A stretch of DNA of 64,000 nucleotides, from positions 124,001 through 188,000 of the forward strand of contig CALJNB010000005.1 in assembly GCA_937981985.1 (NCBI GenBank), given 5' to 3'. This stretch comes from an uncultured bacterium (GTDB lineage Bacteria; Myxococcota_A; Bradymonadia; Bradymonadales; Bradymonadaceae). Under the pieces are notes generated by a model. It did not search any database and was not told where the DNA came from. It saw only the letters and a program-made list of their open reading frames with translations. The position numbers were made by a program, and so were the translations under genes. This document shows positions 1 to 64,000 of the stretch, in pieces (positions within the stretch are counted from its first letter, which is position 1; every line of letters starts with the position of its first letter).

Positions 1-1040
1 TCCTGATACAATCGCCCGACGCGAGTCGTCCGTATTTGAATGGCGTTTGTAGAAGAGCCCCTTGTCCGAACGATTCGTCGGTTTTTCTTCTTTTTCAGGC
101 AGTCGATCGCGTCGTCGCTAAAGTCAGGGGCGATTACAATTTCGAAAAAATGTTTATTGAGTTCGAGTGCAACTTCTTTATTTATCTTTCGATTTGATAT
201 GACGATCCCTCCAAATGCACTTGTAGGATCGCCAGAATGTGCTTTCTCAAATGCCGTTTTCACGTCTTCAGAAATTGCACAACCGCAGGGGTTCTCATGT
301 TTTAGAATTGCCACAAAGGGGTTTTCAAATTCACCTGCGAGATCTATGGCCGATGATGCGTCTAGAATATTGTTGTACGAAAGTGCCTTACCATGCAAAA
401 TTTCTATATCATCGGGGAGTTTGCTTAACCATCCACGTTGATGGGGGTTCTCACCATATCGCAGTGCTTCTGCCTTTGGTGGCGCTAAAAAGTGATCGGC
501 AATCACACGGTCATATTCGGACGTATGCCTGAAGACCTTGGCTGCAAGTTGTAGGCGAAGTTCTTTAGAATCAAGTGCTTGAATCGCTTTTTCGTAATCA
601 TTTGGGTCACAGACAGCGGTAACGCGTTGACCGTTTTTTGCTGCAGCACGTAAAAGAGACGGGCCGCCGATATCGATATTTTCGACTATTTCGTCGACCT
701 TTGAAGTTCTAGAGATGGTTTTTTCGAAGGGATAAAGATTGACGGCCACGAGTTCAATTGGAGTTAACGAGAGCTCTTTGAGCGTTCGGCGATGTTCCTC
801 GTTATCCAGGTCTGCAAGTAATCCAGCGAATACCGCAGGGTGTAGAGTTTTTACTCGCCCATCTAATATTTCGGGGAACTTTGTGAAGTCTGAAACACTT
901 AGGACCGCAATATTCGCCTCTTCGAGGGTTTGACGTGTCCCGCCCGTGGAAAGTATTTGAAAGTCTTGTTGAATCAGGCGATTCGCAAAAGCGACGAGAC
1001 CCGTTTTATCCGAAACACTAATTAGCGCGAATCTACCCAT
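1..1040 (-). CDS. purH: Bifunctional AICAR transformylase / IMP cyclohydrolase, C-terminus cut by window edge
   Basis: PurH performs the last two steps of purine synthesis: formylation of AICAR, then ring closure to IMP. Reading leftwards from the ATG at 1040-1038, about 346 codons stay open to the window edge. The N-terminal MGS-like cyclohydrolase domain starts MGRFALISVSDKTGL and contains STGGT, KTLHP and IDIGGPSLLRAAAKN. The transformylase domain follows with GENPHQ, LSYNN, KHENPCG and SAFGG. The family is usually about 510-530 residues, so roughly a third lies outside the window. The start is supported by a GGAG about 9 bases upstream. A promoter-like pair lies at 1071-1099. The Glu in KHENPCG sits at a position that varies in the family. 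Confidence 0.97.
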   Translation of the reverse strand, partial: MGRFALISVSDKTGLVAFANRLIQQDFQILSTGGTRQTLEEANIAVLSVSDFTKFPEILDGRVKTLHPAVFAGLLADLDNEEHRRTLKELSLTPIELVAVNLYPFEKTISRTSKVDEIVENIDIGGPSLLRAAAKNGQRVTAVCDPNDYEKAIQALDSKELRLQLAAKVFRHTSEYDRVIADHFLAPPKAEALRYGENPHQRGWLSKLPDDIEILHGKALSYNNILDASSAIDLAGEFENPFVAILKHENPCGCAISEDVKTAFEKAHSGDPTSAFGGIVISNRKINKEVALELNKHFFEIVIAPDFSDDAIDCLKKKKNRRIVRTRGSSTNAIQIRTTRVGRLYQ

Positions 1041-1070
1041 AACAAATCTCCAAGTAATTAAACTTGATGA

Positions 1071-1099
1071 GTTATAGTCGTGGAAAAAGTCCCCGTAAA
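1071..1099 (-). promoter_or_regulatory. Putative sigma70-type promoter of purH
   Basis: On the minus strand, TTTACG (1099-1094) and TATAAC (1076-1071) are separated by 17 bases and sit about 30 bases upstream of the purH ATG. The -10 box matches the consensus at 5 of 6 positions and the -35 box at 4 of 6. This is a pattern match only. Confidence 0.4.
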
Positions 1100-1127
1100 T
1101 AGTGTTTCATTTGATTATTAAAAGGAG

Positions 1128-1745
1128 TTACTTCGGCGCGTCCGGTTTTTGTTCAACTGCCTTAGCGTCTGTTTTTTGGGGCTCAACTTTCGTCGGCTCA
1201 GCCTTAACTGGCTCGGTTTTTGCGGATTCCGCTTTAGCCGGTTCGGCTTTCCCGGGTTCGGTTTTAACTGGCTCCGCTGTAGTCACCTCTGGTGTTCCCG
1301 TCGTAGGTGTTGGTGGGACGACGACTGCTTCGTTTTTGACTTCTTCAGCTTTTTCTATTTTACGAACCGGTACTTCGTTTGCGTTTGACGTGCTTTCGAC
1401 CCCCTCTTTCAGTTGAGCATCCAACGCCGCTTTTTCAGCTGCTTCTTCGGCGGCAATGACTTGGTCCATTTGGCCGGTTAAAAGCATGCGGAGTGGGTTC
1501 GTAAACATTGAAATTAGAAGAGCTGCTGAAATGATACCAAACAAACAGGCAGCCAAAGGCGTTTCTTTTCCCGACTGTTGTAATTTCGATGCAAATATAA
1601 TTGTGTAGGGAGGAAAAAGGAGCACAGCCAGCCCGGTTCCGGTGCTAAGACGAAATCCGTACTGCGCGAGTTTCCAGGCTCCCCAAAAGTAAGCGATGAG
1701 GGCGACGAGAAGTAAAATACCAACGATTGCAACAAGAAGCGCCAT
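1128..1745 (-). CDS. Membrane protein with repetitive Lys/Glu/Pro tail
   Basis: I do not recognise a family. The 205-residue protein has an N-terminal helix (residues 1-25, MALLVAIVGILLLVALIAYF) and a second hydrophobic stretch around 38-55. A third lies around 68-85. A soluble C-terminal half follows. From about residue 130 the tail is built of short repeats of the form K-x-E-P (KTEPGKAEP, KTEPVKAEP, KVEPQK). Such tails are common in periplasm-spanning or low-complexity linkers. The membrane part resembles small inner-membrane proteins with a cytoplasmic or periplasmic tail. It lies upstream of purH on the same strand, about 90 bases away, and probably has its own transcript. Confidence 0.75.
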   Translation of the reverse strand: MALLVAIVGILLLVALIAYFWGAWKLAQYGFRLSTGTGLAVLLFPPYTIIFASKLQQSGKETPLAACLFGIISAALLISMFTNPLRMLLTGQMDQVIAAEEAAEKAALDAQLKEGVESTSNANEVPVRKIEKAEEVKNEAVVVPPTPTTGTPEVTTAEPVKTEPGKAEPAKAESAKTEPVKAEPTKVEPQKTDAKAVEQKPDAPK

Positions 1746-1829
1746 TCAAACTCCAGAAGGGTAGCAAAAAATAGGTCACTCTCCTACTTTGCTCGCTTTA
1801 CGATGTCAATGTGGGTTGTGTTTTGGGAA

Positions 1830-3017
1830 TTATTGTCGACCGCTTAGGACCTCGAGCGAACAATTCGAATCGTTACAGGTATAATAGGAAACAATGAGTT
1901 GACCTGCTCTATCTATCGTTGTGGAAACGCCAAAGGAGTTTTTTTCGAAAAGTGATTTAAATTCCCAATCACCGCTTGAAGTTCGTGTGGCGAGTCGTAG
2001 TTCCGCGTTATTTTCAGCGTTGAACGCAACGTATAATGTTCCTTTTTGATCCCTGAACATCGACGAGTAGCTTGTTAGTTTTTCGTCGGGGAAATTCCAC
2101 TGTTCTCTTTCCAGGTTATTCATGTCGCCACACGAAATAGAAAGATAGCTATCGTCGATATCGCTGGCGATGCAGATTTCGTTGATTCCGCCCACAACGA
2201 GAGAGCTGGGTCGTATACCCTCCTTTTTTAGGTATTGGCGTTCTGTCCATTGATTATCGTCGAGTGAGTATTGGGCTATTCCCCAAAGCTCGGCGTTTTG
2301 ATGAACAAGGAAAAGATTTCCGTCTCCGTCAGCTTGCAGACCGCGTTCATAGGCGGCACTGGCGTTCCCAATTGCAAGGTCATCGACTTTTGTCCAGTTA
2401 TCATCATCGAGTACAAAGGTGGAAAGATCATCACCTCGGTCATTTGAGAAGGTTACAAATACGCGGTCTCCGTCTCGGGCTATGTCCAATCCGTCAGAGG
2501 GATCGGTTCGGAGAACAGGAAGCGTTTGAAAACTAAAATCGTCTTTTCCTTTTCGCAAAGCTACCTTAAAACTATCATCGGTCGGGTCGAGAAAAACGAG
2601 GACGGGTTGGTTTTTATAAATTTCGATTCCGAAAGTACCTTGTTGGCTTTTCACTTTTTCGAAAGTCCAGTCTTCACCTTCCTTTTTTTGTCCGAGCGTT
2701 AGGCTCACATCGTCGCAATTGCTGCTAGAGCAAGAATTATAAGCGAGCCATAATGTCCCATCAGGACCTGTCACCAATGCGGTTCGTTCGTTGAGCGCGT
2801 GTTCGAACGGAATATCGGGTTCAATTTTGACTGTTTTTTTCTCGATGTCTTTTTCATCGTCTTCAGTCAATTTGGAGTCTTGGTCACCATCGATCTTGTT
2901 GTTAAATTCGTCGTAGGTTTCGTCTAAAACCCAACCAGGATTACGGTCGGTGCAGTCGCAGCTGGAAAACGCCAATAAGCAAAGTAGAGCGGATAATTTA
3001 ATTAGAGATCGATTCAT
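1830..3017 (-). CDS. Secreted lipoprotein, probable beta-propeller-like
   Basis: The 395-residue protein begins with a lipoprotein signal peptide (MNRSLIKLSALLCLLAFSSC), with the lipid cysteine at about residue 20 followed by D, C and T. An acidic linker (residues 35-70) follows. The rest is a series of short beta-rich segments with recurring GxLW/GxLY elements (DGTLWLAY, DGNLFLVH, KGTLYVAFN, GQLIVSYY). This looks like repeated blades of a propeller that compare a value with data, but the repeat count is not certain. Cysteine pairs (SCSSSNC, YTCNDSNC) suggest disulfides outside the cytoplasm. No catalytic motif is visible. The exact function is unknown. Confidence 0.8.
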   Translation of the reverse strand: MNRSLIKLSALLCLLAFSSCDCTDRNPGWVLDETYDEFNNKIDGDQDSKLTEDDEKDIEKKTVKIEPDIPFEHALNERTALVTGPDGTLWLAYNSCSSSNCDDVSLTLGQKKEGEDWTFEKVKSQQGTFGIEIYKNQPVLVFLDPTDDSFKVALRKGKDDFSFQTLPVLRTDPSDGLDIARDGDRVFVTFSNDRGDDLSTFVLDDDNWTKVDDLAIGNASAAYERGLQADGDGNLFLVHQNAELWGIAQYSLDDNQWTERQYLKKEGIRPSSLVVGGINEICIASDIDDSYLSISCGDMNNLEREQWNFPDEKLTSYSSMFRDQKGTLYVAFNAENNAELRLATRTSSGDWEFKSLFEKNSFGVSTTIDRAGQLIVSYYTCNDSNCSLEVLSGRQ

Positions 3018-3133
3018 TTGTGTACCTCACAGTTATATTCTTCCTTTTGACGATAAAACGTCGCCGACATTCAATCGATTTGGGATATCTTTACCTTTCT
3101 TGCCAATGATTCATAAAGCGTTAACGTCAATCT

Positions 3134-3679
3134 ATGAAAACAATCAACCTTGAAAACGGCATTGAATTAAAACTTGCTAACGAATCTGATGCGGCCGAAT
3201 TATCTCGGGTCATAAACGGTTGTCGAGCTTATCTTTCTCAGTGGCTTCCATGGGTCAAAGAATCGAAGTTTGAGAAGGATAGTTTAGAATTTATTCTTTC
3301 CCGAAAGCGTGCGTACAAAGAAGGGCGAGGCCTAACTTGTACCATACGCGTACACAGCAAAATTGTAGGTGTAATTGGTTTTAGCGTCATTAATAAGGCC
3401 GATTCAAAAGCCGAAATCGGATATTGGATTCAAGAGAAGAGTCAGGGAAAGGGTGTCATTACTCAATCCTGTCAAGCGTTGGTCGATTTCGGTTTCAACT
3501 CGCTAAATTTAAATCGCATTGTCATTCGATGTGCAGAACAGAATATAAAAAGTTCAGCAATTCCAGAACGACTCGGTTTTGTTTATGAAGGTACACATCG
3601 GGAAGCGGTAAAGATGAACGAGCAATACATGTCTATGCGAGTTTACGCACAACTTGCTTCTGAGTATGCCGATAAATGA
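3134..3679 (+). CDS. GNAT N-acetyltransferase, RimJ/RimL type
   Basis: This is an acetyl-CoA-dependent N-acetyltransferase, most like the group that acetylates the N-terminal serine of ribosomal protein L7/L12. Its 181 residues match the usual family size. The N-terminus carries the typical SDAAELSRVINGCR and LSQWLPWV elements. The GNAT core has AEIGYWIQEKSQGKGVITQ, where the acetyl-CoA pyrophosphate loop (QGKG) is intact, then LNLNRIVIRCAEQNIKSSAIPERLGFVYEGTHRE in successive pieces. The stop overlaps the ATG of the next gene by four bases (ATGA), so the pair is probably translated together. Substrate cannot be read from sequence. Confidence 0.9.
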   Translation: MKTINLENGIELKLANESDAAELSRVINGCRAYLSQWLPWVKESKFEKDSLEFILSRKRAYKEGRGLTCTIRVHSKIVGVIGFSVINKADSKAEIGYWIQEKSQGKGVITQSCQALVDFGFNSLNLNRIVIRCAEQNIKSSAIPERLGFVYEGTHREAVKMNEQYMSMRVYAQLASEYADK

Positions 3680-4344
3680 AGTCTATTTTTTTCATCTTCG
3701 TCATATTCTCAGGTTGTTCGGCCGGATATCGAAAAGTGTCCCATGATAGCACGATCGTCAGGGACGATGGACGTAAACTTGAAGTTGGTGGAGGTTCAGA
3801 TTCTGCTTTAGTGATGTTGAACGCAGATTTCAGATTCGCGCGTTTTTCCTTACCAATCGAAATGGGGAGCAATAATTGGGACTTAAGTGCAGACGATGGC
3901 GGTCGGGTAACCGACACAGCACTTCGCGAGCGTCGCTTTTATCGGCTCGATATGCCCGTTCTCAGTATCTATCAAGTCGGCAATGGGTTGGGGATTTGGT
4001 ATCCGGGCCTTTTGGAGCAACGTAAAAGTATTGAGTTTTGGATGGGTGGCGAAATGGACTTAATGAAAAATGGGCACCGATGGGTGGACTTTGGATTGAT
4101 GTATTATCACTACGAACGAATCGGAGTTAGAATATATGGTGGGGTTGGGCTTGAGGGCATTAGGACTACGACGAAGGCTCAAAATAAGTCTGCACTGTTT
4201 TGGGATGATAGTGCTGTCGGATACGGTGCCGGCGTCGAAATCACTGTTGCTCCAGGTGAGTACTTCCTAAATTTCCTCGAGTTTTTGTGGCAAAAGGACA
4301 AAACCCATCAGCGCCGCCTTAAGTATCGACGTTACGGCCGATAA
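3676..4344 (+). CDS. Lipoprotein of unknown function
   Basis: The protein has 222 residues. A very short signal peptide (MKSIFFIFVIFSGC) places the lipid cysteine at residue 14. The mature part is rich in aromatic residues and alternating hydrophobic strands, for example MGGEMDLMK, FGLMYYHYERIGVRIYGGVGLEG and YGAGVEITVAPGEYFLNFLEF (in parts), ending in basic residues (RRLKYRRYGR). This alternation suggests an outer-membrane-associated beta-barrel or beta-sandwich. It is translationally coupled (ATGA overlap) to the acetyltransferase upstream. I cannot assign a function. Confidence 0.75.
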   Translation: MKSIFFIFVIFSGCSAGYRKVSHDSTIVRDDGRKLEVGGGSDSALVMLNADFRFARFSLPIEMGSNNWDLSADDGGRVTDTALRERRFYRLDMPVLSIYQVGNGLGIWYPGLLEQRKSIEFWMGGEMDLMKNGHRWVDFGLMYYHYERIGVRIYGGVGLEGIRTTTKAQNKSALFWDDSAVGYGAGVEITVAPGEYFLNFLEFLWQKDKTHQRRLKYRRYGR

Positions 4345-4412
4345 ACTTACTCAACCGGAATCTTTTTATTCCTTTGTGTGTTTATGTTAAGTTAGAGTGA
4401 CATGGAGAAAAG

Positions 4413-5054
4413 ATGAAACATTCAAGCAAGCGTATTTTGGCTGAAATCACCCTTTGGACGCTATCAAACGTACTAAGTCTTTTTGTCGCCGGTGGCTTAA
4501 CCTATCTTACGGTTCACTATTTTTTAGATTGGTCGGCTGCTAAGTCAAGCATTGCCGTTTCGTTTTCGTTTTTTGTTTCGTTCACCTGGGGAAGCTGGGC
4601 CTCACTTGTTTGGACAAAAACAAAAATACTGCGACGTATTCAAGAGGTCTTGACGTTAATTCCAGGTTTGGGATTGGTCCTGGTCGGCGGAATCGGGTTC
4701 TATTTTGGAATCGGAACCCGCTTGTTTTGGTCTTTTTGGCTTATCTCTGGAGGTATCGTTGTTGCGATGCCTCTCATTCTCCTAAAACTCAATCACAATA
4801 AGATCGGTACCCGTAAATATTCGATCCCTTTAGGGTTGATGGCCTACCCGCTGTTGACTACCGCGCTATCTTTAGTTGTTTGGTCGCTCTGGTACGTAAA
4901 TATTCTCCGTGAACCTCAAGGTTGGAGGTCGTTGTTAACAATGGCTACACTCGTGACAACGATTATTGGCGTCGCTTTGACGACAACGATTATTCCGAGT
5001 GTTATTTCGACGAGTTTGCGTCGAGCAAGTATTTTTCTAGAGCAGAAAAAGTAG
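4413..5054 (+). CDS. Integral membrane protein of unknown function
   Basis: This 213-residue protein is mostly hydrophobic, with about six predicted membrane helices (around 12-35, 48-66, 80-98, 103-124, 139-162 and 172-198). It ends in a short basic cytoplasmic-looking tail (RRASIFLEQKK). A GGAGAAAAG ribosome binding site precedes the ATG. No transporter signature or catalytic motif is visible. It lies just upstream of the large kinase gene on the same strand, with a gap of about 100 bases. Confidence 0.75.
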   Translation: MKHSSKRILAEITLWTLSNVLSLFVAGGLTYLTVHYFLDWSAAKSSIAVSFSFFVSFTWGSWASLVWTKTKILRRIQEVLTLIPGLGLVLVGGIGFYFGIGTRLFWSFWLISGGIVVAMPLILLKLNHNKIGTRKYSIPLGLMAYPLLTTALSLVVWSLWYVNILREPQGWRSLLTMATLVTTIIGVALTTTIIPSVISTSLRRASIFLEQKK

Positions 5055-5158
5055 CTCCAAACATCAAAAAAAAACCGGTTCAACCCAACGACTTTCTGGC
5101 GTAGATACACTATGTGCGTTACATTTGTAGCTAAAGTATTACTAGAAGTAACGGTATC

Positions 5159-8100
5159 ATGGAACGCTTCAGTCCAGGAACAGAAATTGCCGGTCGTTTC
5201 GAGATCCTCGGCGAGGTTGGGGAAGGCGGAATGGGCGCGGTATATAAGGCGCGTCAGACATCGCTTGATCGGATAGTTGCGTTAAAAGTTCTTCATTCCA
5301 CTGTCGCGTTCACGCCGAAAGCACGGCGTCGTTTTGGTCGAGAAGCCCGAGCCATTGCTAGATTAAACCACCCTCATATTGCGTCGGTCTTTGATTTTGG
5401 AACCGACGAGGCTGATGAGACTCTATGGCTGGCAATGGAGTATATCGACGGCGATGGGATGGGTTTTCTCAAGAAAGATCAAGTAGAGCTTTTACGTCTC
5501 GTTTCCATAGCAGATCAAATTTGTAGTGCGTTATCAGCCGCGCATGCACGCGGTATTATCCATCGTGATTTAAAGCCCTCCAATATCCTCATCACGAAAA
5601 ATGATGATGGCCAAGAAGTGATTAAGTTGGTCGATTTCGGATTAGCAGCGACTCAGGATGGCGAATTAAGTCTCAAAGACGCGCCGGGTGGATTGGAAGG
5701 TGTTTCTGAAGCTGCTGGACGGGGAATCTTGGGGACTCCCAGATACATGGCCCCGGAAATATTTAGACGTAAGCCCGTCGACCCTAGAGTAGATCTCTAC
5801 GCGCTCGGAATCATTCTTTACGAAATTCTTTCCGGTAAAGCTCCGTATCCAGGTAAAGATCCTAAAGTTATAATGCGTGGTCATTTACGCGAACCTATTC
5901 CGCAGTTGGTTGCTCGCCAAGGGATTTCGATTCCTCCAGAATTGGAATTCATTGTCTACAAGTTGCTGGATAAAGATCCTGACGAGCGCTATCAAACAGC
6001 CGCCGAAGTTCGCGAAGCGTTCATGTCAATCATCGGCGATTATAGTTATGTGCCGTGGGCGATGGGACCGAGTTTGGGCGATATGACGCAGACGGGATTT
6101 CTGGGGAATCGATCTCGGCCGGGTTTCCTCTCAAGTGTCGGAGGCCAGACCGTTCCGCCAGCGGCAATGATGCAGGGAAATTCCTCGCAAGTGGGTACCG
6201 GGACGGCACCGCTCGTCGGGCGTGAAAAAGAGCGACGCATGATCGAAAAGAAGATCGGCGAAGTGACTTTTCAGGAAGCGGGAGGGATGCTTTTCGTCGA
6301 AGGCGAAACAGGTATCGGGAAATCGCGATTAGCGGATTGGATTAAAGTCCGCGTTTTGGAATCCGGGATCATGCGATCCGTATCAGGTTATTTTTCTGAA
6401 CAGCGCTCCGGTTTTGATGGGATCCGGATGGTTCTCGATGAACTTTTGGGCACCAATGAACTCACTTATGGCGACGTGGAATATGCGATCCGGTCAAAAC
6501 TAAAATCGTGGGAGTTTTCGCAGATAGAAATTGAAACCTGCGTAGAACTTATGTCCCCCGGTGGTGACGTCGCATTATTTGATGCACAGGGGGACGCAGG
6601 AGACGATGATCTTTTAAGTCGTCGTGAACGGGTCTTCGCCGTCATTGAACAAATTCTTCGTCGAATCGCCAGTACACGCCCGTTACTTCTGATCTTTGAA
6701 GATATTCACAATGCCAATGGGACCACATTTTCCTTTCTCGAACATCTAGCCGTCGGGTTACATCTCTCTCCTGCTCAGATACTTATTTTCTCGACGTTGC
6801 GGACCGAAGCTCTTAGTTCAAACGATGAAATTGCTGATTCACTGAAACGCTTAACTAAATTCGGAACCGAAGTTACCCGGATTCCACTCGACGAGTTAAA
6901 CGAGCAAGATTCCATTACCTTGGTCAGACGTCTGATTCCTGTTTCAGAAATGTTGGCGCAAAAATTAGCCATTCAATCGGGCGGGAATGCGATGCATCTC
7001 GTTCAAATTATTCGTTACTTGCAACAAACTGAGAAACTTGCTTACCACGATGGCGTTTGGGAATTACGAGCTGGAGTAGATCTTCAGACCGAGGTTCCCG
7101 AAGAGCTCCGGGATCTTCTTGGACAGCGATTAGATCAAGTTCTGCGTACCTACCATGATGAAACAACCGTCCGTGCAGTGATTTTAAGATGCGCCATCTT
7201 GGGCAGAGAATTTGATTATCGACTTGTTCGAGCCTTTTTGGAAACCGATCCGACGATTCAAAACTTAGATGAAGTTTTAGAATTCCTTGTTAAACATTCG
7301 ATCTTCAGAGAAATCGGACAAAGTTCAGAAGATAAATTACGATTTCACCATGCCGTGATGCGTGATGTTTTGCTTACTGAAAATGCTTCGAATCGAAGCG
7401 TCCGAAATTTACACCGACAAGCGGCAGAATTGAAATATGCTTTTTACGGCGAACGCGCATCGAGTCACGCCTTAGAAATCGCTGACCATTATCGACACGC
7501 AAAAGATTCTCAAGGCGTTTATCGGTTTACGGTAAAGGGGGCACGAACAGCATTGGCGAGTTCGAATCTTCCGGAAGCGATTAAATTATATCGGGCAGCG
7601 AAAGTGATCGCAGATCGTGATCATAACACCTTTCCGATGGAGGTGAGTGGAGGTCTTGCTGAGACTTCGGTCGTGTTAAGGAGCTCCGAAGTAGCGTTAG
7701 AAGTGGCCTTATTGGAGTTGCGTTTAGGAGAATATCATGGTGCTCGAAGTCATTTCAGAGTGCTCCTGCGAGATCCATCACAATTCGTATCGGCTTGGGC
7801 ACGATGGGGATTAGGGGCGCTCGCGTTGGAGCAAGGAGAACTAGAAGAAGCGATCGGGTGGTTTGAAGCAACGGAAAGGGATGGGATAAAACTCGAAGAT
7901 AGCGGAAAAATAGTGACGTCGAGTTTACTTGGACGCGGTCGAATCGAATTTCTCCAAGGCAAACTCGGAGCGTCTAGCACAACATTAAAATCAGCTCTTG
8001 ATCGGGCCCAACAGCTTCATATTAGTGGGCTAGAGAGCGAAATTCTAAGGGTGTTGGCCGATGTGACTTGGATCATGGGTAAAGATGATCAATCCGATAT

Positions 8101-8875
8101 TTACCGACGCCGCGCAACCATCTTAGCTGAAACATCCAACGATCCCGAAGCGCTGGCCTTTTCAACATTCCAGGCAGCGCTTTACCATCGTAGAAATGGA
8201 AATGTCGTCCGAGCTATCGAACTACTTAAGAGTGCGATGGGAATGTTTGAAGACTTGGGAAAACGTCATCTTCTTGCACATTGTTTAGTCGAAAACGGTA
8301 AGCTCCGACTCGGTCAAGGAAATGTAAAAGAGGCCGCTAATACGCTTCGTGAAGCGTTACGTCTTTACGAAGGATTTGATGATCGTCGTGGTATCACTTC
8401 CTGCAAAACGGTGCTCGCCGAACTTGCCTTTTCTATCGGAAAAAAACGAGAAGCTAAGCGATTTATCGACGATGCTTTGGAAGGGTATCTGACGATGGGC
8501 GACCGGCGTGGCCAGGCGTATTGTAAACTACTTATGGGCGAAGTAGCGTTATCGATCGGCAAACCGCGCAGTGAAGTTTTCGTAAATTTGGTGAAAGAAT
8601 TTGAGCAAATTGAAGACCTTCGTGGAAAGCTGACCACAATGGCGTTTCTAGTAGTTGTTCTTATCTCGGAAGATAAAATTGAGGAGTGTAAGAAGACGCT
8701 CGAGGCGTTTTTGGAGGCGACAAGCGAGGTCGAAGTGGTTACTTCAACTTTTGCGCGAGCCCTCGATCTTATCGCGTCGCGTCTTAACGATGTTGATCCG
8801 AATCTGGCATTTACGATGGACGAGCACGCTGAATTAGCTTGGACCCGTTTAGGTAAGAAGTCGACGCCAAGTTAA
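5159..8875 (+). CDS. Ser/Thr protein kinase fused to AAA ATPase and TPR repeats (PknK-like)
   Basis: This 1238-residue signalling protein has a eukaryotic-type kinase domain at about 10-290. It shows the glycine loop GEVGEGGMGAVY (18-29), the ATP lysine K43 in VALKVL, the catalytic HRDLKPSN (D137), DFG (159-161) and the GTPRYMAPE activation segment, so it should be active. A linker leads to an ATPase module with Walker A GETGIGKS (382-389) and an acidic Walker B-like LLLIFED. From about residue 800 to the end lie helical pairs of TPR type, which usually bind partner proteins. The architecture is that of PknK and the large kinases of Myxococcota, which couple phosphorylation to a STAND-like regulatory switch. 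No membrane segment is seen. The target is unknown. Confidence 0.95.
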   Translation: MERFSPGTEIAGRFEILGEVGEGGMGAVYKARQTSLDRIVALKVLHSTVAFTPKARRRFGREARAIARLNHPHIASVFDFGTDEADETLWLAMEYIDGDGMGFLKKDQVELLRLVSIADQICSALSAAHARGIIHRDLKPSNILITKNDDGQEVIKLVDFGLAATQDGELSLKDAPGGLEGVSEAAGRGILGTPRYMAPEIFRRKPVDPRVDLYALGIILYEILSGKAPYPGKDPKVIMRGHLREPIPQLVARQGISIPPELEFIVYKLLDKDPDERYQTAAEVREAFMSIIGDYSYVPWAMGPSLGDMTQTGFLGNRSRPGFLSSVGGQTVPPAAMMQGNSSQVGTGTAPLVGREKERRMIEKKIGEVTFQEAGGMLFVEGETGIGKSRLADWIKVRVLESGIMRSVSGYFSEQRSGFDGIRMVLDELLGTNELTYGDVEYAIRSKLKSWEFSQIEIETCVELMSPGGDVALFDAQGDAGDDDLLSRRERVFAVIEQILRRIASTRPLLLIFEDIHNANGTTFSFLEHLAVGLHLSPAQILIFSTLRTEALSSNDEIADSLKRLTKFGTEVTRIPLDELNEQDSITLVRRLIPVSEMLAQKLAIQSGGNAMHLVQIIRYLQQTEKLAYHDGVWELRAGVDLQTEVPEELRDLLGQRLDQVLRTYHDETTVRAVILRCAILGREFDYRLVRAFLETDPTIQNLDEVLEFLVKHSIFREIGQSSEDKLRFHHAVMRDVLLTENASNRSVRNLHRQAAELKYAFYGERASSHALEIADHYRHAKDSQGVYRFTVKGARTALASSNLPEAIKLYRAAKVIADRDHNTFPMEVSGGLAETSVVLRSSEVALEVALLELRLGEYHGARSHFRVLLRDPSQFVSAWARWGLGALALEQGELEEAIGWFEATERDGIKLEDSGKIVTSSLLGRGRIEFLQGKLGASSTTLKSALDRAQQLHISGLESEILRVLADVTWIMGKDDQSDIYRRRATILAETSNDPEALAFSTFQAALYHRRNGNVVRAIELLKSAMGMFEDLGKRHLLAHCLVENGKLRLGQGNVKEAANTLREALRLYEGFDDRRGITSCKTVLAELAFSIGKKREAKRFIDDALEGYLTMGDRRGQAYCKLLMGEVALSIGKPRSEVFVNLVKEFEQIEDLRGKLTTMAFLVVVLISEDKIEECKKTLEAFLEATSEVEVVTSTFARALDLIASRLNDVDPNLAFTMDEHAELAWTRLGKKSTPS

Positions 8876-8896
8876 CAAAGTAATGGCCATCGTTAT

Positions 8897-9166
8897 TTAT
8901 GGTGAATCTGAACGGGATATATCTATCTGCCAGCCGAATGTATCGACCAACTCGTTGACGACGATGAATAACGCCTCGGCGTTTTGATGTTGAATCTCAG
9001 CGACCGGCGAAAAGTCTCTGAATTTCCCTTCATCTTTGGTGGTTAAATTGAGTGGAGTCCAGTGGAGTCCAATGACACTTTCGGCAAGACATTGAACTTC
9101 TTCAATGACTGCTTCGTAGACGTCGGCCCGTCTATCAATCGAAATGAGAAAAGAGGCGCTTACGAT
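8897..9166 (-). CDS. Small ORF (about 89 codons) lacking an ordinary start codon
   Basis: A minus-strand frame is open from just after a TGA at 9169-9167 to the TAA at 8899-8897. It encodes a well-composed polypeptide with segments such as SASFLISIDRRADVYEAV, FRDFSPVAEIQ and NAEALFIVVNELVDTFGW. There is no ATG or GTG, and no early TTG. The only possible start near a purine-rich GAAGAGAG is ATC at 9166, which overlaps the TAA stop of the gene upstream. Either a rare start codon, a frameshift from the upstream gene, or a decayed start would explain this. No family is recognised. It also fills the space between 8876 and 9160. Confidence 0.45.
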   Translation of the reverse strand: MVSASFLISIDRRADVYEAVIEEVQCLAESVIGLHWTPLNLTTKDEGKFRDFSPVAEIQHQNAEALFIVVNELVDTFGWQIDISRSDSP

Positions 9167-9474
9167 TCAATGCTCTCTTCATCTAGATTCCTCGCTCGAA
9201 TCGATTCATATCTTTCAACACCGCTTTCTTTAAGATCGTCGAGTTTGTGGCGAATATCACCGCGTAATTCTGATCCTCTTTTGGGAGCAAACATGACGCC
9301 TAAAAGGGCACCAACAGTTACCCCAGCCGCGAAGATTCCGATTGCTGGAAGTACCGCGTCCATCGCCGACCGTCGGCTTTCCAAACCTAGACGATCAAGA
9401 ACCGCAGACAAACCCGAGTCATATCCGCTAGCCACTGAGGTACGTCCTTTTTCCAACATTGATCTGACATCCAT
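9160..9474 (-). CDS. YtxH-like membrane-anchored small protein
   Basis: The 104-residue protein has one glycine-rich hydrophobic helix near residues 43-65 (AIGIFAAGVTVGALLGVMFA), followed directly by PKRGSELRGDIRHKLDD. The segment LLGVMFAPKRGSELR is the hallmark of the YtxH/general-stress family, in which a membrane helix is followed by a basic amphipathic coil. It is the last canonical gene in a run of five small envelope genes on this strand. Gene spacing is tight (8 bases to the previous gene). A role in envelope stress or membrane-associated scaffolding is inferred from the family only. Confidence 0.8.
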   Translation of the reverse strand: MDVRSMLEKGRTSVASGYDSGLSAVLDRLGLESRRSAMDAVLPAIGIFAAGVTVGALLGVMFAPKRGSELRGDIRHKLDDLKESGVERYESIRARNLDEESIES

Positions 9475-9482
9475 AATATTTC

Positions 9483-9803
9483 CTATTGTTTATTGTTAAC
9501 CGGATCTTCAACGCCGGAAAATGATTTTAGTTGACTGGCAGCAATTGGAAGTACCATCGCTTTCATGCCGATTCTTGCGATTCTTCGTGAAAAAGGACTG
9601 AGTAATCCACCACCGAGAACGTATCCAACTCCGGCCGCAACGGCGAGCACCGCGAAAGGATTTTCTTCAAAATAGCGTTCGGCTAAACGCTCATCCCGTA
9701 CATGCGAAACAAGCGCTTTTACTTCTTCTTTAACTTGGGAGGATTGCCGAGCCCCTTTTTTGGACGCTTCCTCACGATCTATTTCTAAGGTTGGATTTGT
9801 CAT
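9483..9803 (-). CDS. ElaB/DUF883-like small membrane protein
   Basis: The likely ATG is at 9803, where it overlaps the upstream stop as TAATG. A TTG twelve bases earlier also keeps the frame open but is less likely. The resulting protein of about 106 residues has a charged N-terminal helix (SKKGARQSSQVKEEVKALV). Then comes the motif FEENPFAVLAVAAGVGYVLGG, a glycine-zipper membrane helix preceded by the E-N-P signature of the DUF883/ElaB/YqjD group. A basic stretch (SRRIARIGMKAMV) and a second weakly hydrophobic part follow. YqjD relatives bind ribosomes at the membrane in stationary phase; that activity is not shown here. Confidence 0.75.
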   Translation of the reverse strand: MTNPTLEIDREEASKKGARQSSQVKEEVKALVSHVRDERLAERYFEENPFAVLAVAAGVGYVLGGGLLSPFSRRIARIGMKAMVLPIAASQLKSFSGVEDPVNNKQ

Positions 9804-10072
9804 TAAACGATCCAACGTCGAGAGGCTAAACGTCCAATCAGATAGCCGACGCTTAAAGCAACGCCAATCGCCACGACAGGATTTTCTTCTACCAGTCTCA
9901 ACGCGTTGTCGTTCACCGCATACATTTTGTCTCGAGGAGTACTATGCCTTTCATCGAAATCTCGATATTTGTCGACGAGATTATCTTTGAGTTCCTCGGC
10001 TTTCGCGACTATTTCAGAGGGCTTGTTTTCCATTTTTTTTCCTTCTTCCAATGTATTCGATGGAGTGTTCAT
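9803..10072 (-). CDS. DUF883 (ElaB/YqjD) family protein
   Basis: The coiled-coil N-terminal part (ENKPSEIVAKAEELKDNLVD) is followed by VEENPVVAIGVALSVGYLIG and ASRRWIV, a close fit to the ElaB/YqjD pattern of one C-terminal membrane helix with a basic end. Two starts compete. ATG 10072 directly abuts the TAA of the gene upstream. ATG 10033 (MENKPSE) has the much better ribosome binding site GGAAGAAGGA, seven bases away. The shorter form would have 76 residues. It belongs to the same cluster of stress-envelope genes. Confidence 0.8.
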   Translation of the reverse strand: MNTPSNTLEEGKKMENKPSEIVAKAEELKDNLVDKYRDFDERHSTPRDKMYAVNDNALRLVEENPVVAIGVALSVGYLIGRLASRRWIV

Positions 10073-10309
10073 TTATCGACCTTTGCCTAACAAAAAACCA
10101 ATTCCTAATGCAATCCCAATTGCTTGTTTTGGGTGTCTCTTGACCCAAAGTTTCCAGTCTAATGATTCTTGGACTCCGTCCTGAACATCGTTGAGAGCGT
10201 GTGAGATTTGATCTCGCGTTATTTCGATTGAAGCTCGGATTCGTTCGACTTCATCGACGTCGATTCCAATCGGGATATCGGTTTGTCTTTTTTTATTTGC
10301 TTCACCCAT
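10073..10309 (-). CDS. DUF3618-like small membrane protein
   Basis: The 78-residue protein has VERIRASIEITRDQISHALN, the pattern I-R-x-x-I-E-x-T-R-x-x-I seen in DUF3618 proteins, followed by a helix WKLWVKRHPKQAIGIALG and IGFLLGKGR at the C-terminus. The last part is again a glycine-rich helix with a basic end. The gene starts inside the end of the holin-like gene upstream (overlap of about 91 bases in another frame), an unusually long overlap that implies coupled translation. Confidence 0.75.
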   Translation of the reverse strand: MGEANKKRQTDIPIGIDVDEVERIRASIEITRDQISHALNDVQDGVQESLDWKLWVKRHPKQAIGIALGIGFLLGKGR

Positions 10310-10716
10310 GTTGAGCTCCGCTCCAGTTCTTGTTTAGCGAGCAATAACGTTCCCTCGCTGGCTTTCATTTTCTGCGTCGTTATACGTATCAGAATGCCGC
10401 CAACGCAAAGATGCATTACACTGTCGATAAGTGCAACGATCGCCGCGATTTTAATCCCAAACCAAGCAGAACATAAGAAGACAATCGAAAAGTTTAAGAA
10501 GACCCAACCAAGTAGTAAGACACCGACGCCGACACCAATCTTGATGATACGAGAAAAGGATATTTTAACATCACGCTTCGCCTCTTCTCGGAAGAGTTCC
10601 AGATGCTGGCGAACGAGGGTGACCACTCCGTCACTCAAATTTCCAAACGCGACTGCTAAAGAACCGTTGGGATCTTTTGTTTTGTGGTCCGTCTTGTTGG
10701 CTCGTTTCATTATCAT
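10219..10716 (-). CDS. Holin-X / YqjE (DUF1469) membrane protein
   Basis: A soluble N-terminus with the typical element LSDGVVTLVRQHLELFREE is followed by two long membrane helices at about residues 57-80 and 85-110, then a charged C-terminal coil. This is the shape of the YqjE/phage-holin superfamily (DUF1469), which in many bacteria sits beside ElaB/YqjD and DUF3618 genes exactly as it does here. The 165-residue length is somewhat above the usual 120-140 because of the tail. The start at 10716 overlaps the upstream stop (ATGA); a second ATG lies two codons later. The word holin reflects the family name, not a lytic role. Confidence 0.85.
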   Translation of the reverse strand: MIMKRANKTDHKTKDPNGSLAVAFGNLSDGVVTLVRQHLELFREEAKRDVKISFSRIIKIGVGVGVLLLGWVFLNFSIVFLCSAWFGIKIAAIVALIDSVMHLCVGGILIRITTQKMKASEGTLLLAKQELERSSTWVKQIKKDKPISRLESTSMKSNESELQSK

Positions 10717-11111
10717 TCTACGACAACTATTGTTGCTAAGTCTTGTTCGTTAATAAACTGGCTTTCCGAGCTCAACTCTACCCCGATATCGAAGCTTCCT
10801 GCAGAGCTAACGTCGCCAAACCAAGATTTAGCGATCCGGTTTAGTCTAATCGTATTCCCATCCACGACAGTCGATTCGGCGACTGCATTAACGCGTGGAT
10901 CTTGTCGGTATACTGTGATTGAATCTTTATCTATAGCTTCGTTAAACCCGGAAACTGTAATTTCAATATTAAAAAATTCATCGGTCATGCCCGTTTCGGA
11001 TAATGAAATTCGGTTTGGTGATATAACCATTGAATCGACTTGAGCCCCAAGGACCAGGTCTTCGCAACTTGTGAGCAGAATCAGTAAAAAGAATATCGAC
11101 AAGAATTTCAT
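10713..11111 (-). CDS. Small lipoprotein heading the envelope-stress operon
   Basis: The ATG at 11111 is preferred over an upstream in-frame start because it begins a clean lipoprotein signal (MKFLSIFFLLILLTSC). The mature protein of about 115 residues looks like one beta-sandwich domain (VDSMVISPNRISLSETG, FNIEITVSGFNEAIDKDSITVY, in parts), reminiscent of immunoglobulin-like or cadherin-like folds. It overlaps the holin-like gene by four bases and so is the first gene of the run 11111 to about 8897. Function unknown. Confidence 0.75.
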   Translation of the reverse strand: MKFLSIFFLLILLTSCEDLVLGAQVDSMVISPNRISLSETGMTDEFFNIEITVSGFNEAIDKDSITVYRQDPRVNAVAESTVVDGNTIRLNRIAKSWFGDVSSAGSFDIGVELSSESQFINEQDLATIVVVE

Positions 11112-11282
11112 GTAAGTCCAAAAACGAGTTATCAGGACCATAACACAGTGCAATTTTCGTTCAATGGATTATAGCTCGCCGGTCTACGATCCAGATTTCA
11201 TGTATTTGAGAATGATTTTGACTAAATTGCATGCCTATGCGATTCTTTAACGTAATAAACCCCTACAATTCCTAGACTATTT

Positions 11283-12641
11283 ATGACCGAGACTCGACAT
11301 CATCATATCTTGCTCGTTACTGGCGATGAAGAAATCGGTGGCACGATCAAAACTAATCTCGAAAGCGAGGATTGGGGCGTGGAGTTATGCTTAGAACACT
11401 CCGAAGTGATAGAAAAAATTAACGAATCAAAATATGCGTGTATTATTGCCCATGATAGCGCATCTCAAGGTCGGGTTCGGGATGTCTTGACGTCGATTAA
11501 CGTCGGTTCAAAAACACCGATCGTCGCCCTGATAAAAGGAGACGATGTAAAGACTGCAGTGGATGCAATGAAGCTCGGCGCAAGAACGGTTGTTGAGTTT
11601 ACCGAAGACAATCTCGTTGCTCTCAACACCGCGATAAATGACGCACTTCCGAAAGGAGCGGTTCCTCTAAAAGGTTCCGACCCGAGAGACATCATCGTGC
11701 GGTCGTCTACTTCTCCCTTGAATGAACTTTTAGAAATGTTGCCTCCCATCGCGCACGCTCAAGCACCAGTTCTAATTACTGGCGAGTCAGGTACCGGTAA
11801 GGAACTTTTCGCGCGCACCATTCATAATATGAGCGAACGCAAAGACGGACCTTTTTTGGCAGTCAATTGCGGAGCTATTCCCGAAACGCTTTTAGAAAGT
11901 GAACTTTTTGGATACATGAAAGGTGCCTTTACAGGGGCTCATACGGATAGAAAGGGTTTTTTCGAAGCTGCTGAAAATGGAACGCTTTTTTTGGATGAAA
12001 TTGGCGAAATGCCGATGCGTCTTCAGGTTAAAATTCTGCGTGTTCTTCAGGAGCATGATGTTCGGCCCGTAGGATCGACAGAAACACGTCCGGTCAATTT
12101 CCGCCTCATTACAGCGACGAATAGGAATCTAGAGAACGAAATCAAAACTGGCGACTTTCGTGAAGATCTCTTCTATCGTATTGCCGTTCTTCCACTTCAT
12201 TTGCTTCCTCTACGTGATCGCCTCGCCGATATTAGCGTATTAGCTGAATTCTTTCTCGCTGAACAAAACCGCGTAAATGGTACGTCTTTAAAAGGAATTA
12301 CTTCGGAATGTTATACCCATCTAAAGCGATATGCCTGGCCGGGAAACATACGTGAGTTAGAGAACCTTATCCAACGTGTGTGTATTCTTAAAAGAAGCGG
12401 ATTTGTTGAACGTGACGATCTCCCAAATCAGATTACAGGCATTGGTAGGCGTTCTCAACAACTTGGACTTTACGTTCCCAGTGAGGGAATGGATATGGCT
12501 GACACGCTTGGCCAACTGGAAGTTCAATTGGTTTCCCAAGCATTGAAAAAGTCGAACGGTAACAAGGCAAAAGCGGCTCGACTTTTAGGCCTCAATAGAA
12601 CTACCTTAGTAGAGAAAATTAAACGCTTGAAACTAGAGTAG
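11283..12641 (+). CDS. Sigma54-dependent activator with a degenerate receiver domain
   Basis: The 452-residue protein has NtrC architecture. A receiver-like domain (8-122) precedes an AAA+ domain (about 136-375). Walker A is GESGTGKE (167-174), the sigma54-contacting loop GAFTGA is intact (214-219), and Walker B is LFLDEIGE (235-242). A Fis-type helix-turn-helix (about 412-450, NKAKAARLLGLNRTTLVEKI) ends the protein. The ATPase and DNA-binding parts look functional. In the receiver, alignment by eye puts His57 at the phospho-acceptor position (an Asp is one residue later), Ile at the conserved Ser/Thr, and Glu at the conserved Lys. Control by phosphorylation is therefore doubtful. It precedes two unknown genes (12645, 13192). 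Confidence 0.95.
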   Translation: MTETRHHHILLVTGDEEIGGTIKTNLESEDWGVELCLEHSEVIEKINESKYACIIAHDSASQGRVRDVLTSINVGSKTPIVALIKGDDVKTAVDAMKLGARTVVEFTEDNLVALNTAINDALPKGAVPLKGSDPRDIIVRSSTSPLNELLEMLPPIAHAQAPVLITGESGTGKELFARTIHNMSERKDGPFLAVNCGAIPETLLESELFGYMKGAFTGAHTDRKGFFEAAENGTLFLDEIGEMPMRLQVKILRVLQEHDVRPVGSTETRPVNFRLITATNRNLENEIKTGDFREDLFYRIAVLPLHLLPLRDRLADISVLAEFFLAEQNRVNGTSLKGITSECYTHLKRYAWPGNIRELENLIQRVCILKRSGFVERDDLPNQITGIGRRSQQLGLYVPSEGMDMADTLGQLEVQLVSQALKKSNGNKAKAARLLGLNRTTLVEKIKRLKLE

Positions 12642-12644
12642 TCC

Positions 12645-13199
12645 ATGATTCGTTTTGCACGTTATATCTTTGTGGGTGAAGAGCATTCACTCGATGGGTG
12701 TCCTCACGATACGATTGTACAATCTTTAATCTCTAAAAACCTTGTAGATGACCAAAATAATCCGATGGGTGAATTAAAAGAATATTGTGATTCAATGCAA
12801 TTAGATGAACCTAAGATTCGTGTCGGCAAATTTGGGTTTTCTGAAGTGATCGATCCCTTTATCGATCTATCGTTACCGCGTCATCGATGTCCGGTTTGTG
12901 AAAAGATTCAGCCCTCCGATGGGACCTTCATTGATCACCCCGTGACCGGAGAAAAATTTCGCGTTGAAATTACAAATTGTATTTCTTGCGGCGTTGTCGT
13001 TGATCGCACATGGGAGACGACCGCAGATACTTACGTTTTTAGAAGTCACTTCATTGTGAGTTTAATCGCGAAAAATTTTGTGGTTGCTATTCCCACCATC
13101 GGCGAAAGTGTTCCGATCTTTGTGGATGCCATTGCAAAGGCGTGCGGTGCTCCCGTTAGAGAAATTTTTATTGCCCAAAAGATCACCGAGCGTGATTGA
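12645..13199 (+). CDS. Unknown protein with a four-cysteine zinc ribbon
   Basis: The 184-residue protein follows the sigma54 activator after three bases. A central segment carries two cysteine pairs: CPVC (about residue 83) and CISCG (about residue 113), roughly 30 residues apart. These would bind one zinc ion as a ribbon. The flanks are beta-rich. No family is recognised and no signal peptide is present, so it is probably cytoplasmic. Its stop lies within the likely GTG start region of the next gene, so the three genes 11283-13728 look like one operon. Confidence 0.7.
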   Translation: MIRFARYIFVGEEHSLDGCPHDTIVQSLISKNLVDDQNNPMGELKEYCDSMQLDEPKIRVGKFGFSEVIDPFIDLSLPRHRCPVCEKIQPSDGTFIDHPVTGEKFRVEITNCISCGVVVDRTWETTADTYVFRSHFIVSLIAKNFVVAIPTIGESVPIFVDAIAKACGAPVREIFIAQKITERD

Positions 13200-13728
13200 A
13201 ATAGCAGGACAGTTTTTCGATACAGAAATCCAATATTTCGGCTTTTCGTTTGAATTGCCGGATACGAACGAATTGCGCGTTTTTAGAGAATTCAAAAATT
13301 TAAAAACCGTTAGTTTTTCCGACACGAACCTAGACGATATTGGGTTGGGTTATATTTGTGAAAATGAGGGGATCGAAAACCTTTGTCTACAGGATACGAA
13401 AATTACCAACGAGGGTCTTCGTTTTCTATCAAAGTTACCGAGTTTAGAAATTCTGCGTTTAAAGGATAACATTCAATTTACCGATGATTGCGTTCCTCAG
13501 CTCAATGCGTTGAAAGCGTTACGGGATCTTCAGATTCATGAAACCTCGATTACTCATTTAGGACTTAAATATTTGAACCTTCCGCTATTAGAAGATCTCC
13601 TAGTTGGGATAGATGAAGACAATTTCAGTTTCGAATTTTTGAGGAAACTCTCAATACGGCTGCCCCGATGTACAATTTTAGCCAAAGGTAATGGCGAATT
13701 TTATCAGGGTAGAGCTAATATTTTTTAA
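13192..13728 (+). CDS. Leucine-rich-repeat protein
   Basis: The frame is open from 13078, but the GTG at 13192 is the likely start because it overlaps the previous stop by eight bases (GTGATTGA). It gives 178 residues. After about 35 residues come leucine-rich repeats of the L-x-x-L-x-L-x-x-T pattern: FKNLKTVSFSDTNLDDIGL, IENLCLQDTKITNEGLRFL and LPSLEILRLKD, then LKALRDLQIHETSITHLGL and LPLLEDLLVGIDED. Such repeats (22-24 residues, with T-x-I-T-x-x-G) bind proteins and are usual in bacterial LRR_RI-like proteins. No signal peptide is seen. Confidence 0.75.
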   Translation: MIEIAGQFFDTEIQYFGFSFELPDTNELRVFREFKNLKTVSFSDTNLDDIGLGYICENEGIENLCLQDTKITNEGLRFLSKLPSLEILRLKDNIQFTDDCVPQLNALKALRDLQIHETSITHLGLKYLNLPLLEDLLVGIDEDNFSFEFLRKLSIRLPRCTILAKGNGEFYQGRANIF

Positions 13729-13735
13729 ACGGCGA

Positions 13736-13939
13736 CTATCGTAATGCGTTAACCAACGCTTCCGCTTTTCCTTTAGAACGATCAAGACCTTCTTCGGCAA
13801 TTCTGGCGCGCAACGCGATGATATCTTGTTGTAATTTCTCTAGCAACGCGGGTCCTTCTTCGTGATATCGAGCTAAGGCTCTCGCGATACGTTCTTCTGA
13901 GTTTTGAGATTGAGGCTTTCGTCTAATTGTATTTTTCAT
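13736..13939 (-). CDS. Small basic coiled-coil protein
   Basis: The 67-residue polypeptide has a basic N-terminus (MKNTIRRKPQSQ) followed by one long amphipathic helix with heptad-like leucine and isoleucine spacing (LLEKLQQDIIALRARIAEE). A good ribosome binding site (AAGGACGG) precedes the ATG. It lies 62 bases downstream of tlyA on the same strand. No family is recognised. Its size and composition resemble small DNA- or RNA-associated accessory proteins, but there is no evidence for that. Confidence 0.6.
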   Translation of the reverse strand: MKNTIRRKPQSQNSEERIARALARYHEEGPALLEKLQQDIIALRARIAEEGLDRSKGKAEALVNALR

Positions 13940-14001
13940 CCGGCCGTCCTTGGCGATAGTTATACAAAAAATATCCGATAATATTGTTTTGTCTAAAAAA
14001 T

Positions 14002-14754
14002 TTACGCTGGGTTTGGCTCATATTCGAATTTGGCAAGGTATTCGATATTTCCGGCGGGACCGTGAACGGGGCAATCTATCCCCTCGATGAAGGTGAAACC
14101 AATTCTGCCGGCCGAAGTGATTATATTATCTATTGCTTCTTTTCGTGCTGCGACATCGCGTACTACGCCGCCCTTTTCTATGTTCTCTTTTCCTACTTCA
14201 AATTGCGGTTTGATTAGAGTTATCAGAGTTGCCTTTGGTTTCAGAAATTTTCGCGTCGGCAGCAAGATGAGGTCGAGAGAAATAAAGGAACAATCGATGA
14301 CCGCCAGGTCACATTTTTCGGGAAGAAGGTCTTCTGTAGTATGGCGCATATTAGTTTGTTCGTGCGAAATTACGCGTTCATCTGTTCGTAGTTTCCAAGC
14401 GAGTTGATTGTAACCGACGTCGATTGCATAAACTCGCGACGCGCCTGCTTGGAGTACGCAATCGGTAAACCCACCCGTGGATGAACCGACATCGATGACG
14501 ACTAAATCCGTACAATCGAATCCGAAAGCCTCAATCGCAGCTTCTAGCTTAAGTCCACCCCGCGATGCGTATTTGATAAGGGAGCGTCCCTTTATCTCAA
14601 TCTTAGCATCGATCGCGACTTTTTGCCCGGCCTTATCGACGCGCTGTTCGTTCACAAAAACTTCTCCCGCCATGATCACCGCTTTGGCTTTTGACCGTGT
14701 GACGACGAGTTCGCGCTCAACTAAAAGTATGTCCAAACGTTCCTTTTTGGCCAT
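14002..14754 (-). CDS. tlyA: TlyA-family rRNA 2'-O-methyltransferase
   Basis: TlyA methylates ribose 2'-OH groups of cytidines in rRNA using SAM; it was once called a hemolysin. An S4 RNA-binding domain occupies residues 1-60 (RLDILLVERELVVTRSKAKA, VFVNEQRVDKAGQ). The FtsJ-type methyltransferase domain follows, with the SAM motif VVIDVGSSTGGFTDCVLQ and the YAIDVGYNQLAWKLR element. The TLIKPQFEVG motif holds the catalytic lysine. The ATG at 14754 is preferred over a TTG fifteen bases earlier. It follows the upstream lipoprotein stop by two bases, so the two genes form one operon. Length (about 250 aa) is normal for the family. Confidence 0.95.
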   Translation of the reverse strand: MAKKERLDILLVERELVVTRSKAKAVIMAGEVFVNEQRVDKAGQKVAIDAKIEIKGRSLIKYASRGGLKLEAAIEAFGFDCTDLVVIDVGSSTGGFTDCVLQAGASRVYAIDVGYNQLAWKLRTDERVISHEQTNMRHTTEDLLPEKCDLAVIDCSFISLDLILLPTRKFLKPKATLITLIKPQFEVGKENIEKGGVVRDVAARKEAIDNIITSAGRIGFTFIEGIDCPVHGPAGNIEYLAKFEYEPNPA

Positions 14755-14756
14755 GA

Positions 14757-15203
14757 TTACTTGGAACAACTGCTTCGGATATCGTAAACATCTTTACATA
14801 TTTCTAGTTGGTCAGGTTTGACTTCCGACTTTGGTCCACAAAGTTTGATAGCTGATTCGTGCACCTGCGTACACAGAGTGTCAAATCGTTTTTCGTTGGC
14901 CAGAGAGTCCAATAAAAGCGGTGTTGCAAAATAATTCATTTCATCGACCGAATCGCTATTCACTACGGGGGTCAGAAACTCAATCGTTTCAGCAAAAGCT
15001 TGAATCTCGTAGGCCTTCTGACCGGCAACAAAATTTTTCTGTTTTTCTGTATGGGCTTGGTTTCCCACATCTGCGGGTTTCTCGAAAACTTCGCCTTCCT
15101 TTGCATCACGAGTTGTCGTCTTCGCTTCGATGACATCCGGGAGGGGGTTGGCGCTGGAGCACGCGAAGCAAAAAACGAGAACGAAAATGGGAAGTATTTT
15201 CAT
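14757..15203 (-). CDS. Small lipoprotein
   Basis: The 148-residue protein starts with a lipoprotein signal (MKILPIFVLVFCFAC), with the lipid cysteine at about residue 15 followed by Ser-Ser. The mature part is predicted largely helical (GQKAYEIQAFAETIEFL, MNYFATPLLLDSLANEKRF), resembling a single TPR-like domain. Cysteines near the C-terminus (TLCTQ, KLCGPK, EICKDV, SSCSK) could form disulfides. It is the first gene of the tlyA operon. Confidence 0.7.
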   Translation of the reverse strand: MKILPIFVLVFCFACSSANPLPDVIEAKTTTRDAKEGEVFEKPADVGNQAHTEKQKNFVAGQKAYEIQAFAETIEFLTPVVNSDSVDEMNYFATPLLLDSLANEKRFDTLCTQVHESAIKLCGPKSEVKPDQLEICKDVYDIRSSCSK

Positions 15204-15210
15204 AAAAATC

Positions 15211-15240
15211 CTATAACCCGCTGTTTTAAAACGGGATTAA
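15211..15240. promoter_or_regulatory. Inverted repeat in the divergent tlyA / methyltransferase interval
   Basis: A perfect 10-bp palindrome GTTTTAAAAC (15223-15232) is nested between CCCG (15217-15220) and CGGG (15232-15235). It lies between the divergent lipoprotein-tlyA operon and the methyltransferase-helicase genes. It could be an operator for the accessory module or a weak hairpin. Restriction-modification operons often carry controller sites here, but no controller gene is present. Confidence 0.3.
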
Positions 15241-15299
15241 CAAAAAGTTTAAAACCAAATTTGCCGACGGCCGAATAGGCGTTTGCAAAGGAGGCTATC

Positions 15300-18257
15300 A
15301 TGCACGCAACGTTTTCCGAACTTATAAACCAACAAAAGTGGAAACCCTTTTCAACGCATTTAGGGCTGAACTATCTGGGGATCGACGTCGAACCGGCTGA
15401 TTATTGTATTTGGAATATTCCCGAAGATTTTGACGGTAATATCTCGCTGATTGCCGAAGGCAAAGGTGTAAGACTGCTCTCGGTGAGTGATTCGACTTCT
15501 GAAAAGAAGCTTACTCATATGGTACGTCTTTGTTCGCTGAAAACCGAAGACCGTATTCTATGGGTGGTTCTAGGCGAAACCCCACGACTCGCTTTTTTCG
15601 ATAAGCTAACGCTCAAAATAAAGAGCGTGGAAGTGTTCTGTCTAGATAGTAAGGATCTGGATTTCGAGAAGCGTCCCGATGAATCGTTAACCGAAATTTT
15701 TGACACATCGGAATTAACTGAAAGTTTTTTTCGAAACTTCAGGAAAAGTCATCAACTGCTCGCAAATGCGATCGAAAACGGCCCGCAAGATTACGAGTCT
15801 CGAAATCGAGTTGCGTTAACTTGGTTGCTTCGAATTACTTTTCTCTACTTCGCCCAGTCGCATGGTGCGCTCAACGGTGATTTAAACTATTTAGCTAAAG
15901 CATTAAATATCTATACATCGAAGTCCGAACATCAGTTTCACCTTATCTTCCTCAATGTCATTTTCTTCGATCTTTTGAATACACAAACGTCGAAACGCAA
16001 GTGGGAGGCCAAAAAATTGGGTGCGATCCCTTTTTTAAACGGGGGTTTATTCGAACCAAGTTCCGACGAGGTGAAATGGAAAACGATTGTAGTTCATAAC
16101 TCAGTTTGGTCGACCGTCTTCAAAACATTGTTCGAAAAATACAAATTCGTTTCTGAAAGAGCAAATTTTGTTGATGCTAACGCAATAGATCCGGAAATGT
16201 TGGGGAAAGTATTCGAAGCGTTGATGTCCGTCGGAGATCGTAAGCGGACAGGAGCTTTTTACACACCTCGTAAAATAATTCGGTCGATGGTTGAGGAGGG
16301 AATTTACGGTTGCCTCGTCGATAAGATCGAAGGATTAGATTCAAAATGTCTGAGTTCTGATCTTCGGTGCCATCCGAAACGTGACAAAATAATAGCGAAG
16401 CTAAATTCTCTCCGAATTCTGGACCCCGCAGTTGGGACCGGCGGTTTTCTTATGGATGCCCTTCATGTGATTCAAGATTTACGACAGCGATTGGGACTGC
16501 CTTACGAGGGAAAAGAAATCCAGATCCTGATTCATCGTCATCTCTTTGGCGTGGATAAAAATCCTATCGCGATACGTCTTTGTGAGTTGAGATTTTGGTT
16601 GCAAATCTTAACAAGCTATGGCGGTTCGATTCGCGAACTTCCTCCTCTTCCGAATCTATCTCATCGCTTTGTATCTGGTGACGCATTGTTAGACCCTTTT
16701 GAAACCGTGTCCTCTTCGATTACACGCGCAAGATGGAAATCGATTGCGGATCTGCAACGTGATTTCTCTCGTTCGCATGGAAGCATTAAGCATGCACTTA
16801 AACATCGGATTGATAGAGAAAAAAGAAATCTACAAATGGCTGAGATTTTGATTCGTAAGCAGAAGCAAATTGAAGAAAAAACGCTCCTCGATGTAGCTCT
16901 TTCAGGTAAGGACTTACTTGGAGCTCCGATTAAGTCGACTCGATTTCAGAACGAAGTGTTGCGAAATAACATTCGGGAGGAATCCGAACTGGTATCGCTT
17001 GAAGAGCGTGTAAAACGATCGGCCGAAGCCCCCGTTTTTTCGTTCCATTCTCAGTTTCCTGATGTCATGAGGCGAGGCGGGTTCGATCTCATATTGATGA
17101 ATCCGCCTTGGGTCCGTCATCATCACATTCCGTCTAAGGAACGCAAGATTCTCGAAAAAAGATACGGTTCCAATTCCGGAAAGTTGTGGACTGAAGCAAA
17201 GTCTCAGAATGTGCGCTCTCGTTATGGGTCCCAGAATGATCTTTCTTCGATGTTTCTCGAGAAAGCGACAGAACTCTGCAGGCCTCATGGGCGAGTCGTC
17301 GCGCTTGTTCCGTCAAAAATAATGCGAGGGATATCTAGTGCTCCGATTCGAGGTCTATTGGGCCGACTGGATTTGCAAACGGTCACCGACCTAAGCGAAA
17401 GTAATGAACGCCTTTTTGACGCAACGACTTATCCAGCAATTGTTAGTTTCAGAAATCAGAAGCCTCAGGGACGATTACGGACATCATCGTCCGAAGATGG
17501 GACCGAAGACAAAGATCGGAACGAGCTTATGTTGTTTGGAGACGACTTTCGGGCGCCTTGGACGTGTCAGAACCGAGGCTTAGTTAGCATTATTCGAGAG
17601 GTAGCTCTCAAACACAGGCCTCTTGGTTCGTTTTCGAACCTACAGCCTCGACGCGGTATCTATACCGGATCAAACGAGATATTTGTTAAAAGATGTGGTG
17701 ACTTCCCTCCATCGTTCTCTAAGTACCTTCGGCCAGTCGTTGAGGGGAAGGGCAGAAAGCGAGAACTTCTTTATTTATATGACGCTAAAGGCATTCCGCT
17801 TGTTGAGGTAGCCGATGAGGTGGAAGACTATTTCGAACGCAATCGGTCTAAGCTTTTAGCGCGCGCGGACCATAACCCAAAGAAGCCGCTTTGGCAGATC
17901 TTTAGAAATCACCGCGATCTTTTTGGGCCGAAAATAATCTGGAAAGATATTTCCAAATGGTTTGAACCTTTGCTCGATAATACGAACGCAATTCCTCTCA
18001 ATACGATTTATCTGATTCCCTGCAGAGATACTGAGCTAGGAAAGCGTCTCATTAGGTATTTTAAATCCGATTTCGTCCAAGCCTTTGTACGCCTTTTGGG
18101 TGAACGGGTGAGTGGTGGACATCGGCGTCATTTCGCTTGGGCCATTCAATGCATTCCTATTCCAGAACGCGTGATATACGGAGAAGGCCGAGGATTGGAG
18201 CTTAATGCACGCGATAAAAAAATTCTTTTAGATTTTGTCGAAAATGAGAAGTTGTGA
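15300..18257 (+). CDS. Eco57I-type adenine-specific DNA methyltransferase
   Basis: The 985-residue protein is most like the large class I N6-adenine methyltransferases of the type IIG/Eco57I group. The N-terminal 170 residues are unassigned. A helical segment follows (about 175-320). The conserved RTGAFYTPRKIIRSMVEEG leads to SAM motif I DPAVGTGGFLMDAL (D375) and HLFGVDKNPIAIRLCELRFW. Catalytic motif IV NPPW is at 601-604. The C-terminal third (about 760-985) is the likely target recognition domain. I see no clear PD-(D/E)xK nuclease, unlike fused type IIG enzymes. A strong AAGGAGG precedes the ATG. The end overlaps the helicase gene. It should methylate adenine in a specific site and mark self DNA. 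Confidence 0.93.
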   Translation: MHATFSELINQQKWKPFSTHLGLNYLGIDVEPADYCIWNIPEDFDGNISLIAEGKGVRLLSVSDSTSEKKLTHMVRLCSLKTEDRILWVVLGETPRLAFFDKLTLKIKSVEVFCLDSKDLDFEKRPDESLTEIFDTSELTESFFRNFRKSHQLLANAIENGPQDYESRNRVALTWLLRITFLYFAQSHGALNGDLNYLAKALNIYTSKSEHQFHLIFLNVIFFDLLNTQTSKRKWEAKKLGAIPFLNGGLFEPSSDEVKWKTIVVHNSVWSTVFKTLFEKYKFVSERANFVDANAIDPEMLGKVFEALMSVGDRKRTGAFYTPRKIIRSMVEEGIYGCLVDKIEGLDSKCLSSDLRCHPKRDKIIAKLNSLRILDPAVGTGGFLMDALHVIQDLRQRLGLPYEGKEIQILIHRHLFGVDKNPIAIRLCELRFWLQILTSYGGSIRELPPLPNLSHRFVSGDALLDPFETVSSSITRARWKSIADLQRDFSRSHGSIKHALKHRIDREKRNLQMAEILIRKQKQIEEKTLLDVALSGKDLLGAPIKSTRFQNEVLRNNIREESELVSLEERVKRSAEAPVFSFHSQFPDVMRRGGFDLILMNPPWVRHHHIPSKERKILEKRYGSNSGKLWTEAKSQNVRSRYGSQNDLSSMFLEKATELCRPHGRVVALVPSKIMRGISSAPIRGLLGRLDLQTVTDLSESNERLFDATTYPAIVSFRNQKPQGRLRTSSSEDGTEDKDRNELMLFGDDFRAPWTCQNRGLVSIIREVALKHRPLGSFSNLQPRRGIYTGSNEIFVKRCGDFPPSFSKYLRPVVEGKGRKRELLYLYDAKGIPLVEVADEVEDYFERNRSKLLARADHNPKKPLWQIFRNHRDLFGPKIIWKDISKWFEPLLDNTNAIPLNTIYLIPCRDTELGKRLIRYFKSDFVQAFVRLLGERVSGGHRRHFAWAIQCIPIPERVIYGEGRGLELNARDKKILLDFVENEKL

Positions 18258-20427
18258 TCTGGCGGCGATTTTTCTCAGCTCCCTTTCAGGTCAGGTTAAG
18301 CCACTGAATCTGTCTTACTTGAATGATTCTCAAAACAGTTGTTCAGCGCAGCTTCTCAAGATCGTTGAACGTTTTGGTGGGGCGTTACTTGCAGATCCTG
18401 TTGGAAGCGGGAAAACCCGAGTCGCGATAGCTGTCGCTACAGAGTTCAATGGTTCAAGAAAAATATGTGTGATTGCGCCAGCAAGAATTCGAAAACACTG
18501 GATTTCTGAAGTTAAAAAGTGCGGCTTTGGGGAGGTGGAGTTTTATAGCCATACTTTTTTAAGCCGCAACGAGAACGTTCAGCCCGAGAGCAAATTTATC
18601 GTCGTAGACGAAGCACACCATTTCAGAAACCCAAGGGCAAAAAGGTCAGTTCGGCTAAAGAAAATTCTTGAAGCGAAACCGTGCTTATTGGTTAGTGCAA
18701 CTCCCTTCGTAAACCGTGAGCGGGATCTGAGGATTCTTATTCGATATTTTTTAGACGATGCGGACGCGATAAAGCAGCTGGGTATCGACCCCAATCTAGA
18801 AAATGCCGCCGACCTCAAATCTCTCTTGTATAATCTTTGTGTTCGTAGGGCATACGAAAGCTTACCAGATCTAGACGTCGTCGAAGTCCCATATCGTCTG
18901 TCAGAAACCGAGATTTCTTTTATGACTTTATTGGTAACGACCTTGTCCGATATTACTTTCGAGGCGTTGAAGTATGAATGGCCGAAGGGGCTTGTTACTC
19001 AATTTTTATTGGCACAACTCCGTTCTGGGTTAGCGGCTTTGCTCGATTCTTTATTATCGATAGTTTCTTATTATGAAGAGTGGCTTTCGGCGGCAGAAAA
19101 CAACTTAGGAATGAATCGTCGCTTTTTTTTAGACATGTTTCCGAATGGCCAGCTACCGTTGAGTTTTATGTATCCAGCTCTTCGTCTTGGCGATGCGGCA
19201 AAAGTAAAAAAAGAACTTCATAAATTGAGAACGGTATTGGGGATGTTGCTAGGGATAAAATCCTACTCTCGAGAGGAAGCGGCGATTGGAGCGTGTCTAA
19301 GCGGAGAGAGAATGCTTATATTCACGTCTAAGATTTCGGTCGCAGAATCGCTTTTTCGGCGCTATTTAAAATCGGGCTTTCGCGTTGGAATGATTCATTC
19401 AAAAAGATGTCTTTTGAGCGGAATCGGAGAGGTAGAGCCGTCGGAGATAATAAGTAAATTCAGGGAAGGCGATGAGCAAAACAAGATTTCGATACTAGTC
19501 GCCACCGATTGTTTATCCGAAGGAGTATCTTTTCCGAGATGTTCGAATCTCATGTTAATTGATATTCCCGATACGGCTCTGAAAATCGAACAACGTATCG
19601 GTAGAATTGTTAGGATGAACAGTTTATATGATGCTTCGAAGGTCTATGTCTTGAAGCCCACAAACGCTGTCGCTTTTGCGGACTCCTTTTCGATTGTCTC
19701 GGAACGTAAATCAAAAAAATCAACTGAGTTGGGATTTCAATACAAACTGGCAGCGAGTATTTTTGGTGAAAAAAAAGAGAGTGGGTGTCCTTTTTCCGCG
19801 TTGTTAGAAATTCGTGATATATTGAAGAATATCGATATAGTAAATCCGAATAGGAATCCTATTCTAGGAAAACAGTTCTCGGTCAAAAACTCTGATTTTG
19901 ATATTTCATCATTAACGCTTGTGAAAATTTTGGAGGGTGATGACTTTTTTTCATATCATTGGGTCGCTATGCGTGGGGGCAAATTAGTCACGAGGTGGGA
20001 GGATATTCGAAGCAGCCTTCGATGTTTAGCTAGCTTAGATGATATGGCTGATGCAGATATTGATTGGGTGTTAAGCAAGAAAGAAACGCATTACTTTGAG
20101 GCATTTATCAACCGAAAAAATTTGACGCGTTTTCGTCCTGCACCAGAACGAAAGAGTGACTCCCTTTCACTTTACATCGCTAATCGGGTTCGTGGTTTTG
20201 CGCTTTCAAGCGAAGAGTCACAACATGTTGCAGACCTTTTGCGCACTCCATTTTCACGAGCTCAGCGACTGGGTATCCAAGCTCTAGTGGGGTCGACTAA
20301 TGCGAATATTTTAGCGCATTTATTGGATATGGAGGTCGGCCGGATGGAGAAACTCGTTTACCAGGTTGTTCTTAGAATTCGTTTTATTGAAAGCGCGATT
20401 TTTCTTAAGAGTTTCCGATCAGGTTAA
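18244..20427 (+). CDS. SF2 (SNF2-like) helicase/translocase partnered with the methyltransferase
   Basis: The preferred start is ATG 18244 (a TTG at 18235 is an alternative), giving about 727 residues and a 14-base overlap with the methyltransferase gene. Walker A is DPVGSGKT (about 51-58), motif II is DEAH (122-125), and SATPF marks motif III. The second RecA-like lobe has ATDCLSEGVSFPRCSNLML, and motif VI is EQRIGRIVRMN (Q450). These are the helicase motifs of superfamily 2 translocases. The C-terminal 230 residues are unassigned and end in a helical region. No nuclease motif is seen. The gene pair suggests a DNA-defence module in which the translocase acts with the methyltransferase. Confidence 0.9.
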   Translation: MRSCDLAAIFLSSLSGQVKPLNLSYLNDSQNSCSAQLLKIVERFGGALLADPVGSGKTRVAIAVATEFNGSRKICVIAPARIRKHWISEVKKCGFGEVEFYSHTFLSRNENVQPESKFIVVDEAHHFRNPRAKRSVRLKKILEAKPCLLVSATPFVNRERDLRILIRYFLDDADAIKQLGIDPNLENAADLKSLLYNLCVRRAYESLPDLDVVEVPYRLSETEISFMTLLVTTLSDITFEALKYEWPKGLVTQFLLAQLRSGLAALLDSLLSIVSYYEEWLSAAENNLGMNRRFFLDMFPNGQLPLSFMYPALRLGDAAKVKKELHKLRTVLGMLLGIKSYSREEAAIGACLSGERMLIFTSKISVAESLFRRYLKSGFRVGMIHSKRCLLSGIGEVEPSEIISKFREGDEQNKISILVATDCLSEGVSFPRCSNLMLIDIPDTALKIEQRIGRIVRMNSLYDASKVYVLKPTNAVAFADSFSIVSERKSKKSTELGFQYKLAASIFGEKKESGCPFSALLEIRDILKNIDIVNPNRNPILGKQFSVKNSDFDISSLTLVKILEGDDFFSYHWVAMRGGKLVTRWEDIRSSLRCLASLDDMADADIDWVLSKKETHYFEAFINRKNLTRFRPAPERKSDSLSLYIANRVRGFALSSEESQHVADLLRTPFSRAQRLGIQALVGSTNANILAHLLDMEVGRMEKLVYQVVLRIRFIESAIFLKSFRSG

Positions 20428-21359
20428 TTGCGGCTTTTACGAAAGGAAAAAATCGCCAAAAAGACGAGTAGGCAAAAAACAGAATTCGATCTTCCAAGGG
20501 TGTTACAACGACCTTCCCCAATAATTTCGGTCGAGTCAGAACTTTCGTTTGGGGTAGTTGTTTTCGGAATGACGTCTGATTTTTTTCCAATGCATTCGCC
20601 GGTATAATACCGACACGTTGTAGAACAACTTAACATTCCACCCTCCAACTCCAGAGATTCGCAGGTCTTTCCGCCTAGATCACTTCCATCACATTCTTCT
20701 GGCATTTGTATGACTTCGTCTCCGCAGGTATCCGCTACGCCCGAACAATCTGAGTCATCGATTTTGCATAGCGTGTTGCAAGCTAGCGTTCCCTCTTTAA
20801 AGCCTAAAGTCTGACAAGATTCACCGTCAAAGTTTGAACCATCACATTCCTCGGTGTTTGGATCAACCTCTCCGTCGCCGCAAACGAAACAAGCGGAGGT
20901 GTCAAATTTACAAAGATCTGAACAGCGCACCTTTCCGATACCAAGGCCTAAGGATTGACAGGTGACCGTGTTACCCACACCGCCGTCACAGTCTTCCACG
21001 CTTTCCAGCTTATCGTTACCGCATGGGTTTTCGTCTTTAAAACCGGGATTCCAATAATCACCGCTCGGGGCCGGGTCGCCGACGCGCCAATTCGCGTCGG
21101 GGTCGCCTAATTCTAGGCCGTTGGAATATCCGTCACCGTCACTGTCCATTGCTGCAAGTTTTGGCCAATCAATCGGTCCCTCCGAAGCCGCTTCATAGGC
21201 ATCGAAGCCGAACTCAGTAATGCCTCGATTGGGTTGTGTATGGCACGCATTACATGTGATTGTATTTCCGTGAGGAAATTGATTTTGCCTTCCATCATTT
21301 CGTGCATACGAAGTGGTCGAAAAAAGTAGCACAAAGCAAAACAGCCCGAATCGGTACAA
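20424..21359 (-). CDS. Secreted cysteine-rich protein with C-terminal Cys/TM/basic sorting tail
   Basis: The start is probably TTG 21359 (a second TTG is at 21389), because GGAGAGAGA stands just before it and a signal peptide follows (FGLFCFVLLFSTTSYA). The mature protein has one CNACHT motif, which could bind haem, then a calcium-type segment DSDGDGYSNGLELGDP. Three or four repeats of the DUF4215 type follow (CGDGEVDPNTEECDGS; CGDEVIQMPEECDGS). The C-terminus GRCNTLGRSNS, then hydrophobic helix VFCLLVFLAIF, then SFRKSRN is a MYXO-CTERM-like sorting signal. Its TAA overlaps the helicase stop, so the two genes are convergent. It is probably surface-exposed; no enzymatic role is seen. Confidence 0.85.
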   Translation of the reverse strand: MYRFGLFCFVLLFSTTSYARNDGRQNQFPHGNTITCNACHTQPNRGITEFGFDAYEAASEGPIDWPKLAAMDSDGDGYSNGLELGDPDANWRVGDPAPSGDYWNPGFKDENPCGNDKLESVEDCDGGVGNTVTCQSLGLGIGKVRCSDLCKFDTSACFVCGDGEVDPNTEECDGSNFDGESCQTLGFKEGTLACNTLCKIDDSDCSGVADTCGDEVIQMPEECDGSDLGGKTCESLELEGGMLSCSTTCRYYTGECIGKKSDVIPKTTTPNESSDSTEIIGEGRCNTLGRSNSVFCLLVFLAIFSFRKSRN

Positions 21360-21592
21360 TAGTCTCTCTCCAATTAATTGGGAGTTCAAAGTGTACCCTA
21401 AATCAGCTCGATTACGAAAAAAGTAGATTTTGTGTTGATTCCAAACCTAAGGTTTTGAAGAAATTTCTGTGGAGTGCTATTTATCCTTCACTATGAAGTT
21501 AATGTCGTTTTAAATGGGGCAAATTGACGAAATCCACCCGCAAAGGATATGGCATCAATTGTGCTGAAGTCTGCGATGTAAAGTGAGACCCA

Positions 21593-23254
21593 ATGAATAA
21601 GAGAAAAGTAGAGTTCGATCCGATTCGTAGTATTCTAAGTCCATTGTGGATTTTAGCGCTTGGTATATTGATCCTAAATGATCACTTCCTCAAGGCAGAA
21701 TGGTCTAATGCTTTCACTGGAAAGTTAAGTGACTTCGCGGGTCTATTTTTGGCTCCAGTTTTATTTGCCTGGGTTCTCGGAGTTAAATCTAAAAGAGGTT
21801 TATATGGTTCGGGTTTGGCGGTGGGACTCGTGTTTGCGGGTATCAATCTTTCTCCGGCCTTAGCTTTATTTTGGGACCGTTCATTGTCTTTAATTTTTCC
21901 CTACACGACGACCGTTGACCCCACCGACCTCATTGCCCTGATCATGATTCCTTTGGGTATTGAGATGTTGGGTTTTAGTGAAGTAGATTCAAATAAGAAG
22001 AACACCTACATCGGAAGAGCCTTAGCGTTAGTGGGTATTGCTGCGTCGCTGGCGAGCGCGGATCCCATCGACGTCAATCCAGCGATGGAAACGTCTCGTG
22101 TATCTATTTATAATCAATCCAATGAAATGCATATTCTGCGTATTCGTAGTTTGGAACCTAACCTTAGCTTAGATTGCGGTTCTATTTCTAGCGCACCGCA
22201 AGACTATCTACATCCCCAATTTTTCGGCGAGCCAATCGAATGGCTATTGCAATCAGGTCAACAGATTCCGATCCAATCCGAGGGGTTAGGATTCTGTGAT
22301 GCCGCTTTGATTGAAAGCGAAACTCTACCTGACGTTATCGTGTTTTGGACCTATGATCTGGATATCAAATCTTTTCCTTTTGACTACGATATTCCAAGAA
22401 GTATTCCAGCCGATCCGCAAACGCTTGTAATCAACGCCGACTATCCCGAAGGGGCTGAAGACTTTCATGAATGGCGTTTTCGGACTGAATGTGGTTCCAG
22501 GGCCGATTTATGTGCAAGAGAAACTCTAATGGAGTCTGCGGAAATTCCTGAGGGTACATCCTACTTTTGGAATAGCGATTCGAGCATGGGCGCGCTGCAT
22601 CACAGTAAACCCTCTAGTTTAGATCAGCGTCGACTCGAACCGGTTGAAGAATGCCGCGCACCAAGCGCTGAGGATGGAGTATTTTGGGAGGATGATTTTC
22701 CAAGAGGGGATAGCGTTTGGGTCCGTGATATTAAGAAAGGGATTGATGGATGTCATGAAATATTTGTCCAAAACGAGCTCTCTGGTGACCCATCAAGCGT
22801 CTTGATTTGCGTTCCTTTCGACACGATTTCAATTTTAAAACCCTCTTTGGAAACGCCCAGGGTGTTACTTTCGTTCAATGAAGAATCGAATGCATCATCG
22901 GTGTTTTTATTGATTCGTGCCGTCTATTTCGCTGATATTGATGGGAATGACTTTGTCACCTTGAAATCGATTTATATCACCAAAGGTGAAGTTCCACGGG
23001 AAGTAAATTTTGAATTCATCGAACGTCCGCGATTAGATTGTGTCCCACAACTTGAAAGTTGTGGCGTCTCGCTACCATTGGATTTGGATATTGAGGGAAG
23101 ACTTTTGCGTCCCGGTGAGTGGACGATAATAGGCTCGGTTATCAAGCGTGAACTTCATCTTGTCAGATCAGAATTTCTGCCGATAAGCGCCGAGGTATGC
23201 GGAACGTTTGCGCCAAATAGAAAATATCTTGAAACGGTAATTATCACGGAGTGA
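21593..23254 (+). CDS. Membrane protein with large extracytoplasmic domain
   Basis: The 553-residue protein has about five N-terminal membrane helices within residues 1-165 (SPLWILALGILIL, LFLAPVLFAWVLG, GLAVGLVFAGINL, IALIMIPLGIEML, ALALVGIAASLAS). The segment NDHFLKAEWSNAFTGKLSDF sits on the outside loop and resembles a conserved hypothetical family. After that come about 380 soluble residues without a known fold, including a CRAPSAED stretch and several Cys. The gene ends six bases before the VWA lipoprotein, so they are probably co-transcribed. Function unknown. Confidence 0.7.
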   Translation: MNKRKVEFDPIRSILSPLWILALGILILNDHFLKAEWSNAFTGKLSDFAGLFLAPVLFAWVLGVKSKRGLYGSGLAVGLVFAGINLSPALALFWDRSLSLIFPYTTTVDPTDLIALIMIPLGIEMLGFSEVDSNKKNTYIGRALALVGIAASLASADPIDVNPAMETSRVSIYNQSNEMHILRIRSLEPNLSLDCGSISSAPQDYLHPQFFGEPIEWLLQSGQQIPIQSEGLGFCDAALIESETLPDVIVFWTYDLDIKSFPFDYDIPRSIPADPQTLVINADYPEGAEDFHEWRFRTECGSRADLCARETLMESAEIPEGTSYFWNSDSSMGALHHSKPSSLDQRRLEPVEECRAPSAEDGVFWEDDFPRGDSVWVRDIKKGIDGCHEIFVQNELSGDPSSVLICVPFDTISILKPSLETPRVLLSFNEESNASSVFLLIRAVYFADIDGNDFVTLKSIYITKGEVPREVNFEFIERPRLDCVPQLESCGVSLPLDLDIEGRLLRPGEWTIIGSVIKRELHLVRSEFLPISAEVCGTFAPNRKYLETVIITE

Positions 23255-23260
23255 GAAATC

Positions 23261-24832
23261 ATGAAAAATCTAAAACGAACAAAGTGGCTTTTTGCCTGCG
23301 CGCTTCTAACCTTGGGTTGTAATTACTTAGGCTCAACTGCTTCGCAAGACAGTAGCGGTGCTTCCGGCCTCACCGGCGCAGGGGTTGGGCAATCAGGCGC
23401 GCAAGATTTTGGTCGTTTTCGAGGTATTATTGAGGACGGCGAGTTGCCTGCCGAAAATATTTTAGACCAGGTGGGTTTCTTCTCCGAGCATAAAATCGAT
23501 TTGCCCGAAGCAGATTGCGGCGACACTGTCTGTCTTCATGGTTTGATGGGGGTTCGCGGTAATATGATTAATGGCAATAATTGCACGATCGTACTCCTTG
23601 GGCTTAATACAACTTTAGATCCAAAAGAGTTTGAACGTCCACCGTTGAATCTCGCAATAGCCGTTGATATTTCCGGTTCAATGGCGGGTGCTCCAATTGA
23701 AGCGGTACGGTTGGGATTACTCAAATTGGTAACTGAACTTGATCCGAAAGATAAAGTAACGTTGGTTACCTATTCGAACCACGCCGAAGTTGTGTTGGAG
23801 TCTGATACTTTAAACGACCCCGAACGTAATTTGTTGCGCGAAGCCGTTGCGACGCTCGAGGCTGAAGGAGCGACCAATATTTACGATGGATTGAGAACGG
23901 CTCTTGAAAGCGTTGATTCAAATAGCGCTGAGAATAAGCAGAATCGAGTTATTCTTCTTTCGGACGGAGTTGCAACCGCGGGTTTGGATTCAACGGATCG
24001 CATCGTGAATTTGGGACTAAGTTACGCGGAGAAAGGGATTGGAATTACGACGATCGGTGTAGGTCAAGAATTCGATATTTCCCTAATGGGGAGGCTGGCA
24101 GAAAACGGTGGAAATTTTTATTTCCTAGAAGATCTCGGTGCAGTTGAAGAAGTATTCTCCGAAGAAATTAAGACCTTTTTGGTCCCATTGGCAGAAGATA
24201 TTGAAATTCATTTCGACTCTGATGAAGCGTATTCTTTTAAAGCTGCTTTCGGTACACGCACCTGGACTGGAACTTCTGAGGGGGCAACTATTAAGATCCC
24301 AAGTCTATTTATGGCCGGACGTACATCCTCAGATGATGTTGGTCCCGATGGCGGGCGTCGTGGTGGCGGCGGCATGATTTTATTGGAGCTTACACCCACT
24401 TCTGATCAGAAAATTATCGATGCCACCCCAGCTAATTCAGAATTGGGGAAAGTTCGATTTACATTTCGTTCTCCGGGTTCGGGTACGATGAATGAACAAA
24501 ATCTAAGCGTGTTTAATAAAATGAAACCTGGCGAGACTCCCGACGGCGGAAGGTTCACAGATTCTTCTGTCGAAAAAGCATTTGTGGCACTTAATATTTA
24601 CGCAGGGTTTACGATGGCAATCGAGCGCGCGAATTCGGGGGCTGCAAATGCCGCTCTTAATATTCTTGATCCTTTGAGTGCGAACGTCGAAGCGTGGCTG
24701 GAAACCAATCAGGATGTCGATATCGCGAGCGATTTAAAGACGATGAAAGAGTTGATGGTGATCATTGATGAAAAGCGAACGGGCACTGATGTGAGGATTG
24801 GGCAACCTGCAGATCCGTGGCCTCAAGACTAA
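23261..24832 (+). CDS. VWA-domain lipoprotein
   Basis: The 523-residue protein has a lipoprotein signal (LFACALLTLGC, lipid cysteine about residue 20). It then has a low-complexity Gly/Ser/Ala linker and a von Willebrand A domain at about 125-315. The metal-ion adhesion site DISGSMAG is intact, a later Thr lies in EGATNIYDGL, and ILLSDGV carries the third acidic element. The C-terminal 200 residues are a beta-rich accessory region with a Gly/Arg-rich loop (GGRRGGGGM). VWA domains of this kind bind proteins at the cell surface in a metal-dependent way. The upstream gene is a membrane protein, probably a partner. Confidence 0.88.
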   Translation: MKNLKRTKWLFACALLTLGCNYLGSTASQDSSGASGLTGAGVGQSGAQDFGRFRGIIEDGELPAENILDQVGFFSEHKIDLPEADCGDTVCLHGLMGVRGNMINGNNCTIVLLGLNTTLDPKEFERPPLNLAIAVDISGSMAGAPIEAVRLGLLKLVTELDPKDKVTLVTYSNHAEVVLESDTLNDPERNLLREAVATLEAEGATNIYDGLRTALESVDSNSAENKQNRVILLSDGVATAGLDSTDRIVNLGLSYAEKGIGITTIGVGQEFDISLMGRLAENGGNFYFLEDLGAVEEVFSEEIKTFLVPLAEDIEIHFDSDEAYSFKAAFGTRTWTGTSEGATIKIPSLFMAGRTSSDDVGPDGGRRGGGGMILLELTPTSDQKIIDATPANSELGKVRFTFRSPGSGTMNEQNLSVFNKMKPGETPDGGRFTDSSVEKAFVALNIYAGFTMAIERANSGAANAALNILDPLSANVEAWLETNQDVDIASDLKTMKELMVIIDEKRTGTDVRIGQPADPWPQD

Positions 24833-24917
24833 TTCGTTTTGTGACTTTTTCCTTACGTTTGTCGTTCTATCTACCCGTACCCCGAACGCGTCGAAACGAA
24901 GTGGAGTGCGAGCAGCC

Positions 24918-25745
24918 TTAAGGTTGATTAATAAAATTTCGTAAACTATCGGCAAAGATCTGGGGAGTGTCTTCTGCCGGAGAATGCCCCGACGCATCGA
25001 TAATTTGTAAGTCTGACTCCAGGGCATTCGCGACTTTAGTCGCAAACTTTACCGAAATTACTCGATCTTTTCTTCCCCATAAGACTTTGGTTTTGCAATT
25101 TAGGGGCTCTAAGATTTTTTCGATGCACGCGGCCTCTAAAAGATCGGAACCCAGCCGAACCATATAGTGTAAGCGTTCACGTTCTTTATAGGGTTTAACA
25201 TAGCGATCGACTTCAACGTTGGACATCCTTTTCCCCTGCCACTGTAAGCGTTCGATCATTCGAAAAAAAGTTCGGCTGGCAAAGATTCGAGCTGCACTAA
25301 TGGGTAGACGTTTCGCGATGACGTCCTCTATCTTCCCTGATGGAATGTGTAAGCCCGGGTCGACTAGCATAACACTTTTCAGAGTTTCATTATCACGGGC
25401 GACTTCGTATGCCAGTGACGCTCCAAATGAGTGACCGACAAGGTGGTCGGGTTTTATTTTTTCAATGACCCGTGTGAGCCAAATGACATTATCTAACATT
25501 GTTGTTTTTATGGACTTATTTCGAAACGATTCGTCAAAACCATGACCGGGTAGGTCAATCATAACCAGGTGGAAATCATCTGATAAAAGATCGATCACTC
25601 TGGAGAACATAAGTCCATGAGACATGTAGCCATGAACAAGCAATACCGTCTCCTTTGTCGGATCGCCGGCTTCGAAAGCATGAATCGCCCCAGGATATGG
25701 ATCGAGTATCTGGTAAGTTGAATGTAGAGGGGTTGAAAAAGTCAA
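24918..25745 (-). CDS. Alpha/beta hydrolase
   Basis: This is a 275-residue alpha/beta-hydrolase fold. It has the oxyanion-hole region VLLVHGYMSHG and the nucleophile elbow VGHSFGASLA. A strand-6 acid lies near RKDRVISVKF, and the catalytic histidine is in IDASGHSPAED. The triad (Ser, Asp, His) is therefore complete. No cap domain signature or signal peptide is seen. The start at 25745 is a TTG with no nearby ATG; the next Met is at residue 41, inside the core. The substrate cannot be told from the sequence; esterase, peroxidase or lipase are possible. It probably sits in the same transcript as the SRPBCC-like gene (gap 35 bases). Confidence 0.9.
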   Translation of the reverse strand: MTFSTPLHSTYQILDPYPGAIHAFEAGDPTKETVLLVHGYMSHGLMFSRVIDLLSDDFHLVMIDLPGHGFDESFRNKSIKTTMLDNVIWLTRVIEKIKPDHLVGHSFGASLAYEVARDNETLKSVMLVDPGLHIPSGKIEDVIAKRLPISAARIFASRTFFRMIERLQWQGKRMSNVEVDRYVKPYKERERLHYMVRLGSDLLEAACIEKILEPLNCKTKVLWGRKDRVISVKFATKVANALESDLQIIDASGHSPAEDTPQIFADSLRNFINQP

Positions 25746-25780
25746 TGAATACTGCTGACTACAAGTGGATTGATGGCTTA

Positions 25781-26314
25781 CTAATCGAGGGTATCGAGGT
25801 ATTTTTCTACACCCCGATTCGCTTCTTTCATATTCGGCGTAATCATTTTTACTACAAATTTCTCAATAGCGCTGCCAACTTTCCCTGCAATCAATCGCGG
25901 TACACCTGGGATCTGTTTGGCATCCACACGGAGTTCTCCAAGTATATGAACTTCGGTTTTGTCGCCTTTCTTTTTGTAGGTGGTTTTTCCGCCGCACGAA
26001 ATAGCGTCACTTAGAAAGCCGACCTCCATATCCCAATCAACAGAAAATTCGTCATCGTTCCACTGTGCGGTGTCAGTCCACTGCATCATTTCTGGACTAA
26101 TAAACTTTTGGGCGAGTGCCGGTATCTCCTCGTCAGCTGCGTACCAAATATTTACAATTTTAACCGAATCTTCATCAACACGTTCGTAATCGGTGCGTTC
26201 AATATTTTGAACGGTGGGGAGGTATGGCAAGAGTTCAACCAAGTTATCGCGGAAGGTTTCGTAAACGGTGTCGCGATCAAAAGAGACGCTGTCAGTGATA
26301 TCGATTTTCGCCAT
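25781..26314 (-). CDS. SRPBCC/START-like protein (DUF2505-like)
   Basis: The 177-residue protein has the START-like pattern: an N-terminal amphipathic strand-helix (FDRDTVYETFRDNLVELLPYL), long alternating beta strands (VDWDMEVGFLSDAISCGGKTTYKKK in parts; EVHILGELRVDAKQIPGV), and a C-terminal alpha helix (AIEKFVVKMITPNMKEA). This helix-grip fold binds lipids or hydrophobic ligands. DUF2505 is the closest match I can name, at low certainty. It starts nine bases after the ferredoxin stop, so the pair is co-transcribed. Confidence 0.65.
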   Translation of the reverse strand: MAKIDITDSVSFDRDTVYETFRDNLVELLPYLPTVQNIERTDYERVDEDSVKIVNIWYAADEEIPALAQKFISPEMMQWTDTAQWNDDEFSVDWDMEVGFLSDAISCGGKTTYKKKGDKTEVHILGELRVDAKQIPGVPRLIAGKVGSAIEKFVVKMITPNMKEANRGVEKYLDTLD

Positions 26315-26323
26315 AATGTTGTC

Positions 26324-26668
26324 CTACGCCTTTTTATAGTTTTCAGGTTTCCAGCCAGCGAAATCAGCTGGCTGTCCTTCTTCGAAGAACTGAGCGTTGA
26401 GTTCAATGAAGGGAATCCATTTTTCTGGAGTATCGTCTTCTTCGAAGATAGCTTCAACCGGACAATCGGGTTCGCACGCACCACAATCGATGCAAATATC
26501 TGGATCGATGTAGAGCTGTAGATTTCCGAGCGCTGCTAGGCCCTCGTTTTCTCGAATCGCTTTAATCTCGTCGAGAGGTAGTGGGCCGATGATACAATCG
26601 ACTGGACATACGGAAACACAAATAGTGTCACATGTTCCGATACACGGTTCTGCGATTATAAATGCCAT
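26324..26668 (-). CDS. fdxA: Seven-iron ferredoxin of the FdxA type
   Basis: The protein has 114 residues and two Fe-S binding regions. The first is CIGTCDTICVSVCPVDC near the N-terminus, which would hold one cluster (3Fe-4S in FdxA). The second is CIDCGACEPDCPVEAIF, a full CxxCxxCxxxCP motif for a 4Fe-4S cluster. The C-terminal FIELNAQFFEEG part matches FdxA proteins. The segment between the clusters is longer than usual. It is an electron carrier in the cytoplasm. The strong TAAGGAG binding site and its own upstream region make it the first gene of the operon with 26314 and perhaps 25745. Confidence 0.92.
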   Translation of the reverse strand: MAFIIAEPCIGTCDTICVSVCPVDCIIGPLPLDEIKAIRENEGLAALGNLQLYIDPDICIDCGACEPDCPVEAIFEEDDTPEKWIPFIELNAQFFEEGQPADFAGWKPENYKKA

Positions 26669-26838
26669 CTTCTAACTCCTTAATACTTCGCCGCGTAAAT
26701 TGCGGTGCCCTATCATTTACAAAAATGAGCTTTACGCAACCCTATTTTTGGTCTTTTTTCGAGTTTCTCCACGGTTATCGTCTTTATCTTGATCGCTACT
26801 AGCGGTTTTAGACGAGATTTACTAACGTCGGCCGCATT

Positions 26839-29472
26839 ATGAATGAATCAAAAAACAATCTCTTTTGGGAGTCTCCAAAAGGTCTAAAGCTCGCGTTATC
26901 TATAACAATTGCTGTCGTTGGAGCTATCCTTTTTTGGAATATTTCAACTGTCGGTATTTGGGAGCCGTGGGAAGCGAATGACATTGTCGTAGCTGAAGAG
27001 TACGCGAAGAGAGGCGATGCACCCGTTAAGACCGAGGTGGGGCAAAGTTCGTGGAATTGGGCCGTACCAACCAAAGATGAGAAGCCCGTTTCTCGCTCTT
27101 TGTTAAAGACGATGTTATTGAGTAAAACCGTTGGAAATCTAGAGGTTAGTGGGACCAATCTGGGCACGATGGAGTTACGTTCTCGGATGCCGATCGCGTT
27201 ATTCATCTTTTTTGTCTGCCTGCTGGGTTTTTTCACTGTCCGTCGAAACATCGGCAACCTAGGGGCGATGATCAGCTCGATCGCCTTTGCGACGATGCCT
27301 GCGATCTTCATTGGTGCCCATAACCTAGGGAGTGAGATGATGTTGATCGGGTTTACAAGCGCGAGTCTGCTCGTCTTCGCGCTGGCCAAAACCGAGGCGC
27401 CGCGGAAAAAATGGGTTCTCGGTATTCTGTTTGGACTTTTCCTCGCAGCGGCATTTTTAGACCAACGGTTATTTGGATTTTATCTTCCACTCCTTGTTTT
27501 GAGTCTCGCCGCCCTCACGGAACATGTATTAGACTCAGAAAAGCGATTCGAAAAGCCAGATTGGATCATTCTTTCTGTCGGGTTACTGATCATTTTGGGG
27601 CTGTCAGCATGGAATTTTATAGCGTTGCCTGAAACAGAAAACGCTGAGTTTTTGCCCCATATATTACAATGGACTGCGGTGGTTAGCCCCATTGTAATTA
27701 TTTTATGCACTTTGCTTATCGGTAGAAGAACATGGGTGGGATCACTTCTTTTCTCCTTACCTTTTATTGTTGGTTTGCTTATTTCGGTACTGACTATCGC
27801 GGCCGTCGCATCTGCCTATGGTGACGTGAACCCTGTTTTATTGAAAGAGGGCAATATATTCGGAAAGATTCCGGTTTTAACATTTCTTCTGGAGAATCAG
27901 CTTTTTGATAAAAGCGTCATCAGCAAACATGTAACCTTTGACGTTTGGGTAAGACAGATAGGCTTTTCGATGTTGCCTTGGGCAGCTTTAGCACCCTTGG
28001 GTTTCGCGTTCCTCGCGCGTCCAGATGACGAATATTCTCCATTAAGACGCTTTGCTTTGGTTTGGATTGTGGTGACTTTCGTTTGGACGGCCGTTTCTTC
28101 AGCCTATAATCACTATTTTTTCTCCGCTTATTTTCCTATCGCTTTCGGAATCGGTGGTGCATTTTCTTCCGAGGTTTTTTGGAAAAAATTAAAAAAGGAA
28201 CCATTGGCAAAACTCGGGGTTGGGGTGTTCGCGATCGCGATTATTATGATGTTAGGAAAAGATATCGAACGTTTCCCGACGCGCTTTATCGAAGCGTATG
28301 TTGGAATGGCCGACGACGTCGATCTAGCAAAAGAATTTACGTACGGGCGTATCCAAAAAGCGATGAAATACGGATGGATGATGAGCTTGGGCGTATTCTT
28401 TTTTGGATGGATTTCTTTTACGTTTCTGAGTCTCTCAGAGCTAAAATCTCCCAAAACCTTTTTGAAAAACTTATTTTCAAAAGATCAAAGTTTAGAAAAA
28501 CACCTTCTGAAAAAGGAAGCGTTTTTGGAAGAAGGCCGGTTGGGCCAACTGGCGTCATTTTTTGAAAAGCCAAGACAGTTCATTCTATTTCTAAGCGCGA
28601 TCTTTACTATTTCGGCATTTATTGTGCTTTTGGTATTTGTTCCTAAACTCACTTTGAATTTGTCCCAACGTGGCGTTTTCGAAACTTATACGAAGCTTGC
28701 AGGGGAAAACGAATCTATATCGAAGTACCAAGTTTCGGGTAAAGAAAACTCGGTTTACTTAGGAGATATTGAAACCATACACGGAAATTCGAAATTTCTG
28801 GAAGCCTACGATCAAGATGCGCGCATGTTTGCGATCGTCTCAAGATCGAAGTTGGCTTCGATAAACCGGGACATTCGCCGCAAATATAAGGTTAATATTC
28901 CGGTTCTGGATGCTCGATCAAGCCGTCTTGTTTTGGTTAGCAATAAGTTAAAAGACAACGAAAAAGACGAGAACTTCATCGCAGATTTGATCGTTGAAGG
29001 AGAGCCAAAACCCCAATATCCGGTGTCAAAACAAATTGACGGAAAGACTGTAAACCCGGTTTTCGATGGGCAACTCGAGTTTATCGGTTACGACCTTGAT
29101 CGAGCGCCAAGCAAGGACGGATTAGTCGCCTATAAATGGGGCGAGAAAGCGACATTTACGTATTACTTCAAAGTACTTAAGAGTATGCCCGGCAATCAAA
29201 AAATCTTTCTCCATGTCGACCACCCAGGTGTCAGAATAAACGGCGACCACCAACCAAATAATGGCGTTTTTCCGACCAATTATTGGATGAAAGGCGATAT
29301 TGTTAAATCGGTGCATCCATTGGAAATTGAATCCTACTCGACACCAGGAAAGTATTCGATTCATTTCGGATTTTTTCTAGGTTCAAAGCGCGCCAAAGTC
29401 ACTCCTCAGAACTTACAAGACGGTCAGAACCGTGTCAGTCTTGGAAATATTCGAGTTAAATCGAAATTCTAA
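26839..29472 (+). CDS. GT-C family (GT39/ArnT-like) membrane glycosyltransferase
   Basis: The 877-residue integral membrane protein has 10 or more helices in its first 590 residues and a large extracytoplasmic C-terminal domain (about 600-877) of beta-rich character. Between the first helix and the loop is GIWEPWEANDIVVAEEYA, with acidic residues matching the catalytic D/E loop of lipid-linked sugar transferases. A hydrophilic periplasmic loop and several positive-inside loops follow. This family transfers a sugar from a polyprenyl-phosphate donor to proteins or lipid A. The acceptor is unknown. The gene is divergent from fdxA with about 170 bases between. Confidence 0.85.
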   Translation: MNESKNNLFWESPKGLKLALSITIAVVGAILFWNISTVGIWEPWEANDIVVAEEYAKRGDAPVKTEVGQSSWNWAVPTKDEKPVSRSLLKTMLLSKTVGNLEVSGTNLGTMELRSRMPIALFIFFVCLLGFFTVRRNIGNLGAMISSIAFATMPAIFIGAHNLGSEMMLIGFTSASLLVFALAKTEAPRKKWVLGILFGLFLAAAFLDQRLFGFYLPLLVLSLAALTEHVLDSEKRFEKPDWIILSVGLLIILGLSAWNFIALPETENAEFLPHILQWTAVVSPIVIILCTLLIGRRTWVGSLLFSLPFIVGLLISVLTIAAVASAYGDVNPVLLKEGNIFGKIPVLTFLLENQLFDKSVISKHVTFDVWVRQIGFSMLPWAALAPLGFAFLARPDDEYSPLRRFALVWIVVTFVWTAVSSAYNHYFFSAYFPIAFGIGGAFSSEVFWKKLKKEPLAKLGVGVFAIAIIMMLGKDIERFPTRFIEAYVGMADDVDLAKEFTYGRIQKAMKYGWMMSLGVFFFGWISFTFLSLSELKSPKTFLKNLFSKDQSLEKHLLKKEAFLEEGRLGQLASFFEKPRQFILFLSAIFTISAFIVLLVFVPKLTLNLSQRGVFETYTKLAGENESISKYQVSGKENSVYLGDIETIHGNSKFLEAYDQDARMFAIVSRSKLASINRDIRRKYKVNIPVLDARSSRLVLVSNKLKDNEKDENFIADLIVEGEPKPQYPVSKQIDGKTVNPVFDGQLEFIGYDLDRAPSKDGLVAYKWGEKATFTYYFKVLKSMPGNQKIFLHVDHPGVRINGDHQPNNGVFPTNYWMKGDIVKSVHPLEIESYSTPGKYSIHFGFFLGSKRAKVTPQNLQDGQNRVSLGNIRVKSKF

Positions 29473-29485
29473 CTGCTAAAGTCCT

Positions 29486-29502
29486 TATCAGAATTTCTGA
29501 TA
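29486..29502. promoter_or_regulatory. 17-bp perfect palindrome upstream of the pentapeptide/HSP90 operon
   Basis: TATCAGAATTTCTGATA is a perfect inverted repeat (8 bases each arm, one central base). It sits 14 bases after the glycosyltransferase stop and about 125 bases before the pentapeptide-repeat gene. It has the size of a dimeric repressor operator. It could instead be a short hairpin, but no T-run follows. Confidence 0.45.
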
Positions 29503-29625
29503 CTCTTTGGGGCGCACTCAATGAAGTGATTCTGGTCATCCTTTTGCGGCCTTTTTCCTGTAAAAAGAATTGGTGGAACCCCAGATTCTATGCGATAACC
29601 ATGGTCTAACTTGAGAGAGAAACAG

Positions 29626-31680
29626 ATGGAAAATCGGTCCCCTAGGCTTATCCTCGTCGCAGTTGCTGCGGCGATATTACTCGTTCTGCTTCTATTTATG
29701 AGTGTGGTTGGTATTCCCGTTGCGGTCCAAGCTACGTTGTCGACGATGATTGGTATGGGAACCATGTTTCTCTTGTTCGAAAGTTCAAAAATGTATGATG
29801 AACGAGGTTCAAGGCTCGAATCCGATGAGTTCGCAAGCATTGAAGCGCCGCGTCGGCCGGCGGCACTTAATCCGCCGACTCCGCTGGCGCCAGCGCCAGT
29901 GGTCGCGCCGGCTCAGGGTGGTAGTTCGTTTGCGAAAGCTCATCTGCCTGGCGTGACCTTGAAAGATGTTCGCCTTTCAAAAGTATGTCTCGATGAAGTC
30001 AATCTCGATGGCGCTGATTTGAGTGGCTCAGATTTGAAGGAAGCATCTCTAAAGAACGCGATACTAAAAAACGCGACCTTATCGAAAACGAATTTTAGTA
30101 AAGCAATTTTGACGGGTGCATCTCTCGATAAAGTGCAAGCTAACCACGCCACATTCGATGAAGCGTTGATGGGAGGGGCAAACCTAAATTCCGGAAATTT
30201 TGCATCAGCAAATTTTCGTGCGTCCAATCTAAACAGCGCGAGTTTAGAAAATGCTAATTTTACCGATGCCGAGATGGATCAAGTAAAGCTCAATAACGCT
30301 GAAATAAAGAATGCGAATTTCACACGTACAAAACTTCGTAACGCAGATCTTAGTAACCTGACCGCGATGGAGTGTAATCTTAGTGAAGCCGATCTTTCGG
30401 GTGCGAAGTTACCTAGTACTCGTTTAGATATGAGTATTTTAAAAAATACGATCCTCATTGGTTCGTCCGGAGAAGGTGCGGGTTTTCAAAAAGTGAAGTT
30501 TACCGGCACGAAGCTATCGGAGGCGGTCTACGAGCGTTCCAATTTTAGTGGCGCCGTTTTTGATGACGCTCAATTGAATAACGGTCGTTTTGAAGGTTGT
30601 GATTTCTCGGGCTCTACGTTCGTGAGAACGAATTTTGAGAATAGTAATCTTTCGCAATCTAACTTTTCGGCAACAGATCTCACGCAAGCCAAACTTGACG
30701 GAACGACTTTAATTTCTTGTAACTTCAAACAAGCGAAACTTGGAAAAATGTCTTTCGCTGAGCTGCGATTGTCCGGTGCTGATTTGCGGAGTGCGACGAT
30801 CTCTTATTGTGACTTTCGTCGCACCGATCTGAACAAGGCCCTTTTAGAGCGCGCAAATGCGAATCATAGTAATTTTTCTGGAGCAAATTTGGCCGGTGCA
30901 GATTTAAGAAACGTGAATCTAGCGAACGCAAATTTGGAACACGCCAACTTTACAGGAGCAGATCTATCGGGTGCCAATTTAAGCGATTGCGATTGTAAAC
31001 ACTCAAACTTTACGAATGCTAAACTTGACGGTGCACAGCTTTTGCGCTGCGAGTTTACAGATGCCATTTTTGACGGCGCGATTCTTAATAAAGCGAATTT
31101 AAGTTCTGCGAACGTTGAAGACGTCGATTTTACACGGGCGCGAGTCGATCAGATTATTCGTGTCGGGATACGTGAAAATATTCTTACGCGTTGGCCGCAA
31201 GGAGTTGATTTCGCTACGACTCCGAAGATTGATGATTCGAACGCGACAAATTTAGGTGCGCCTAACGTCGCAAACGAAATGTCTTCACTACATGGGATTA
31301 ACGAACTCGCAAAACTTGCCGGGCTTTCAAAAACCCAAGAGGTCGTAGAAGGCGCGATTTCGCACGAAAAAGCCACTGTTGACTCTGTGGGGACTACCGA
31401 GCAAATGTTTAGCGGAAAAGACGGTCCAGCCAAGAAAGGTTTTGGTACGGTTAAGATTGCTTCTTCGGAAGTAGAGATTATTGACAATCCATCAGCGGCA
31501 CCGCCAGTATTGCCTGCGCCAACATTCGAAATCGAAAAAACGCTTGTTAAAAAATCGTTAAAGGATATCGAAAAGAATTCCAACGAGAAACCGGTAGATG
31601 AATTAGAAGAAGAGGAAATGGATTCTACGGAGCAGTTAACCATAAAGGATAAAGAGCTACACAAAAAGGACATCAAGTAA
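29626..31680 (+). CDS. Membrane-anchored pentapeptide-repeat protein
   Basis: The start is placed at ATG 29626 because of the GAGAGA binding site before it (an in-frame TTG lies at 29611). Two hydrophobic helices (about residues 9-28 and 34-50) anchor the protein. Then comes an A/P-rich linker. About 400 residues of pentapeptide repeats follow, of the form A(D/N)LxX and FxX, e.g. LDGADLSGSDLKEASLKNA. They make a right-handed beta-helix. The last 130 residues are acidic and disordered (ELEEEEMDSTEQL). Pentapeptide proteins often mimic DNA or bind partners; there is no catalytic motif. The stop precedes the HSP90-like ATG by one base. Confidence 0.9.
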   Translation: MENRSPRLILVAVAAAILLVLLLFMSVVGIPVAVQATLSTMIGMGTMFLLFESSKMYDERGSRLESDEFASIEAPRRPAALNPPTPLAPAPVVAPAQGGSSFAKAHLPGVTLKDVRLSKVCLDEVNLDGADLSGSDLKEASLKNAILKNATLSKTNFSKAILTGASLDKVQANHATFDEALMGGANLNSGNFASANFRASNLNSASLENANFTDAEMDQVKLNNAEIKNANFTRTKLRNADLSNLTAMECNLSEADLSGAKLPSTRLDMSILKNTILIGSSGEGAGFQKVKFTGTKLSEAVYERSNFSGAVFDDAQLNNGRFEGCDFSGSTFVRTNFENSNLSQSNFSATDLTQAKLDGTTLISCNFKQAKLGKMSFAELRLSGADLRSATISYCDFRRTDLNKALLERANANHSNFSGANLAGADLRNVNLANANLEHANFTGADLSGANLSDCDCKHSNFTNAKLDGAQLLRCEFTDAIFDGAILNKANLSSANVEDVDFTRARVDQIIRVGIRENILTRWPQGVDFATTPKIDDSNATNLGAPNVANEMSSLHGINELAKLAGLSKTQEVVEGAISHEKATVDSVGTTEQMFSGKDGPAKKGFGTVKIASSEVEIIDNPSAAPPVLPAPTFEIEKTLVKKSLKDIEKNSNEKPVDELEEEEMDSTEQLTIKDKELHKKDIK

Positions 31681-31681
31681 G

Positions 31682-33508
31682 ATGAACGAGCACAAATTCA
31701 AAATAAATCTTGGTGGGATGATCGATCTTTTAAGTAATCATCTTTACAATAGTCCCAATGTCTATATCCGTGAATTATTGCAAAATGGCGTAGATGCAAT
31801 CACGGCAAGAAAAGAAATTCAATCCGATTATGAAGGGCGGATTTCCATTCACGTAGGTGTAGCAGAGGACGGTCGATCAAAAATCGTTTTTGAGGACAAC
31901 GGCGTTGGTTTGACCGAAGAAGAAACACATACTTTCCTTTCCACGATCGGCGAATCCTCCAAGAAAGCTGGTGACCTCGAAGATTCTCGTTCAGATTACA
32001 TCGGCCAGTTTGGCATCGGTTTGCTTTCTTGTTTTGTTGTGAGTGACGAAATTGTTGTGATAACAAAATCTGCAAAAGGCAACGACGCAAAAGTTGTGGA
32101 ATGGCGAGGTCGTCATGATGGGACCTACTCCATAACGACGAGGACGGATGATAAGGTAGAGCCTGGTACGACTGTTTTTCTTCTTTCTAAAGACCATTTT
32201 GAAGAATGGTTCGAAGAAGAGAGGGTTCTTGAGTTGACGAAACATTTTGGGGCGTTATTGCCCTTTCCGGTCGTCGTTGGAAGTGGCAATCGTGAACACG
32301 TCGTAAACATAACTCCACCTTGGAAACAGGAGTTTGATTCTCGAACTGCCGAATGGGACGCCTATATGGCGTTTGGAAAAGAGATGTTTGACCAAGATTT
32401 CTTTAGTTGCATCCCATTGACGTCCGACGTGGGAGAAGTTGAAGGAATTGCCTATATCTTATCATATTCGCCGAATCCGACGGCAACGAAAAAACATCGT
32501 GTCTATTTGAAGAATATGCTGCTTTCAGAAACTTCCGAGAATCTGCTTCCTAAGTGGGCGTTTTTCGTCACCTGCGTAATCAATACCACCGGATTAAGAC
32601 CTACCGCATCTCGCGATTCTTTTTATGAGGACGATACGCTTGCTGATACTCGTACAGCACTTGGAAACTCTCTTATTTCCTATCTTATTCGTTTAAAAGA
32701 AACGGACCCGAAGCGCTTAGAAACCTTGATTAGTTTACATTATCGCGCGATTAAGGCGTTGTGCGTCTACGATGATGATTTTTGTCGGATTTTTGCTGAT
32801 TGGCTTCCATTTGAAACCTCATTGGGTAGAACGACTTTGGGAGAATTCCGTAAAAACGCAAAGATAGTGAAGTACGTTCCAAGCGTTGACGTTTTTCGTC
32901 AGATTGCTCAAGTCGCAGCTTCCCAATCCGTCGGAATTATCAACGCAGGGTACAGCTATGATGTTGATATTATAGAAAAATTACCTCGGGTTTTTAAGGG
33001 GCTAAAAGTCGAACGCGTTGATTCAACTGATCTGTCAGATTCATTCGAAAGTTTGAATAGCGAAGAATCAGAAAGTGCAGCTCGGTTTTTGGCAATCGCC
33101 AATCTTGCGCTCAAGCCTTTTCAATGCAAGGCCGACGTTCAAAAGTTTGAACCAGCCGATCTACCTGCGCTTTTTCTAGCGGGTGAAGATGTAAAATTTA
33201 TGCGTTCGCTTCAAAAGTCCAAAGAGGTCTCCGATGATCATTGGACTTCAATTCTTGATAATATCGCGGGATCCGCGAAAGGCGATGGCGTAGCACAACT
33301 TTGCTTTAATTACCGAAATCCGTTGGCGCGAAAACTTATTGGGATTTCGGATAAAGAAGTGCTCAAACTTTCAGTCCATATGCTTTACGTCCAATCGTTA
33401 TTGATGGGCCATCATCCTTTATCAGCCCGCGAGATGACCCTACTCAATACCGGATTAATCGATCTCATAGAGCTCTCGATTGGTGATGATGAAAATTGGA
33501 TAAATTGA
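31682..33508 (+). CDS. Divergent HSP90-family ATPase
   Basis: The 608-residue protein has a GHKL-type ATP-binding domain. The N box appears as YIRELLQNGVDAITARKEI (canonical HSP90 has NASDA where this one has NGVDA). The G1 box is FEDNGVGLTEEET, the lid is STIGESSKK, and G2 is YIGQFGIGLLSCFVV. A GTTVFLL motif ends the domain. The middle domain contains NTTGLRPTASRDSFYED, as in HtpG-like proteins. The last 150 residues differ from HtpG. It is a chaperone-like ATPase of the HSP90 family, not a canonical HtpG. It is flanked by a pentapeptide-repeat anchor and a TPR-like protein in one operon. Confidence 0.9.
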   Translation: MNEHKFKINLGGMIDLLSNHLYNSPNVYIRELLQNGVDAITARKEIQSDYEGRISIHVGVAEDGRSKIVFEDNGVGLTEEETHTFLSTIGESSKKAGDLEDSRSDYIGQFGIGLLSCFVVSDEIVVITKSAKGNDAKVVEWRGRHDGTYSITTRTDDKVEPGTTVFLLSKDHFEEWFEEERVLELTKHFGALLPFPVVVGSGNREHVVNITPPWKQEFDSRTAEWDAYMAFGKEMFDQDFFSCIPLTSDVGEVEGIAYILSYSPNPTATKKHRVYLKNMLLSETSENLLPKWAFFVTCVINTTGLRPTASRDSFYEDDTLADTRTALGNSLISYLIRLKETDPKRLETLISLHYRAIKALCVYDDDFCRIFADWLPFETSLGRTTLGEFRKNAKIVKYVPSVDVFRQIAQVAASQSVGIINAGYSYDVDIIEKLPRVFKGLKVERVDSTDLSDSFESLNSEESESAARFLAIANLALKPFQCKADVQKFEPADLPALFLAGEDVKFMRSLQKSKEVSDDHWTSILDNIAGSAKGDGVAQLCFNYRNPLARKLIGISDKEVLKLSVHMLYVQSLLMGHHPLSAREMTLLNTGLIDLIELSIGDDENWIN

Positions 33509-33509
33509 A

Positions 33510-34604
33510 ATGAAAGAAAACGAAATTTTGTCTCGCCTCGAAGAGGCCGAGCATCTCGAATATGGCGAAGAACAAGTTCGTCTTATTCAGAGTACTGTGG
33601 ATGCCGCCGATACCTACCAGAATGAGGAACTTCAATTTATCACGCGTTTGGCGCTTGTGACTGCCGGTATTTTTTCTGGTTTTATCGAGACGGCCATTAT
33701 TTCTTTCTGTTGGTGTTTAGCGACATACGATAAAGATAGAGAAAAGTTCGAAGATTTTGAGCACGATATTTTGTGGGCCTATAAGTGGATCGGTCAAAAT
33801 ATGATCCTTTTCGCGTCGATCGATAAAGCGCGGCAACTTGATTTAATTCAAGATTTTGAACGTAGGTATAAAGAGGAAGGAATTAGTTTGAGGCCGATTC
33901 ATGCGCAGCAGGTTCTTAATGCTATCGCGCTCGGGGATAGTAAGGAGGCGGTCCAATCGGCACTAACGGCTTTCTCTCAAGCTCCCTCTGATTTTTATTC
34001 GGATTGTGTTGCGTGTGAGCAAAATTTTCTTGTTGAAGTGGCTTTGTATCAAGAGGACGTTAAAAAGGCTGCGCGTTATGCTGCGCCGATTTTCAACGGT
34101 TCTAAAGTCTGTGCCGAGGTACCTCATATTACCTACGCGATTATGACGCTACCGACACTCTACAACGGCGATTTCGAATTGGCGAAAACATACGCAAAAG
34201 AAGCTGAACGACTCTGTTTGGGGAACCGAGATTTTATTCATGAGCTTTCCGATCTCATTGCATACCATGTCGCGGTCAAACAATTTGACGATGCATTACG
34301 CATATTCAACGCTGTGTACCGTTGGGAGTTTGAAACACGCGTTGATAACAGAAAGCAACGTTTTTGTGCTGCTGCAGCCCTTTTATTCGAATTCTTACCT
34401 GAACAAAAGCTGACCTTAAGTTTACCCGCCAGTTCAGATATTTTTTCGGAAGACGGACAATATTGCTGTTCTGAATTAGTGAGCTTTTATACTAAGCGGT
34501 CCAATTTTATCGCGTCCGAATTCGATCGACGTAACGAAAATTCGCATACTTCAAATGAGTTAGAGAAATTTCGGGCAACGATCAGACGTTATGCTTCCCC
34601 GTAA
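33510..34604 (+). CDS. TPR-like helical protein, partner of HSP90-like ATPase
   Basis: The 364-residue protein is almost wholly helical, with repeated pairs (e.g. LQFITRLALVTAGIFSG; AVQSALTAFSQAPSDFYSD; AKTYAKEAERLCLGNR; FDDALRIFNAVYRWEF). The spacing of about 34 residues fits TPR units, although consensus residues are weak. Many cysteines are present but without a metal pattern. It starts one base after the HSP90-like stop and its TAA overlaps the flippase ATG (TAATG). TPR proteins commonly bind HSP90 partners, so a client-adaptor role is inferred here. Confidence 0.75.
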   Translation: MKENEILSRLEEAEHLEYGEEQVRLIQSTVDAADTYQNEELQFITRLALVTAGIFSGFIETAIISFCWCLATYDKDREKFEDFEHDILWAYKWIGQNMILFASIDKARQLDLIQDFERRYKEEGISLRPIHAQQVLNAIALGDSKEAVQSALTAFSQAPSDFYSDCVACEQNFLVEVALYQEDVKKAARYAAPIFNGSKVCAEVPHITYAIMTLPTLYNGDFELAKTYAKEAERLCLGNRDFIHELSDLIAYHVAVKQFDDALRIFNAVYRWEFETRVDNRKQRFCAAAALLFEFLPEQKLTLSLPASSDIFSEDGQYCCSELVSFYTKRSNFIASEFDRRNENSHTSNELEKFRATIRRYASP

Positions 34605-35938
34605 TGCTTAAAACGAAATTCCTTGAACTCTTAGAACGAACGATTGGGAAAAAATTCGCTGCCAATATCGCGAAATTGCTGTCCGGTGCCGTTCTAGGAA
34701 TGGCGATTGGGTTTTTAGTTACCCCGATATTAGCGCGTTTTTACACGCCTGATGAATTTGGACTTTATGGAATAATTACCGCCTTAGTTGGGACTTTTGC
34801 CGGAATTAGCGCCTTTCGTTATGGCATGGCTATTGTCCTTCCCAAAGATGATTCAGACGCCGCCAATTTAGTTGCATTATCTTTATTAGGAGTGACTTTT
34901 ACGGGAATTTGGACCTGCATTGTTTTTATCGGGGGCGGCGACTTGATTGCACTCGCTTATGAAAAGCCAGAACTTTCGAAGTGGCTGTGGACGGTCCCTT
35001 TACTCATCGTTCTTACGGGAGTTTATGAGAGTTTACGTTTTTGGTCGACGCGAAAACAACGCTTTGGCGCAATGTCGACTATTCTCGTTTCGGCCGCGAT
35101 CGGATCCGCGGCTTCAAAAGTTATCGCAGGTAGTCAGAAATATAATCATTCAGGTCTTATCGTAGGCCAAATAATCGGTCAGGCAGTCGGTACGATTTTA
35201 ATGATAGGTTTGGTGTTCAAGACAAGTGGGAGAAACATACTTGATGCACTTTCCTTTGGTCGTATTAAAGCTATGGGAAAAAAATATATCGATTTTCCTA
35301 AGTATAATGTGCCAGTCACTCTGCTTAATGCACTGGCAAAAAATTTGCCGGTTTTCGGATTGGGTTTTTACTTTCCGAACGCGATTGTGGGATTGTACAG
35401 CATGGCGTTTTTGCTTTTGAAGGCTCCTGTTTTTTTGGTTTCAAATGCACTGCGTCAGGTGTTCTATCAGCGCGCGAGTGAGATCTTTCACGAAAAAGGC
35501 GATCTTTATTCTGAGACGATGAAGTTGACCAAAATCACTTTTGCCGTCGCGATTTTACCTGCTTCTATTTTTGCATTTTTCGCAACTCCTTTATTGGAAA
35601 CCTTTTTGGGCTCAAATTGGACTGAGGCAGGCATTTATGCGTCAGTACTTACACCGTACTTAATGATGATGTTTGTATCTACGCCAGCCGCTTCCCTCTT
35701 TCCTATTCTCAATCTTCAACGCTGGAATTTGATCTGGCAGGTTTTTTCGTTTGGCGGAACGCTGTTGGCGATAACGATTGGTGGTATTACAAAAAAACCG
35801 GTTTTTACCGTCGCGATCTTTTCGGCCGTGGGTACTATCCTCCAAGTCGTGTTGATCTTAGGGATGGCCTACGTCACGAAACGTCCACATTTATGGAAAG
35901 ATAGTTACGAAGAAAAGCCCAAAGACAAGTCGGACTAA
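34604..35938 (+). CDS. Polysaccharide flippase, Wzx/MVF family
   Basis: The protein has 444 residues and 12-14 predicted membrane helices. It resembles the oligosaccharide flippase group (Wzx-like), with the N-terminal signature FAANIAKLLSGAVLGMAIGF and TPDEFGLYGIITALVG (short segments). Such proteins move lipid-linked sugar units to the outer face of the inner membrane. The gene is the last of the operon and is followed by a terminator. The C-terminus is charged (YEEKPKDKSD). No glycosyltransferase gene for an O-unit is nearby in this window; the GT-C enzyme at 26839-29472 is separate. Confidence 0.9.
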   Translation: MLKTKFLELLERTIGKKFAANIAKLLSGAVLGMAIGFLVTPILARFYTPDEFGLYGIITALVGTFAGISAFRYGMAIVLPKDDSDAANLVALSLLGVTFTGIWTCIVFIGGGDLIALAYEKPELSKWLWTVPLLIVLTGVYESLRFWSTRKQRFGAMSTILVSAAIGSAASKVIAGSQKYNHSGLIVGQIIGQAVGTILMIGLVFKTSGRNILDALSFGRIKAMGKKYIDFPKYNVPVTLLNALAKNLPVFGLGFYFPNAIVGLYSMAFLLLKAPVFLVSNALRQVFYQRASEIFHEKGDLYSETMKLTKITFAVAILPASIFAFFATPLLETFLGSNWTEAGIYASVLTPYLMMMFVSTPAASLFPILNLQRWNLIWQVFSFGGTLLAITIGGITKKPVFTVAIFSAVGTILQVVLILGMAYVTKRPHLWKDSYEEKPKDKSD

Positions 35939-35972
35939 TTTGGAAACTGCAAAAAAGAAGGGGACGAAGGCC

Positions 35973-36010
35973 AAAAAAAAGCAACGCATAAGACGTTGCT
36001 TTGTTTTTTA
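35973..36010. terminator. Bidirectional intrinsic terminator
   Basis: The stem GCAACG (35981-35986) pairs with CGTTGC (35994-35999) around a 7-base loop. A run of A (35973-35980) precedes it and TTTGTTTTTT follows. It works for both the flippase operon (plus) and the large surface protein gene (minus), which converge here. Confidence 0.85.
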
Positions 36011-36023
36011 TAAATAAGGGGTT

Positions 36024-39000
36024 CTACTTCTTGTTACGTCTTCGAAATCCGAAGAATGCGAGTAGAAGTATCCAGCTTGCATCAGTCGGAAAATCCGATG
36101 TTGAAGAACAAAGACAGCCTGAACCATGAAGCTCCGACGTTAAATCGCTATCGGAGGTGTCTGTTCCAATATCGCTAGTTGGCGCCATATCTGAGTCGCT
36201 AAGATCGCTGCCCGAGTCTGGTTTTGGAGAAACATCATTTGAAACATCATTTGCAACATCGTTTGATACATCACCTGATGCGTCCGCATTTCCCATATCA
36301 GAGTCTGGGTCCATTTGAGTCGGACATTCGATTCCCGAGATAATCCATTCCTGAGGATCACTGTCGAACGCGCCATTAGATACCACCACTTGGAAACGGA
36401 ACAGTGTCGGCATTTCCATTACGGACGGCAGCGTGAGTACCAAGGTTGAGTTAGTAGTGATGACGTTTGTGAGAACGTCAGGTCCGGCCAATTGAGTCCA
36501 ATTGTAGGTGATAGCTAATCCATTTGGATCCAGTGACGCGCTCGCATCAAGCGTTAGCTCTTCTTCACAATTACCGCTGGTGGGTCCGCCTATGACCGCA
36601 GTTGGTTTACCTGTTATGCAAACACCCGGCGTGACGCCATCTGAGGTACAATTAGCTCCTGTTTCGCACTGTGTTTGATCTAAACAAGCAGTGAAACATG
36701 TGTCTTGTGCGGTGTCACAAAGATAAGAACCGCAATCAGAAACAGGTTGTAAGATACAACCTCCATTACCATCGCAGTCTGAAGTTTGAGTACCTGTTTG
36801 GGTCGGGTTACAGGTTGTTGGAGAACAACTCGTTCCCGCTGCGATGTCGCTGAAACTCGTCGTTGATTGCGATGAGTCGCAAACGCGACAAACGCTTGCG
36901 GGGTCGCTCATTCCGTCAGCAATACAGGTTTGCGCAATACTACAGAAACCTGGATTTACCACGGCCATGCAACTCCCAAGTTGGCAGCTCTCGACAGTAC
37001 AAGTGACGCCGTCATCGCATGGGGTATTGTCGGGTAGTGTGGAGGAAAGACATGCTCCGTCTGCGGCGTTGCAGAAATTATTTGTGCATTCGTTCCCATC
37101 GTCACAATCTTTTGCAGTACCTGGCGTACAGTTGCCAGCTTGGCAAGTCGCATTTACGGTACAAAGGTCACCGTCATCGCACATTGAACCATTTGAAGCG
37201 GGTGTGTTGATGCAACCAGAACTAGAATTGCAACTATCTATTGTGCAATCGTTTCCATCGTTGCAATCCACAGCTACCGGTTGTGCGCAGGTTCCGGCCT
37301 GACAGGTCGTGTTAACGGTACACGCATCGCCATCATCGCAGGCTGATCCGTCCGGGGACGGAGCAGACGAACACATTCCCGTAGCCATATCGCAAACACC
37401 GGCTGAACATGGTCCGTCTAACGAAGAACAATCCACCGGATTTGTCGCGTTACAAATACCGCCAACACCACAGGTTCCAACAGAACAAAGGTCATTGGTG
37501 TTACAGGGGGTATCGATCGGTTCGAGGCTTGCAACCAAACATTGGTCGGTGTTTTCGTTACAGGTTACGCTGGCAACACATGGGCCATCCAAATTCGAGC
37601 AATCTCTTGGAGCTCCAGAACATTGACCGACGGCATCGCAGGTTTCGCCAGTAGTACAAAAGAGCCCATCGTCACAGGCCGCACCTGCTGTTGCCGCCGT
37701 GAACGAGGTTTTACTGACTAGCGGATTACACTGCATACAAGGCGCCGATGGGTCTGAAGCGCCGGCCGGATAACACGTGTTATCGATGAAGCAGCTATTC
37801 GAATCAATCGGGTGCGTACAAACACCGTTTGAGCAAAGATCGGCAGTACAAGAATCACCGTCGTCAGCACAACTATTTCCGTCCTCAGGTGCTGTGAGGA
37901 AGAGACAGCCTGTGGCAGGGTTGCAAGACTCGTCCGTACAAGGATTGTTATCGTTACATGTTTCAACTGCTCCACCACATACTCCTAATTGACAAACATC
38001 GTTGTTGGTACATTTGTTGTCATCGTCGCACGACGTTCCGTCCGCAACTCCGGTGTAACTCGTTGTGACTGTGTCAGGGTCGCAAATTTCGCAAGGATTG
38101 AGCGGATTAATATCGCCGGGAGCAACGACCATCCCGCCAATGAGGCAAGTTCTGGAACCATGGTAAACGTAAGCGTTGCCGAGGGGGGAGGTTGGCAAGT
38201 CATCAGTACCAAAAGCCCCAACGAAAACATCTTCGAATCCGTCTCCGTTGACATCACCAGCTGAACCGCCGTTCCACCCATAATTTGAATTTGCGTTTGC
38301 ACCTTCTGTTTCACTCCACAATGGTGTTGTTGCCGGAGTACCGCTTGCGTTAAAATAGATAAATACAGCACCTTCGGTTAATCCTGCGGAAAAAATATGT
38401 TTTTCTGCGGTTACCAAAATATCACCAAAACCATTATTATCGGCATCAAGAATATCAACATCACGCCCAAATTTTGCATTAGCGTCGCCATCGACAGACC
38501 ATACTGGCGTGGTGGACATGAGTCCTGCGTTGGAATTACCGACGTATAACTTTGCCGTTCCGATGCCGCCACTCTCGGCGTGATAACCACCGATTACGAG
38601 ATCGTCTAAACCGTCGTTATTAGCTTCTCCAACACCGGTTCCAAACCCAAAGCGGTTATCTTTGGAGTTACCTTCGACCGTCCATCCCGCTGTTGTAATT
38701 CCGCCAGCGGCGCCGAAGTAAATAGATACGCGTCCTCGCCGGGCTGAACCTCCGAGCGAAAGTCTGGATTGACCTACAACCAAATCATCACAGGCGTTTA
38801 CGCCGACCGAATCTCCATTAAAATTTCCGCTCTCCAAAGAGTCCCCAAAATAGGTTTCCGAAGCTGGTGCATCTAATTGTAGTGGCGCGGCGCCGTCAAA
38901 AAGTTGGGCGGAGGCATCACCGTTATATACGAGAACGCGTCCCCAATCATTACCTGCGCCAGGCCCGTCGTAGAGATGACCCGCTACAGCTAGATCGGTA

Positions 39001-40229
39001 CGTCCATCACAGTTAAAATCTCCCGCTGTGATGTTAGCTCCGAAGGCCTCGATATTGGGTAGTCCTAAAGGAGCCGGTGGTACGGCTGTGAATACAGGTA
39101 TTGTTGATGGTATCGCACCGCCGAGATAGACGTAGGCTCGTCCTTCGAAAGCGCCGGCGAGTTCTGCGCCGACTGCGAAATCGTCGAAACCATCGTTGTT
39201 GATGTCTCCGATACCGACGACCTCAACCCCAAATTTGGCGAAATTAGCGCCACCTTCGACGGCCCAAAGTGCTGTCGCCGAAATACCCGATGGGGAGCCC
39301 GGGAAGATTAAAGCTCTTCCCTCCTGGTTGTTCCCGCCTGTGTATTCAAATTCCCCGACAATAATATCATCAAATCCGTCGTTGTTCACATCACCTGCAC
39401 CATCGACAGCGATACCAAATTCTGTTCCTGGATCGGTCGCTGTTAATGTCGTATTCGGGGTATTTGCAAGGGGATCAATTACGATCGGATAGGTTGCGTT
39501 TGTATCATCAACTTCGTAAATAATGTTACCATCTTCTAATCGCATCAAAGACGCTAGCGTGTTTCCCTTCGCATCGTGGGTGTATAGGTTTGACCAGTTG
39601 AAAACGATCTCGCCGTTGTGAGAAACGCTAACGGAGTCCTTTTTCGTTGATAGTTCGTATTCAAAGGTATCGGGTAGGGAAAAGGCAACGTGCAATTTAC
39701 CTTCACCCGGCGGACGGTCGTTAACAGTAATGAATTGTTCGAGCCCCGATGTCCGGTGTTCGTATTCGACGTCGAGAAGCTGATGATTCATGACGACACG
39801 TTTTCCGGAAAGTGTGGTGCCAAGCATTGGCAAAGGGCTGATTGCGTTGCGTCCAATTCCTTGGAAACGCGTTTCGTAGTTCCAGGCCGCCGAGGATAAT
39901 GTTCCGTCCGTATAAGACGGGGTTGGGAAAATTGACAATGTTCCGTCTGATTTGAGAAGCACGTTTCCCAAACGCAAAACGGTAGCGGACAGTCCGGCTG
40001 GACGAATATCAAATCCACGCGAGAGTTGCTTATCGCTTAGGTCTTTAAAGTTTACGAAATCATTTTTAACGGTTTTCGTTGTCTTCGGGGCAATGGTTTT
40101 CTGATCACTGGGCGTGGCTGCTTTTTTAATTCCGCTCGATTGCGTTTGCTCAACGACGGGATCGTCTGAGCATCCTGAAAAAATGCCTAAAGCCGAAAGG
40201 AACAAAATTGTTTTCTTTGATATTTGCAC
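36024..40229 (-). CDS. Large FG-GAP and cysteine-rich surface lipoprotein with MYXO-CTERM-like tail
   Basis: The start is GTG 40229, supported by GAGGA five bases before it. The 1401-residue protein begins with a lipoprotein signal (MQISKKTILFLSALGIFSGC). After a variable region (residues 25-250) come about seven FG-GAP repeats (e.g. DVNNDGFDDIIVGE, DINNDGFDDFAVGAEL, DADNNGFGDILVTAE), each with a Ca2+-binding D-x-N/D-x-D-G-x-x-D loop, forming an integrin-like propeller (about 255-700). Many repeats of the C-D-D-G-D-x-C-T type follow (about 710-1260), then an Ig-like domain, an Asp/Ser-rich linker, and a C-terminal GSGCLC + hydrophobic helix WILLLAFFGF + RRRNKK. It is secreted and surface-linked; adhesion is likely. 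Confidence 0.93.
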   Translation of the reverse strand: MQISKKTILFLSALGIFSGCSDDPVVEQTQSSGIKKAATPSDQKTIAPKTTKTVKNDFVNFKDLSDKQLSRGFDIRPAGLSATVLRLGNVLLKSDGTLSIFPTPSYTDGTLSSAAWNYETRFQGIGRNAISPLPMLGTTLSGKRVVMNHQLLDVEYEHRTSGLEQFITVNDRPPGEGKLHVAFSLPDTFEYELSTKKDSVSVSHNGEIVFNWSNLYTHDAKGNTLASLMRLEDGNIIYEVDDTNATYPIVIDPLANTPNTTLTATDPGTEFGIAVDGAGDVNNDGFDDIIVGEFEYTGGNNQEGRALIFPGSPSGISATALWAVEGGANFAKFGVEVVGIGDINNDGFDDFAVGAELAGAFEGRAYVYLGGAIPSTIPVFTAVPPAPLGLPNIEAFGANITAGDFNCDGRTDLAVAGHLYDGPGAGNDWGRVLVYNGDASAQLFDGAAPLQLDAPASETYFGDSLESGNFNGDSVGVNACDDLVVGQSRLSLGGSARRGRVSIYFGAAGGITTAGWTVEGNSKDNRFGFGTGVGEANNDGLDDLVIGGYHAESGGIGTAKLYVGNSNAGLMSTTPVWSVDGDANAKFGRDVDILDADNNGFGDILVTAEKHIFSAGLTEGAVFIYFNASGTPATTPLWSETEGANANSNYGWNGGSAGDVNGDGFEDVFVGAFGTDDLPTSPLGNAYVYHGSRTCLIGGMVVAPGDINPLNPCEICDPDTVTTSYTGVADGTSCDDDNKCTNNDVCQLGVCGGAVETCNDNNPCTDESCNPATGCLFLTAPEDGNSCADDGDSCTADLCSNGVCTHPIDSNSCFIDNTCYPAGASDPSAPCMQCNPLVSKTSFTAATAGAACDDGLFCTTGETCDAVGQCSGAPRDCSNLDGPCVASVTCNENTDQCLVASLEPIDTPCNTNDLCSVGTCGVGGICNATNPVDCSSLDGPCSAGVCDMATGMCSSAPSPDGSACDDGDACTVNTTCQAGTCAQPVAVDCNDGNDCTIDSCNSSSGCINTPASNGSMCDDGDLCTVNATCQAGNCTPGTAKDCDDGNECTNNFCNAADGACLSSTLPDNTPCDDGVTCTVESCQLGSCMAVVNPGFCSIAQTCIADGMSDPASVCRVCDSSQSTTSFSDIAAGTSCSPTTCNPTQTGTQTSDCDGNGGCILQPVSDCGSYLCDTAQDTCFTACLDQTQCETGANCTSDGVTPGVCITGKPTAVIGGPTSGNCEEELTLDASASLDPNGLAITYNWTQLAGPDVLTNVITTNSTLVLTLPSVMEMPTLFRFQVVVSNGAFDSDPQEWIISGIECPTQMDPDSDMGNADASGDVSNDVANDVSNDVSPKPDSGSDLSDSDMAPTSDIGTDTSDSDLTSELHGSGCLCSSTSDFPTDASWILLLAFFGFRRRNKK

Positions 40230-40306
40230 GAAATCCTCTTTGATTTACATATTGTATTTAGTTGATAGAAGATTGCGTAAATTCGCTCGTTTTTACAAGG
40301 AATATT

Positions 40307-41914
40307 GTGGCTGATTTTTGTGCAAAAATTGGGGTAAAAGACACCAAGGTTATTGTTGATGAGAATCAAAACTGTTCGGTCTGCGTCGAGGATAAAGCGT
40401 GGTGGGTTCTACAGATTGGTGAAGCTGCATCCGAAGAATTGCCGATTATCGAATCTTTCGTCCGAGACCCGCTGAACGCCGGTCATCATCTAAAAAGAGA
40501 TTGCGCTTACGTCGCTTTACGCAAGTGCGATAACACGCTCTTTGTTGTACGCGATCCCTTTGGATTTATTCCGATCCGTTACTCAAGGACTGCAAAAGGA
40601 TGGGTGGTGTGGACGGGGCCAACCCTTCCACATGAGGTTCATCAACGAGTCAATTATGAGCGATTGGCAGGTTTTGTAGCTCATCGTCCGGATCGACTTG
40701 AAGAGGGGTATTTTATCGGTGTGAATCGTGTCCTTCCCGGTCATTGCATGCGGTTTACTCATTCGTCGGTATTTAAACACCGCTACTACAAGCCCGATGC
40801 GACCTATTCCGATAAATCGCTAGATGTTCTTTGCGCCGATTTTCTTGAAGCTTTATTTTCAACGATTCCCGAATCGGCAAACCTTTTGGCGTTAAGTGGG
40901 GGATTGGATTCAAGCGCGATACTAGCCGGGATGTCTCAATGTAAAACTTATACGATGTTTTCGGGTCAATTTAAGTCCGCTGACGAACGTCGTGAAGTTG
41001 CATCCTTATCGGCGTTTTTTGGCGTTGAGAATACCTTATTCGATGTCGACAATAACAAGCTTTGGACCGAGGTTCGTCAGTTCAACGATAGCAATTATAA
41101 GGGATATGGCCCCATTTTCCATCCTCCGGTTTTCGGTGAACGAGCCTTTTTTTCGTCGATGCTCAAAGGCGCAGAGGGACCTATTATTACCGGAATCGGG
41201 GGCGATAATGCCTTAGATGTATCACCCAATTTGGTGGCCCGTAGGTTACTTCAAACAAAAAATATGCTTGGAGTCGCTTCTCTTTGGAAGAAATATCCTG
41301 ATGTTGTTAAGCACCAGATGTTTTCTACTCCGCTTCGTCGTTTGCTCCCCACTTCTGTGACGCCATCAGGCAATATTCGGGATGATTTTCCATGGATGAG
41401 TTACCCTCTAAAAAATGCAGAAGTATTCAGCCAACATTGGGGTGAAGCCCGTCGCGATAGGATTTTGTCGTGGTCGTGGGAACAAGTTACTCGGCTTTTG
41501 GATTCGCACGGACGTTCCATCGGACGCGCGATTTTAAGCCCCTGGATGTCATCGGCGGTTTGGAATATTCTCATCAAAGTTCCCCCTGAGTTGCTCTTTC
41601 ACGGCGACCGACACAAAGGGTTTCTTCGGCACGCGATGAACGGTATTTTGCCAGAAAATATTCGGACCTCAGGTAAATCTAAACATTTCGGTAAACCTAC
41701 TGAATCTCAATTTCTACAATTTCAAGACGAGATTATAGGTCTTTTTGAAGGTAGCGTTTTAGCTCGTAATAAGATGATCGAGGTTAATCGATTTACACAA
41801 TTCTTCGAACAACAAATTGTGGATATTCGAGATAACTTGGAGAACGATCAGGCTGCGCCGACAATGCTTGTTTGGCCCACAATTGCGGCTGAAATCTGGT
41901 TAAAGAATAACTAG
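40307..41914 (+). CDS. Asparagine synthetase-like protein lacking the glutaminase cysteine
   Basis: The GTG at 40307 is preferred as start (AAGGA five bases before); an in-frame TTG lies at 40262. The protein has about 535 residues. The N-terminal domain keeps the glutamine-amidotransferase fold (DPFGFIPIRYSR, RVLPGHCMRF) but lacks the Cys1/Cys2 that cleaves glutamine. The synthetase domain has the PPi loop LSGGLDSSAILAG (about residues 196-208), DERREVA and GIGGDNALDV, so ATP-dependent adenylation is still likely. It resembles beta-lactam synthetases and lasso-peptide cyclases as well as asparagine synthetases. It is divergent from the FG-GAP gene. No biosynthetic partner is visible. Confidence 0.85.
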   Translation: MADFCAKIGVKDTKVIVDENQNCSVCVEDKAWWVLQIGEAASEELPIIESFVRDPLNAGHHLKRDCAYVALRKCDNTLFVVRDPFGFIPIRYSRTAKGWVVWTGPTLPHEVHQRVNYERLAGFVAHRPDRLEEGYFIGVNRVLPGHCMRFTHSSVFKHRYYKPDATYSDKSLDVLCADFLEALFSTIPESANLLALSGGLDSSAILAGMSQCKTYTMFSGQFKSADERREVASLSAFFGVENTLFDVDNNKLWTEVRQFNDSNYKGYGPIFHPPVFGERAFFSSMLKGAEGPIITGIGGDNALDVSPNLVARRLLQTKNMLGVASLWKKYPDVVKHQMFSTPLRRLLPTSVTPSGNIRDDFPWMSYPLKNAEVFSQHWGEARRDRILSWSWEQVTRLLDSHGRSIGRAILSPWMSSAVWNILIKVPPELLFHGDRHKGFLRHAMNGILPENIRTSGKSKHFGKPTESQFLQFQDEIIGLFEGSVLARNKMIEVNRFTQFFEQQIVDIRDNLENDQAAPTMLVWPTIAAEIWLKNN

Positions 41915-41945
41915 GTGTTGAAACAGAATTGGAATTTTGGGGTGT

Positions 41946-42662
41946 TTAGTATTCAGTTTCGTAGTCGAAATAACTGTCTTCGTCGGTAAGCGAGACATTG
42001 ATCGCTTTCGGGTATTTCTTTCCATCGTTTCCACCGAATTGAAAGACGACAGGGATAATTTCACCCAGAACGTAACCGGGCAATCGAGCGCGAAGTTCGT
42101 CGTCGACTACATTTGCGATGTGGAAAAAGTACTTTCGATTCTCTTCATTTTGAACGAAACCGAATCCCTTATCTGTGAAATAAGCGATAATTCTACCGTC
42201 GAGTTCATCACCTATTGCGGTATCTCCATCGACGAGCATATTTTCTAGGCGTTGCACGGACTCATCGAGATCGAAAACCACAAACGAACAATCTTCTTGG
42301 ATTTTCACACCCAAGGCTTTTGAGTTTTGGTATTTTCGATCAAAAAGTACGGACAGACAGACGGCGAAGGCGACCAAAATTGCAGCTTCGGCTTCGACGT
42401 CTTCGTGGATTTCGATATAGACGGATTTTAGTACAATGCCTCGTTTTGAAGCAGTCGAAAATTTACTAATGGCATCAAAATCGTCCGGCGTGGAGGAAAC
42501 ACAAACCCCCAAATTTATATGCGCAGGAATATCTTCCATCCCGTTGATGATGAAATCGAGATTGTAAGTGTCTTTGTATTTCGCGCTGGCGCTGAGCATC
42601 GCTCCGGCACTCTCAAAGCGTTCTCGTAATTGCGCAGTCAAATCTGCTTGCGAGCTAGCCAT
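41946..42662 (-). CDS. Unknown N-terminal domain fused to a cold-shock domain
   Basis: The 238-residue protein has a C-terminal cold-shock-like OB fold (about 152-220). The RNP-1 element appears as DKGFGFVQNEE and RNP-2 as YFFHIANVV, followed by GKKYPKAINVSL. The first 145 residues (with LDFIINGMEDIPAHINLGV and VEAEAAILVAFAVCLSVLF) form an unassigned alpha/beta domain. An RNA-binding role is inferred from the OB fold. A promoter-like pair upstream (42735-42762) has a 16-base spacer, leaving a leader of about 70 bases. Confidence 0.8.
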   Translation of the reverse strand: MASSQADLTAQLRERFESAGAMLSASAKYKDTYNLDFIINGMEDIPAHINLGVCVSSTPDDFDAISKFSTASKRGIVLKSVYIEIHEDVEAEAAILVAFAVCLSVLFDRKYQNSKALGVKIQEDCSFVVFDLDESVQRLENMLVDGDTAIGDELDGRIIAYFTDKGFGFVQNEENRKYFFHIANVVDDELRARLPGYVLGEIIPVVFQFGGNDGKKYPKAINVSLTDEDSYFDYETEY

Positions 42663-42734
42663 TTTATTTCCTAAAAATAATTCGCGACAATGCGCGTTAA
42701 TAAAATCAGTCAGTCAATTTATAGACATATCATA

Positions 42735-42762
42735 TTTATACACCGCCAAGTTTTCTTGTCAA
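42735..42762 (-). promoter_or_regulatory. Sigma70 promoter of the cold-shock-domain gene
   Basis: On the minus strand TTGACA (42762-42757) and TATAAA (42740-42735) are 16 bases apart. The -35 hexamer is perfect and the -10 has 5 of 6 consensus bases. A leader of about 70 bases separates it from the ATG at 42662. Confidence 0.65.
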
Positions 42763-42801
42763 CCGGACTCGGTAAGCCCGCCCATAAAAGGGGAATTTGA
42801 G

Positions 42802-43218
42802 CTATTCGGTTTTTGTGATTACTAAATCAACTTTTTCGAAACCGGCATTTTTAATCGTGTCTAATGTCTCGACGACTTTTCCATGTTCGGCCGAGGTATC
42901 GCCTTTTAATAATATTGACGCATCGGGTCGTAAGGCCTTCAACGACTTTAGTTTTTCATCCAGGCTACTCCCGTTGACTTCAAAATCGGCTTCTAACTCG
43001 ATTTCGCCGTTTTCGGTAACAAAAAGGATCACCTTGGTCCCCTCGCCGACCTCAGTCCCGGTAACACCTTGCGGAAGATTGATTGGAATTTTGCGTTGCT
43101 GCTCTTGGGTGAAAGAGGTTGTAATCAAGAAAAAGATTAACAACAAAAATACCACATCGATCAGCGGCATGAGATCTAGGGTTAGATCGGGGCGCCGTTT
43201 GGTCTTTCGGAAATTCAT
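42802..43218 (-). CDS. exbD: ExbD/TolR-family biopolymer transport protein
   Basis: The 138-residue protein has a short cytoplasmic start (MNFRKTKRRPDLTLDLMPLI in total), a single membrane helix (DVVFLLLIFFLITTSF) with the essential membrane aspartate, and a periplasmic domain of the TolR/ExbD fold ending in KVDLVITKTE. It works with ExbB to use proton flow to energise outer-membrane processes. Its ATG overlaps the ExbB stop (ATGA). Whether it is ExbD or TolR cannot be told without partners such as TonB or TolA, which are not in the window. Confidence 0.93.
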   Translation of the reverse strand: MNFRKTKRRPDLTLDLMPLIDVVFLLLIFFLITTSFTQEQQRKIPINLPQGVTGTEVGEGTKVILFVTENGEIELEADFEVNGSSLDEKLKSLKALRPDASILLKGDTSAEHGKVVETLDTIKNAGFEKVDLVITKTE

Positions 43219-43901
43219 TCAGACTCACTCGACGCGAGACCTGACGTATCCCTGGAAAGAGAGCTTGGCGATTGCTCCTCGGGTACCATGTATTCCGCTG
43301 CGCTCAAACTCAGATCCACCATTTCAATCGAGAAGCGATCGATGCGTCCTTCAATATATCGATAAGCGAGATACGTTGGAATTGCGACCGTCAGCCCAGC
43401 AGCGGTTGTGATCAGCGCCTCCCAGATTCCATTGGCGAGTCCGCCGGGATCTGAGCCAGTGCCAGCGGCGGCTTGGGCGACAACTCTTTGGAAGACAGTG
43501 ATCATTCCCGTCACGGTACCCAAAAGACCCAATAGTGGTGAAATGGTTGCGATGGCGCCAATTGCGCCGAGAAAGCGCTCCATAAAATGGATCTCTCTTT
43601 GACCGGCTTCTTCCATTACCTCTTTAATGATCGATCGATCTCGTCCAGCATAACGTAATCCGGCAAGAAGAATTTCAGCAAGATGCGAGTCGTTACCTTC
43701 ACACATGGCCTCGGCTTCTTGGAAACGTCGTTCTTTGATATGTTTTGAAATCAGCTCGAAGAAGCGCTCGGGAATGACTTTGCTTCTTTGTAAGCTCCAC
43801 ATTCGCTCAAAAAAGAGACCCAACGCGATGATTGAACAAATACCGATAGGTATCATCAACCAACCACCTTTGGATAAGAACAAATAGACTTCTTGGATCA
43901 T
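43215..43901 (-). CDS. exbB: ExbB/TolQ/MotA-family proton channel protein
   Basis: The protein has 228 residues. The first membrane helix (GGWLMIPIGICSIIALGLFF) is followed by a cytoplasmic helical loop, then two C-terminal helices. The channel segment has LGAIGAIATISPLLGLLGTV, then TGMITVF, and the last helix is ALITTAAGLTVAIPTYLAY. These are the family hallmarks. It forms the ring around ExbD. It starts 3 bases after the stop of the small membrane gene at 43905. Confidence 0.93.
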   Translation of the reverse strand: MIQEVYLFLSKGGWLMIPIGICSIIALGLFFERMWSLQRSKVIPERFFELISKHIKERRFQEAEAMCEGNDSHLAEILLAGLRYAGRDRSIIKEVMEEAGQREIHFMERFLGAIGAIATISPLLGLLGTVTGMITVFQRVVAQAAAGTGSDPGGLANGIWEALITTAAGLTVAIPTYLAYRYIEGRIDRFSIEMVDLSLSAAEYMVPEEQSPSSLSRDTSGLASSESE

Positions 43902-43904
43902 AAA

Positions 43905-44267
43905 TTAGTGCTCTTTGAAAAGATCGAAAAAATAACTGAAGGTTTCCGGGTCGAGGTCTTTGCGAAGATCTTCGTCCGTTATGGTGTTCGCCTTACAATA
44001 AGAGTGCACACGTTTTAAGGCCCGTGTTTTCTCTCGTCGTACAATATTTCTCAATACATATAACGCAATGAGCATCATCGTAAAGGTCACGATCCAAGTT
44101 GCAAGATGTCCAAGAACGTCTCTATACCAAGCAAGAACGAGGATAATTGAGCCCCAGAGAAGGACGCCTGCACCACCGTATCCGTAGATAGCGACCAGTT
44201 TCGTATTCACATCTCGGACGAATGCGCGATGTTTTTCGCTTTCGAAATTTACTTCATCATCGCGCAT
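43905..44267 (-). CDS. Small two-helix membrane protein
   Basis: The 120-residue protein has a charged N-terminus (MRDDEVNFESEKHRAFVRDV) and two adjacent membrane helices (about residues 28-50 and 58-80). A basic segment (RREKTRALKRVHSYC) and an acidic C-terminal tail follow. It resembles two-TM-domain cytoplasmic-tail proteins and is the first gene of the ExbB/ExbD operon. No family function is known to me. Confidence 0.65.
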   Translation of the reverse strand: MRDDEVNFESEKHRAFVRDVNTKLVAIYGYGGAGVLLWGSIILVLAWYRDVLGHLATWIVTFTMMLIALYVLRNIVRREKTRALKRVHSYCKANTITDEDLRKDLDPETFSYFFDLFKEH

Positions 44268-44415
44268 GGGTCGCTCATTCGGTGATTGGTTTACCTAACC
44301 CTTTTTTTTGAAATTTCATTCCTGAAAATTCGTGTGGAAAGCGGTTAGGTGTAAACACATAACATTTAGGGCTGTGCTTTTGAAGTTCGCATTCCGGAGA
44401 AAATAACGATACTGT

Positions 44416-44955
44416 ATGACGATGGAAGAACCGTACCTACCCCAAAAATTAATAGATAAGTTACTGAGTCGGCATTCCAAAGTTCAGGTATCCGATGTCC
44501 TGCGATATGTGGAGAGATTGAAGCAGAATCTTTGTCTGAATCCTTTTCAGACTCCCTATTCTCGGGAAGTTCTCTTTGAAGATGAACGCGGAGAGATTCT
44601 GTTCATGCGCTGGGCTAAGAATGTTTTTTGTAATCCTCATGACCACGCGAGTGCGGTGGGGTATGTGGTATTGTTGGAGGGGGAATTTGTAGAACGTGAT
44701 TACGAGTTTGATCAAACGCTTGTTCGAAATGGAAGTCGTAAGGTTTCATCTCCAGGAATTTTTCCATTCGAAAGAAATAGAATTCATGACATGAAATGCA
44801 TGGATGAGGGTTATTCGCTTCATATCTATAAGCCGTCAATCACTGGAATGAAAGTTTACGATCTTGAACGCCGAAGAACGCTGTGTGTTGACGATTCGTG
44901 CGGGGCTTGGATTCCAAACGACGCATACAAAATTTTGGATGTCCAATTTTGGTAA
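44416..44955 (+). CDS. Cysteine-dioxygenase-like cupin
   Basis: The 179-residue cupin has the iron-binding signature of type I cysteine dioxygenases: CNPHDHASAVGYVVLLEGE, giving His75 and His77, and the third ligand in RIHDMKC (His124). Thiol dioxygenases oxidise cysteine or mercaptopropionate to sulfinates in the cytoplasm. The Cys three residues before the first His is not at the same place as the crosslinked Cys of mammalian CDO. The substrate is unknown; cysteine or 3-mercaptopropionate is likely. Confidence 0.82.
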   Translation: MTMEEPYLPQKLIDKLLSRHSKVQVSDVLRYVERLKQNLCLNPFQTPYSREVLFEDERGEILFMRWAKNVFCNPHDHASAVGYVVLLEGEFVERDYEFDQTLVRNGSRKVSSPGIFPFERNRIHDMKCMDEGYSLHIYKPSITGMKVYDLERRRTLCVDDSCGAWIPNDAYKILDVQFW

Positions 44956-45064
44956 TTGAGCCGATAAAGAGATATTCAAAAAAGTCAGTAAAAATAGGGG
45001 GATAGGGCTTACTATTGGCGGATTTCTCTTTTCACCAATAAGGGTTGCTCAATTGGTAGCTTCA

Positions 45065-45098
45065 ACGTAGAAAAAGGCGGATTATACTAGCCGATTTG
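45065..45098 (+). promoter_or_regulatory. Possible promoter of the VWA lipoprotein gene
   Basis: TATACT, a good -10 match, is preceded by the weak -35 TTCAAC at 16 bases' distance in the gap before 45106. It is a pattern match only. The remainder of the 150-base gap holds no visible RNA gene. Confidence 0.25.
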
Positions 45099-45105
45099 GA
45101 CGCTT

Positions 45106-47241
45106 ATGAAACGCAATACCATACTATTCTTCTCACTCCTTTTCAGCCTAACTGCTGCTTGTTCGGATGATGGAAAAAGCAACAATGCCACGCCCCTTCC
45201 AGATATGGGAAAGAACAATCAGAACGGAGATCCGACTTATAATGATTCCGATTCTGTGTCCGGGCTAAGTGCAGCGGCTCAAACAGCACTCTGCAGCGTG
45301 ATTATTGATGAAGTAGGCAACCCCGGTGATACTGTTTCTTGTACACCTGACATCGTATTACCCAGTGCGGATGCGTGCGCAAAAAATATCGATAAGTATC
45401 CGGCATGCGCAACTGTAAAAGATGTTAAAACTTGTCTTGAAAAAGAGTTGTCTTGTGACGCGTCGCTCGGTGTAGATAAAAATTGTGAATTCTTAAAATT
45501 TGATTCTTGCGGTGTAGATCCTGCTAAAGATCTTAGCGAACTCGCCACGGGCGATAAAAATCTTTTATGCGGGCAACTCCTTGCCGACGCAGGAGGGACG
45601 GGTAGTACTGTCGAATGTGAGGGGGCTTTGCCGCTAACGGTTCCATCTCAAGAACAATGTATTAGCCAACTTAACGAAGGTAAAGATTGCGCGACCGTCG
45701 AGGTATTTCAAGAATGCTATAACTCGCTTTATAGCTGCGACGTTCCGAATCGAGAGAAATGTTGGTTCCTAATAGGCGACGACACTCAATGTATACCACC
45801 CTACGAAGGACCCGATCGTCGCCCTATCGGATTTTTCTCGTTTCCGCCTGTTCCTGTATCGTGTGACACACCCGGAACACTTCAGCGTATTCCTTTTACA
45901 TTCTCATCCTCTGATGCGGTTCCGATTGTGAGCGGCGATCGCGTAAGCGACCGCGCTGTTGTGCCCAACGTTTCTTTGGATGCTCAAGCGATCAGTGTCA
46001 CCCAACCCCGCGTTGTTGAAGTAAAGGAAACACCTTGTGTAACGACCGGTGATTGTAGTGCTGGGTTTAAATGTGCGACCGCTGGTGATGGAAAGTTTTG
46101 CGCTCGTCAAACCGGGGTTGAGTTTGTCCCCGGAAGCGTCAAGCTGGATTTCGATGCTGGCGTTTTGGAAGAAAAGAAACAATTGGTCGGTGTGCTTATC
46201 GAAAATACCTCGCTGCTTGATGGTCGATTACCTACGTCGGTTGGAAGCTTATATGGCGAAGATGGACAGAAGGATTTATTGACCGAAGTCGGACGCGCAA
46301 CCGATACTGGGGGCAAACGCATCGGTGCTTTGAAGTCGTTTTTCAATAATTTGGCATCTGTCGCTGATGCGCGAAATACCCTCACCACGCTTTGGTTTTT
46401 CGCAGGAGATGTTCCTGCTCGAGCCCGTCCTTTGATTAATGAAAACGATCTCGAGGACCATTTTACATCCGATCTTTCCGTGGGAAGCGGATTAGTTGAA
46501 GCCCTTCCGACCTCTATTCCTCGTCCCGGGAATCTCTATCAATCGATTATTTCTATGTACGAGAAAGACTTCGGGTTGGCTAAATATAGTGAATACGAAA
46601 AATTTCTATTCATCTTCACCGATGGGCCGAACGAGGTTTACGATCCTGTCTATAATTACGAGAAAGTTCTTGAGGAATCTAGAGTTCTCGGTGTTCATGT
46701 TTTCATAGTGCATCTCGATAGCCCGATCGACGCAACGTTGATGCGTGACCTTCCAGAATATTATTTAGGGAATCAAAGCTGCCAGGATGATGTAAACTGC
46801 GGAGCCAGCGCCTGCGGTGGCGATGCAAATTGTCAAAATCACGAATCCTGTCGCTCTGTTCGAGTTTATGGAGAAAATAGTGGTGATGCCGTTTCTAATT
46901 CTAGTCAGCAGTTTTGTACGCCAACGTATAATTCAGAGGGACAACTTGGGCCGATTGATGAATATGCGGACTTGGCGTGTCGAACAAACGGTAACTATAT
47001 TTACCTTACCGATGTTGGTGCTTTGGCAACCTATTGGCAAAACTTACCAAGCGTGATTAACGGACAATTTTCGATCCAAGCTGAATTTTCGGCACTCGCC
47101 GAACCGGTCTTAAACGAACCTTATTATAGGTTCAGTTCTATTCTCTTAGGAGGATTGGGGAACACAGCGCTTCCGCATCGCCTACTTGCCAAGGAAGGTT
47201 TCCGTCCAGATACCCGTCCCCTTCTCCGCGTTGGAAAATAA
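45106..47241 (+). CDS. Large lipoprotein with VWA-like and cysteine-rich regions
   Basis: The 711-residue protein starts with a lipoprotein signal (FFSLLFSLTAAC, lipid cysteine at about 19) and an Asn/Asp-rich linker. Two related segments of about 90 residues follow (QTALCSVIIDEVGNPGDTV, and LLCGQLLADAGGTGSTVEC), each with conserved cysteines. From about 360 a VWA-like fold appears: VGVLIENTSLLDGRL, ADARNTLTTLWFFAGDVP and FLFIFTDGPNEVYD, with the D-G metal-site-like acidic residues. A C-rich loop (CQDDVNCGASACGGDANC) follows. It is probably a surface adhesin. It is 8 bases upstream of kamD and probably co-transcribed. Confidence 0.8.
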   Translation: MKRNTILFFSLLFSLTAACSDDGKSNNATPLPDMGKNNQNGDPTYNDSDSVSGLSAAAQTALCSVIIDEVGNPGDTVSCTPDIVLPSADACAKNIDKYPACATVKDVKTCLEKELSCDASLGVDKNCEFLKFDSCGVDPAKDLSELATGDKNLLCGQLLADAGGTGSTVECEGALPLTVPSQEQCISQLNEGKDCATVEVFQECYNSLYSCDVPNREKCWFLIGDDTQCIPPYEGPDRRPIGFFSFPPVPVSCDTPGTLQRIPFTFSSSDAVPIVSGDRVSDRAVVPNVSLDAQAISVTQPRVVEVKETPCVTTGDCSAGFKCATAGDGKFCARQTGVEFVPGSVKLDFDAGVLEEKKQLVGVLIENTSLLDGRLPTSVGSLYGEDGQKDLLTEVGRATDTGGKRIGALKSFFNNLASVADARNTLTTLWFFAGDVPARARPLINENDLEDHFTSDLSVGSGLVEALPTSIPRPGNLYQSIISMYEKDFGLAKYSEYEKFLFIFTDGPNEVYDPVYNYEKVLEESRVLGVHVFIVHLDSPIDATLMRDLPEYYLGNQSCQDDVNCGASACGGDANCQNHESCRSVRVYGENSGDAVSNSSQQFCTPTYNSEGQLGPIDEYADLACRTNGNYIYLTDVGALATYWQNLPSVINGQFSIQAEFSALAEPVLNEPYYRFSSILLGGLGNTALPHRLLAKEGFRPDTRPLLRVGK

Positions 47242-47249
47242 GGAAAAAT

Positions 47250-48824
47250 ATGAACGCCTCTTCGAAGAGCTCCTCTAAGCTCGGCCTCGACTCTGATTTG
47301 ATTTCGGAGGCGCGAAAAGCCGCGTCAGGAATTGCGGATTCTTTAGATACTTTTGTTCGTCTTCGATCAACTATTGCAGTCGAGAGAACGACCTTACGGC
47401 TCATGGGAATTGATGGGGTTAACGCAGATCAAGTCCCGTTGCCAAATATTGTTTGCGACGCATTAGTCGATGCGGATTGCTTGGAACATGGTGCGGCCGA
47501 CTTTTTGATTCGCGCCATGGACGCGACGGGTTTAGAGCCCCAGGCCATTGCTGAAAAAGTTTCTAATGGCGAAATAAAGGTAGAAGAATTTACGACTCAT
47601 GAGTGTGACCTGCAAGGTTTGGGACGTAGGTTTGCCAGCAAAAGCGTGGATCGTATTCAAAGAAATGTTGATAAACGAAACGATTATCTAGATAAATCGG
47701 AAAAAAAATCTACACCTCTCCATTACGTAATTGTGGCGACTGGAAACATTTACGAAGATGCCGTTCAGGCAAGAACTGCCGCGATTCAGGGCGCCGATAT
47801 TGTCGCGGTTATTCGCTCCACAGGACAAAGCTTACTTGATTATGTTCCCTACGGACCCACAATCGAGGGTTTTGGCGGTACCTATGCTACCCAAGAGAAT
47901 TTTAAAATCGTTCGCGAAGCTTTGGATGATGTCGGAGAGGAACTTGGTCGATATATACGTCTTTGTAATTATTGTAGCGGACTTTGTATGCCTGAAATCG
48001 CTGCGATGGGGGCAATTGAGCGTTTAGATGTCATGCTTAACGATGCACTTTATGGCATTTTATTTCGCGATATTAATCCCGAACGAACCTTTATCGATCA
48101 ATATTTTTCAAGAATGATCAACGCCTTCGCGGGCGTGATTATCAACACCGGCGAAGATAATTATCTGACGACGGCTGATGCGGTAGACGCCGCTCATACA
48201 GTGCTAGCGAGTCAGTTTCTTAATGAGCAGATCGCGTTTAGAAGCGGATTGAGAACTGAACAACTTGGCCTTGGTCACGCTATGGAAATGAATCCGAATA
48301 TAGAAAATGGATTTCTTTTAGAACTGGCGCAAGCAGAAATGGCGCGCGAGATTTTTCCCGGTGCACCTTTAAAATATATGCCTCCGACGAAATATATGAC
48401 CGGAAATATTTTTAAAGGACATCTCCAAGACGCGTTATTTAATCTTATCGGAGCCTGGACCAATCAGGGTATTCAATTACTCGGCATGATGACAGAGGCG
48501 ATGCATACCCCTCATATGAGTGACCGATATTTGGCTTTGGAAAATGCGCAATATGTTATGAATAATGTTCGTAACTTGGGCGAAGAGATTATGTATAAGC
48601 CCGACGGTATGATTCAAAAGAGAGCGCAGAGTGTTCTGGGAGATGCCCTTAAATTACTTAGCAAAGTTGAAAGTGAAGGTTTGTTTCAAACTTTGGAGGA
48701 TGGTGTTTTCGCGGATGTAAAACGTCCGCGAAATGGTGGTCGTGGTCAAGACGGGGTCTTCTTGCGTTCCGCGCGATATTTCAATCCCATCGAAGATCAG
48801 TTTCGTGAACGACTCTCACTGTGA
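47250..48824 (+). CDS. kamD: Lysine 5,6-aminomutase alpha subunit
   Basis: This subunit, together with the cobalamin-binding beta subunit KamE, moves the terminal amino group of D-lysine (or beta-lysine) by radical chemistry with PLP and adenosylcobalamin. The 524-residue length fits KamD. Characteristic regions are LDSDLISEARKAASGIADSL, TIAVERTTLRLMGIDG, VPLPNIVCDAL and IAEKVSNGEIKVEEF. Further on come LHYVIVATGNIYEDAVQA and YLTTADAVDAAHTVLASQF. AAGGA precedes the ATG. The KamE gene would be expected directly downstream; here the next gene is on the other strand, so KamE must be elsewhere. Confidence 0.88.
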   Translation: MNASSKSSSKLGLDSDLISEARKAASGIADSLDTFVRLRSTIAVERTTLRLMGIDGVNADQVPLPNIVCDALVDADCLEHGAADFLIRAMDATGLEPQAIAEKVSNGEIKVEEFTTHECDLQGLGRRFASKSVDRIQRNVDKRNDYLDKSEKKSTPLHYVIVATGNIYEDAVQARTAAIQGADIVAVIRSTGQSLLDYVPYGPTIEGFGGTYATQENFKIVREALDDVGEELGRYIRLCNYCSGLCMPEIAAMGAIERLDVMLNDALYGILFRDINPERTFIDQYFSRMINAFAGVIINTGEDNYLTTADAVDAAHTVLASQFLNEQIAFRSGLRTEQLGLGHAMEMNPNIENGFLLELAQAEMAREIFPGAPLKYMPPTKYMTGNIFKGHLQDALFNLIGAWTNQGIQLLGMMTEAMHTPHMSDRYLALENAQYVMNNVRNLGEEIMYKPDGMIQKRAQSVLGDALKLLSKVESEGLFQTLEDGVFADVKRPRNGGRGQDGVFLRSARYFNPIEDQFRERLSL

Positions 48825-48836
48825 GTTTAGTTTAAA

Positions 48837-50180
48837 TCAGTTACCAAACGATGTGTTAAAATCATCGTTTATATCCTCAGATAATTGATCTCCTAGTTCT
48901 GAAAAATCATCTGATTCGGAGAACTCCCCGTCGAAATCTTCTAAACGAGGGGTAAACAATCCTTCAAGTAGGAAGTCAAAAGCGTCATCGTTAAAGTCCA
49001 TTTCGACAAAGTACTCATCTTCTTCATCAAAAATTTCGGGAGTGAACCAGCGTACGTCTGGACTGAGCGTTCGTCCATCCTTGAAGACGACCGACATATC
49101 TACCGTCAATCCGGGTTCGATAAAGGGGAGTCGCGTGGGCTCGTCCACTGCGTTTTCTAAAGCTTGTAAGAAAATGGATACTTTACCCATCGTTTCAACA
49201 TTTCCCCTATTCCATGCCAAGGCGCCGAATCGTTGTTCCTCCGATGCGATTTCTAGAGCTTTGCGGAGGCTTTGGAAGGTTAATTTCAGTTCTTGTCCGG
49301 CCGATAAGAGGTGTGCGGGCTCTTTGATCGTTCTGAACAGTTTTGGATCCAGATATTCTAAGATATAAGAAGAACTATCATATCCTTCTTTGTATCGAGG
49401 ATCTTGCGGATTGATGTCGTTCCACTGAGAACCTAAATCGGATACCTTATAGGGATGTTCATACGCTGAAATAAATAGTGTTGCAGCACGAACAAATCTA
49501 AGACCCGCGGTTACCAACGCTAAATCTGCGCGATTAATCGATAACGTTAACTGGTCATCAAAGAAAACTTCACCGGGTAATTCGAAATATTGAAAATTAG
49601 TATCGGCAATCCCAACTTCGAACGCCTTTATGATGGGTAATAATGTGTCCGATATCGCGACAAGATCTTTGGTAATCGCCTGGAAATCGACATCGATTTT
49701 ATTAAAAAAATCCGCGTCGTTGAGTTCTTCTGCGTTCCAAGGGAGATCGTTTCCGAGAAGAGAGCGAATACCAGAAAAACCACCTTCATCTTCGACGGGG
49801 GTTCCCTGAGAAAGAAGGCTAATGAGTCCATTCTGTCCGTAGATAACATCTCGTTTTGCATCGATGGCACCCGACCCGCCAAGACGCGTTATAAGTGTTG
49901 TTACAGCTGGATCGTATGGCAAAAGTAACAAGCTTGTAGCGGCAAATCCGACTGCAGCGTTTCCCGAGCTGGGTTTTTTATCGAATTCTGTTTTGTAGAA
50001 CTGATGGGCGCCTTTTATATCATGTTCGATTAATAAGTAGCGTCCGTTGTCGAGAGGATTTTCGTCCTCCTGGTTTTGCCCCAGATCAAATGAAGCTTCT
50101 TGACTACAACCAAGATATATAGCGGCTGCAAGTGAACACAAGAACATGATAAAAAGTTTATCTAACCAGCTGTTCTTCAT
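48837..50180 (-). CDS. Lipoprotein of unknown function, last gene of a three-gene operon
   Basis: The 447-residue protein starts with a signal peptide and lipobox (LFIMFLCSLAAAIYLGC). The mature protein is alpha-helical to mixed, with an N-terminal segment GRYLLIEHDIKGAHQFYKTEF that resembles one TPR unit. It has a long Asp/Glu-rich C-terminus (DEEDEYFVEMDFNDDAFDF, SESDDFSELGD). The ATG overlaps the stop of the 67-residue gene (ATGA). No family is recognised. Confidence 0.75.
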   Translation of the reverse strand: MKNSWLDKLFIMFLCSLAAAIYLGCSQEASFDLGQNQEDENPLDNGRYLLIEHDIKGAHQFYKTEFDKKPSSGNAAVGFAATSLLLLPYDPAVTTLITRLGGSGAIDAKRDVIYGQNGLISLLSQGTPVEDEGGFSGIRSLLGNDLPWNAEELNDADFFNKIDVDFQAITKDLVAISDTLLPIIKAFEVGIADTNFQYFELPGEVFFDDQLTLSINRADLALVTAGLRFVRAATLFISAYEHPYKVSDLGSQWNDINPQDPRYKEGYDSSSYILEYLDPKLFRTIKEPAHLLSAGQELKLTFQSLRKALEIASEEQRFGALAWNRGNVETMGKVSIFLQALENAVDEPTRLPFIEPGLTVDMSVVFKDGRTLSPDVRWFTPEIFDEEDEYFVEMDFNDDAFDFLLEGLFTPRLEDFDGEFSESDDFSELGDQLSEDINDDFNTSFGN

Positions 50181-50380
50181 CTTGCACCTCTAAACTTCTT
50201 CGTACTCTTCAATTGTTCGCAAGTCCTGTGCCGGGTAATCCCAAAAGGGTTGGCGGTACCTACTGTGTAAACTTTAGAGCTGTTCTGTGTCCAACGCAAA
50301 AAACATTGGTGGTCATATGCTATAATTGTGGAGTAAGGATGCCCCAAATACAGTAATTCGTTTTTAGAAAATCTTCTCAT
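50177..50380 (-). CDS. Small ORF (67 aa) coupled on both sides
   Basis: The ATG at 50380 overlaps the upstream stop (ATGA) and its own stop overlaps the downstream ATG (ATGA). This double coupling on the same strand is a strong sign of a real gene. The protein is basic (ends FRGAR; KSTKKFRGAR) and contains three aromatic/His segments (ELLYLGHPYSTIIAYDHQCF). No signal peptide or known domain is visible. Confidence 0.6.
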   Translation of the reverse strand: MRRFSKNELLYLGHPYSTIIAYDHQCFLRWTQNSSKVYTVGTANPFGITRHRTCEQLKSTKKFRGAR

Positions 50381-51477
50381 AGGCGCAAAGGTACGAGTCG
50401 AGGAAGCTGGAGTTCGTTTTGATTCAGATAGGATTCTGTAATCAAAACATTTAAACTGACATCGTTCTTTGGATCGAATCTGATCTCCTTTATGTCATCA
50501 TTTCTAGAATAAATTTCGATGATGTAGAAATGCTGATCAGTATCGACATCGGTGGTATTTTTAAATTGTCGTTGCAGCGCTGGCGAAAGTTCATCGAGTT
50601 TCCCTTCAACAAAGAGAACTGCTTTGCCAAAATAGTTACTGCCCTCCGGGCTGATACCGGGACGAACCCCCTTTTGGATTGCTGATGCTATGATTCTCTC
50701 TGTACTGATTTCTAAAGTAAAATTTCCATCGTCTCCTTTTTCATCTTCTACAACGATCGGGTGTCCGATTGAATAACGTGTGTCACCACTTACCGTGAGA
50801 GCAGACTCGTCGGGAGGAGGAAGGAAAAAATGGAGAACCCCTTTTAGTCCTCTCTTATCCGCGGTTGCATGACTATCGGCGATTCTCACCCAAGGTCCTT
50901 TCTTCTGTGTTTTTGCAAACGTTAGTAGCGTATCTTGTTGTATTACATTTACACCCAGCCACATCAGGACGAAAACCGGATTACTGAACTCAAAAACATT
51001 CGGATCAAAACGGTTTCCGTCGAAATCGAAATTAGCGCTTAGTAGCGTGTCTTCAATCGTTACACATTCCTGGTTAGGTGTATCCGAACCTTTGATAAAG
51101 GGGGTTTTGTTCAAGCTATTGCCGGAATCGGAAATAAAACTGAATTCGATACGATCTTCAGATTTGAATGTTGCCTTAATATCGATTCTTTCCCGTGAAC
51201 TTACTAGAGGGAGACTAAATCCATCTTCGGAAAAAGGAGCTGATTTAGTCCAAACACATCTCGCTTCTCGCTCGAAGGGATCGCCTCCTTTCTGAAAATA
51301 CCGGACCAAGCCTTGGACGTTATCTCCAAAACGGAATAATTCAATTGACCGCGCCTCACCGGAAAAAGTGGTCAGCGTTGTGTCCTCTAAGTAGGTCCCA
51401 CTAAATTCGTCTTCATAGTTCGGACAACCAGAACTAATAAAAATAAAAACGAGGAATATAACGCGTGTAAAATTCAT
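50377..51477 (-). CDS. Lipoprotein of unknown function, first gene of the operon
   Basis: The frame is open to 51594, but the ATG at 51477 begins a clean lipoprotein signal (MNFTRVIFLVFIFISSGC). The 366-residue mature region is beta-rich with no catalytic motif. It includes strands such as TTFSGEARSIELFRFG, GDTRYSIGHPIVVED and FTLEISTERIIASA. It is divergent from the carboxyltransferase gene with 98 bases between. Confidence 0.75.
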   Translation of the reverse strand: MNFTRVIFLVFIFISSGCPNYEDEFSGTYLEDTTLTTFSGEARSIELFRFGDNVQGLVRYFQKGGDPFEREARCVWTKSAPFSEDGFSLPLVSSRERIDIKATFKSEDRIEFSFISDSGNSLNKTPFIKGSDTPNQECVTIEDTLLSANFDFDGNRFDPNVFEFSNPVFVLMWLGVNVIQQDTLLTFAKTQKKGPWVRIADSHATADKRGLKGVLHFFLPPPDESALTVSGDTRYSIGHPIVVEDEKGDDGNFTLEISTERIIASAIQKGVRPGISPEGSNYFGKAVLFVEGKLDELSPALQRQFKNTTDVDTDQHFYIIEIYSRNDDIKEIRFDPKNDVSLNVLITESYLNQNELQLPRLVPLRL

Positions 51478-51575
51478 AGAACAGAGTTCTAGTTGACGAT
51501 GGCATAAATGACAAACCTCAACGTTGCCAAGCGTCGTTAAAGCGCTACTATTGAGACGATAAGAATAGGAAAAAA

Positions 51576-53120
51576 ATGACAGAAATGAACGCAAATATGG
51601 ATAAAACTCTCAAAGAAAATCGCGAAAAAATTCAAAGCGGCGGTAGCGAAAAATATCATGAGCGCGCTAAAGCGGCTAATAAGCTATTTTGTCGCAAGCG
51701 AATCGAACTTTTAACTGATGCCGGTTTAGAGCTCGAAGATGGTATGTGGGGAAATAACTTGGCCGATGGCCTTCCTGCAGACGGTGTTGTGACGGGTATT
51801 GGACGAATTCACGGCCAACAAGTTGCAATCATCGCAAACGACTCGACGGTCAAGGCTGGTTCTTGGGGTTGGCGTACAGTCGAAAAAATAATTCGAATAC
51901 AGGCCAAAGCTGAAGAGTTGCTCATTCCGCTTATCTATCTCATTGATTCGGCAGGGGCGCGTATCACCGATCAGCTGGAAATGTTTCCAGGACGCCGAGG
52001 AGCAGGCAAGATATTTGATAACCAAGTTCGTCTTTCTGGAATGGTTCCACAGGTTTGCTTACTTTTTGGTCCATCGGCGGCCGGGGGCGCATATATTCCC
52101 GCGTTTTGCGATATCGTCGTTATGGTATCAGGTAACGCAAGTATGTACTTAGGATCGCCAAGAATGGCCGAAATGGTTATTGGTGAAATCACAACTCTTG
52201 AAGAAATGGGAGGTGCGCGAATGCATTGTAGCGTTTCTGGTTGCGGAGATGTTCTTGTTAAAACTGAGGAAGAGGCTATCGATTGGTGCCGAAACTACAT
52301 GACTTTTATGCCGTCTTCCTGTCATGAAAAAGTGGAAATTAAACCACGCGTGGAGCCCCAAGCTCAGAAAAAGAGTCTGGAAGAGTTGATTCCTAAACGT
52401 GAGGCCGCTTCTTACGATATGCGAAAGGTGATTGGTCACCTTGTAGATGATTCTGAATTCGTCGAAATCAAAAAGTTATTCGCAAAAGAAATACTTACCG
52501 GTTTTGCCCGTTTAGGGGGGCGGACTGTTGGTATTGTGGCAAGTCAGCCGAAACATTTGGGCGGGGTTATTTTTATCGATTCATCCGACAAAGCTGCGAA
52601 ATTCATCACGCTATGTGATGCTTTTGAAATTCCATTGCTATTTTTGGCTGATGTTCCTGGTTTCATGATCGGCACAAAAGTCGAACATGATGGCATCATT
52701 CGTCATGGCGCAAAATTCATATCAGCGATGGCGTCGGCGACCGTTCCTAAAATTTCGGTCGTCGTTCGCAAGGCTTATGGGGCTGGCTTATATGCGATGT
52801 GTGGACCTGGGTTTAGTCCCGACTGTACGATCGCACTGCCTGAAGCATCTATTGCCGTGATGGGACCCGAACCTGCAGTAAATGCGGTTTTCGCGCGAAA
52901 AATTGAATCTCTTCCCGATGATGAGCGAGAAGCTTTCGTGTCTCAAAAACGTGATGAATATCGTAAGGATATAGATATTTACCGATTGGCAAGTGAGCTT
53001 ATTATCGACGAACTTGTCGTGAAAGCAGAGTTGCGCGAAACGCTGATTAGTCGCTTTAATACTTATGCAAATAAGAAAAAAGACGCCCCCAATAAAAAAC
53101 GAAGCGTGACTCCGGTCTAA
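51576..53120 (+). CDS. Acyl-CoA carboxylase carboxyltransferase (beta) subunit
   Basis: The 514-residue protein transfers the carboxyl group from biotin to acyl-CoA (propionyl-, methylcrotonyl- or acetyl-CoA). Both halves of the crotonase-like carboxyltransferase fold are present. The N-half has VVTGIGRIHGQQVAIIAND, LIDSAGARITDQLEMF, LFGPSAAGGAYIPAFCDIVV and GGARMHCSVSGCGD. The C-half has GFARLGGRTVGIVAS, DVPGFMIGTKVEHDGIIRHG and RKAYGAGLYAMCGPGF. The start ATG has AGGA before it. The biotin carrier and biotin carboxylase are not in the window. The family is close to PccB/MccB-type, so the substrate is open. Confidence 0.95.
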   Translation: MTEMNANMDKTLKENREKIQSGGSEKYHERAKAANKLFCRKRIELLTDAGLELEDGMWGNNLADGLPADGVVTGIGRIHGQQVAIIANDSTVKAGSWGWRTVEKIIRIQAKAEELLIPLIYLIDSAGARITDQLEMFPGRRGAGKIFDNQVRLSGMVPQVCLLFGPSAAGGAYIPAFCDIVVMVSGNASMYLGSPRMAEMVIGEITTLEEMGGARMHCSVSGCGDVLVKTEEEAIDWCRNYMTFMPSSCHEKVEIKPRVEPQAQKKSLEELIPKREAASYDMRKVIGHLVDDSEFVEIKKLFAKEILTGFARLGGRTVGIVASQPKHLGGVIFIDSSDKAAKFITLCDAFEIPLLFLADVPGFMIGTKVEHDGIIRHGAKFISAMASATVPKISVVVRKAYGAGLYAMCGPGFSPDCTIALPEASIAVMGPEPAVNAVFARKIESLPDDEREAFVSQKRDEYRKDIDIYRLASELIIDELVVKAELRETLISRFNTYANKKKDAPNKKRSVTPV

Positions 53121-53169
53121 AATTAAGACCGAAATTCCGATCTTGTGGTGTATGCGATCCCAATCTGAA

Positions 53170-53715
53170 TTAGCGCTTAGGTTCGAATAGGAATCTAATA
53201 CCCGTTTGTGTTCTCACAGGCTTCCACTGAAGTTTTAGAAAGGGATCAAAGCGATCTTCGCAACGAAATCCGTGTACAATCTCGGCAAATTTTTTGGTAT
53301 CCATTTCGTCATCTGAGAACTCAATTCCGACACCCTTTAGATAAAAAACATCCAAGTAATCCACTACGGCGATTTTTAAGGCATCAATTATTGTTGCAAA
53401 CTCGGCTACGGTTGCAAAATATCGAATCCAGATCGCATTTCCACTTTCGTTGAACGTGATCGCTTCATTTTCGCTGCTTTTCCAAAAAAAACGTTCAAAC
53501 TGAACGAAGACACGCTCATTTCCCTTTTCGATCACTTGAAAAACGCCCGAATGAGGTGTCTTAAACTTTGTTTGGGACACCAAATTAGGCATCAACGCGC
53601 CATGTCGCCCTTCATCGTAGCTTTTTAAGATCATCTTCGCCAAACTCAATTTACTTGCACCGACTATACCGCTGTGGTTAGAATAAGCGAAAGCATACCA
53701 GTAATTCAATCCCAT
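53170..53715 (-). CDS. Conserved-looking protein of unknown function
   Basis: The 181-residue protein has no signal peptide. The fold looks alpha/beta, with hydrophobic strands GVFQVIEKGNERVFVQFERFF and NAIWIRYFATVAEFATIID, followed by a short beta region. No known family could be named. Its ATG (53715) and the divergent ATG at 53730 are only 14 bases apart, so the promoters must overlap or lie inside the genes. A later in-frame Met (about 53634) is a possible alternative start. Confidence 0.65.
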   Translation of the reverse strand: MGLNYWYAFAYSNHSGIVGASKLSLAKMILKSYDEGRHGALMPNLVSQTKFKTPHSGVFQVIEKGNERVFVQFERFFWKSSENEAITFNESGNAIWIRYFATVAEFATIIDALKIAVVDYLDVFYLKGVGIEFSDDEMDTKKFAEIVHGFRCEDRFDPFLKLQWKPVRTQTGIRFLFEPKR

Positions 53716-53729
53716 CGGAGAACTTATCT

Positions 53730-55055
53730 ATGATAGTGCAATGTCCATCATGTGAGGCGCGTTACCGAATTGGAATAGAGAACGTGCCGCCACAGGGCGG
53801 GAAAATATCTTGTCCAGGTTGTTCAGAAAACTTTATTGTTTACCCGGACGTTTTGGACGATGAAAGTAACGAGGAGACTCGATCTGGTCCGGCTTTTAAC
53901 CTCCAGCAAGCAATGGATGAGGTGGAAGACGGGACACTAGAAATAAAGAATCCAATGAAAACGTGGGAAGCATCGCAAGCGGACCATAAATTGGAGGCCA
54001 ATCCCAACGAGTTTTCACCCACATCGGTGGTGAAAGTGAAAGAGGCGGATTTACCTTTTGATAATTTTTCAGGCGATTCTGAGGGGAATGAAGACAAAAC
54101 GGAGATGATCAATCTCGGAGATTTTCTCGCTATTGAAGAATCCGATGCGTCTGATGCCGACTATGCAGCAACAGAGGTTTTCACGTTAGCCGATCATGAA
54201 GAACAGGCTCGGTTGAAAGGAACTCTAATGGGGCGTCCAGCGACGCAGGGGCTCTCATTCCAGCAACCATCCGCGGTATCGTCCGGCCCTAATACCGGTC
54301 CCCTCGATGAGACATTACAAAAACAAACAGCTTCGTCGCTTTCTCGACCCGCTTCGCTGCCTAAACCTTCTGCGTTGCCAAAACCCTCAGCTCCGTCACA
54401 GAATCAAGCCTCTTTATCACCTCCCGTTTTAGGAAGCCAAGTTGCGTCGAATCCCATGGAGGCGTTGGCGCGTAATTTGGAAGTAGGCCAGCAAAACTTG
54501 CAATCGGATTCCAACTTTCGGGGACCATGGAAATTGCGGACCAATTTCGGCCTCACTTATGAGTTTCCCGACACAGAAAGCCTCAATACATGGATTAGCA
54601 CTCGAGAAGACGTCAGTGGATACACGCTGGCCGGGAGTGGTGATTATTACCCACTAAATTATTTCCCGCAGATTCGACCTAAGCACGCAGGCACATCCGG
54701 AAGTTTTAGTCGTCTCCAACAGCCCTCGCAGTTGCCCTCTTCGGAATTTTTAAACGCCCAATCTCCGCAAAGTCCGCAGGGGCAATACCCCGCGCCGGTG
54801 GCACAGCGCGAACCTGCAATGCAGATCCCTTCGGACGGAAATCCGGCTTCAGCCTTTCAACCGCCGGCCGATTATAAAGCGTTTTCAAATTCTGAAACAA
54901 ACCTACACGGTAAAGAAAGCGGTGGCGTTTTACCTCGAATTGCTTGGATTGTTTGTGGGCTTTCTGCGGTGATGATGGTTCTTACTGCACTCTACGTTTT
55001 TGGTGTTTTCGGTTCTAATGTGACCGGTATTTTGATTTTGGTCCGCGTTTTTTAA
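53730..55055 (+). CDS. MJ0042 zinc-ribbon protein with GYF-like domain and C-terminal TM
   Basis: The N-terminus is MIVQCPSCEARYRI, with CPSC and CPGC pairs of an MJ0042-type zinc ribbon (residues 5-8 and 28-31). A long Pro/Ser/Glu-rich linker (residues 45-270) follows. A domain at about 265-310 (GPWKLRTNFGLTYEF, LNTWISTREDVSGY) resembles the DUF4339/GYF_2 domain. A C-terminal membrane helix (VCGLSAVMMVLTALYVFGVFG) ends the protein. It is a paralogue of the next gene. Myxococcota use such proteins as membrane-anchored sensors or adapters; no partner is known here. Confidence 0.82.
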   Translation: MIVQCPSCEARYRIGIENVPPQGGKISCPGCSENFIVYPDVLDDESNEETRSGPAFNLQQAMDEVEDGTLEIKNPMKTWEASQADHKLEANPNEFSPTSVVKVKEADLPFDNFSGDSEGNEDKTEMINLGDFLAIEESDASDADYAATEVFTLADHEEQARLKGTLMGRPATQGLSFQQPSAVSSGPNTGPLDETLQKQTASSLSRPASLPKPSALPKPSAPSQNQASLSPPVLGSQVASNPMEALARNLEVGQQNLQSDSNFRGPWKLRTNFGLTYEFPDTESLNTWISTREDVSGYTLAGSGDYYPLNYFPQIRPKHAGTSGSFSRLQQPSQLPSSEFLNAQSPQSPQGQYPAPVAQREPAMQIPSDGNPASAFQPPADYKAFSNSETNLHGKESGGVLPRIAWIVCGLSAVMMVLTALYVFGVFGSNVTGILILVRVF

Positions 55056-55895
55056 ATGGATGTCTCTTGTCCCAAATGTGAAACAATTTTCGAACTTGAA
55101 TCGTCCAAGGTTTCTTCGTCGGGGAAAGTCAAATTACAGTGTTCCGAATGCGACCACATTTTCCGGATTCGGTCTGCTGTTGAGAATACAAAGAGGTGGA
55201 TGCTAAAAGACCAAAGAGGTGACGTTTCTTATTTTAGTACCTTTACCACGCTTCAAAAGTGGATAATGAAAGGCGAGGCGTCTAAGGTCGATGAGATATC
55301 TCGGAGTGGTGATAAATGGGTAACGCTGGATTCGATCGGTGAACTAGCTCCGATTTTTCAAGTCCTAGAGTCTAAAAGAGATCAGCTTCCCGAACCTCTT
55401 GTTGAAAATCTTCCTTCGACTATTTCTCAAGAAATAGAAATCGAGAAATTCGTTTCCTCACAGTCCCCTGCGGAGTCTCAATCATCGAATAGCCACCAAA
55501 AAGTGGAAAACGGAACCGATTCGGAATCGGTCGTGGCCGACTCAACGAAAGAAGAGGCCATTGCACAGACAGTTGCTCCGAAGTTGGGTAAGTCTGCCGC
55601 GTCGATGGAATTGGATCTGGCGTTGCCCCCAGGTATTCCAGAACCACAAACTTCAATTCATCAACCCTCCGCTTTTCGTAAGCCGATACTTTTGCTTCTA
55701 TTTTTAGCTGCCGTCGCTGTTCTCGGGCTCGTTGCGCTCATGAGTAAGGAGCAAACACCTTCTGCAGATGTCTTGGGAGAAAACAACCATCAAGAAACGA
55801 AGGAAGTTGAAATAAAAGAAAAGAAACGTAAGCCTCAAAAATCCAAGCAGACGCTAACTTTTGATAAGAAAGGTAACGGGACGAAGCAAAACTAA
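55056..55895 (+). CDS. MJ0042 zinc-ribbon protein, paralogue of the upstream gene
   Basis: The start ATG directly follows the TAA of the upstream gene. The 279 residues open with CPKC and CSEC pairs of the same zinc ribbon (MDVSCPKCETIFEL; VKLQCSECDHIFRI). A GYF_2-like segment then follows (KRWMLKDQRGDVSYFS, LQKWIMKGEASKVDEI). A TM helix lies at about 213-231, and a highly charged C-terminal tail (KEVEIKEKKRKPQKSK) completes the protein. It overlaps functionally with the previous gene, suggesting duplication and coupled use. Confidence 0.82.
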   Translation: MDVSCPKCETIFELESSKVSSSGKVKLQCSECDHIFRIRSAVENTKRWMLKDQRGDVSYFSTFTTLQKWIMKGEASKVDEISRSGDKWVTLDSIGELAPIFQVLESKRDQLPEPLVENLPSTISQEIEIEKFVSSQSPAESQSSNSHQKVENGTDSESVVADSTKEEAIAQTVAPKLGKSAASMELDLALPPGIPEPQTSIHQPSAFRKPILLLLFLAAVAVLGLVALMSKEQTPSADVLGENNHQETKEVEIKEKKRKPQKSKQTLTFDKKGNGTKQN

Positions 55896-57158
55896 TTAGT
55901 GTTCTGTTCTTTTGATGAGCGCGGCCAAAATTGTTGTAAGCAAGATCAAGAGAGCCCCGAAAACGGCGCTAAGTCTCAACATGAGATCAACGTTCTCAGC
56001 GTCAACGTAACTTAACGAGAGTAAGAGTATAGCAAAGCCACATCGACCCGCCATACTTTGAACTGAAAGGTAAGTTGCCCGTAAATGGGGCGCTAATCTG
56101 GGGATGATTTCGGCGTTCAAAATAGGGTTTAGGAATGAATGGGGCGCGTTGCGAAATAGAACTATTAGAACGACCCACCATGATGAAAATGCAGACATCA
56201 AAAAGATAATCAGAGTAACGACCGATAGCGATATGAGAACGGATGTCCTGACGCCAACGCGTTCTTTTATTCTATTTGAGTAGGCAGCAAAAATACTAGA
56301 GATTATCATGGCCGTAGCTGCGTGAAGTCCATTTACCCAGCTCGAATTTACGTATGTGAGTTTATTAATTTGGGTCGAGTTGAGGTATCGATCGATAAAG
56401 GTTTGAAAATACTCATAGGGCACGTGAACCAAAATTGTCATCGAAAAAGCGGCGAAAAACAGAAATCTCAAAGTCGGTTTTTGAAGCGCACTCGCGATTT
56501 CAGATAGTTGTGTTCGGATGCGAATTTCTGTTTTGGATTCAACCACCGGTTCTCGAAAAATCAGAAAGGTAATTCCCACGCCGCCAATAGCACCGACGAT
56601 ACTTAACCCATATGCCCACCTCAATTCGACTACTCCAATTAGACCTCCGGTAAGCGCGGCGATTCCTGTGGCGAAGCTGACGATAGCGCCAACTTTGGAC
56701 TCTCTTTCAGAGTAAGATTTTTCCTCCCCGGCTTCGCATAGAGATGCAAAATGAAAAGCAGTTTCGGTTCCGGATTGAAACGCGATTCCACCGGCTAAGA
56801 AAGTCTGAGCGAGGGCAAATGACCAGAATCCTTGAGCGGAAAAAAATAGGCAGTAAGAGACTAAAAATAATATCGCTGAAATACGTAGCGATCTGACTTT
56901 ACCGAATTTATCAGAGAAATATCCTGTAGGAACCTCTAAGAAAAAGACTGAAAAATAGTAGATCGCTTCAATTTTTAAAACGTCAGAAATCGAAAGTTTA
57001 CTTTCGAAATAGAGGAAGAATATGGCAATCCAAAAATAGGCGCCTGAAAGCGCGATGTATGTTGAGTACCATTTGATATTCTTGTTGGCGTTGGATTCGG
57101 GACGCAGATGAACTCTCCCGTCTTCGCTAGGGCTATTTTCTAGCGAGAGGTTATTCAC
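55896..57158 (-). CDS. Major facilitator superfamily transporter
   Basis: The 420-residue protein has 12 membrane helices. The MFS motif A lies in the loop between helices 2 and 3 (PTGYFSDKFGKVRSLR), with the usual Asp, Gly, Arg/Lys pattern. The start is GTG 57158, which overlaps the DsbA-like stop (GTGA). Because it is coupled to a thiol-redox protein, a link to export of a thiol compound or to metal stress is possible but not shown. Substrate unknown. Confidence 0.88.
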   Translation of the reverse strand: MNNLSLENSPSEDGRVHLRPESNANKNIKWYSTYIALSGAYFWIAIFFLYFESKLSISDVLKIEAIYYFSVFFLEVPTGYFSDKFGKVRSLRISAILFLVSYCLFFSAQGFWSFALAQTFLAGGIAFQSGTETAFHFASLCEAGEEKSYSERESKVGAIVSFATGIAALTGGLIGVVELRWAYGLSIVGAIGGVGITFLIFREPVVESKTEIRIRTQLSEIASALQKPTLRFLFFAAFSMTILVHVPYEYFQTFIDRYLNSTQINKLTYVNSSWVNGLHAATAMIISSIFAAYSNRIKERVGVRTSVLISLSVVTLIIFLMSAFSSWWVVLIVLFRNAPHSFLNPILNAEIIPRLAPHLRATYLSVQSMAGRCGFAILLLSLSYVDAENVDLMLRLSAVFGALLILLTTILAALIKRTEH

Positions 57159-57769
57159 GCCGCGGCGTTTCGTTTGACCAATTCTTTATAGAGTTTGTTG
57201 CCACGTAATTTTTTCTCTTTGGCAACCTGTTGCGCGAAAAGAAGCTGGTCGTCGACGAGTCTGCGTAGCGGCTCGGGATCTACCCCGAAGTAGGGAATTC
57301 CGTTGACAAAGAAAGTAGGAACCCAAGAAAGAGCCGATTCTTCGTAGATTTGGTTTCCGAGAAGTGCGTCATCCTTTCCTTCGTCGATTCGAAGGGTTCG
57401 GCGAATCGCAGCTATTGTTGTATCCGTATCGTCTCGGAAATTTTTCCAAATGAGTCGATGGGCGGCCCAAAATTTATTTTTGGCTTTAGCATCGATCGCA
57501 ATTTTTGCGTGGACGACGCCAGAGGGACGCTTTTCTGAGGTGCAAGGGATGAAGTAGAATCTCGTTTCTGGGATGTCCTTCATTATTGCCCTCGTCCAAT
57601 TTTCGACCTCTTGGCAATCTGGGCATCCGTAATCACCGACCTCGACGATCGTAACGAGCGCATCTTTGTCGATAGCGCCTTGAGATACGTGGTTTTTGGT
57701 ATCGATAAAAGTTACCTCAACGGAAGATTTACCGATGGGTGGCTTTGGGAAAAAACGTGATGAATTCAT
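57155..57769 (-). CDS. DsbA-like thioredoxin-fold protein
   Basis: The ATG at 57769 gives 204 residues; the frame also extends to 57913 without a better start. The active-site motif GDYGCPDCQEVENW (C-P-D-C) follows the first strand of the thioredoxin fold. The C-terminal half has the DsbA-type helical insertion (FWAAHRLIWKNFRDD) and a cis-Pro segment VPTFFVNGIPYFG. With this start no signal peptide is present, so it would be cytoplasmic; DsbA proteins usually have one. It could act as a disulfide oxidoreductase or as a reductase like FrnE. It shares an operon with the MFS gene. Confidence 0.8.
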   Translation of the reverse strand: MNSSRFFPKPPIGKSSVEVTFIDTKNHVSQGAIDKDALVTIVEVGDYGCPDCQEVENWTRAIMKDIPETRFYFIPCTSEKRPSGVVHAKIAIDAKAKNKFWAAHRLIWKNFRDDTDTTIAAIRRTLRIDEGKDDALLGNQIYEESALSWVPTFFVNGIPYFGVDPEPLRRLVDDQLLFAQQVAKEKKLRGNKLYKELVKRNAAA

Positions 57770-57929
57770 AAATTGCTCGATTCTTTGGTTTTTCAAACGT
57801 CGGCATACTAGCGAGTCGAACTCGCTTTGAAAACCTTTTGACGAAATCCTTTTAGAAAGCGCTATTTTCGGGGTTTGACAACATCCAACAAGGGAGTAAA
57901 GTGGGCCTAACAATTAAACACCAAATTTC

Positions 57930-57956
57930 GGCCAGTACTTGATGCTGGCCAAGTAC
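57930..57956. promoter_or_regulatory. Two overlapping perfect inverted repeats before the cupredoxin gene
   Basis: GGCCAG (57930-57935) pairs with CTGGCC (57945-57950), and GTACTT (57935-57940) pairs with AAGTAC (57951-57956). The arms overlap, so only one hairpin can form at a time. They lie 12 bases before the ATG of the cupredoxin-like gene, between it and the divergent DsbA-like gene. An operator or a switch in the leader is possible. Confidence 0.4.
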
Positions 57957-57967
57957 AAAGGATAATC

Positions 57968-58333
57968 ATGAAATTTATTAAAAACCTTACTCTTCTAATG
58001 ATTCTTGGACTATCGCTCTCGATGACTGTCGGTTGTGGTGGTGGTGACAAAGCAGCAGACGCGGCTCCGACCGAGCAAGCAGCAGCAACGGCAACAATTA
58101 AGCTGTCTGGCTACAAATTCAATCCAAACACTATTTCAATCACAGCTGGAACGATTGTAACCTTCATGAACGAAGATCCAGAAGTTCATAATGTTCGCAT
58201 TCCAGCGTTAAATATCGATGAAAACATCGAGCCTGGCGCGTCTTGGACTTACACCTTCGCAACAGCTGGTGAATTCGCAGTTGATAACAGAATGACCGAA
58301 AGCCCAATGCAAGCGACAATTACTGTACAGTAA
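57968..58333 (+). CDS. Cupredoxin-fold lipoprotein lacking copper ligands
   Basis: The 121-residue protein has a lipoprotein signal (LSLSMTVGC, lipid Cys at residue 23), an Ala-rich linker, and a compact beta-sandwich (KLSGYKFNPNTISITAGTIV; FMNEDPEVHNVRI; ASWTYTFATAGEFAV). This is the cupredoxin pattern. The first copper histidine remains (PEVHNVRI), but the C-x-x-x-x-H-x-x-x-M loop is absent: the sequence there is DNRMTESPMQA. Copper binding of the usual type is therefore unlikely. A terminator follows. Confidence 0.85.
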   Translation: MKFIKNLTLLMILGLSLSMTVGCGGGDKAADAAPTEQAAATATIKLSGYKFNPNTISITAGTIVTFMNEDPEVHNVRIPALNIDENIEPGASWTYTFATAGEFAVDNRMTESPMQATITVQ

Positions 58334-58362
58334 ATAAAGCCTTTCATTTCGACCTCATAATG

Positions 58363-58412
58363 CCGGACAAACTCGATACTTAGGTTTCAGGTTTCGCCCG
58401 GCGTTTTTTTTT
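58363..58412 (+). terminator. Probable terminator after the cupredoxin-like gene
   Basis: GCCGG (58363-58367) can pair with CCGGC (58399-58403) across a long loop, and a run of T follows directly (58405-58412). The stem is short and the loop is long, so the strength is uncertain. The T-run after a GC-rich block and its place 30 bases after the stop support the call. Confidence 0.45.
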
Positions 58413-58442
58413 GTTTCAATAATGATCCGAAAGTGTTGGACA

Positions 58443-58458
58443 CACCGTCTTTACGGTG
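58443..58458. promoter_or_regulatory. Short perfect hairpin before the J-domain gene
   Basis: CACCGT and ACGGTG form a 6-base stem with loop CTTT, ending 37 bases before the ATG at 58496. No T-run follows, so it is more likely an operator or leader element than a terminator. Confidence 0.25.
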
Positions 58459-58495
58459 GAACAGTCGCAAAGCATTAATAGCGAACGAGATTCTA

Positions 58496-59365
58496 ATGGA
58501 AGAAATTCTTACAATTTGCGGTGATATCGATACCCTTCGAAAAATGGTCGAGGATCTGCCTCCTAAACGTTTTACCCCCATTGCTTCGAAGAAAGGTGGT
58601 GCGATTGTTAAGAAAATCGCGAATCGGGAAATGCGTTTTGCAATCGTTCATAAAACATTGGCCGACGGCGATAGTTTGAACCTCCGTCAAGAACTTAAGG
58701 CAACCTTCCCTGACATTAAAATTTTGCTTCTGGGAACCACTCAAAAAGACGCTTATTCTGACGCTGTTCTCCGTTATCCCGTACCAGGCCCGGTCCTGCG
58801 CAACGCGATTTCGGGTTTATATCCCGTAGCGAGTAAGGGAGACGACCTTGCCCAATGGCGAGCCTTTAATCGCGAGCTCGATTCGATCGTGTCTGCTTTT
58901 AAGACGCAGAGTTATTATCAGATTCTTGGTCTGCAAAATACCGCTCCACATCACGCATTGGTCAATATTTACGATCAACTCAGCGCCCGATATCACCCGG
59001 ATCGCTATGCAACCATAGCAGGTTCGAAGTGGGGCGATGTGATTATCGGTAAAGTAACTTCGTTATATCAGTTGATTGTGGAAGCTTATTCTGTGCTGTC
59101 GGTCCGGCGTTCTCGAAAGCAGTACGATGATGAATTGAAAAAAGGAAACATTAGGATGATAGAAAGCGTTTTGGACGATGGTCCGGTCAGCCTTTTTACA
59201 ACGGCGAAAAATCCTCAAAGCCGAAAATTTTTGAAGTTGGCTCAAGCTGATTTAGCTAAAAAAAATTGGAGTGCGGCACTTCAAAATTTACGTTTTGCCC
59301 AGAGTATGGAAGATAATGCATTGGTTGACGAAAAAATTGCCGAAATTGAAAAGAAGATAAAATGA
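58496..59365 (+). CDS. Pseudo-receiver plus J-domain protein
   Basis: The ATG at 58496 is chosen over an in-frame start 63 bases earlier because ACGAGA precedes it. The first 110 residues have the alternating strand-helix pattern of a response-regulator receiver (LTICGDIDTLRKMVED, FAIVHKTLADGD, ILLLGTTQKDA), without the phosphorylated Asp and with no conserved Lys. A J domain (about 138-200) follows, with the HPD motif at 167-169 (YHPDRY), which activates Hsp70 (DnaK). A C-terminal helical part resembles one TPR unit (AQADLAKKNWSAALQNLRFA). It may bring DnaK to a target. The stop overlaps cdsA (ATGA). Confidence 0.82.
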   Translation: MEEILTICGDIDTLRKMVEDLPPKRFTPIASKKGGAIVKKIANREMRFAIVHKTLADGDSLNLRQELKATFPDIKILLLGTTQKDAYSDAVLRYPVPGPVLRNAISGLYPVASKGDDLAQWRAFNRELDSIVSAFKTQSYYQILGLQNTAPHHALVNIYDQLSARYHPDRYATIAGSKWGDVIIGKVTSLYQLIVEAYSVLSVRRSRKQYDDELKKGNIRMIESVLDDGPVSLFTTAKNPQSRKFLKLAQADLAKKNWSAALQNLRFAQSMEDNALVDEKIAEIEKKIK

Positions 59366-60276
59366 GGGAAAAGAAGAAATCTGACCTAATTCCAAGAGTC
59401 ATCACAGCTCTGGCTGCCGTTCCCATCATTATTTTTATTATGTTTGTTGCTCCCGCATGGGTTTTTGGAGCTTTGGTTGCCGTCGTTGCATCTATTTCGG
59501 CTTGGGAATATTGCAATATGGTTTATGGGACAAAACATAAAAACGGTACATGGCTTACCGCTGGTTTGGCGCTTTTGGTGTCGATTTCAATGTATCGCCA
59601 AACGCCAACAGAGGCCACTTTTTCTGTCGATCTTTTCCTGACTGATGGTTGGTCAATCGCCACGCTCTGCATCGCTGTTTTGGTCTTATTCCTATATTTT
59701 CTTTTTAGTTATAACGATCAAAAAGATGCTTCCATACTTATTTCGGGTTCAGTGACGGGCCTTATTTACGGCAGCGTACTTATTAGCACGATCGCATTGG
59801 TTCATCGTAACGGCGGTTCAGCAGGCGCGTTCTGGGTTCTGCTGACTTTGCTCATCGTTTGGGTTTCCGACACGGGGGCCTATTTCACCGGTCGCGCGTT
59901 CGGCAAAACTAAATTGTATAAAGCCGTGAGTCCAAACAAGTCTATTGAGGGCGCAATTGGAGGCTTTATTTTGAGCCTCGGTGCGGCCATTGGAGCCAAT
60001 AGTTTTTTCCCTTCATTGGCCGGTAGTCATGAATTTTTAGGTTTCGCCTACGAGCTTTCATGGGAGCCACTCTCTTTGGGGGCGATCCTCATTGTTGCCG
60101 TCCCTGCAAACCTCCTAGGCCAGACCGGTGACCTCGCTGAGAGCCTTATCAAACGAGCGCATGGCGTTAAGGATAGCGGTACGATCATATATGGGCACGG
60201 TGGAATGTTAGATCGAATCGACGCGTTGATCTTCGCTTCACCTTGGGTGTATATTTGTCAACGTATCTTTTCCTGA
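59362..60276 (+). CDS. cdsA: Phosphatidate cytidylyltransferase
   Basis: CdsA makes CDP-diacylglycerol from phosphatidate and CTP in the inner membrane. The 304 residues have about eight membrane helices. The signature S-D-T-G-A-Y region is present (VSDTGAYFTGRAFGKTKL, followed by VSPNKSIEGAIGG). The C-terminal CDP-alcohol site has GQTGDLAESLIKRAHGVKD and GHGGMLDRIDALIF. It is followed by rseP after 7 bases. In many bacteria dxr stands between these two; here it is absent. Confidence 0.96.
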   Translation: MREKKKSDLIPRVITALAAVPIIIFIMFVAPAWVFGALVAVVASISAWEYCNMVYGTKHKNGTWLTAGLALLVSISMYRQTPTEATFSVDLFLTDGWSIATLCIAVLVLFLYFLFSYNDQKDASILISGSVTGLIYGSVLISTIALVHRNGGSAGAFWVLLTLLIVWVSDTGAYFTGRAFGKTKLYKAVSPNKSIEGAIGGFILSLGAAIGANSFFPSLAGSHEFLGFAYELSWEPLSLGAILIVAVPANLLGQTGDLAESLIKRAHGVKDSGTIIYGHGGMLDRIDALIFASPWVYICQRIFS

Positions 60277-60283
60277 GAGCTTA

Positions 60284-61993
60284 ATGTCCTACCTTTTTTA
60301 TACAGCGATCCTATTAGGGGTTTTGATTTTTGTTCATGAACTTGGACATTTTTTGGTCGCAAAGCTTTTTGATGTAAAAGTAATTCGATTTTCGATCGGC
60401 TTCGGTCCCCGTATCGCCGGATTTCATTACGGTGAAACAGAATATGTGATCGGTGCGCTTCCCTTGGGCGGCTACGTTCAAATGTTGGGAATGAGTTTCG
60501 AACAAACAGAAGATGCTTCCGATGAAGATCAAAGTCGGGCACTGATGATGAAGCCTATTTGGCAACGTACGTTGGTAACGCTTGCGGGCCCCGTATTTAA
60601 TCTTATCCTCCCAATCTTTCTCTATTTTATTGTTACCGTTTTTGGTCAAACGACAAATTCACCCGCTCAGATTGGGCAGGTTTTCGGCGTTCCCGCGTTG
60701 GATGCTAAACTTGAAGCCGGTGATAGAATCGTCGAAATTGACGGCGAGAAGATTTCCTATTGGCACGAAATCAGTCAAAACATTGCTGATCGTCCTGACG
60801 AAACATTCCCGCTGGTTTTTGAACGCAACGGAAAAAGAACGACAGTTGACATTACGCCTGAGTCGGTTCCTCGCACAGATTTTTTAGGGACAAAAAGTAA
60901 GATCGGCCTACTTGGTATTAGTATGGTTACTTACGGGTCTACGATAGCCGTAGAAGGAGACAACACTATCGCTGCTGTCGCCGGATTGAAGGATTTTGAT
61001 ACGATCATCGGGATCAATGGAAAGAAAGTTCGACGATATGATGAGGTGATCGCAATTCTTGCCGAATCAGTGGGTAGCGAACTGAAAATAGATTTACTTC
61101 GACCGTCTCGATTAGATGTCGATTATGCCGACGTCTATTCTAGAGAGAGGGTCCAGGTTTCGTTAACCCCAACTTGCGATATTCGCGAATCATCCTGCGA
61201 ATTTGGGCTGGTATCCGGCGAGATGACCTTAAGCCATGTGAAGAAAGACTCCCCTGCGTATGCCGATGGGTTTCGTGCTGGTGATCGAATTCTCGAGGTT
61301 AATGGTAAACCCTTTAAAGTTTGGTATCGCGCGATTTCGGGAATTCACATGAAATTGTGGGATAAAACCATAGAAGCCAATGATGCCGGCAAAGAAGCGA
61401 AAGAGGTTAAAGAAGAATTTGATATTAAGTTTATTCGGGATGGAGAAAAGAGATCGTTGCGTTTGAAACCGCGCGTTAAGAGCACCGAATATCCAGATTT
61501 TGATATCGGATTTTCTAACATGAGAAACCGTGTTCAACCCGACGAAATTGATTTTCCGCTAGGCGACCGGATTGCATTTGCAAGTGTCTATTCGTTTACG
61601 CAGACGTGGGACTTTATTGGCATGACCTTTAAAGGGATTACGCGGATGTTTAGTGGGAAAATGTCGACCTCAAATTTGAGTGGTCCTATTGGTATTGGTT
61701 CGATGGCCGCCGAAGCCGGAAAAGCGGGGTGGGATAAATTCTTGGAGATGATGGCGGTGATTTCAATTAACATTGCTCTGGTAAATTTAATCCCGATCCC
61801 GATTCTGGATGGCGGGAATTTATTGCTCTACGCGCTTGAAGCCATTAAGCGTGGGCCGCTAAGTTTCAGAACACGCCAGATAGCAACCTATATCGGATTC
61901 TCGTTTATTATTGTGCTGTTCATACTTGCGTTTAAAAACGACATCGAGAATAACTGGTTGGTCTTCGCTGATTGGTTAAACGAACTCTTTTAG
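60284..61993 (+). CDS. rseP: RseP-type site-2 protease with three PDZ-like domains
   Basis: The 569-residue intramembrane zinc protease cleaves membrane-anchored regulators such as anti-sigma factors. The zinc motif HELGH (18-22) lies in the first membrane helix, and the third ligand region NLIPIPILDGG lies near the C-terminus. The insertion between them is long. It has three PDZ-like segments instead of the usual two: about 126-192 (AKLEAGDRIVEIDGEKI), 222-295 (LKDFDTIIGINGKKVRRY) and 306-412 (ADGFRAGDRILEVNGKPF). The E. coli protein has about 450 residues, so the extra domain explains the length. It belongs to the cdsA gene block. Confidence 0.93.
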   Translation: MSYLFYTAILLGVLIFVHELGHFLVAKLFDVKVIRFSIGFGPRIAGFHYGETEYVIGALPLGGYVQMLGMSFEQTEDASDEDQSRALMMKPIWQRTLVTLAGPVFNLILPIFLYFIVTVFGQTTNSPAQIGQVFGVPALDAKLEAGDRIVEIDGEKISYWHEISQNIADRPDETFPLVFERNGKRTTVDITPESVPRTDFLGTKSKIGLLGISMVTYGSTIAVEGDNTIAAVAGLKDFDTIIGINGKKVRRYDEVIAILAESVGSELKIDLLRPSRLDVDYADVYSRERVQVSLTPTCDIRESSCEFGLVSGEMTLSHVKKDSPAYADGFRAGDRILEVNGKPFKVWYRAISGIHMKLWDKTIEANDAGKEAKEVKEEFDIKFIRDGEKRSLRLKPRVKSTEYPDFDIGFSNMRNRVQPDEIDFPLGDRIAFASVYSFTQTWDFIGMTFKGITRMFSGKMSTSNLSGPIGIGSMAAEAGKAGWDKFLEMMAVISINIALVNLIPIPILDGGNLLLYALEAIKRGPLSFRTRQIATYIGFSFIIVLFILAFKNDIENNWLVFADWLNELF

Positions 61994-62037
61994 CGATTCG
62001 GATCGTGGCGCACATTTTAGCTTAGAGCATTTCAACG

Positions 62038-62748
62038 ATGGATAATCCCCTCATTCTAGCAATCGATACCGTGACTCGAGCACAAAATATTGCGCTTCTA
62101 CACGGAGATAAAGTTTTGGCAAGAAGAACCCATTATGCGGTTTCCAATCACGCCGATTCCTTATTAAAAAACGTCGAGGATATCCTCAACCAACAAGGTA
62201 TCGACCGGCTAAGTTTAGACCTGGTTGGGGTTGGTATTGGTCCGGGGTCCTTCACCGGCGCGCGCGTTGGCTTAGCGGTCGCTAAAGCAATTGCACTCGC
62301 GGCCGAGGCTCCGATTGTCGGCGTTTCTAGTTTACGTTCTAGCGCCCGTCCGCTTTTTGCGCTTAATAATAATCCCGTCGCCGCCGTTTTTGATGCCCGT
62401 CGTTCAGAAGTCTATTTTGAGATCTACGGGAAAGACAAAGACGGAAGTATTATTGTCGAGCTTGAAGCCCAAAGTGGTTCACCTGAGAAATTTTTGGAGC
62501 TCAGTAAGGATTTCCGGGATCTTCGCGTTGTTGGGAATGCTACTCATAGTGGGCCTACCTTAAAGCCAAAATTAGAAGCGCGAGGCAATATTGTTTTCCC
62601 ACAACCGTGGGACGGTCCGTCTTCGGTTTCAATTGCGCTTTTAGCTTGGGATTTGTTTGAAGAACGCGGCCCCGATGCGCTCGCTGATCTCGAACCAAAT
62701 TATATTCGGCTTAGTGATGCAGAACTCAATTACGGAAAAAAGAAGTGA
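62038..62748 (+). CDS. tsaB: TsaB, tRNA threonylcarbamoyladenosine (t6A) synthesis
   Basis: TsaB works with TsaD and TsaE to make the t6A base at position 37 of ANN-reading tRNAs. The 236 residues have the ASKHA fold: the N-terminal DTVTRAQNIALLHGDKV and the family motif GPGSFTGARVGLAVAKAIAL. LFALNNNPVAAVFDARRSEVYF (two pieces) and PNYIRLSDAE complete the pattern. The GTG of the next gene overlaps its stop, so the two are translated together. Confidence 0.93.
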   Translation: MDNPLILAIDTVTRAQNIALLHGDKVLARRTHYAVSNHADSLLKNVEDILNQQGIDRLSLDLVGVGIGPGSFTGARVGLAVAKAIALAAEAPIVGVSSLRSSARPLFALNNNPVAAVFDARRSEVYFEIYGKDKDGSIIVELEAQSGSPEKFLELSKDFRDLRVVGNATHSGPTLKPKLEARGNIVFPQPWDGPSSVSIALLAWDLFEERGPDALADLEPNYIRLSDAELNYGKKK

Positions 62749-63944
62749 AATATGCGCTCCTTCTTTCTCTTTTTATTTTTGGATGTTCTAAAACAACTCC
62801 GGAAATAAATCGCAGCTTAACGCGTTCGAACTCAACTCAACAAAAAAATCTTGGAGAAATATCGAAAAATAACGTTGAAAAACCCAAACGTCTTTGGAAC
62901 GACGTGCATACACACTTAAGTCCTTATACGATGAAAACCTTTGTGGATGTGATGGATGCCAACGGAGTTTATCGGACCGTAAATATGAGCGGCGGCTCTA
63001 CCCCAAAACGGAGAGTTTCAACCCTTCAAGCAAGCTCCAAATTTTATGGACGAATTGCCAATTTTGCTAATGTGGATTGGTCGGATATCGACGAACCTAC
63101 TTTCGGTTTACGAGCTGCGAAAAGTCTTCGTGAAGCGGTCAACGACGGCTTCACCGGTTTGAAGATTTCAAAAGCATTGGGCCTGGGAGTTAAACTAAAA
63201 GATGGAAGCTATTTAAAGATAGATGATCCGCGTTTAGACCCGCTTTGGTCTGAAGCTGGCAAACTAGGTGTTGTTGTCGCAATTCATACCGCCGATCCTA
63301 AAGCATTTTTTGAGCCTATTTCTGAAAACAACGAACGATACGCCGAACTGTCAATCGCACCAAGTTGGAGTTTTCATGGAGACGAGTTCCCCTCCCGGAA
63401 GCAATTATTGGATGCTCGAAATCGAGTTGTTAAAAAACATCCAAAAACCACGTTCATGTTGCTGCACTTTGCGAACAATCCCGAAGATATCGATGAAGTG
63501 AGATCCATTCTTGAGTCTTATCCAAACGTTATTCTTGATGTCGCGGCTCGCCTGGCAGAGATTGGGCGTCACGATCCCAAAAAGGTCCGCAAGTTATTCA
63601 ACGATTTTCAAAATAGAATTTTATTCGCAACCGATCTTCAGGTGGGTGTCCAGGTTTATCGTGACGAACTTTACCTTAGAGTCACTTTGGGAAGTGTATC
63701 AAAGACGCCGCCGACATTAGATGACGTCAGTCATTTTTATGATTTACACGCTCAATTTTTCGAAGCTAAGGATAGGGTGATGGAACATCCTATTCCCATT
63801 CAGGGGGATTGGAAGGTGCGTAGCTTAGGACTATCTGATTCGGTGAAAGCTAAGCTCTACTACAAAAATAGTGAGCGCTATATTTTCGCACCTTGGCTGG
63901 GACGAAGTGTCGCACAAAAGTTGATTCGAAAAATCACGGACTAA
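62745..63944 (+). CDS. Lipoprotein amidohydrolase (amidohydrolase_2-type)
   Basis: The GTG start overlaps the tsaB stop (GTGA). The signal peptide has lipobox LLLSLFIFGC (lipid cysteine about residue 14). The mature protein has an amidohydrolase fold of the metal-dependent TIM-barrel type: VHTHLSPYTMKTFVDVMDAN, LKISKALGLGV, VVVAIHTADP and LLHFANNPEDID, then DLQVGVQVYRDEL. The metal-site residues His-x-His, the second His, and the terminal Asp are present in the expected order. Enzymes of this kind usually hydrolyse C-N bonds or decarboxylate; here the substrate and the periplasmic location are inferred. Confidence 0.83.
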   Translation: MKYALLLSLFIFGCSKTTPEINRSLTRSNSTQQKNLGEISKNNVEKPKRLWNDVHTHLSPYTMKTFVDVMDANGVYRTVNMSGGSTPKRRVSTLQASSKFYGRIANFANVDWSDIDEPTFGLRAAKSLREAVNDGFTGLKISKALGLGVKLKDGSYLKIDDPRLDPLWSEAGKLGVVVAIHTADPKAFFEPISENNERYAELSIAPSWSFHGDEFPSRKQLLDARNRVVKKHPKTTFMLLHFANNPEDIDEVRSILESYPNVILDVAARLAEIGRHDPKKVRKLFNDFQNRILFATDLQVGVQVYRDELYLRVTLGSVSKTPPTLDDVSHFYDLHAQFFEAKDRVMEHPIPIQGDWKVRSLGLSDSVKAKLYYKNSERYIFAPWLGRSVAQKLIRKITD

Positions 63945-63972
63945 TACCCAGTCCACCATTTAGGACGTGAAG

Positions 63973-64000
63973 ATGAATAGGAAGGGATCTAAACAAGATA
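63973..64000 (+). CDS. Possible start of a further gene, cut by window edge
   Basis: An ATG at 63973 is preceded by AGGA at suitable distance and gives MNRKGSKQD up to the window edge. Nine codons cannot show a function; this is recorded only so that the edge is not read as empty. Confidence 0.3.

Follow-up and report, generated by a model that had tools for sequence, protein, structure and literature searches.

A two-gene locus of a Bradymonadaceae genome raises the question of what a DNA methyltransferase and a DNA translocase do together when neither carries a nuclease. The locus lies within a 64,000-nucleotide stretch of one contig (the window), and all coordinates given here are window positions on the forward strand. 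The upstream gene (15300-18257) encodes a 985-residue Eco57I-type N6-adenine DNA methyltransferase, and the downstream gene (18235-20427), which overlaps it, encodes a 730-residue Swi2/Snf2-type SF2 translocase; both assignments come from ORF calls, Pfam matches, and predicted structures. The original prediction described a large methyltransferase overlapping a complete SF2 helicase, which the ORFs, Pfam, and motif conservation confirm, and interpreted the two genes as a candidate DNA-defence system. For what the pair is, there is about an even chance that it represents a nuclease-free, vertically inherited methyltransferase-translocase operon, kin of a restriction system made of a methyltransferase and a PLD-nuclease/Snf2 protein. 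No published description of the pair was found in the open-licence literature.

Both genes are genuine and intact; the Walker A, DEAH, SATP, QRIGR, DPAVGTGGF, and NPPW motifs are kept across relatives, so chance ORFs are excluded. A Shine-Dalgarno-like sequence, AAAGGAGG (15287-15294), precedes the ATG of the methyltransferase gene. The length of the helicase is counted from a TTG at 18235, but translation more likely begins at the in-frame ATG at position 18244. The divergent intergenic region 5' of the methyltransferase gene also contains an imperfect palindrome, CCCGCTGTTTTAAAACGGG (15213-15231), a possible operator.

The methyltransferase matches the Pfam families Eco57I (1.1e-20) and N6_Mtase (3e-10), and its AlphaFold model is good (pLDDT 88.9), with M.BseCI and CamA as the best fold matches, followed by MmeI and BrxX/PglX. 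Structure prediction and conservation delimit a small alpha/beta domain at residues 1-125 (15300-15674), at the position of the type IIG nuclease, which is followed by a helical spacer resembling MmeI_hel/DUF7814 (15675-16169). The catalytic core contains the SAM-binding motif I, DPAVGTGGF (16422-16448), and the N6-adenine catalytic motif IV, NPPW (17100-17111), present in all 65 full-length relatives. A TaqI_C-like target-recognition region (17520-18179) is conserved nearly in step with the core; the Pfam matches to the MmeI_hel spacer and TaqI_C fall under the cut-offs.

The helicase matches SNF2-rel_dom and Helicase_C. Its Walker A motif GSGKT (18403-18417), Walker B motif DEAH (18607-18618), and SATP motif are kept across relatives, as is motif VI, QRIGR (19591-19605), which reads QRxGRxxR in 58 of 58. 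The AlphaFold model is of moderate confidence (pLDDT 76.3); its best fold matches are Swi2/Snf2 motors, RapA first, then CSB, ISWI, and others. The C-terminal ~255 residues (19660-20424) form a beta meander followed by helices and are poorly conserved, with just two positions reaching 75% conservation.

Domain searches, predicted structures, and patterns of residue conservation all failed to reveal a nuclease in either protein, in agreement with the original prediction, which had singled out the N-terminus of the methyltransferase and the C-terminus of the helicase as places where such a fold might be hidden. Nuclease Pfam matches were absent from all 28 methyltransferases and all 22 helicases scanned. 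Among 21 relatives, only G22, W38, and W88 are conserved within methyltransferase residues 1-125, and an alignment of 42 relatives has no invariant column before residue 143 other than the start methionine. A cryptic PD-(D/E)xK motif (D...EGK) considered at residues 52-67 is ruled out, as a congener reads LGKKK there. A nuclease in the helicase C-terminus is likewise ruled out by the absence from this region of any Pfam domain and of conserved catalytic residues.

The pair can be compared with several named systems. In type ISP enzymes a single polypeptide combines the nuclease, SF2 ATPase, methyltransferase, and target-recognition domain (TRD), and translocation begins upon target binding (PMC7049714). 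The pair shares with LlaGI and LlaBIII the N6-adenine methyltransferase, TRD, and SF2 dsDNA translocase, but these enzymes are one chain with an N-terminal nuclease, whereas here there are two ORFs and no nuclease domain; the split arrangement relative to type ISP that had been proposed is supported, and the pair without nuclease recurs. The type IIG/IIL enzymes (MmeI, Eco57I family) have a comparable helical spacer, methyltransferase core, and TaqI-like TRD, the spacer and TRD likeness being below Pfam cut-offs; the pair differs from them in that its N-terminal domain lacks conserved PD-(D/E)xK residues (1-142) and its translocase is a separate protein. For BREX, the PglX-type methyltransferase model scores 32 bits against a cut-off of 500, and a scan of adjacent genes in the window turned up no BREX core genes (PglZ, BrxC, and others). 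SauUSI and CglI/NgoAVII also use SF2 dsDNA motors in restriction but retain a PLD nuclease and have other recognition domains. CamA of Clostridioides difficile, with M.BseCI the closest methyltransferase fold, is a lineage-conserved, core orphan methyltransferase without a nuclease; the pair resembles such lineage-core enzymes in being near-universal, vertically inherited, and free of a cognate nuclease, but CamA has no partner translocase.

The original prediction drew the contrasts with type ISP and DISARM correctly but missed the closest relatives, in which the helicase has an N-terminal PLD nuclease. These next relatives, from Bacteroidota, Cyanobacteria, Chloroflexota, and archaea, encode in neighbouring genes a homologous methyltransferase and a homologous Snf2 helicase of about 1,050-1,170 residues; this PLD group was taken as the best 80 loci from two peptide-pattern searches, and for loci L085-L140 PADLOC gives the labels REase_MTase_IIG and HKD/Snf2 or DrmD-like. 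The PLD-group helicase has a median of 215 additional residues at its N-terminus (42 loci), and this extra part gave a PLDc_2 match in each of the seven helicases scanned, with HxK and GSSN invariant (for example, L087:10675-11319). In contrast, none of the 22 helicases of the Bradymonadia/Gemmatimonadota clade matched PLDc, and their N-terminal extension is about zero; where GC-rich genomes seem to show an extension, the ORF has mostly run on into the overlapping methyltransferase gene. The clade is split from the PLD group with support of 1.0 for the methyltransferase and 0.999 for the helicase, in trees built without an outgroup; the PLD domain may have been lost in the clade or gained in the PLD group. 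L063 and L067, which branch early among the helicases, carry an additional 165-190 N-terminal residues without a PLD match; hhalign gives no support for a decayed PLD domain there.

The methyltransferase and PLD-Snf2 pair, usually encoded helicase first, in the reverse order to the clade, looks like an ATP-dependent restriction system with a SauUSI-like layout (PLD, then SF2) and its own methyltransferase; this widespread pair has no NCBIfam system match above cut-off. The two groups also differ in their recognition domains. At equal core identity, the ratio of TRD to core identity is 0.76-0.85 in Bradymonadaceae and 0.88-0.93 in Gemmatimonadota versus 0.59-0.70, with wider scatter, in the PLD group, which is taxonomically broader than the clade; the ratios are approximate because domain boundaries were set from motif offsets. 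This difference is consistent with a recognition site that stays constant within the clade and with sites that diversify within the restriction-like PLD group.

Bradymonadia are a predatory bacterial class. Genes related to restriction tend to be mobile and patchily distributed. With orthology defined as at least 550 bits in a class profile search, the methyltransferase is present, in single copy, in 39 of 57 Bradymonadia genomes: 19 of 21 in the host family Bradymonadaceae, all of those in families f2 (5), f4 (6), f5 (8), and f6 (1), and none in f3 (0/13) or f7 (0/3). It is absent from 91 Myxococcota genomes outside Bradymonadia and present in 49 of 81 sampled Gemmatimonadota genomes; the pair is missing from two Bradymonadia families and ~40% of the sampled Gemmatimonadota and is thus not essential across them. 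As a control, HsdR_N matches above 100 bits were obtained in only 6 of the 21 host-family genomes. The coordinates place the two genes adjacent on one strand in 30 Bradymonadia genomes; in one other (G004) they are two genes apart and divergent, and several further loci are interrupted by contig ends. Of 34 testable Gemmatimonadota loci, 33 have the helicase gene directly downstream, in one case across a 742-base gap. Across ~65 loci there is no recurring nuclease gene beside the pair, and no near-universal third gene was found.

Ordinary chromosomal genes flank the pair, with partial synteny between genera. The neighbours in the window encode an S4/FtsJ (TlyA-like) methyltransferase, a Temptin_C protein, and VWA proteins, by which a defence island at this locus is ruled out; the genomic evidence as a whole argues against an island of the usual defence type. 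On the plasmid and phage records searched there was no close relative, the best plasmid match being 27% identical (Nostoc).

Inheritance of the pair follows the chromosome. For 25 Bradymonadia genomes, methyltransferase and RpoB distances are correlated (Spearman Mantel rho 0.89, 0 of 5000 permutations; 0.82 inside Bradymonadaceae), and the two trees have 15 of 22 splits in common with no conflict at support of at least 0.95. The helicase co-varies more closely with the methyltransferase (0.92) than with RpoB (0.68) inside Bradymonadaceae. The pair is thereby shown to be vertically inherited with the chromosome in Bradymonadia, its members co-varying, and dN/dS of 0.22-0.28 in one genus shows both enzymes to be under purifying selection. 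Both proteins evolve faster than RpoB (median identity 0.43 for the methyltransferase versus 0.76), a divergence that also suits peripheral or defence genes. The distribution and inheritance of the pair are unlike those of ordinary anti-virus systems.

The pair probably retains one fixed methylation site that is read by a dsDNA translocase. The methyltransferase would set N6-methyladenine at this one sequence, and the Snf2 motor would dock on the methyltransferase, as the ATPase does in type ISP enzymes. By analogy to the start of type ISP translocation at target binding, the motor would be triggered or released at unmethylated sites and would then move along duplex DNA and displace the proteins bound to it. 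The purpose would most likely be a lineage-fixed chromosome role, either epigenetic control or the clearing and maintenance of newly replicated DNA; the analysis leans this way because the distribution is ancient, vertical, and near-universal and recognition is conserved. That the pair is a domesticated restriction relative, in which a fixed adenine mark and a Snf2 motor have long acted jointly on the host chromosome in Bradymonadia and much of Gemmatimonadota, is put forward tentatively, at somewhat less than an even chance.

Defence against unmodified foreign DNA is a close rival to the chromosome role. Here methylation would be a self mark, and the Snf2 motor would load on unmethylated incoming phage or plasmid DNA and block its replication or transcription. 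DISARM functions without its nuclease DrmC, a physical block to replication being proposed (PMC9142583); an analogous block is proposed for DISARM step III and BREX, the sequence relatives of the pair are mostly defence or restriction-modification proteins (REase_MTase_IIG, DrmMI, DrmD, DpdE), and both proteins diverge rapidly. The label of a DNA-defence system is nevertheless unsupported as it stands, since the pair is single-copy, near-universal, and vertical over five Bradymonadia families, lies outside defence islands, has a conserved TRD, and gave no close match in the plasmid and phage records covered, while ordinary restriction genes are patchy in the same genomes; a nuclease-independent anti-phage or anti-plasmid system is a real possibility, given perhaps a third of the weight. 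If cleavage were instead supplied in trans by a host nuclease, the pair would be a split restriction system, a reading suggested by the PLD nuclease on the helicase of the outside relatives and by the proposal that DISARM borrows host PLD nucleases (PMC9142583), but made unlikely by the lack of both a recurring nuclease gene nearby and a cryptic nuclease domain in the proteins scanned.

DISARM also pairs an adenine methyltransferase (DrmMI) with a SNF2 helicase (DrmD) and has no obligatory nuclease, and the weak similarity to these proteins might mark the pair as a remnant of such a system. This is highly improbable: the helicase scores 70 bits against a cut-off of 610 for the DrmD equivalog, the sole MZB/DUF1998 protein found in the host genome (a MAG ~85% complete) is an MrfA-type helicase, and the neighbourhood survey, which the original prediction had proposed, finds the pair recurring alone across two phyla with no drm genes beside it. 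On these grounds a DISARM remnant is rejected; the pair, vertically inherited and outside defence islands, is not a drmABC system, and no relic of one is visible. Another genome of the same genus (G001) encodes a ~614-residue MZB (DUF1998/DrmB-like) protein and a 1094-residue SNF2 helicase (C213, C76) on contigs other than that of the pair, possibly a separate DISARM-like system beside it.

If the chromosome role holds, the domesticated pair would be the bacterial analogue of chromatin remodelling coupled to methylation. More broadly, the pair is a natural case either of a domesticated restriction-like module or of a core nuclease-free defence, and bears on whether methylation-sensing motors work without DNA cutting. 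Cultivable carriers include Bradymonas sediminis and likely Persicimonas caeni; three cultivable carriers were sequenced with SMRT reads, and the methylation motif may therefore be readable in existing data.

Several other genes of the window encode signalling proteins, among them a 1238-residue Ser/Thr protein kinase (5159-8875) that also contains AAA_16 and TPR repeats and matches PADLOC PD-T4-6 through its kinase domain. The window also encodes a sigma-54 activator (11283-12641), the AAA+/HTH part of which strongly matches RtcR/PspF-like models (E 3e-117). The Temptin_C protein (20424-21389) ends in a Cys/hydrophobic/basic tail that, by eye, is like a MYXO-CTERM sorting signal.
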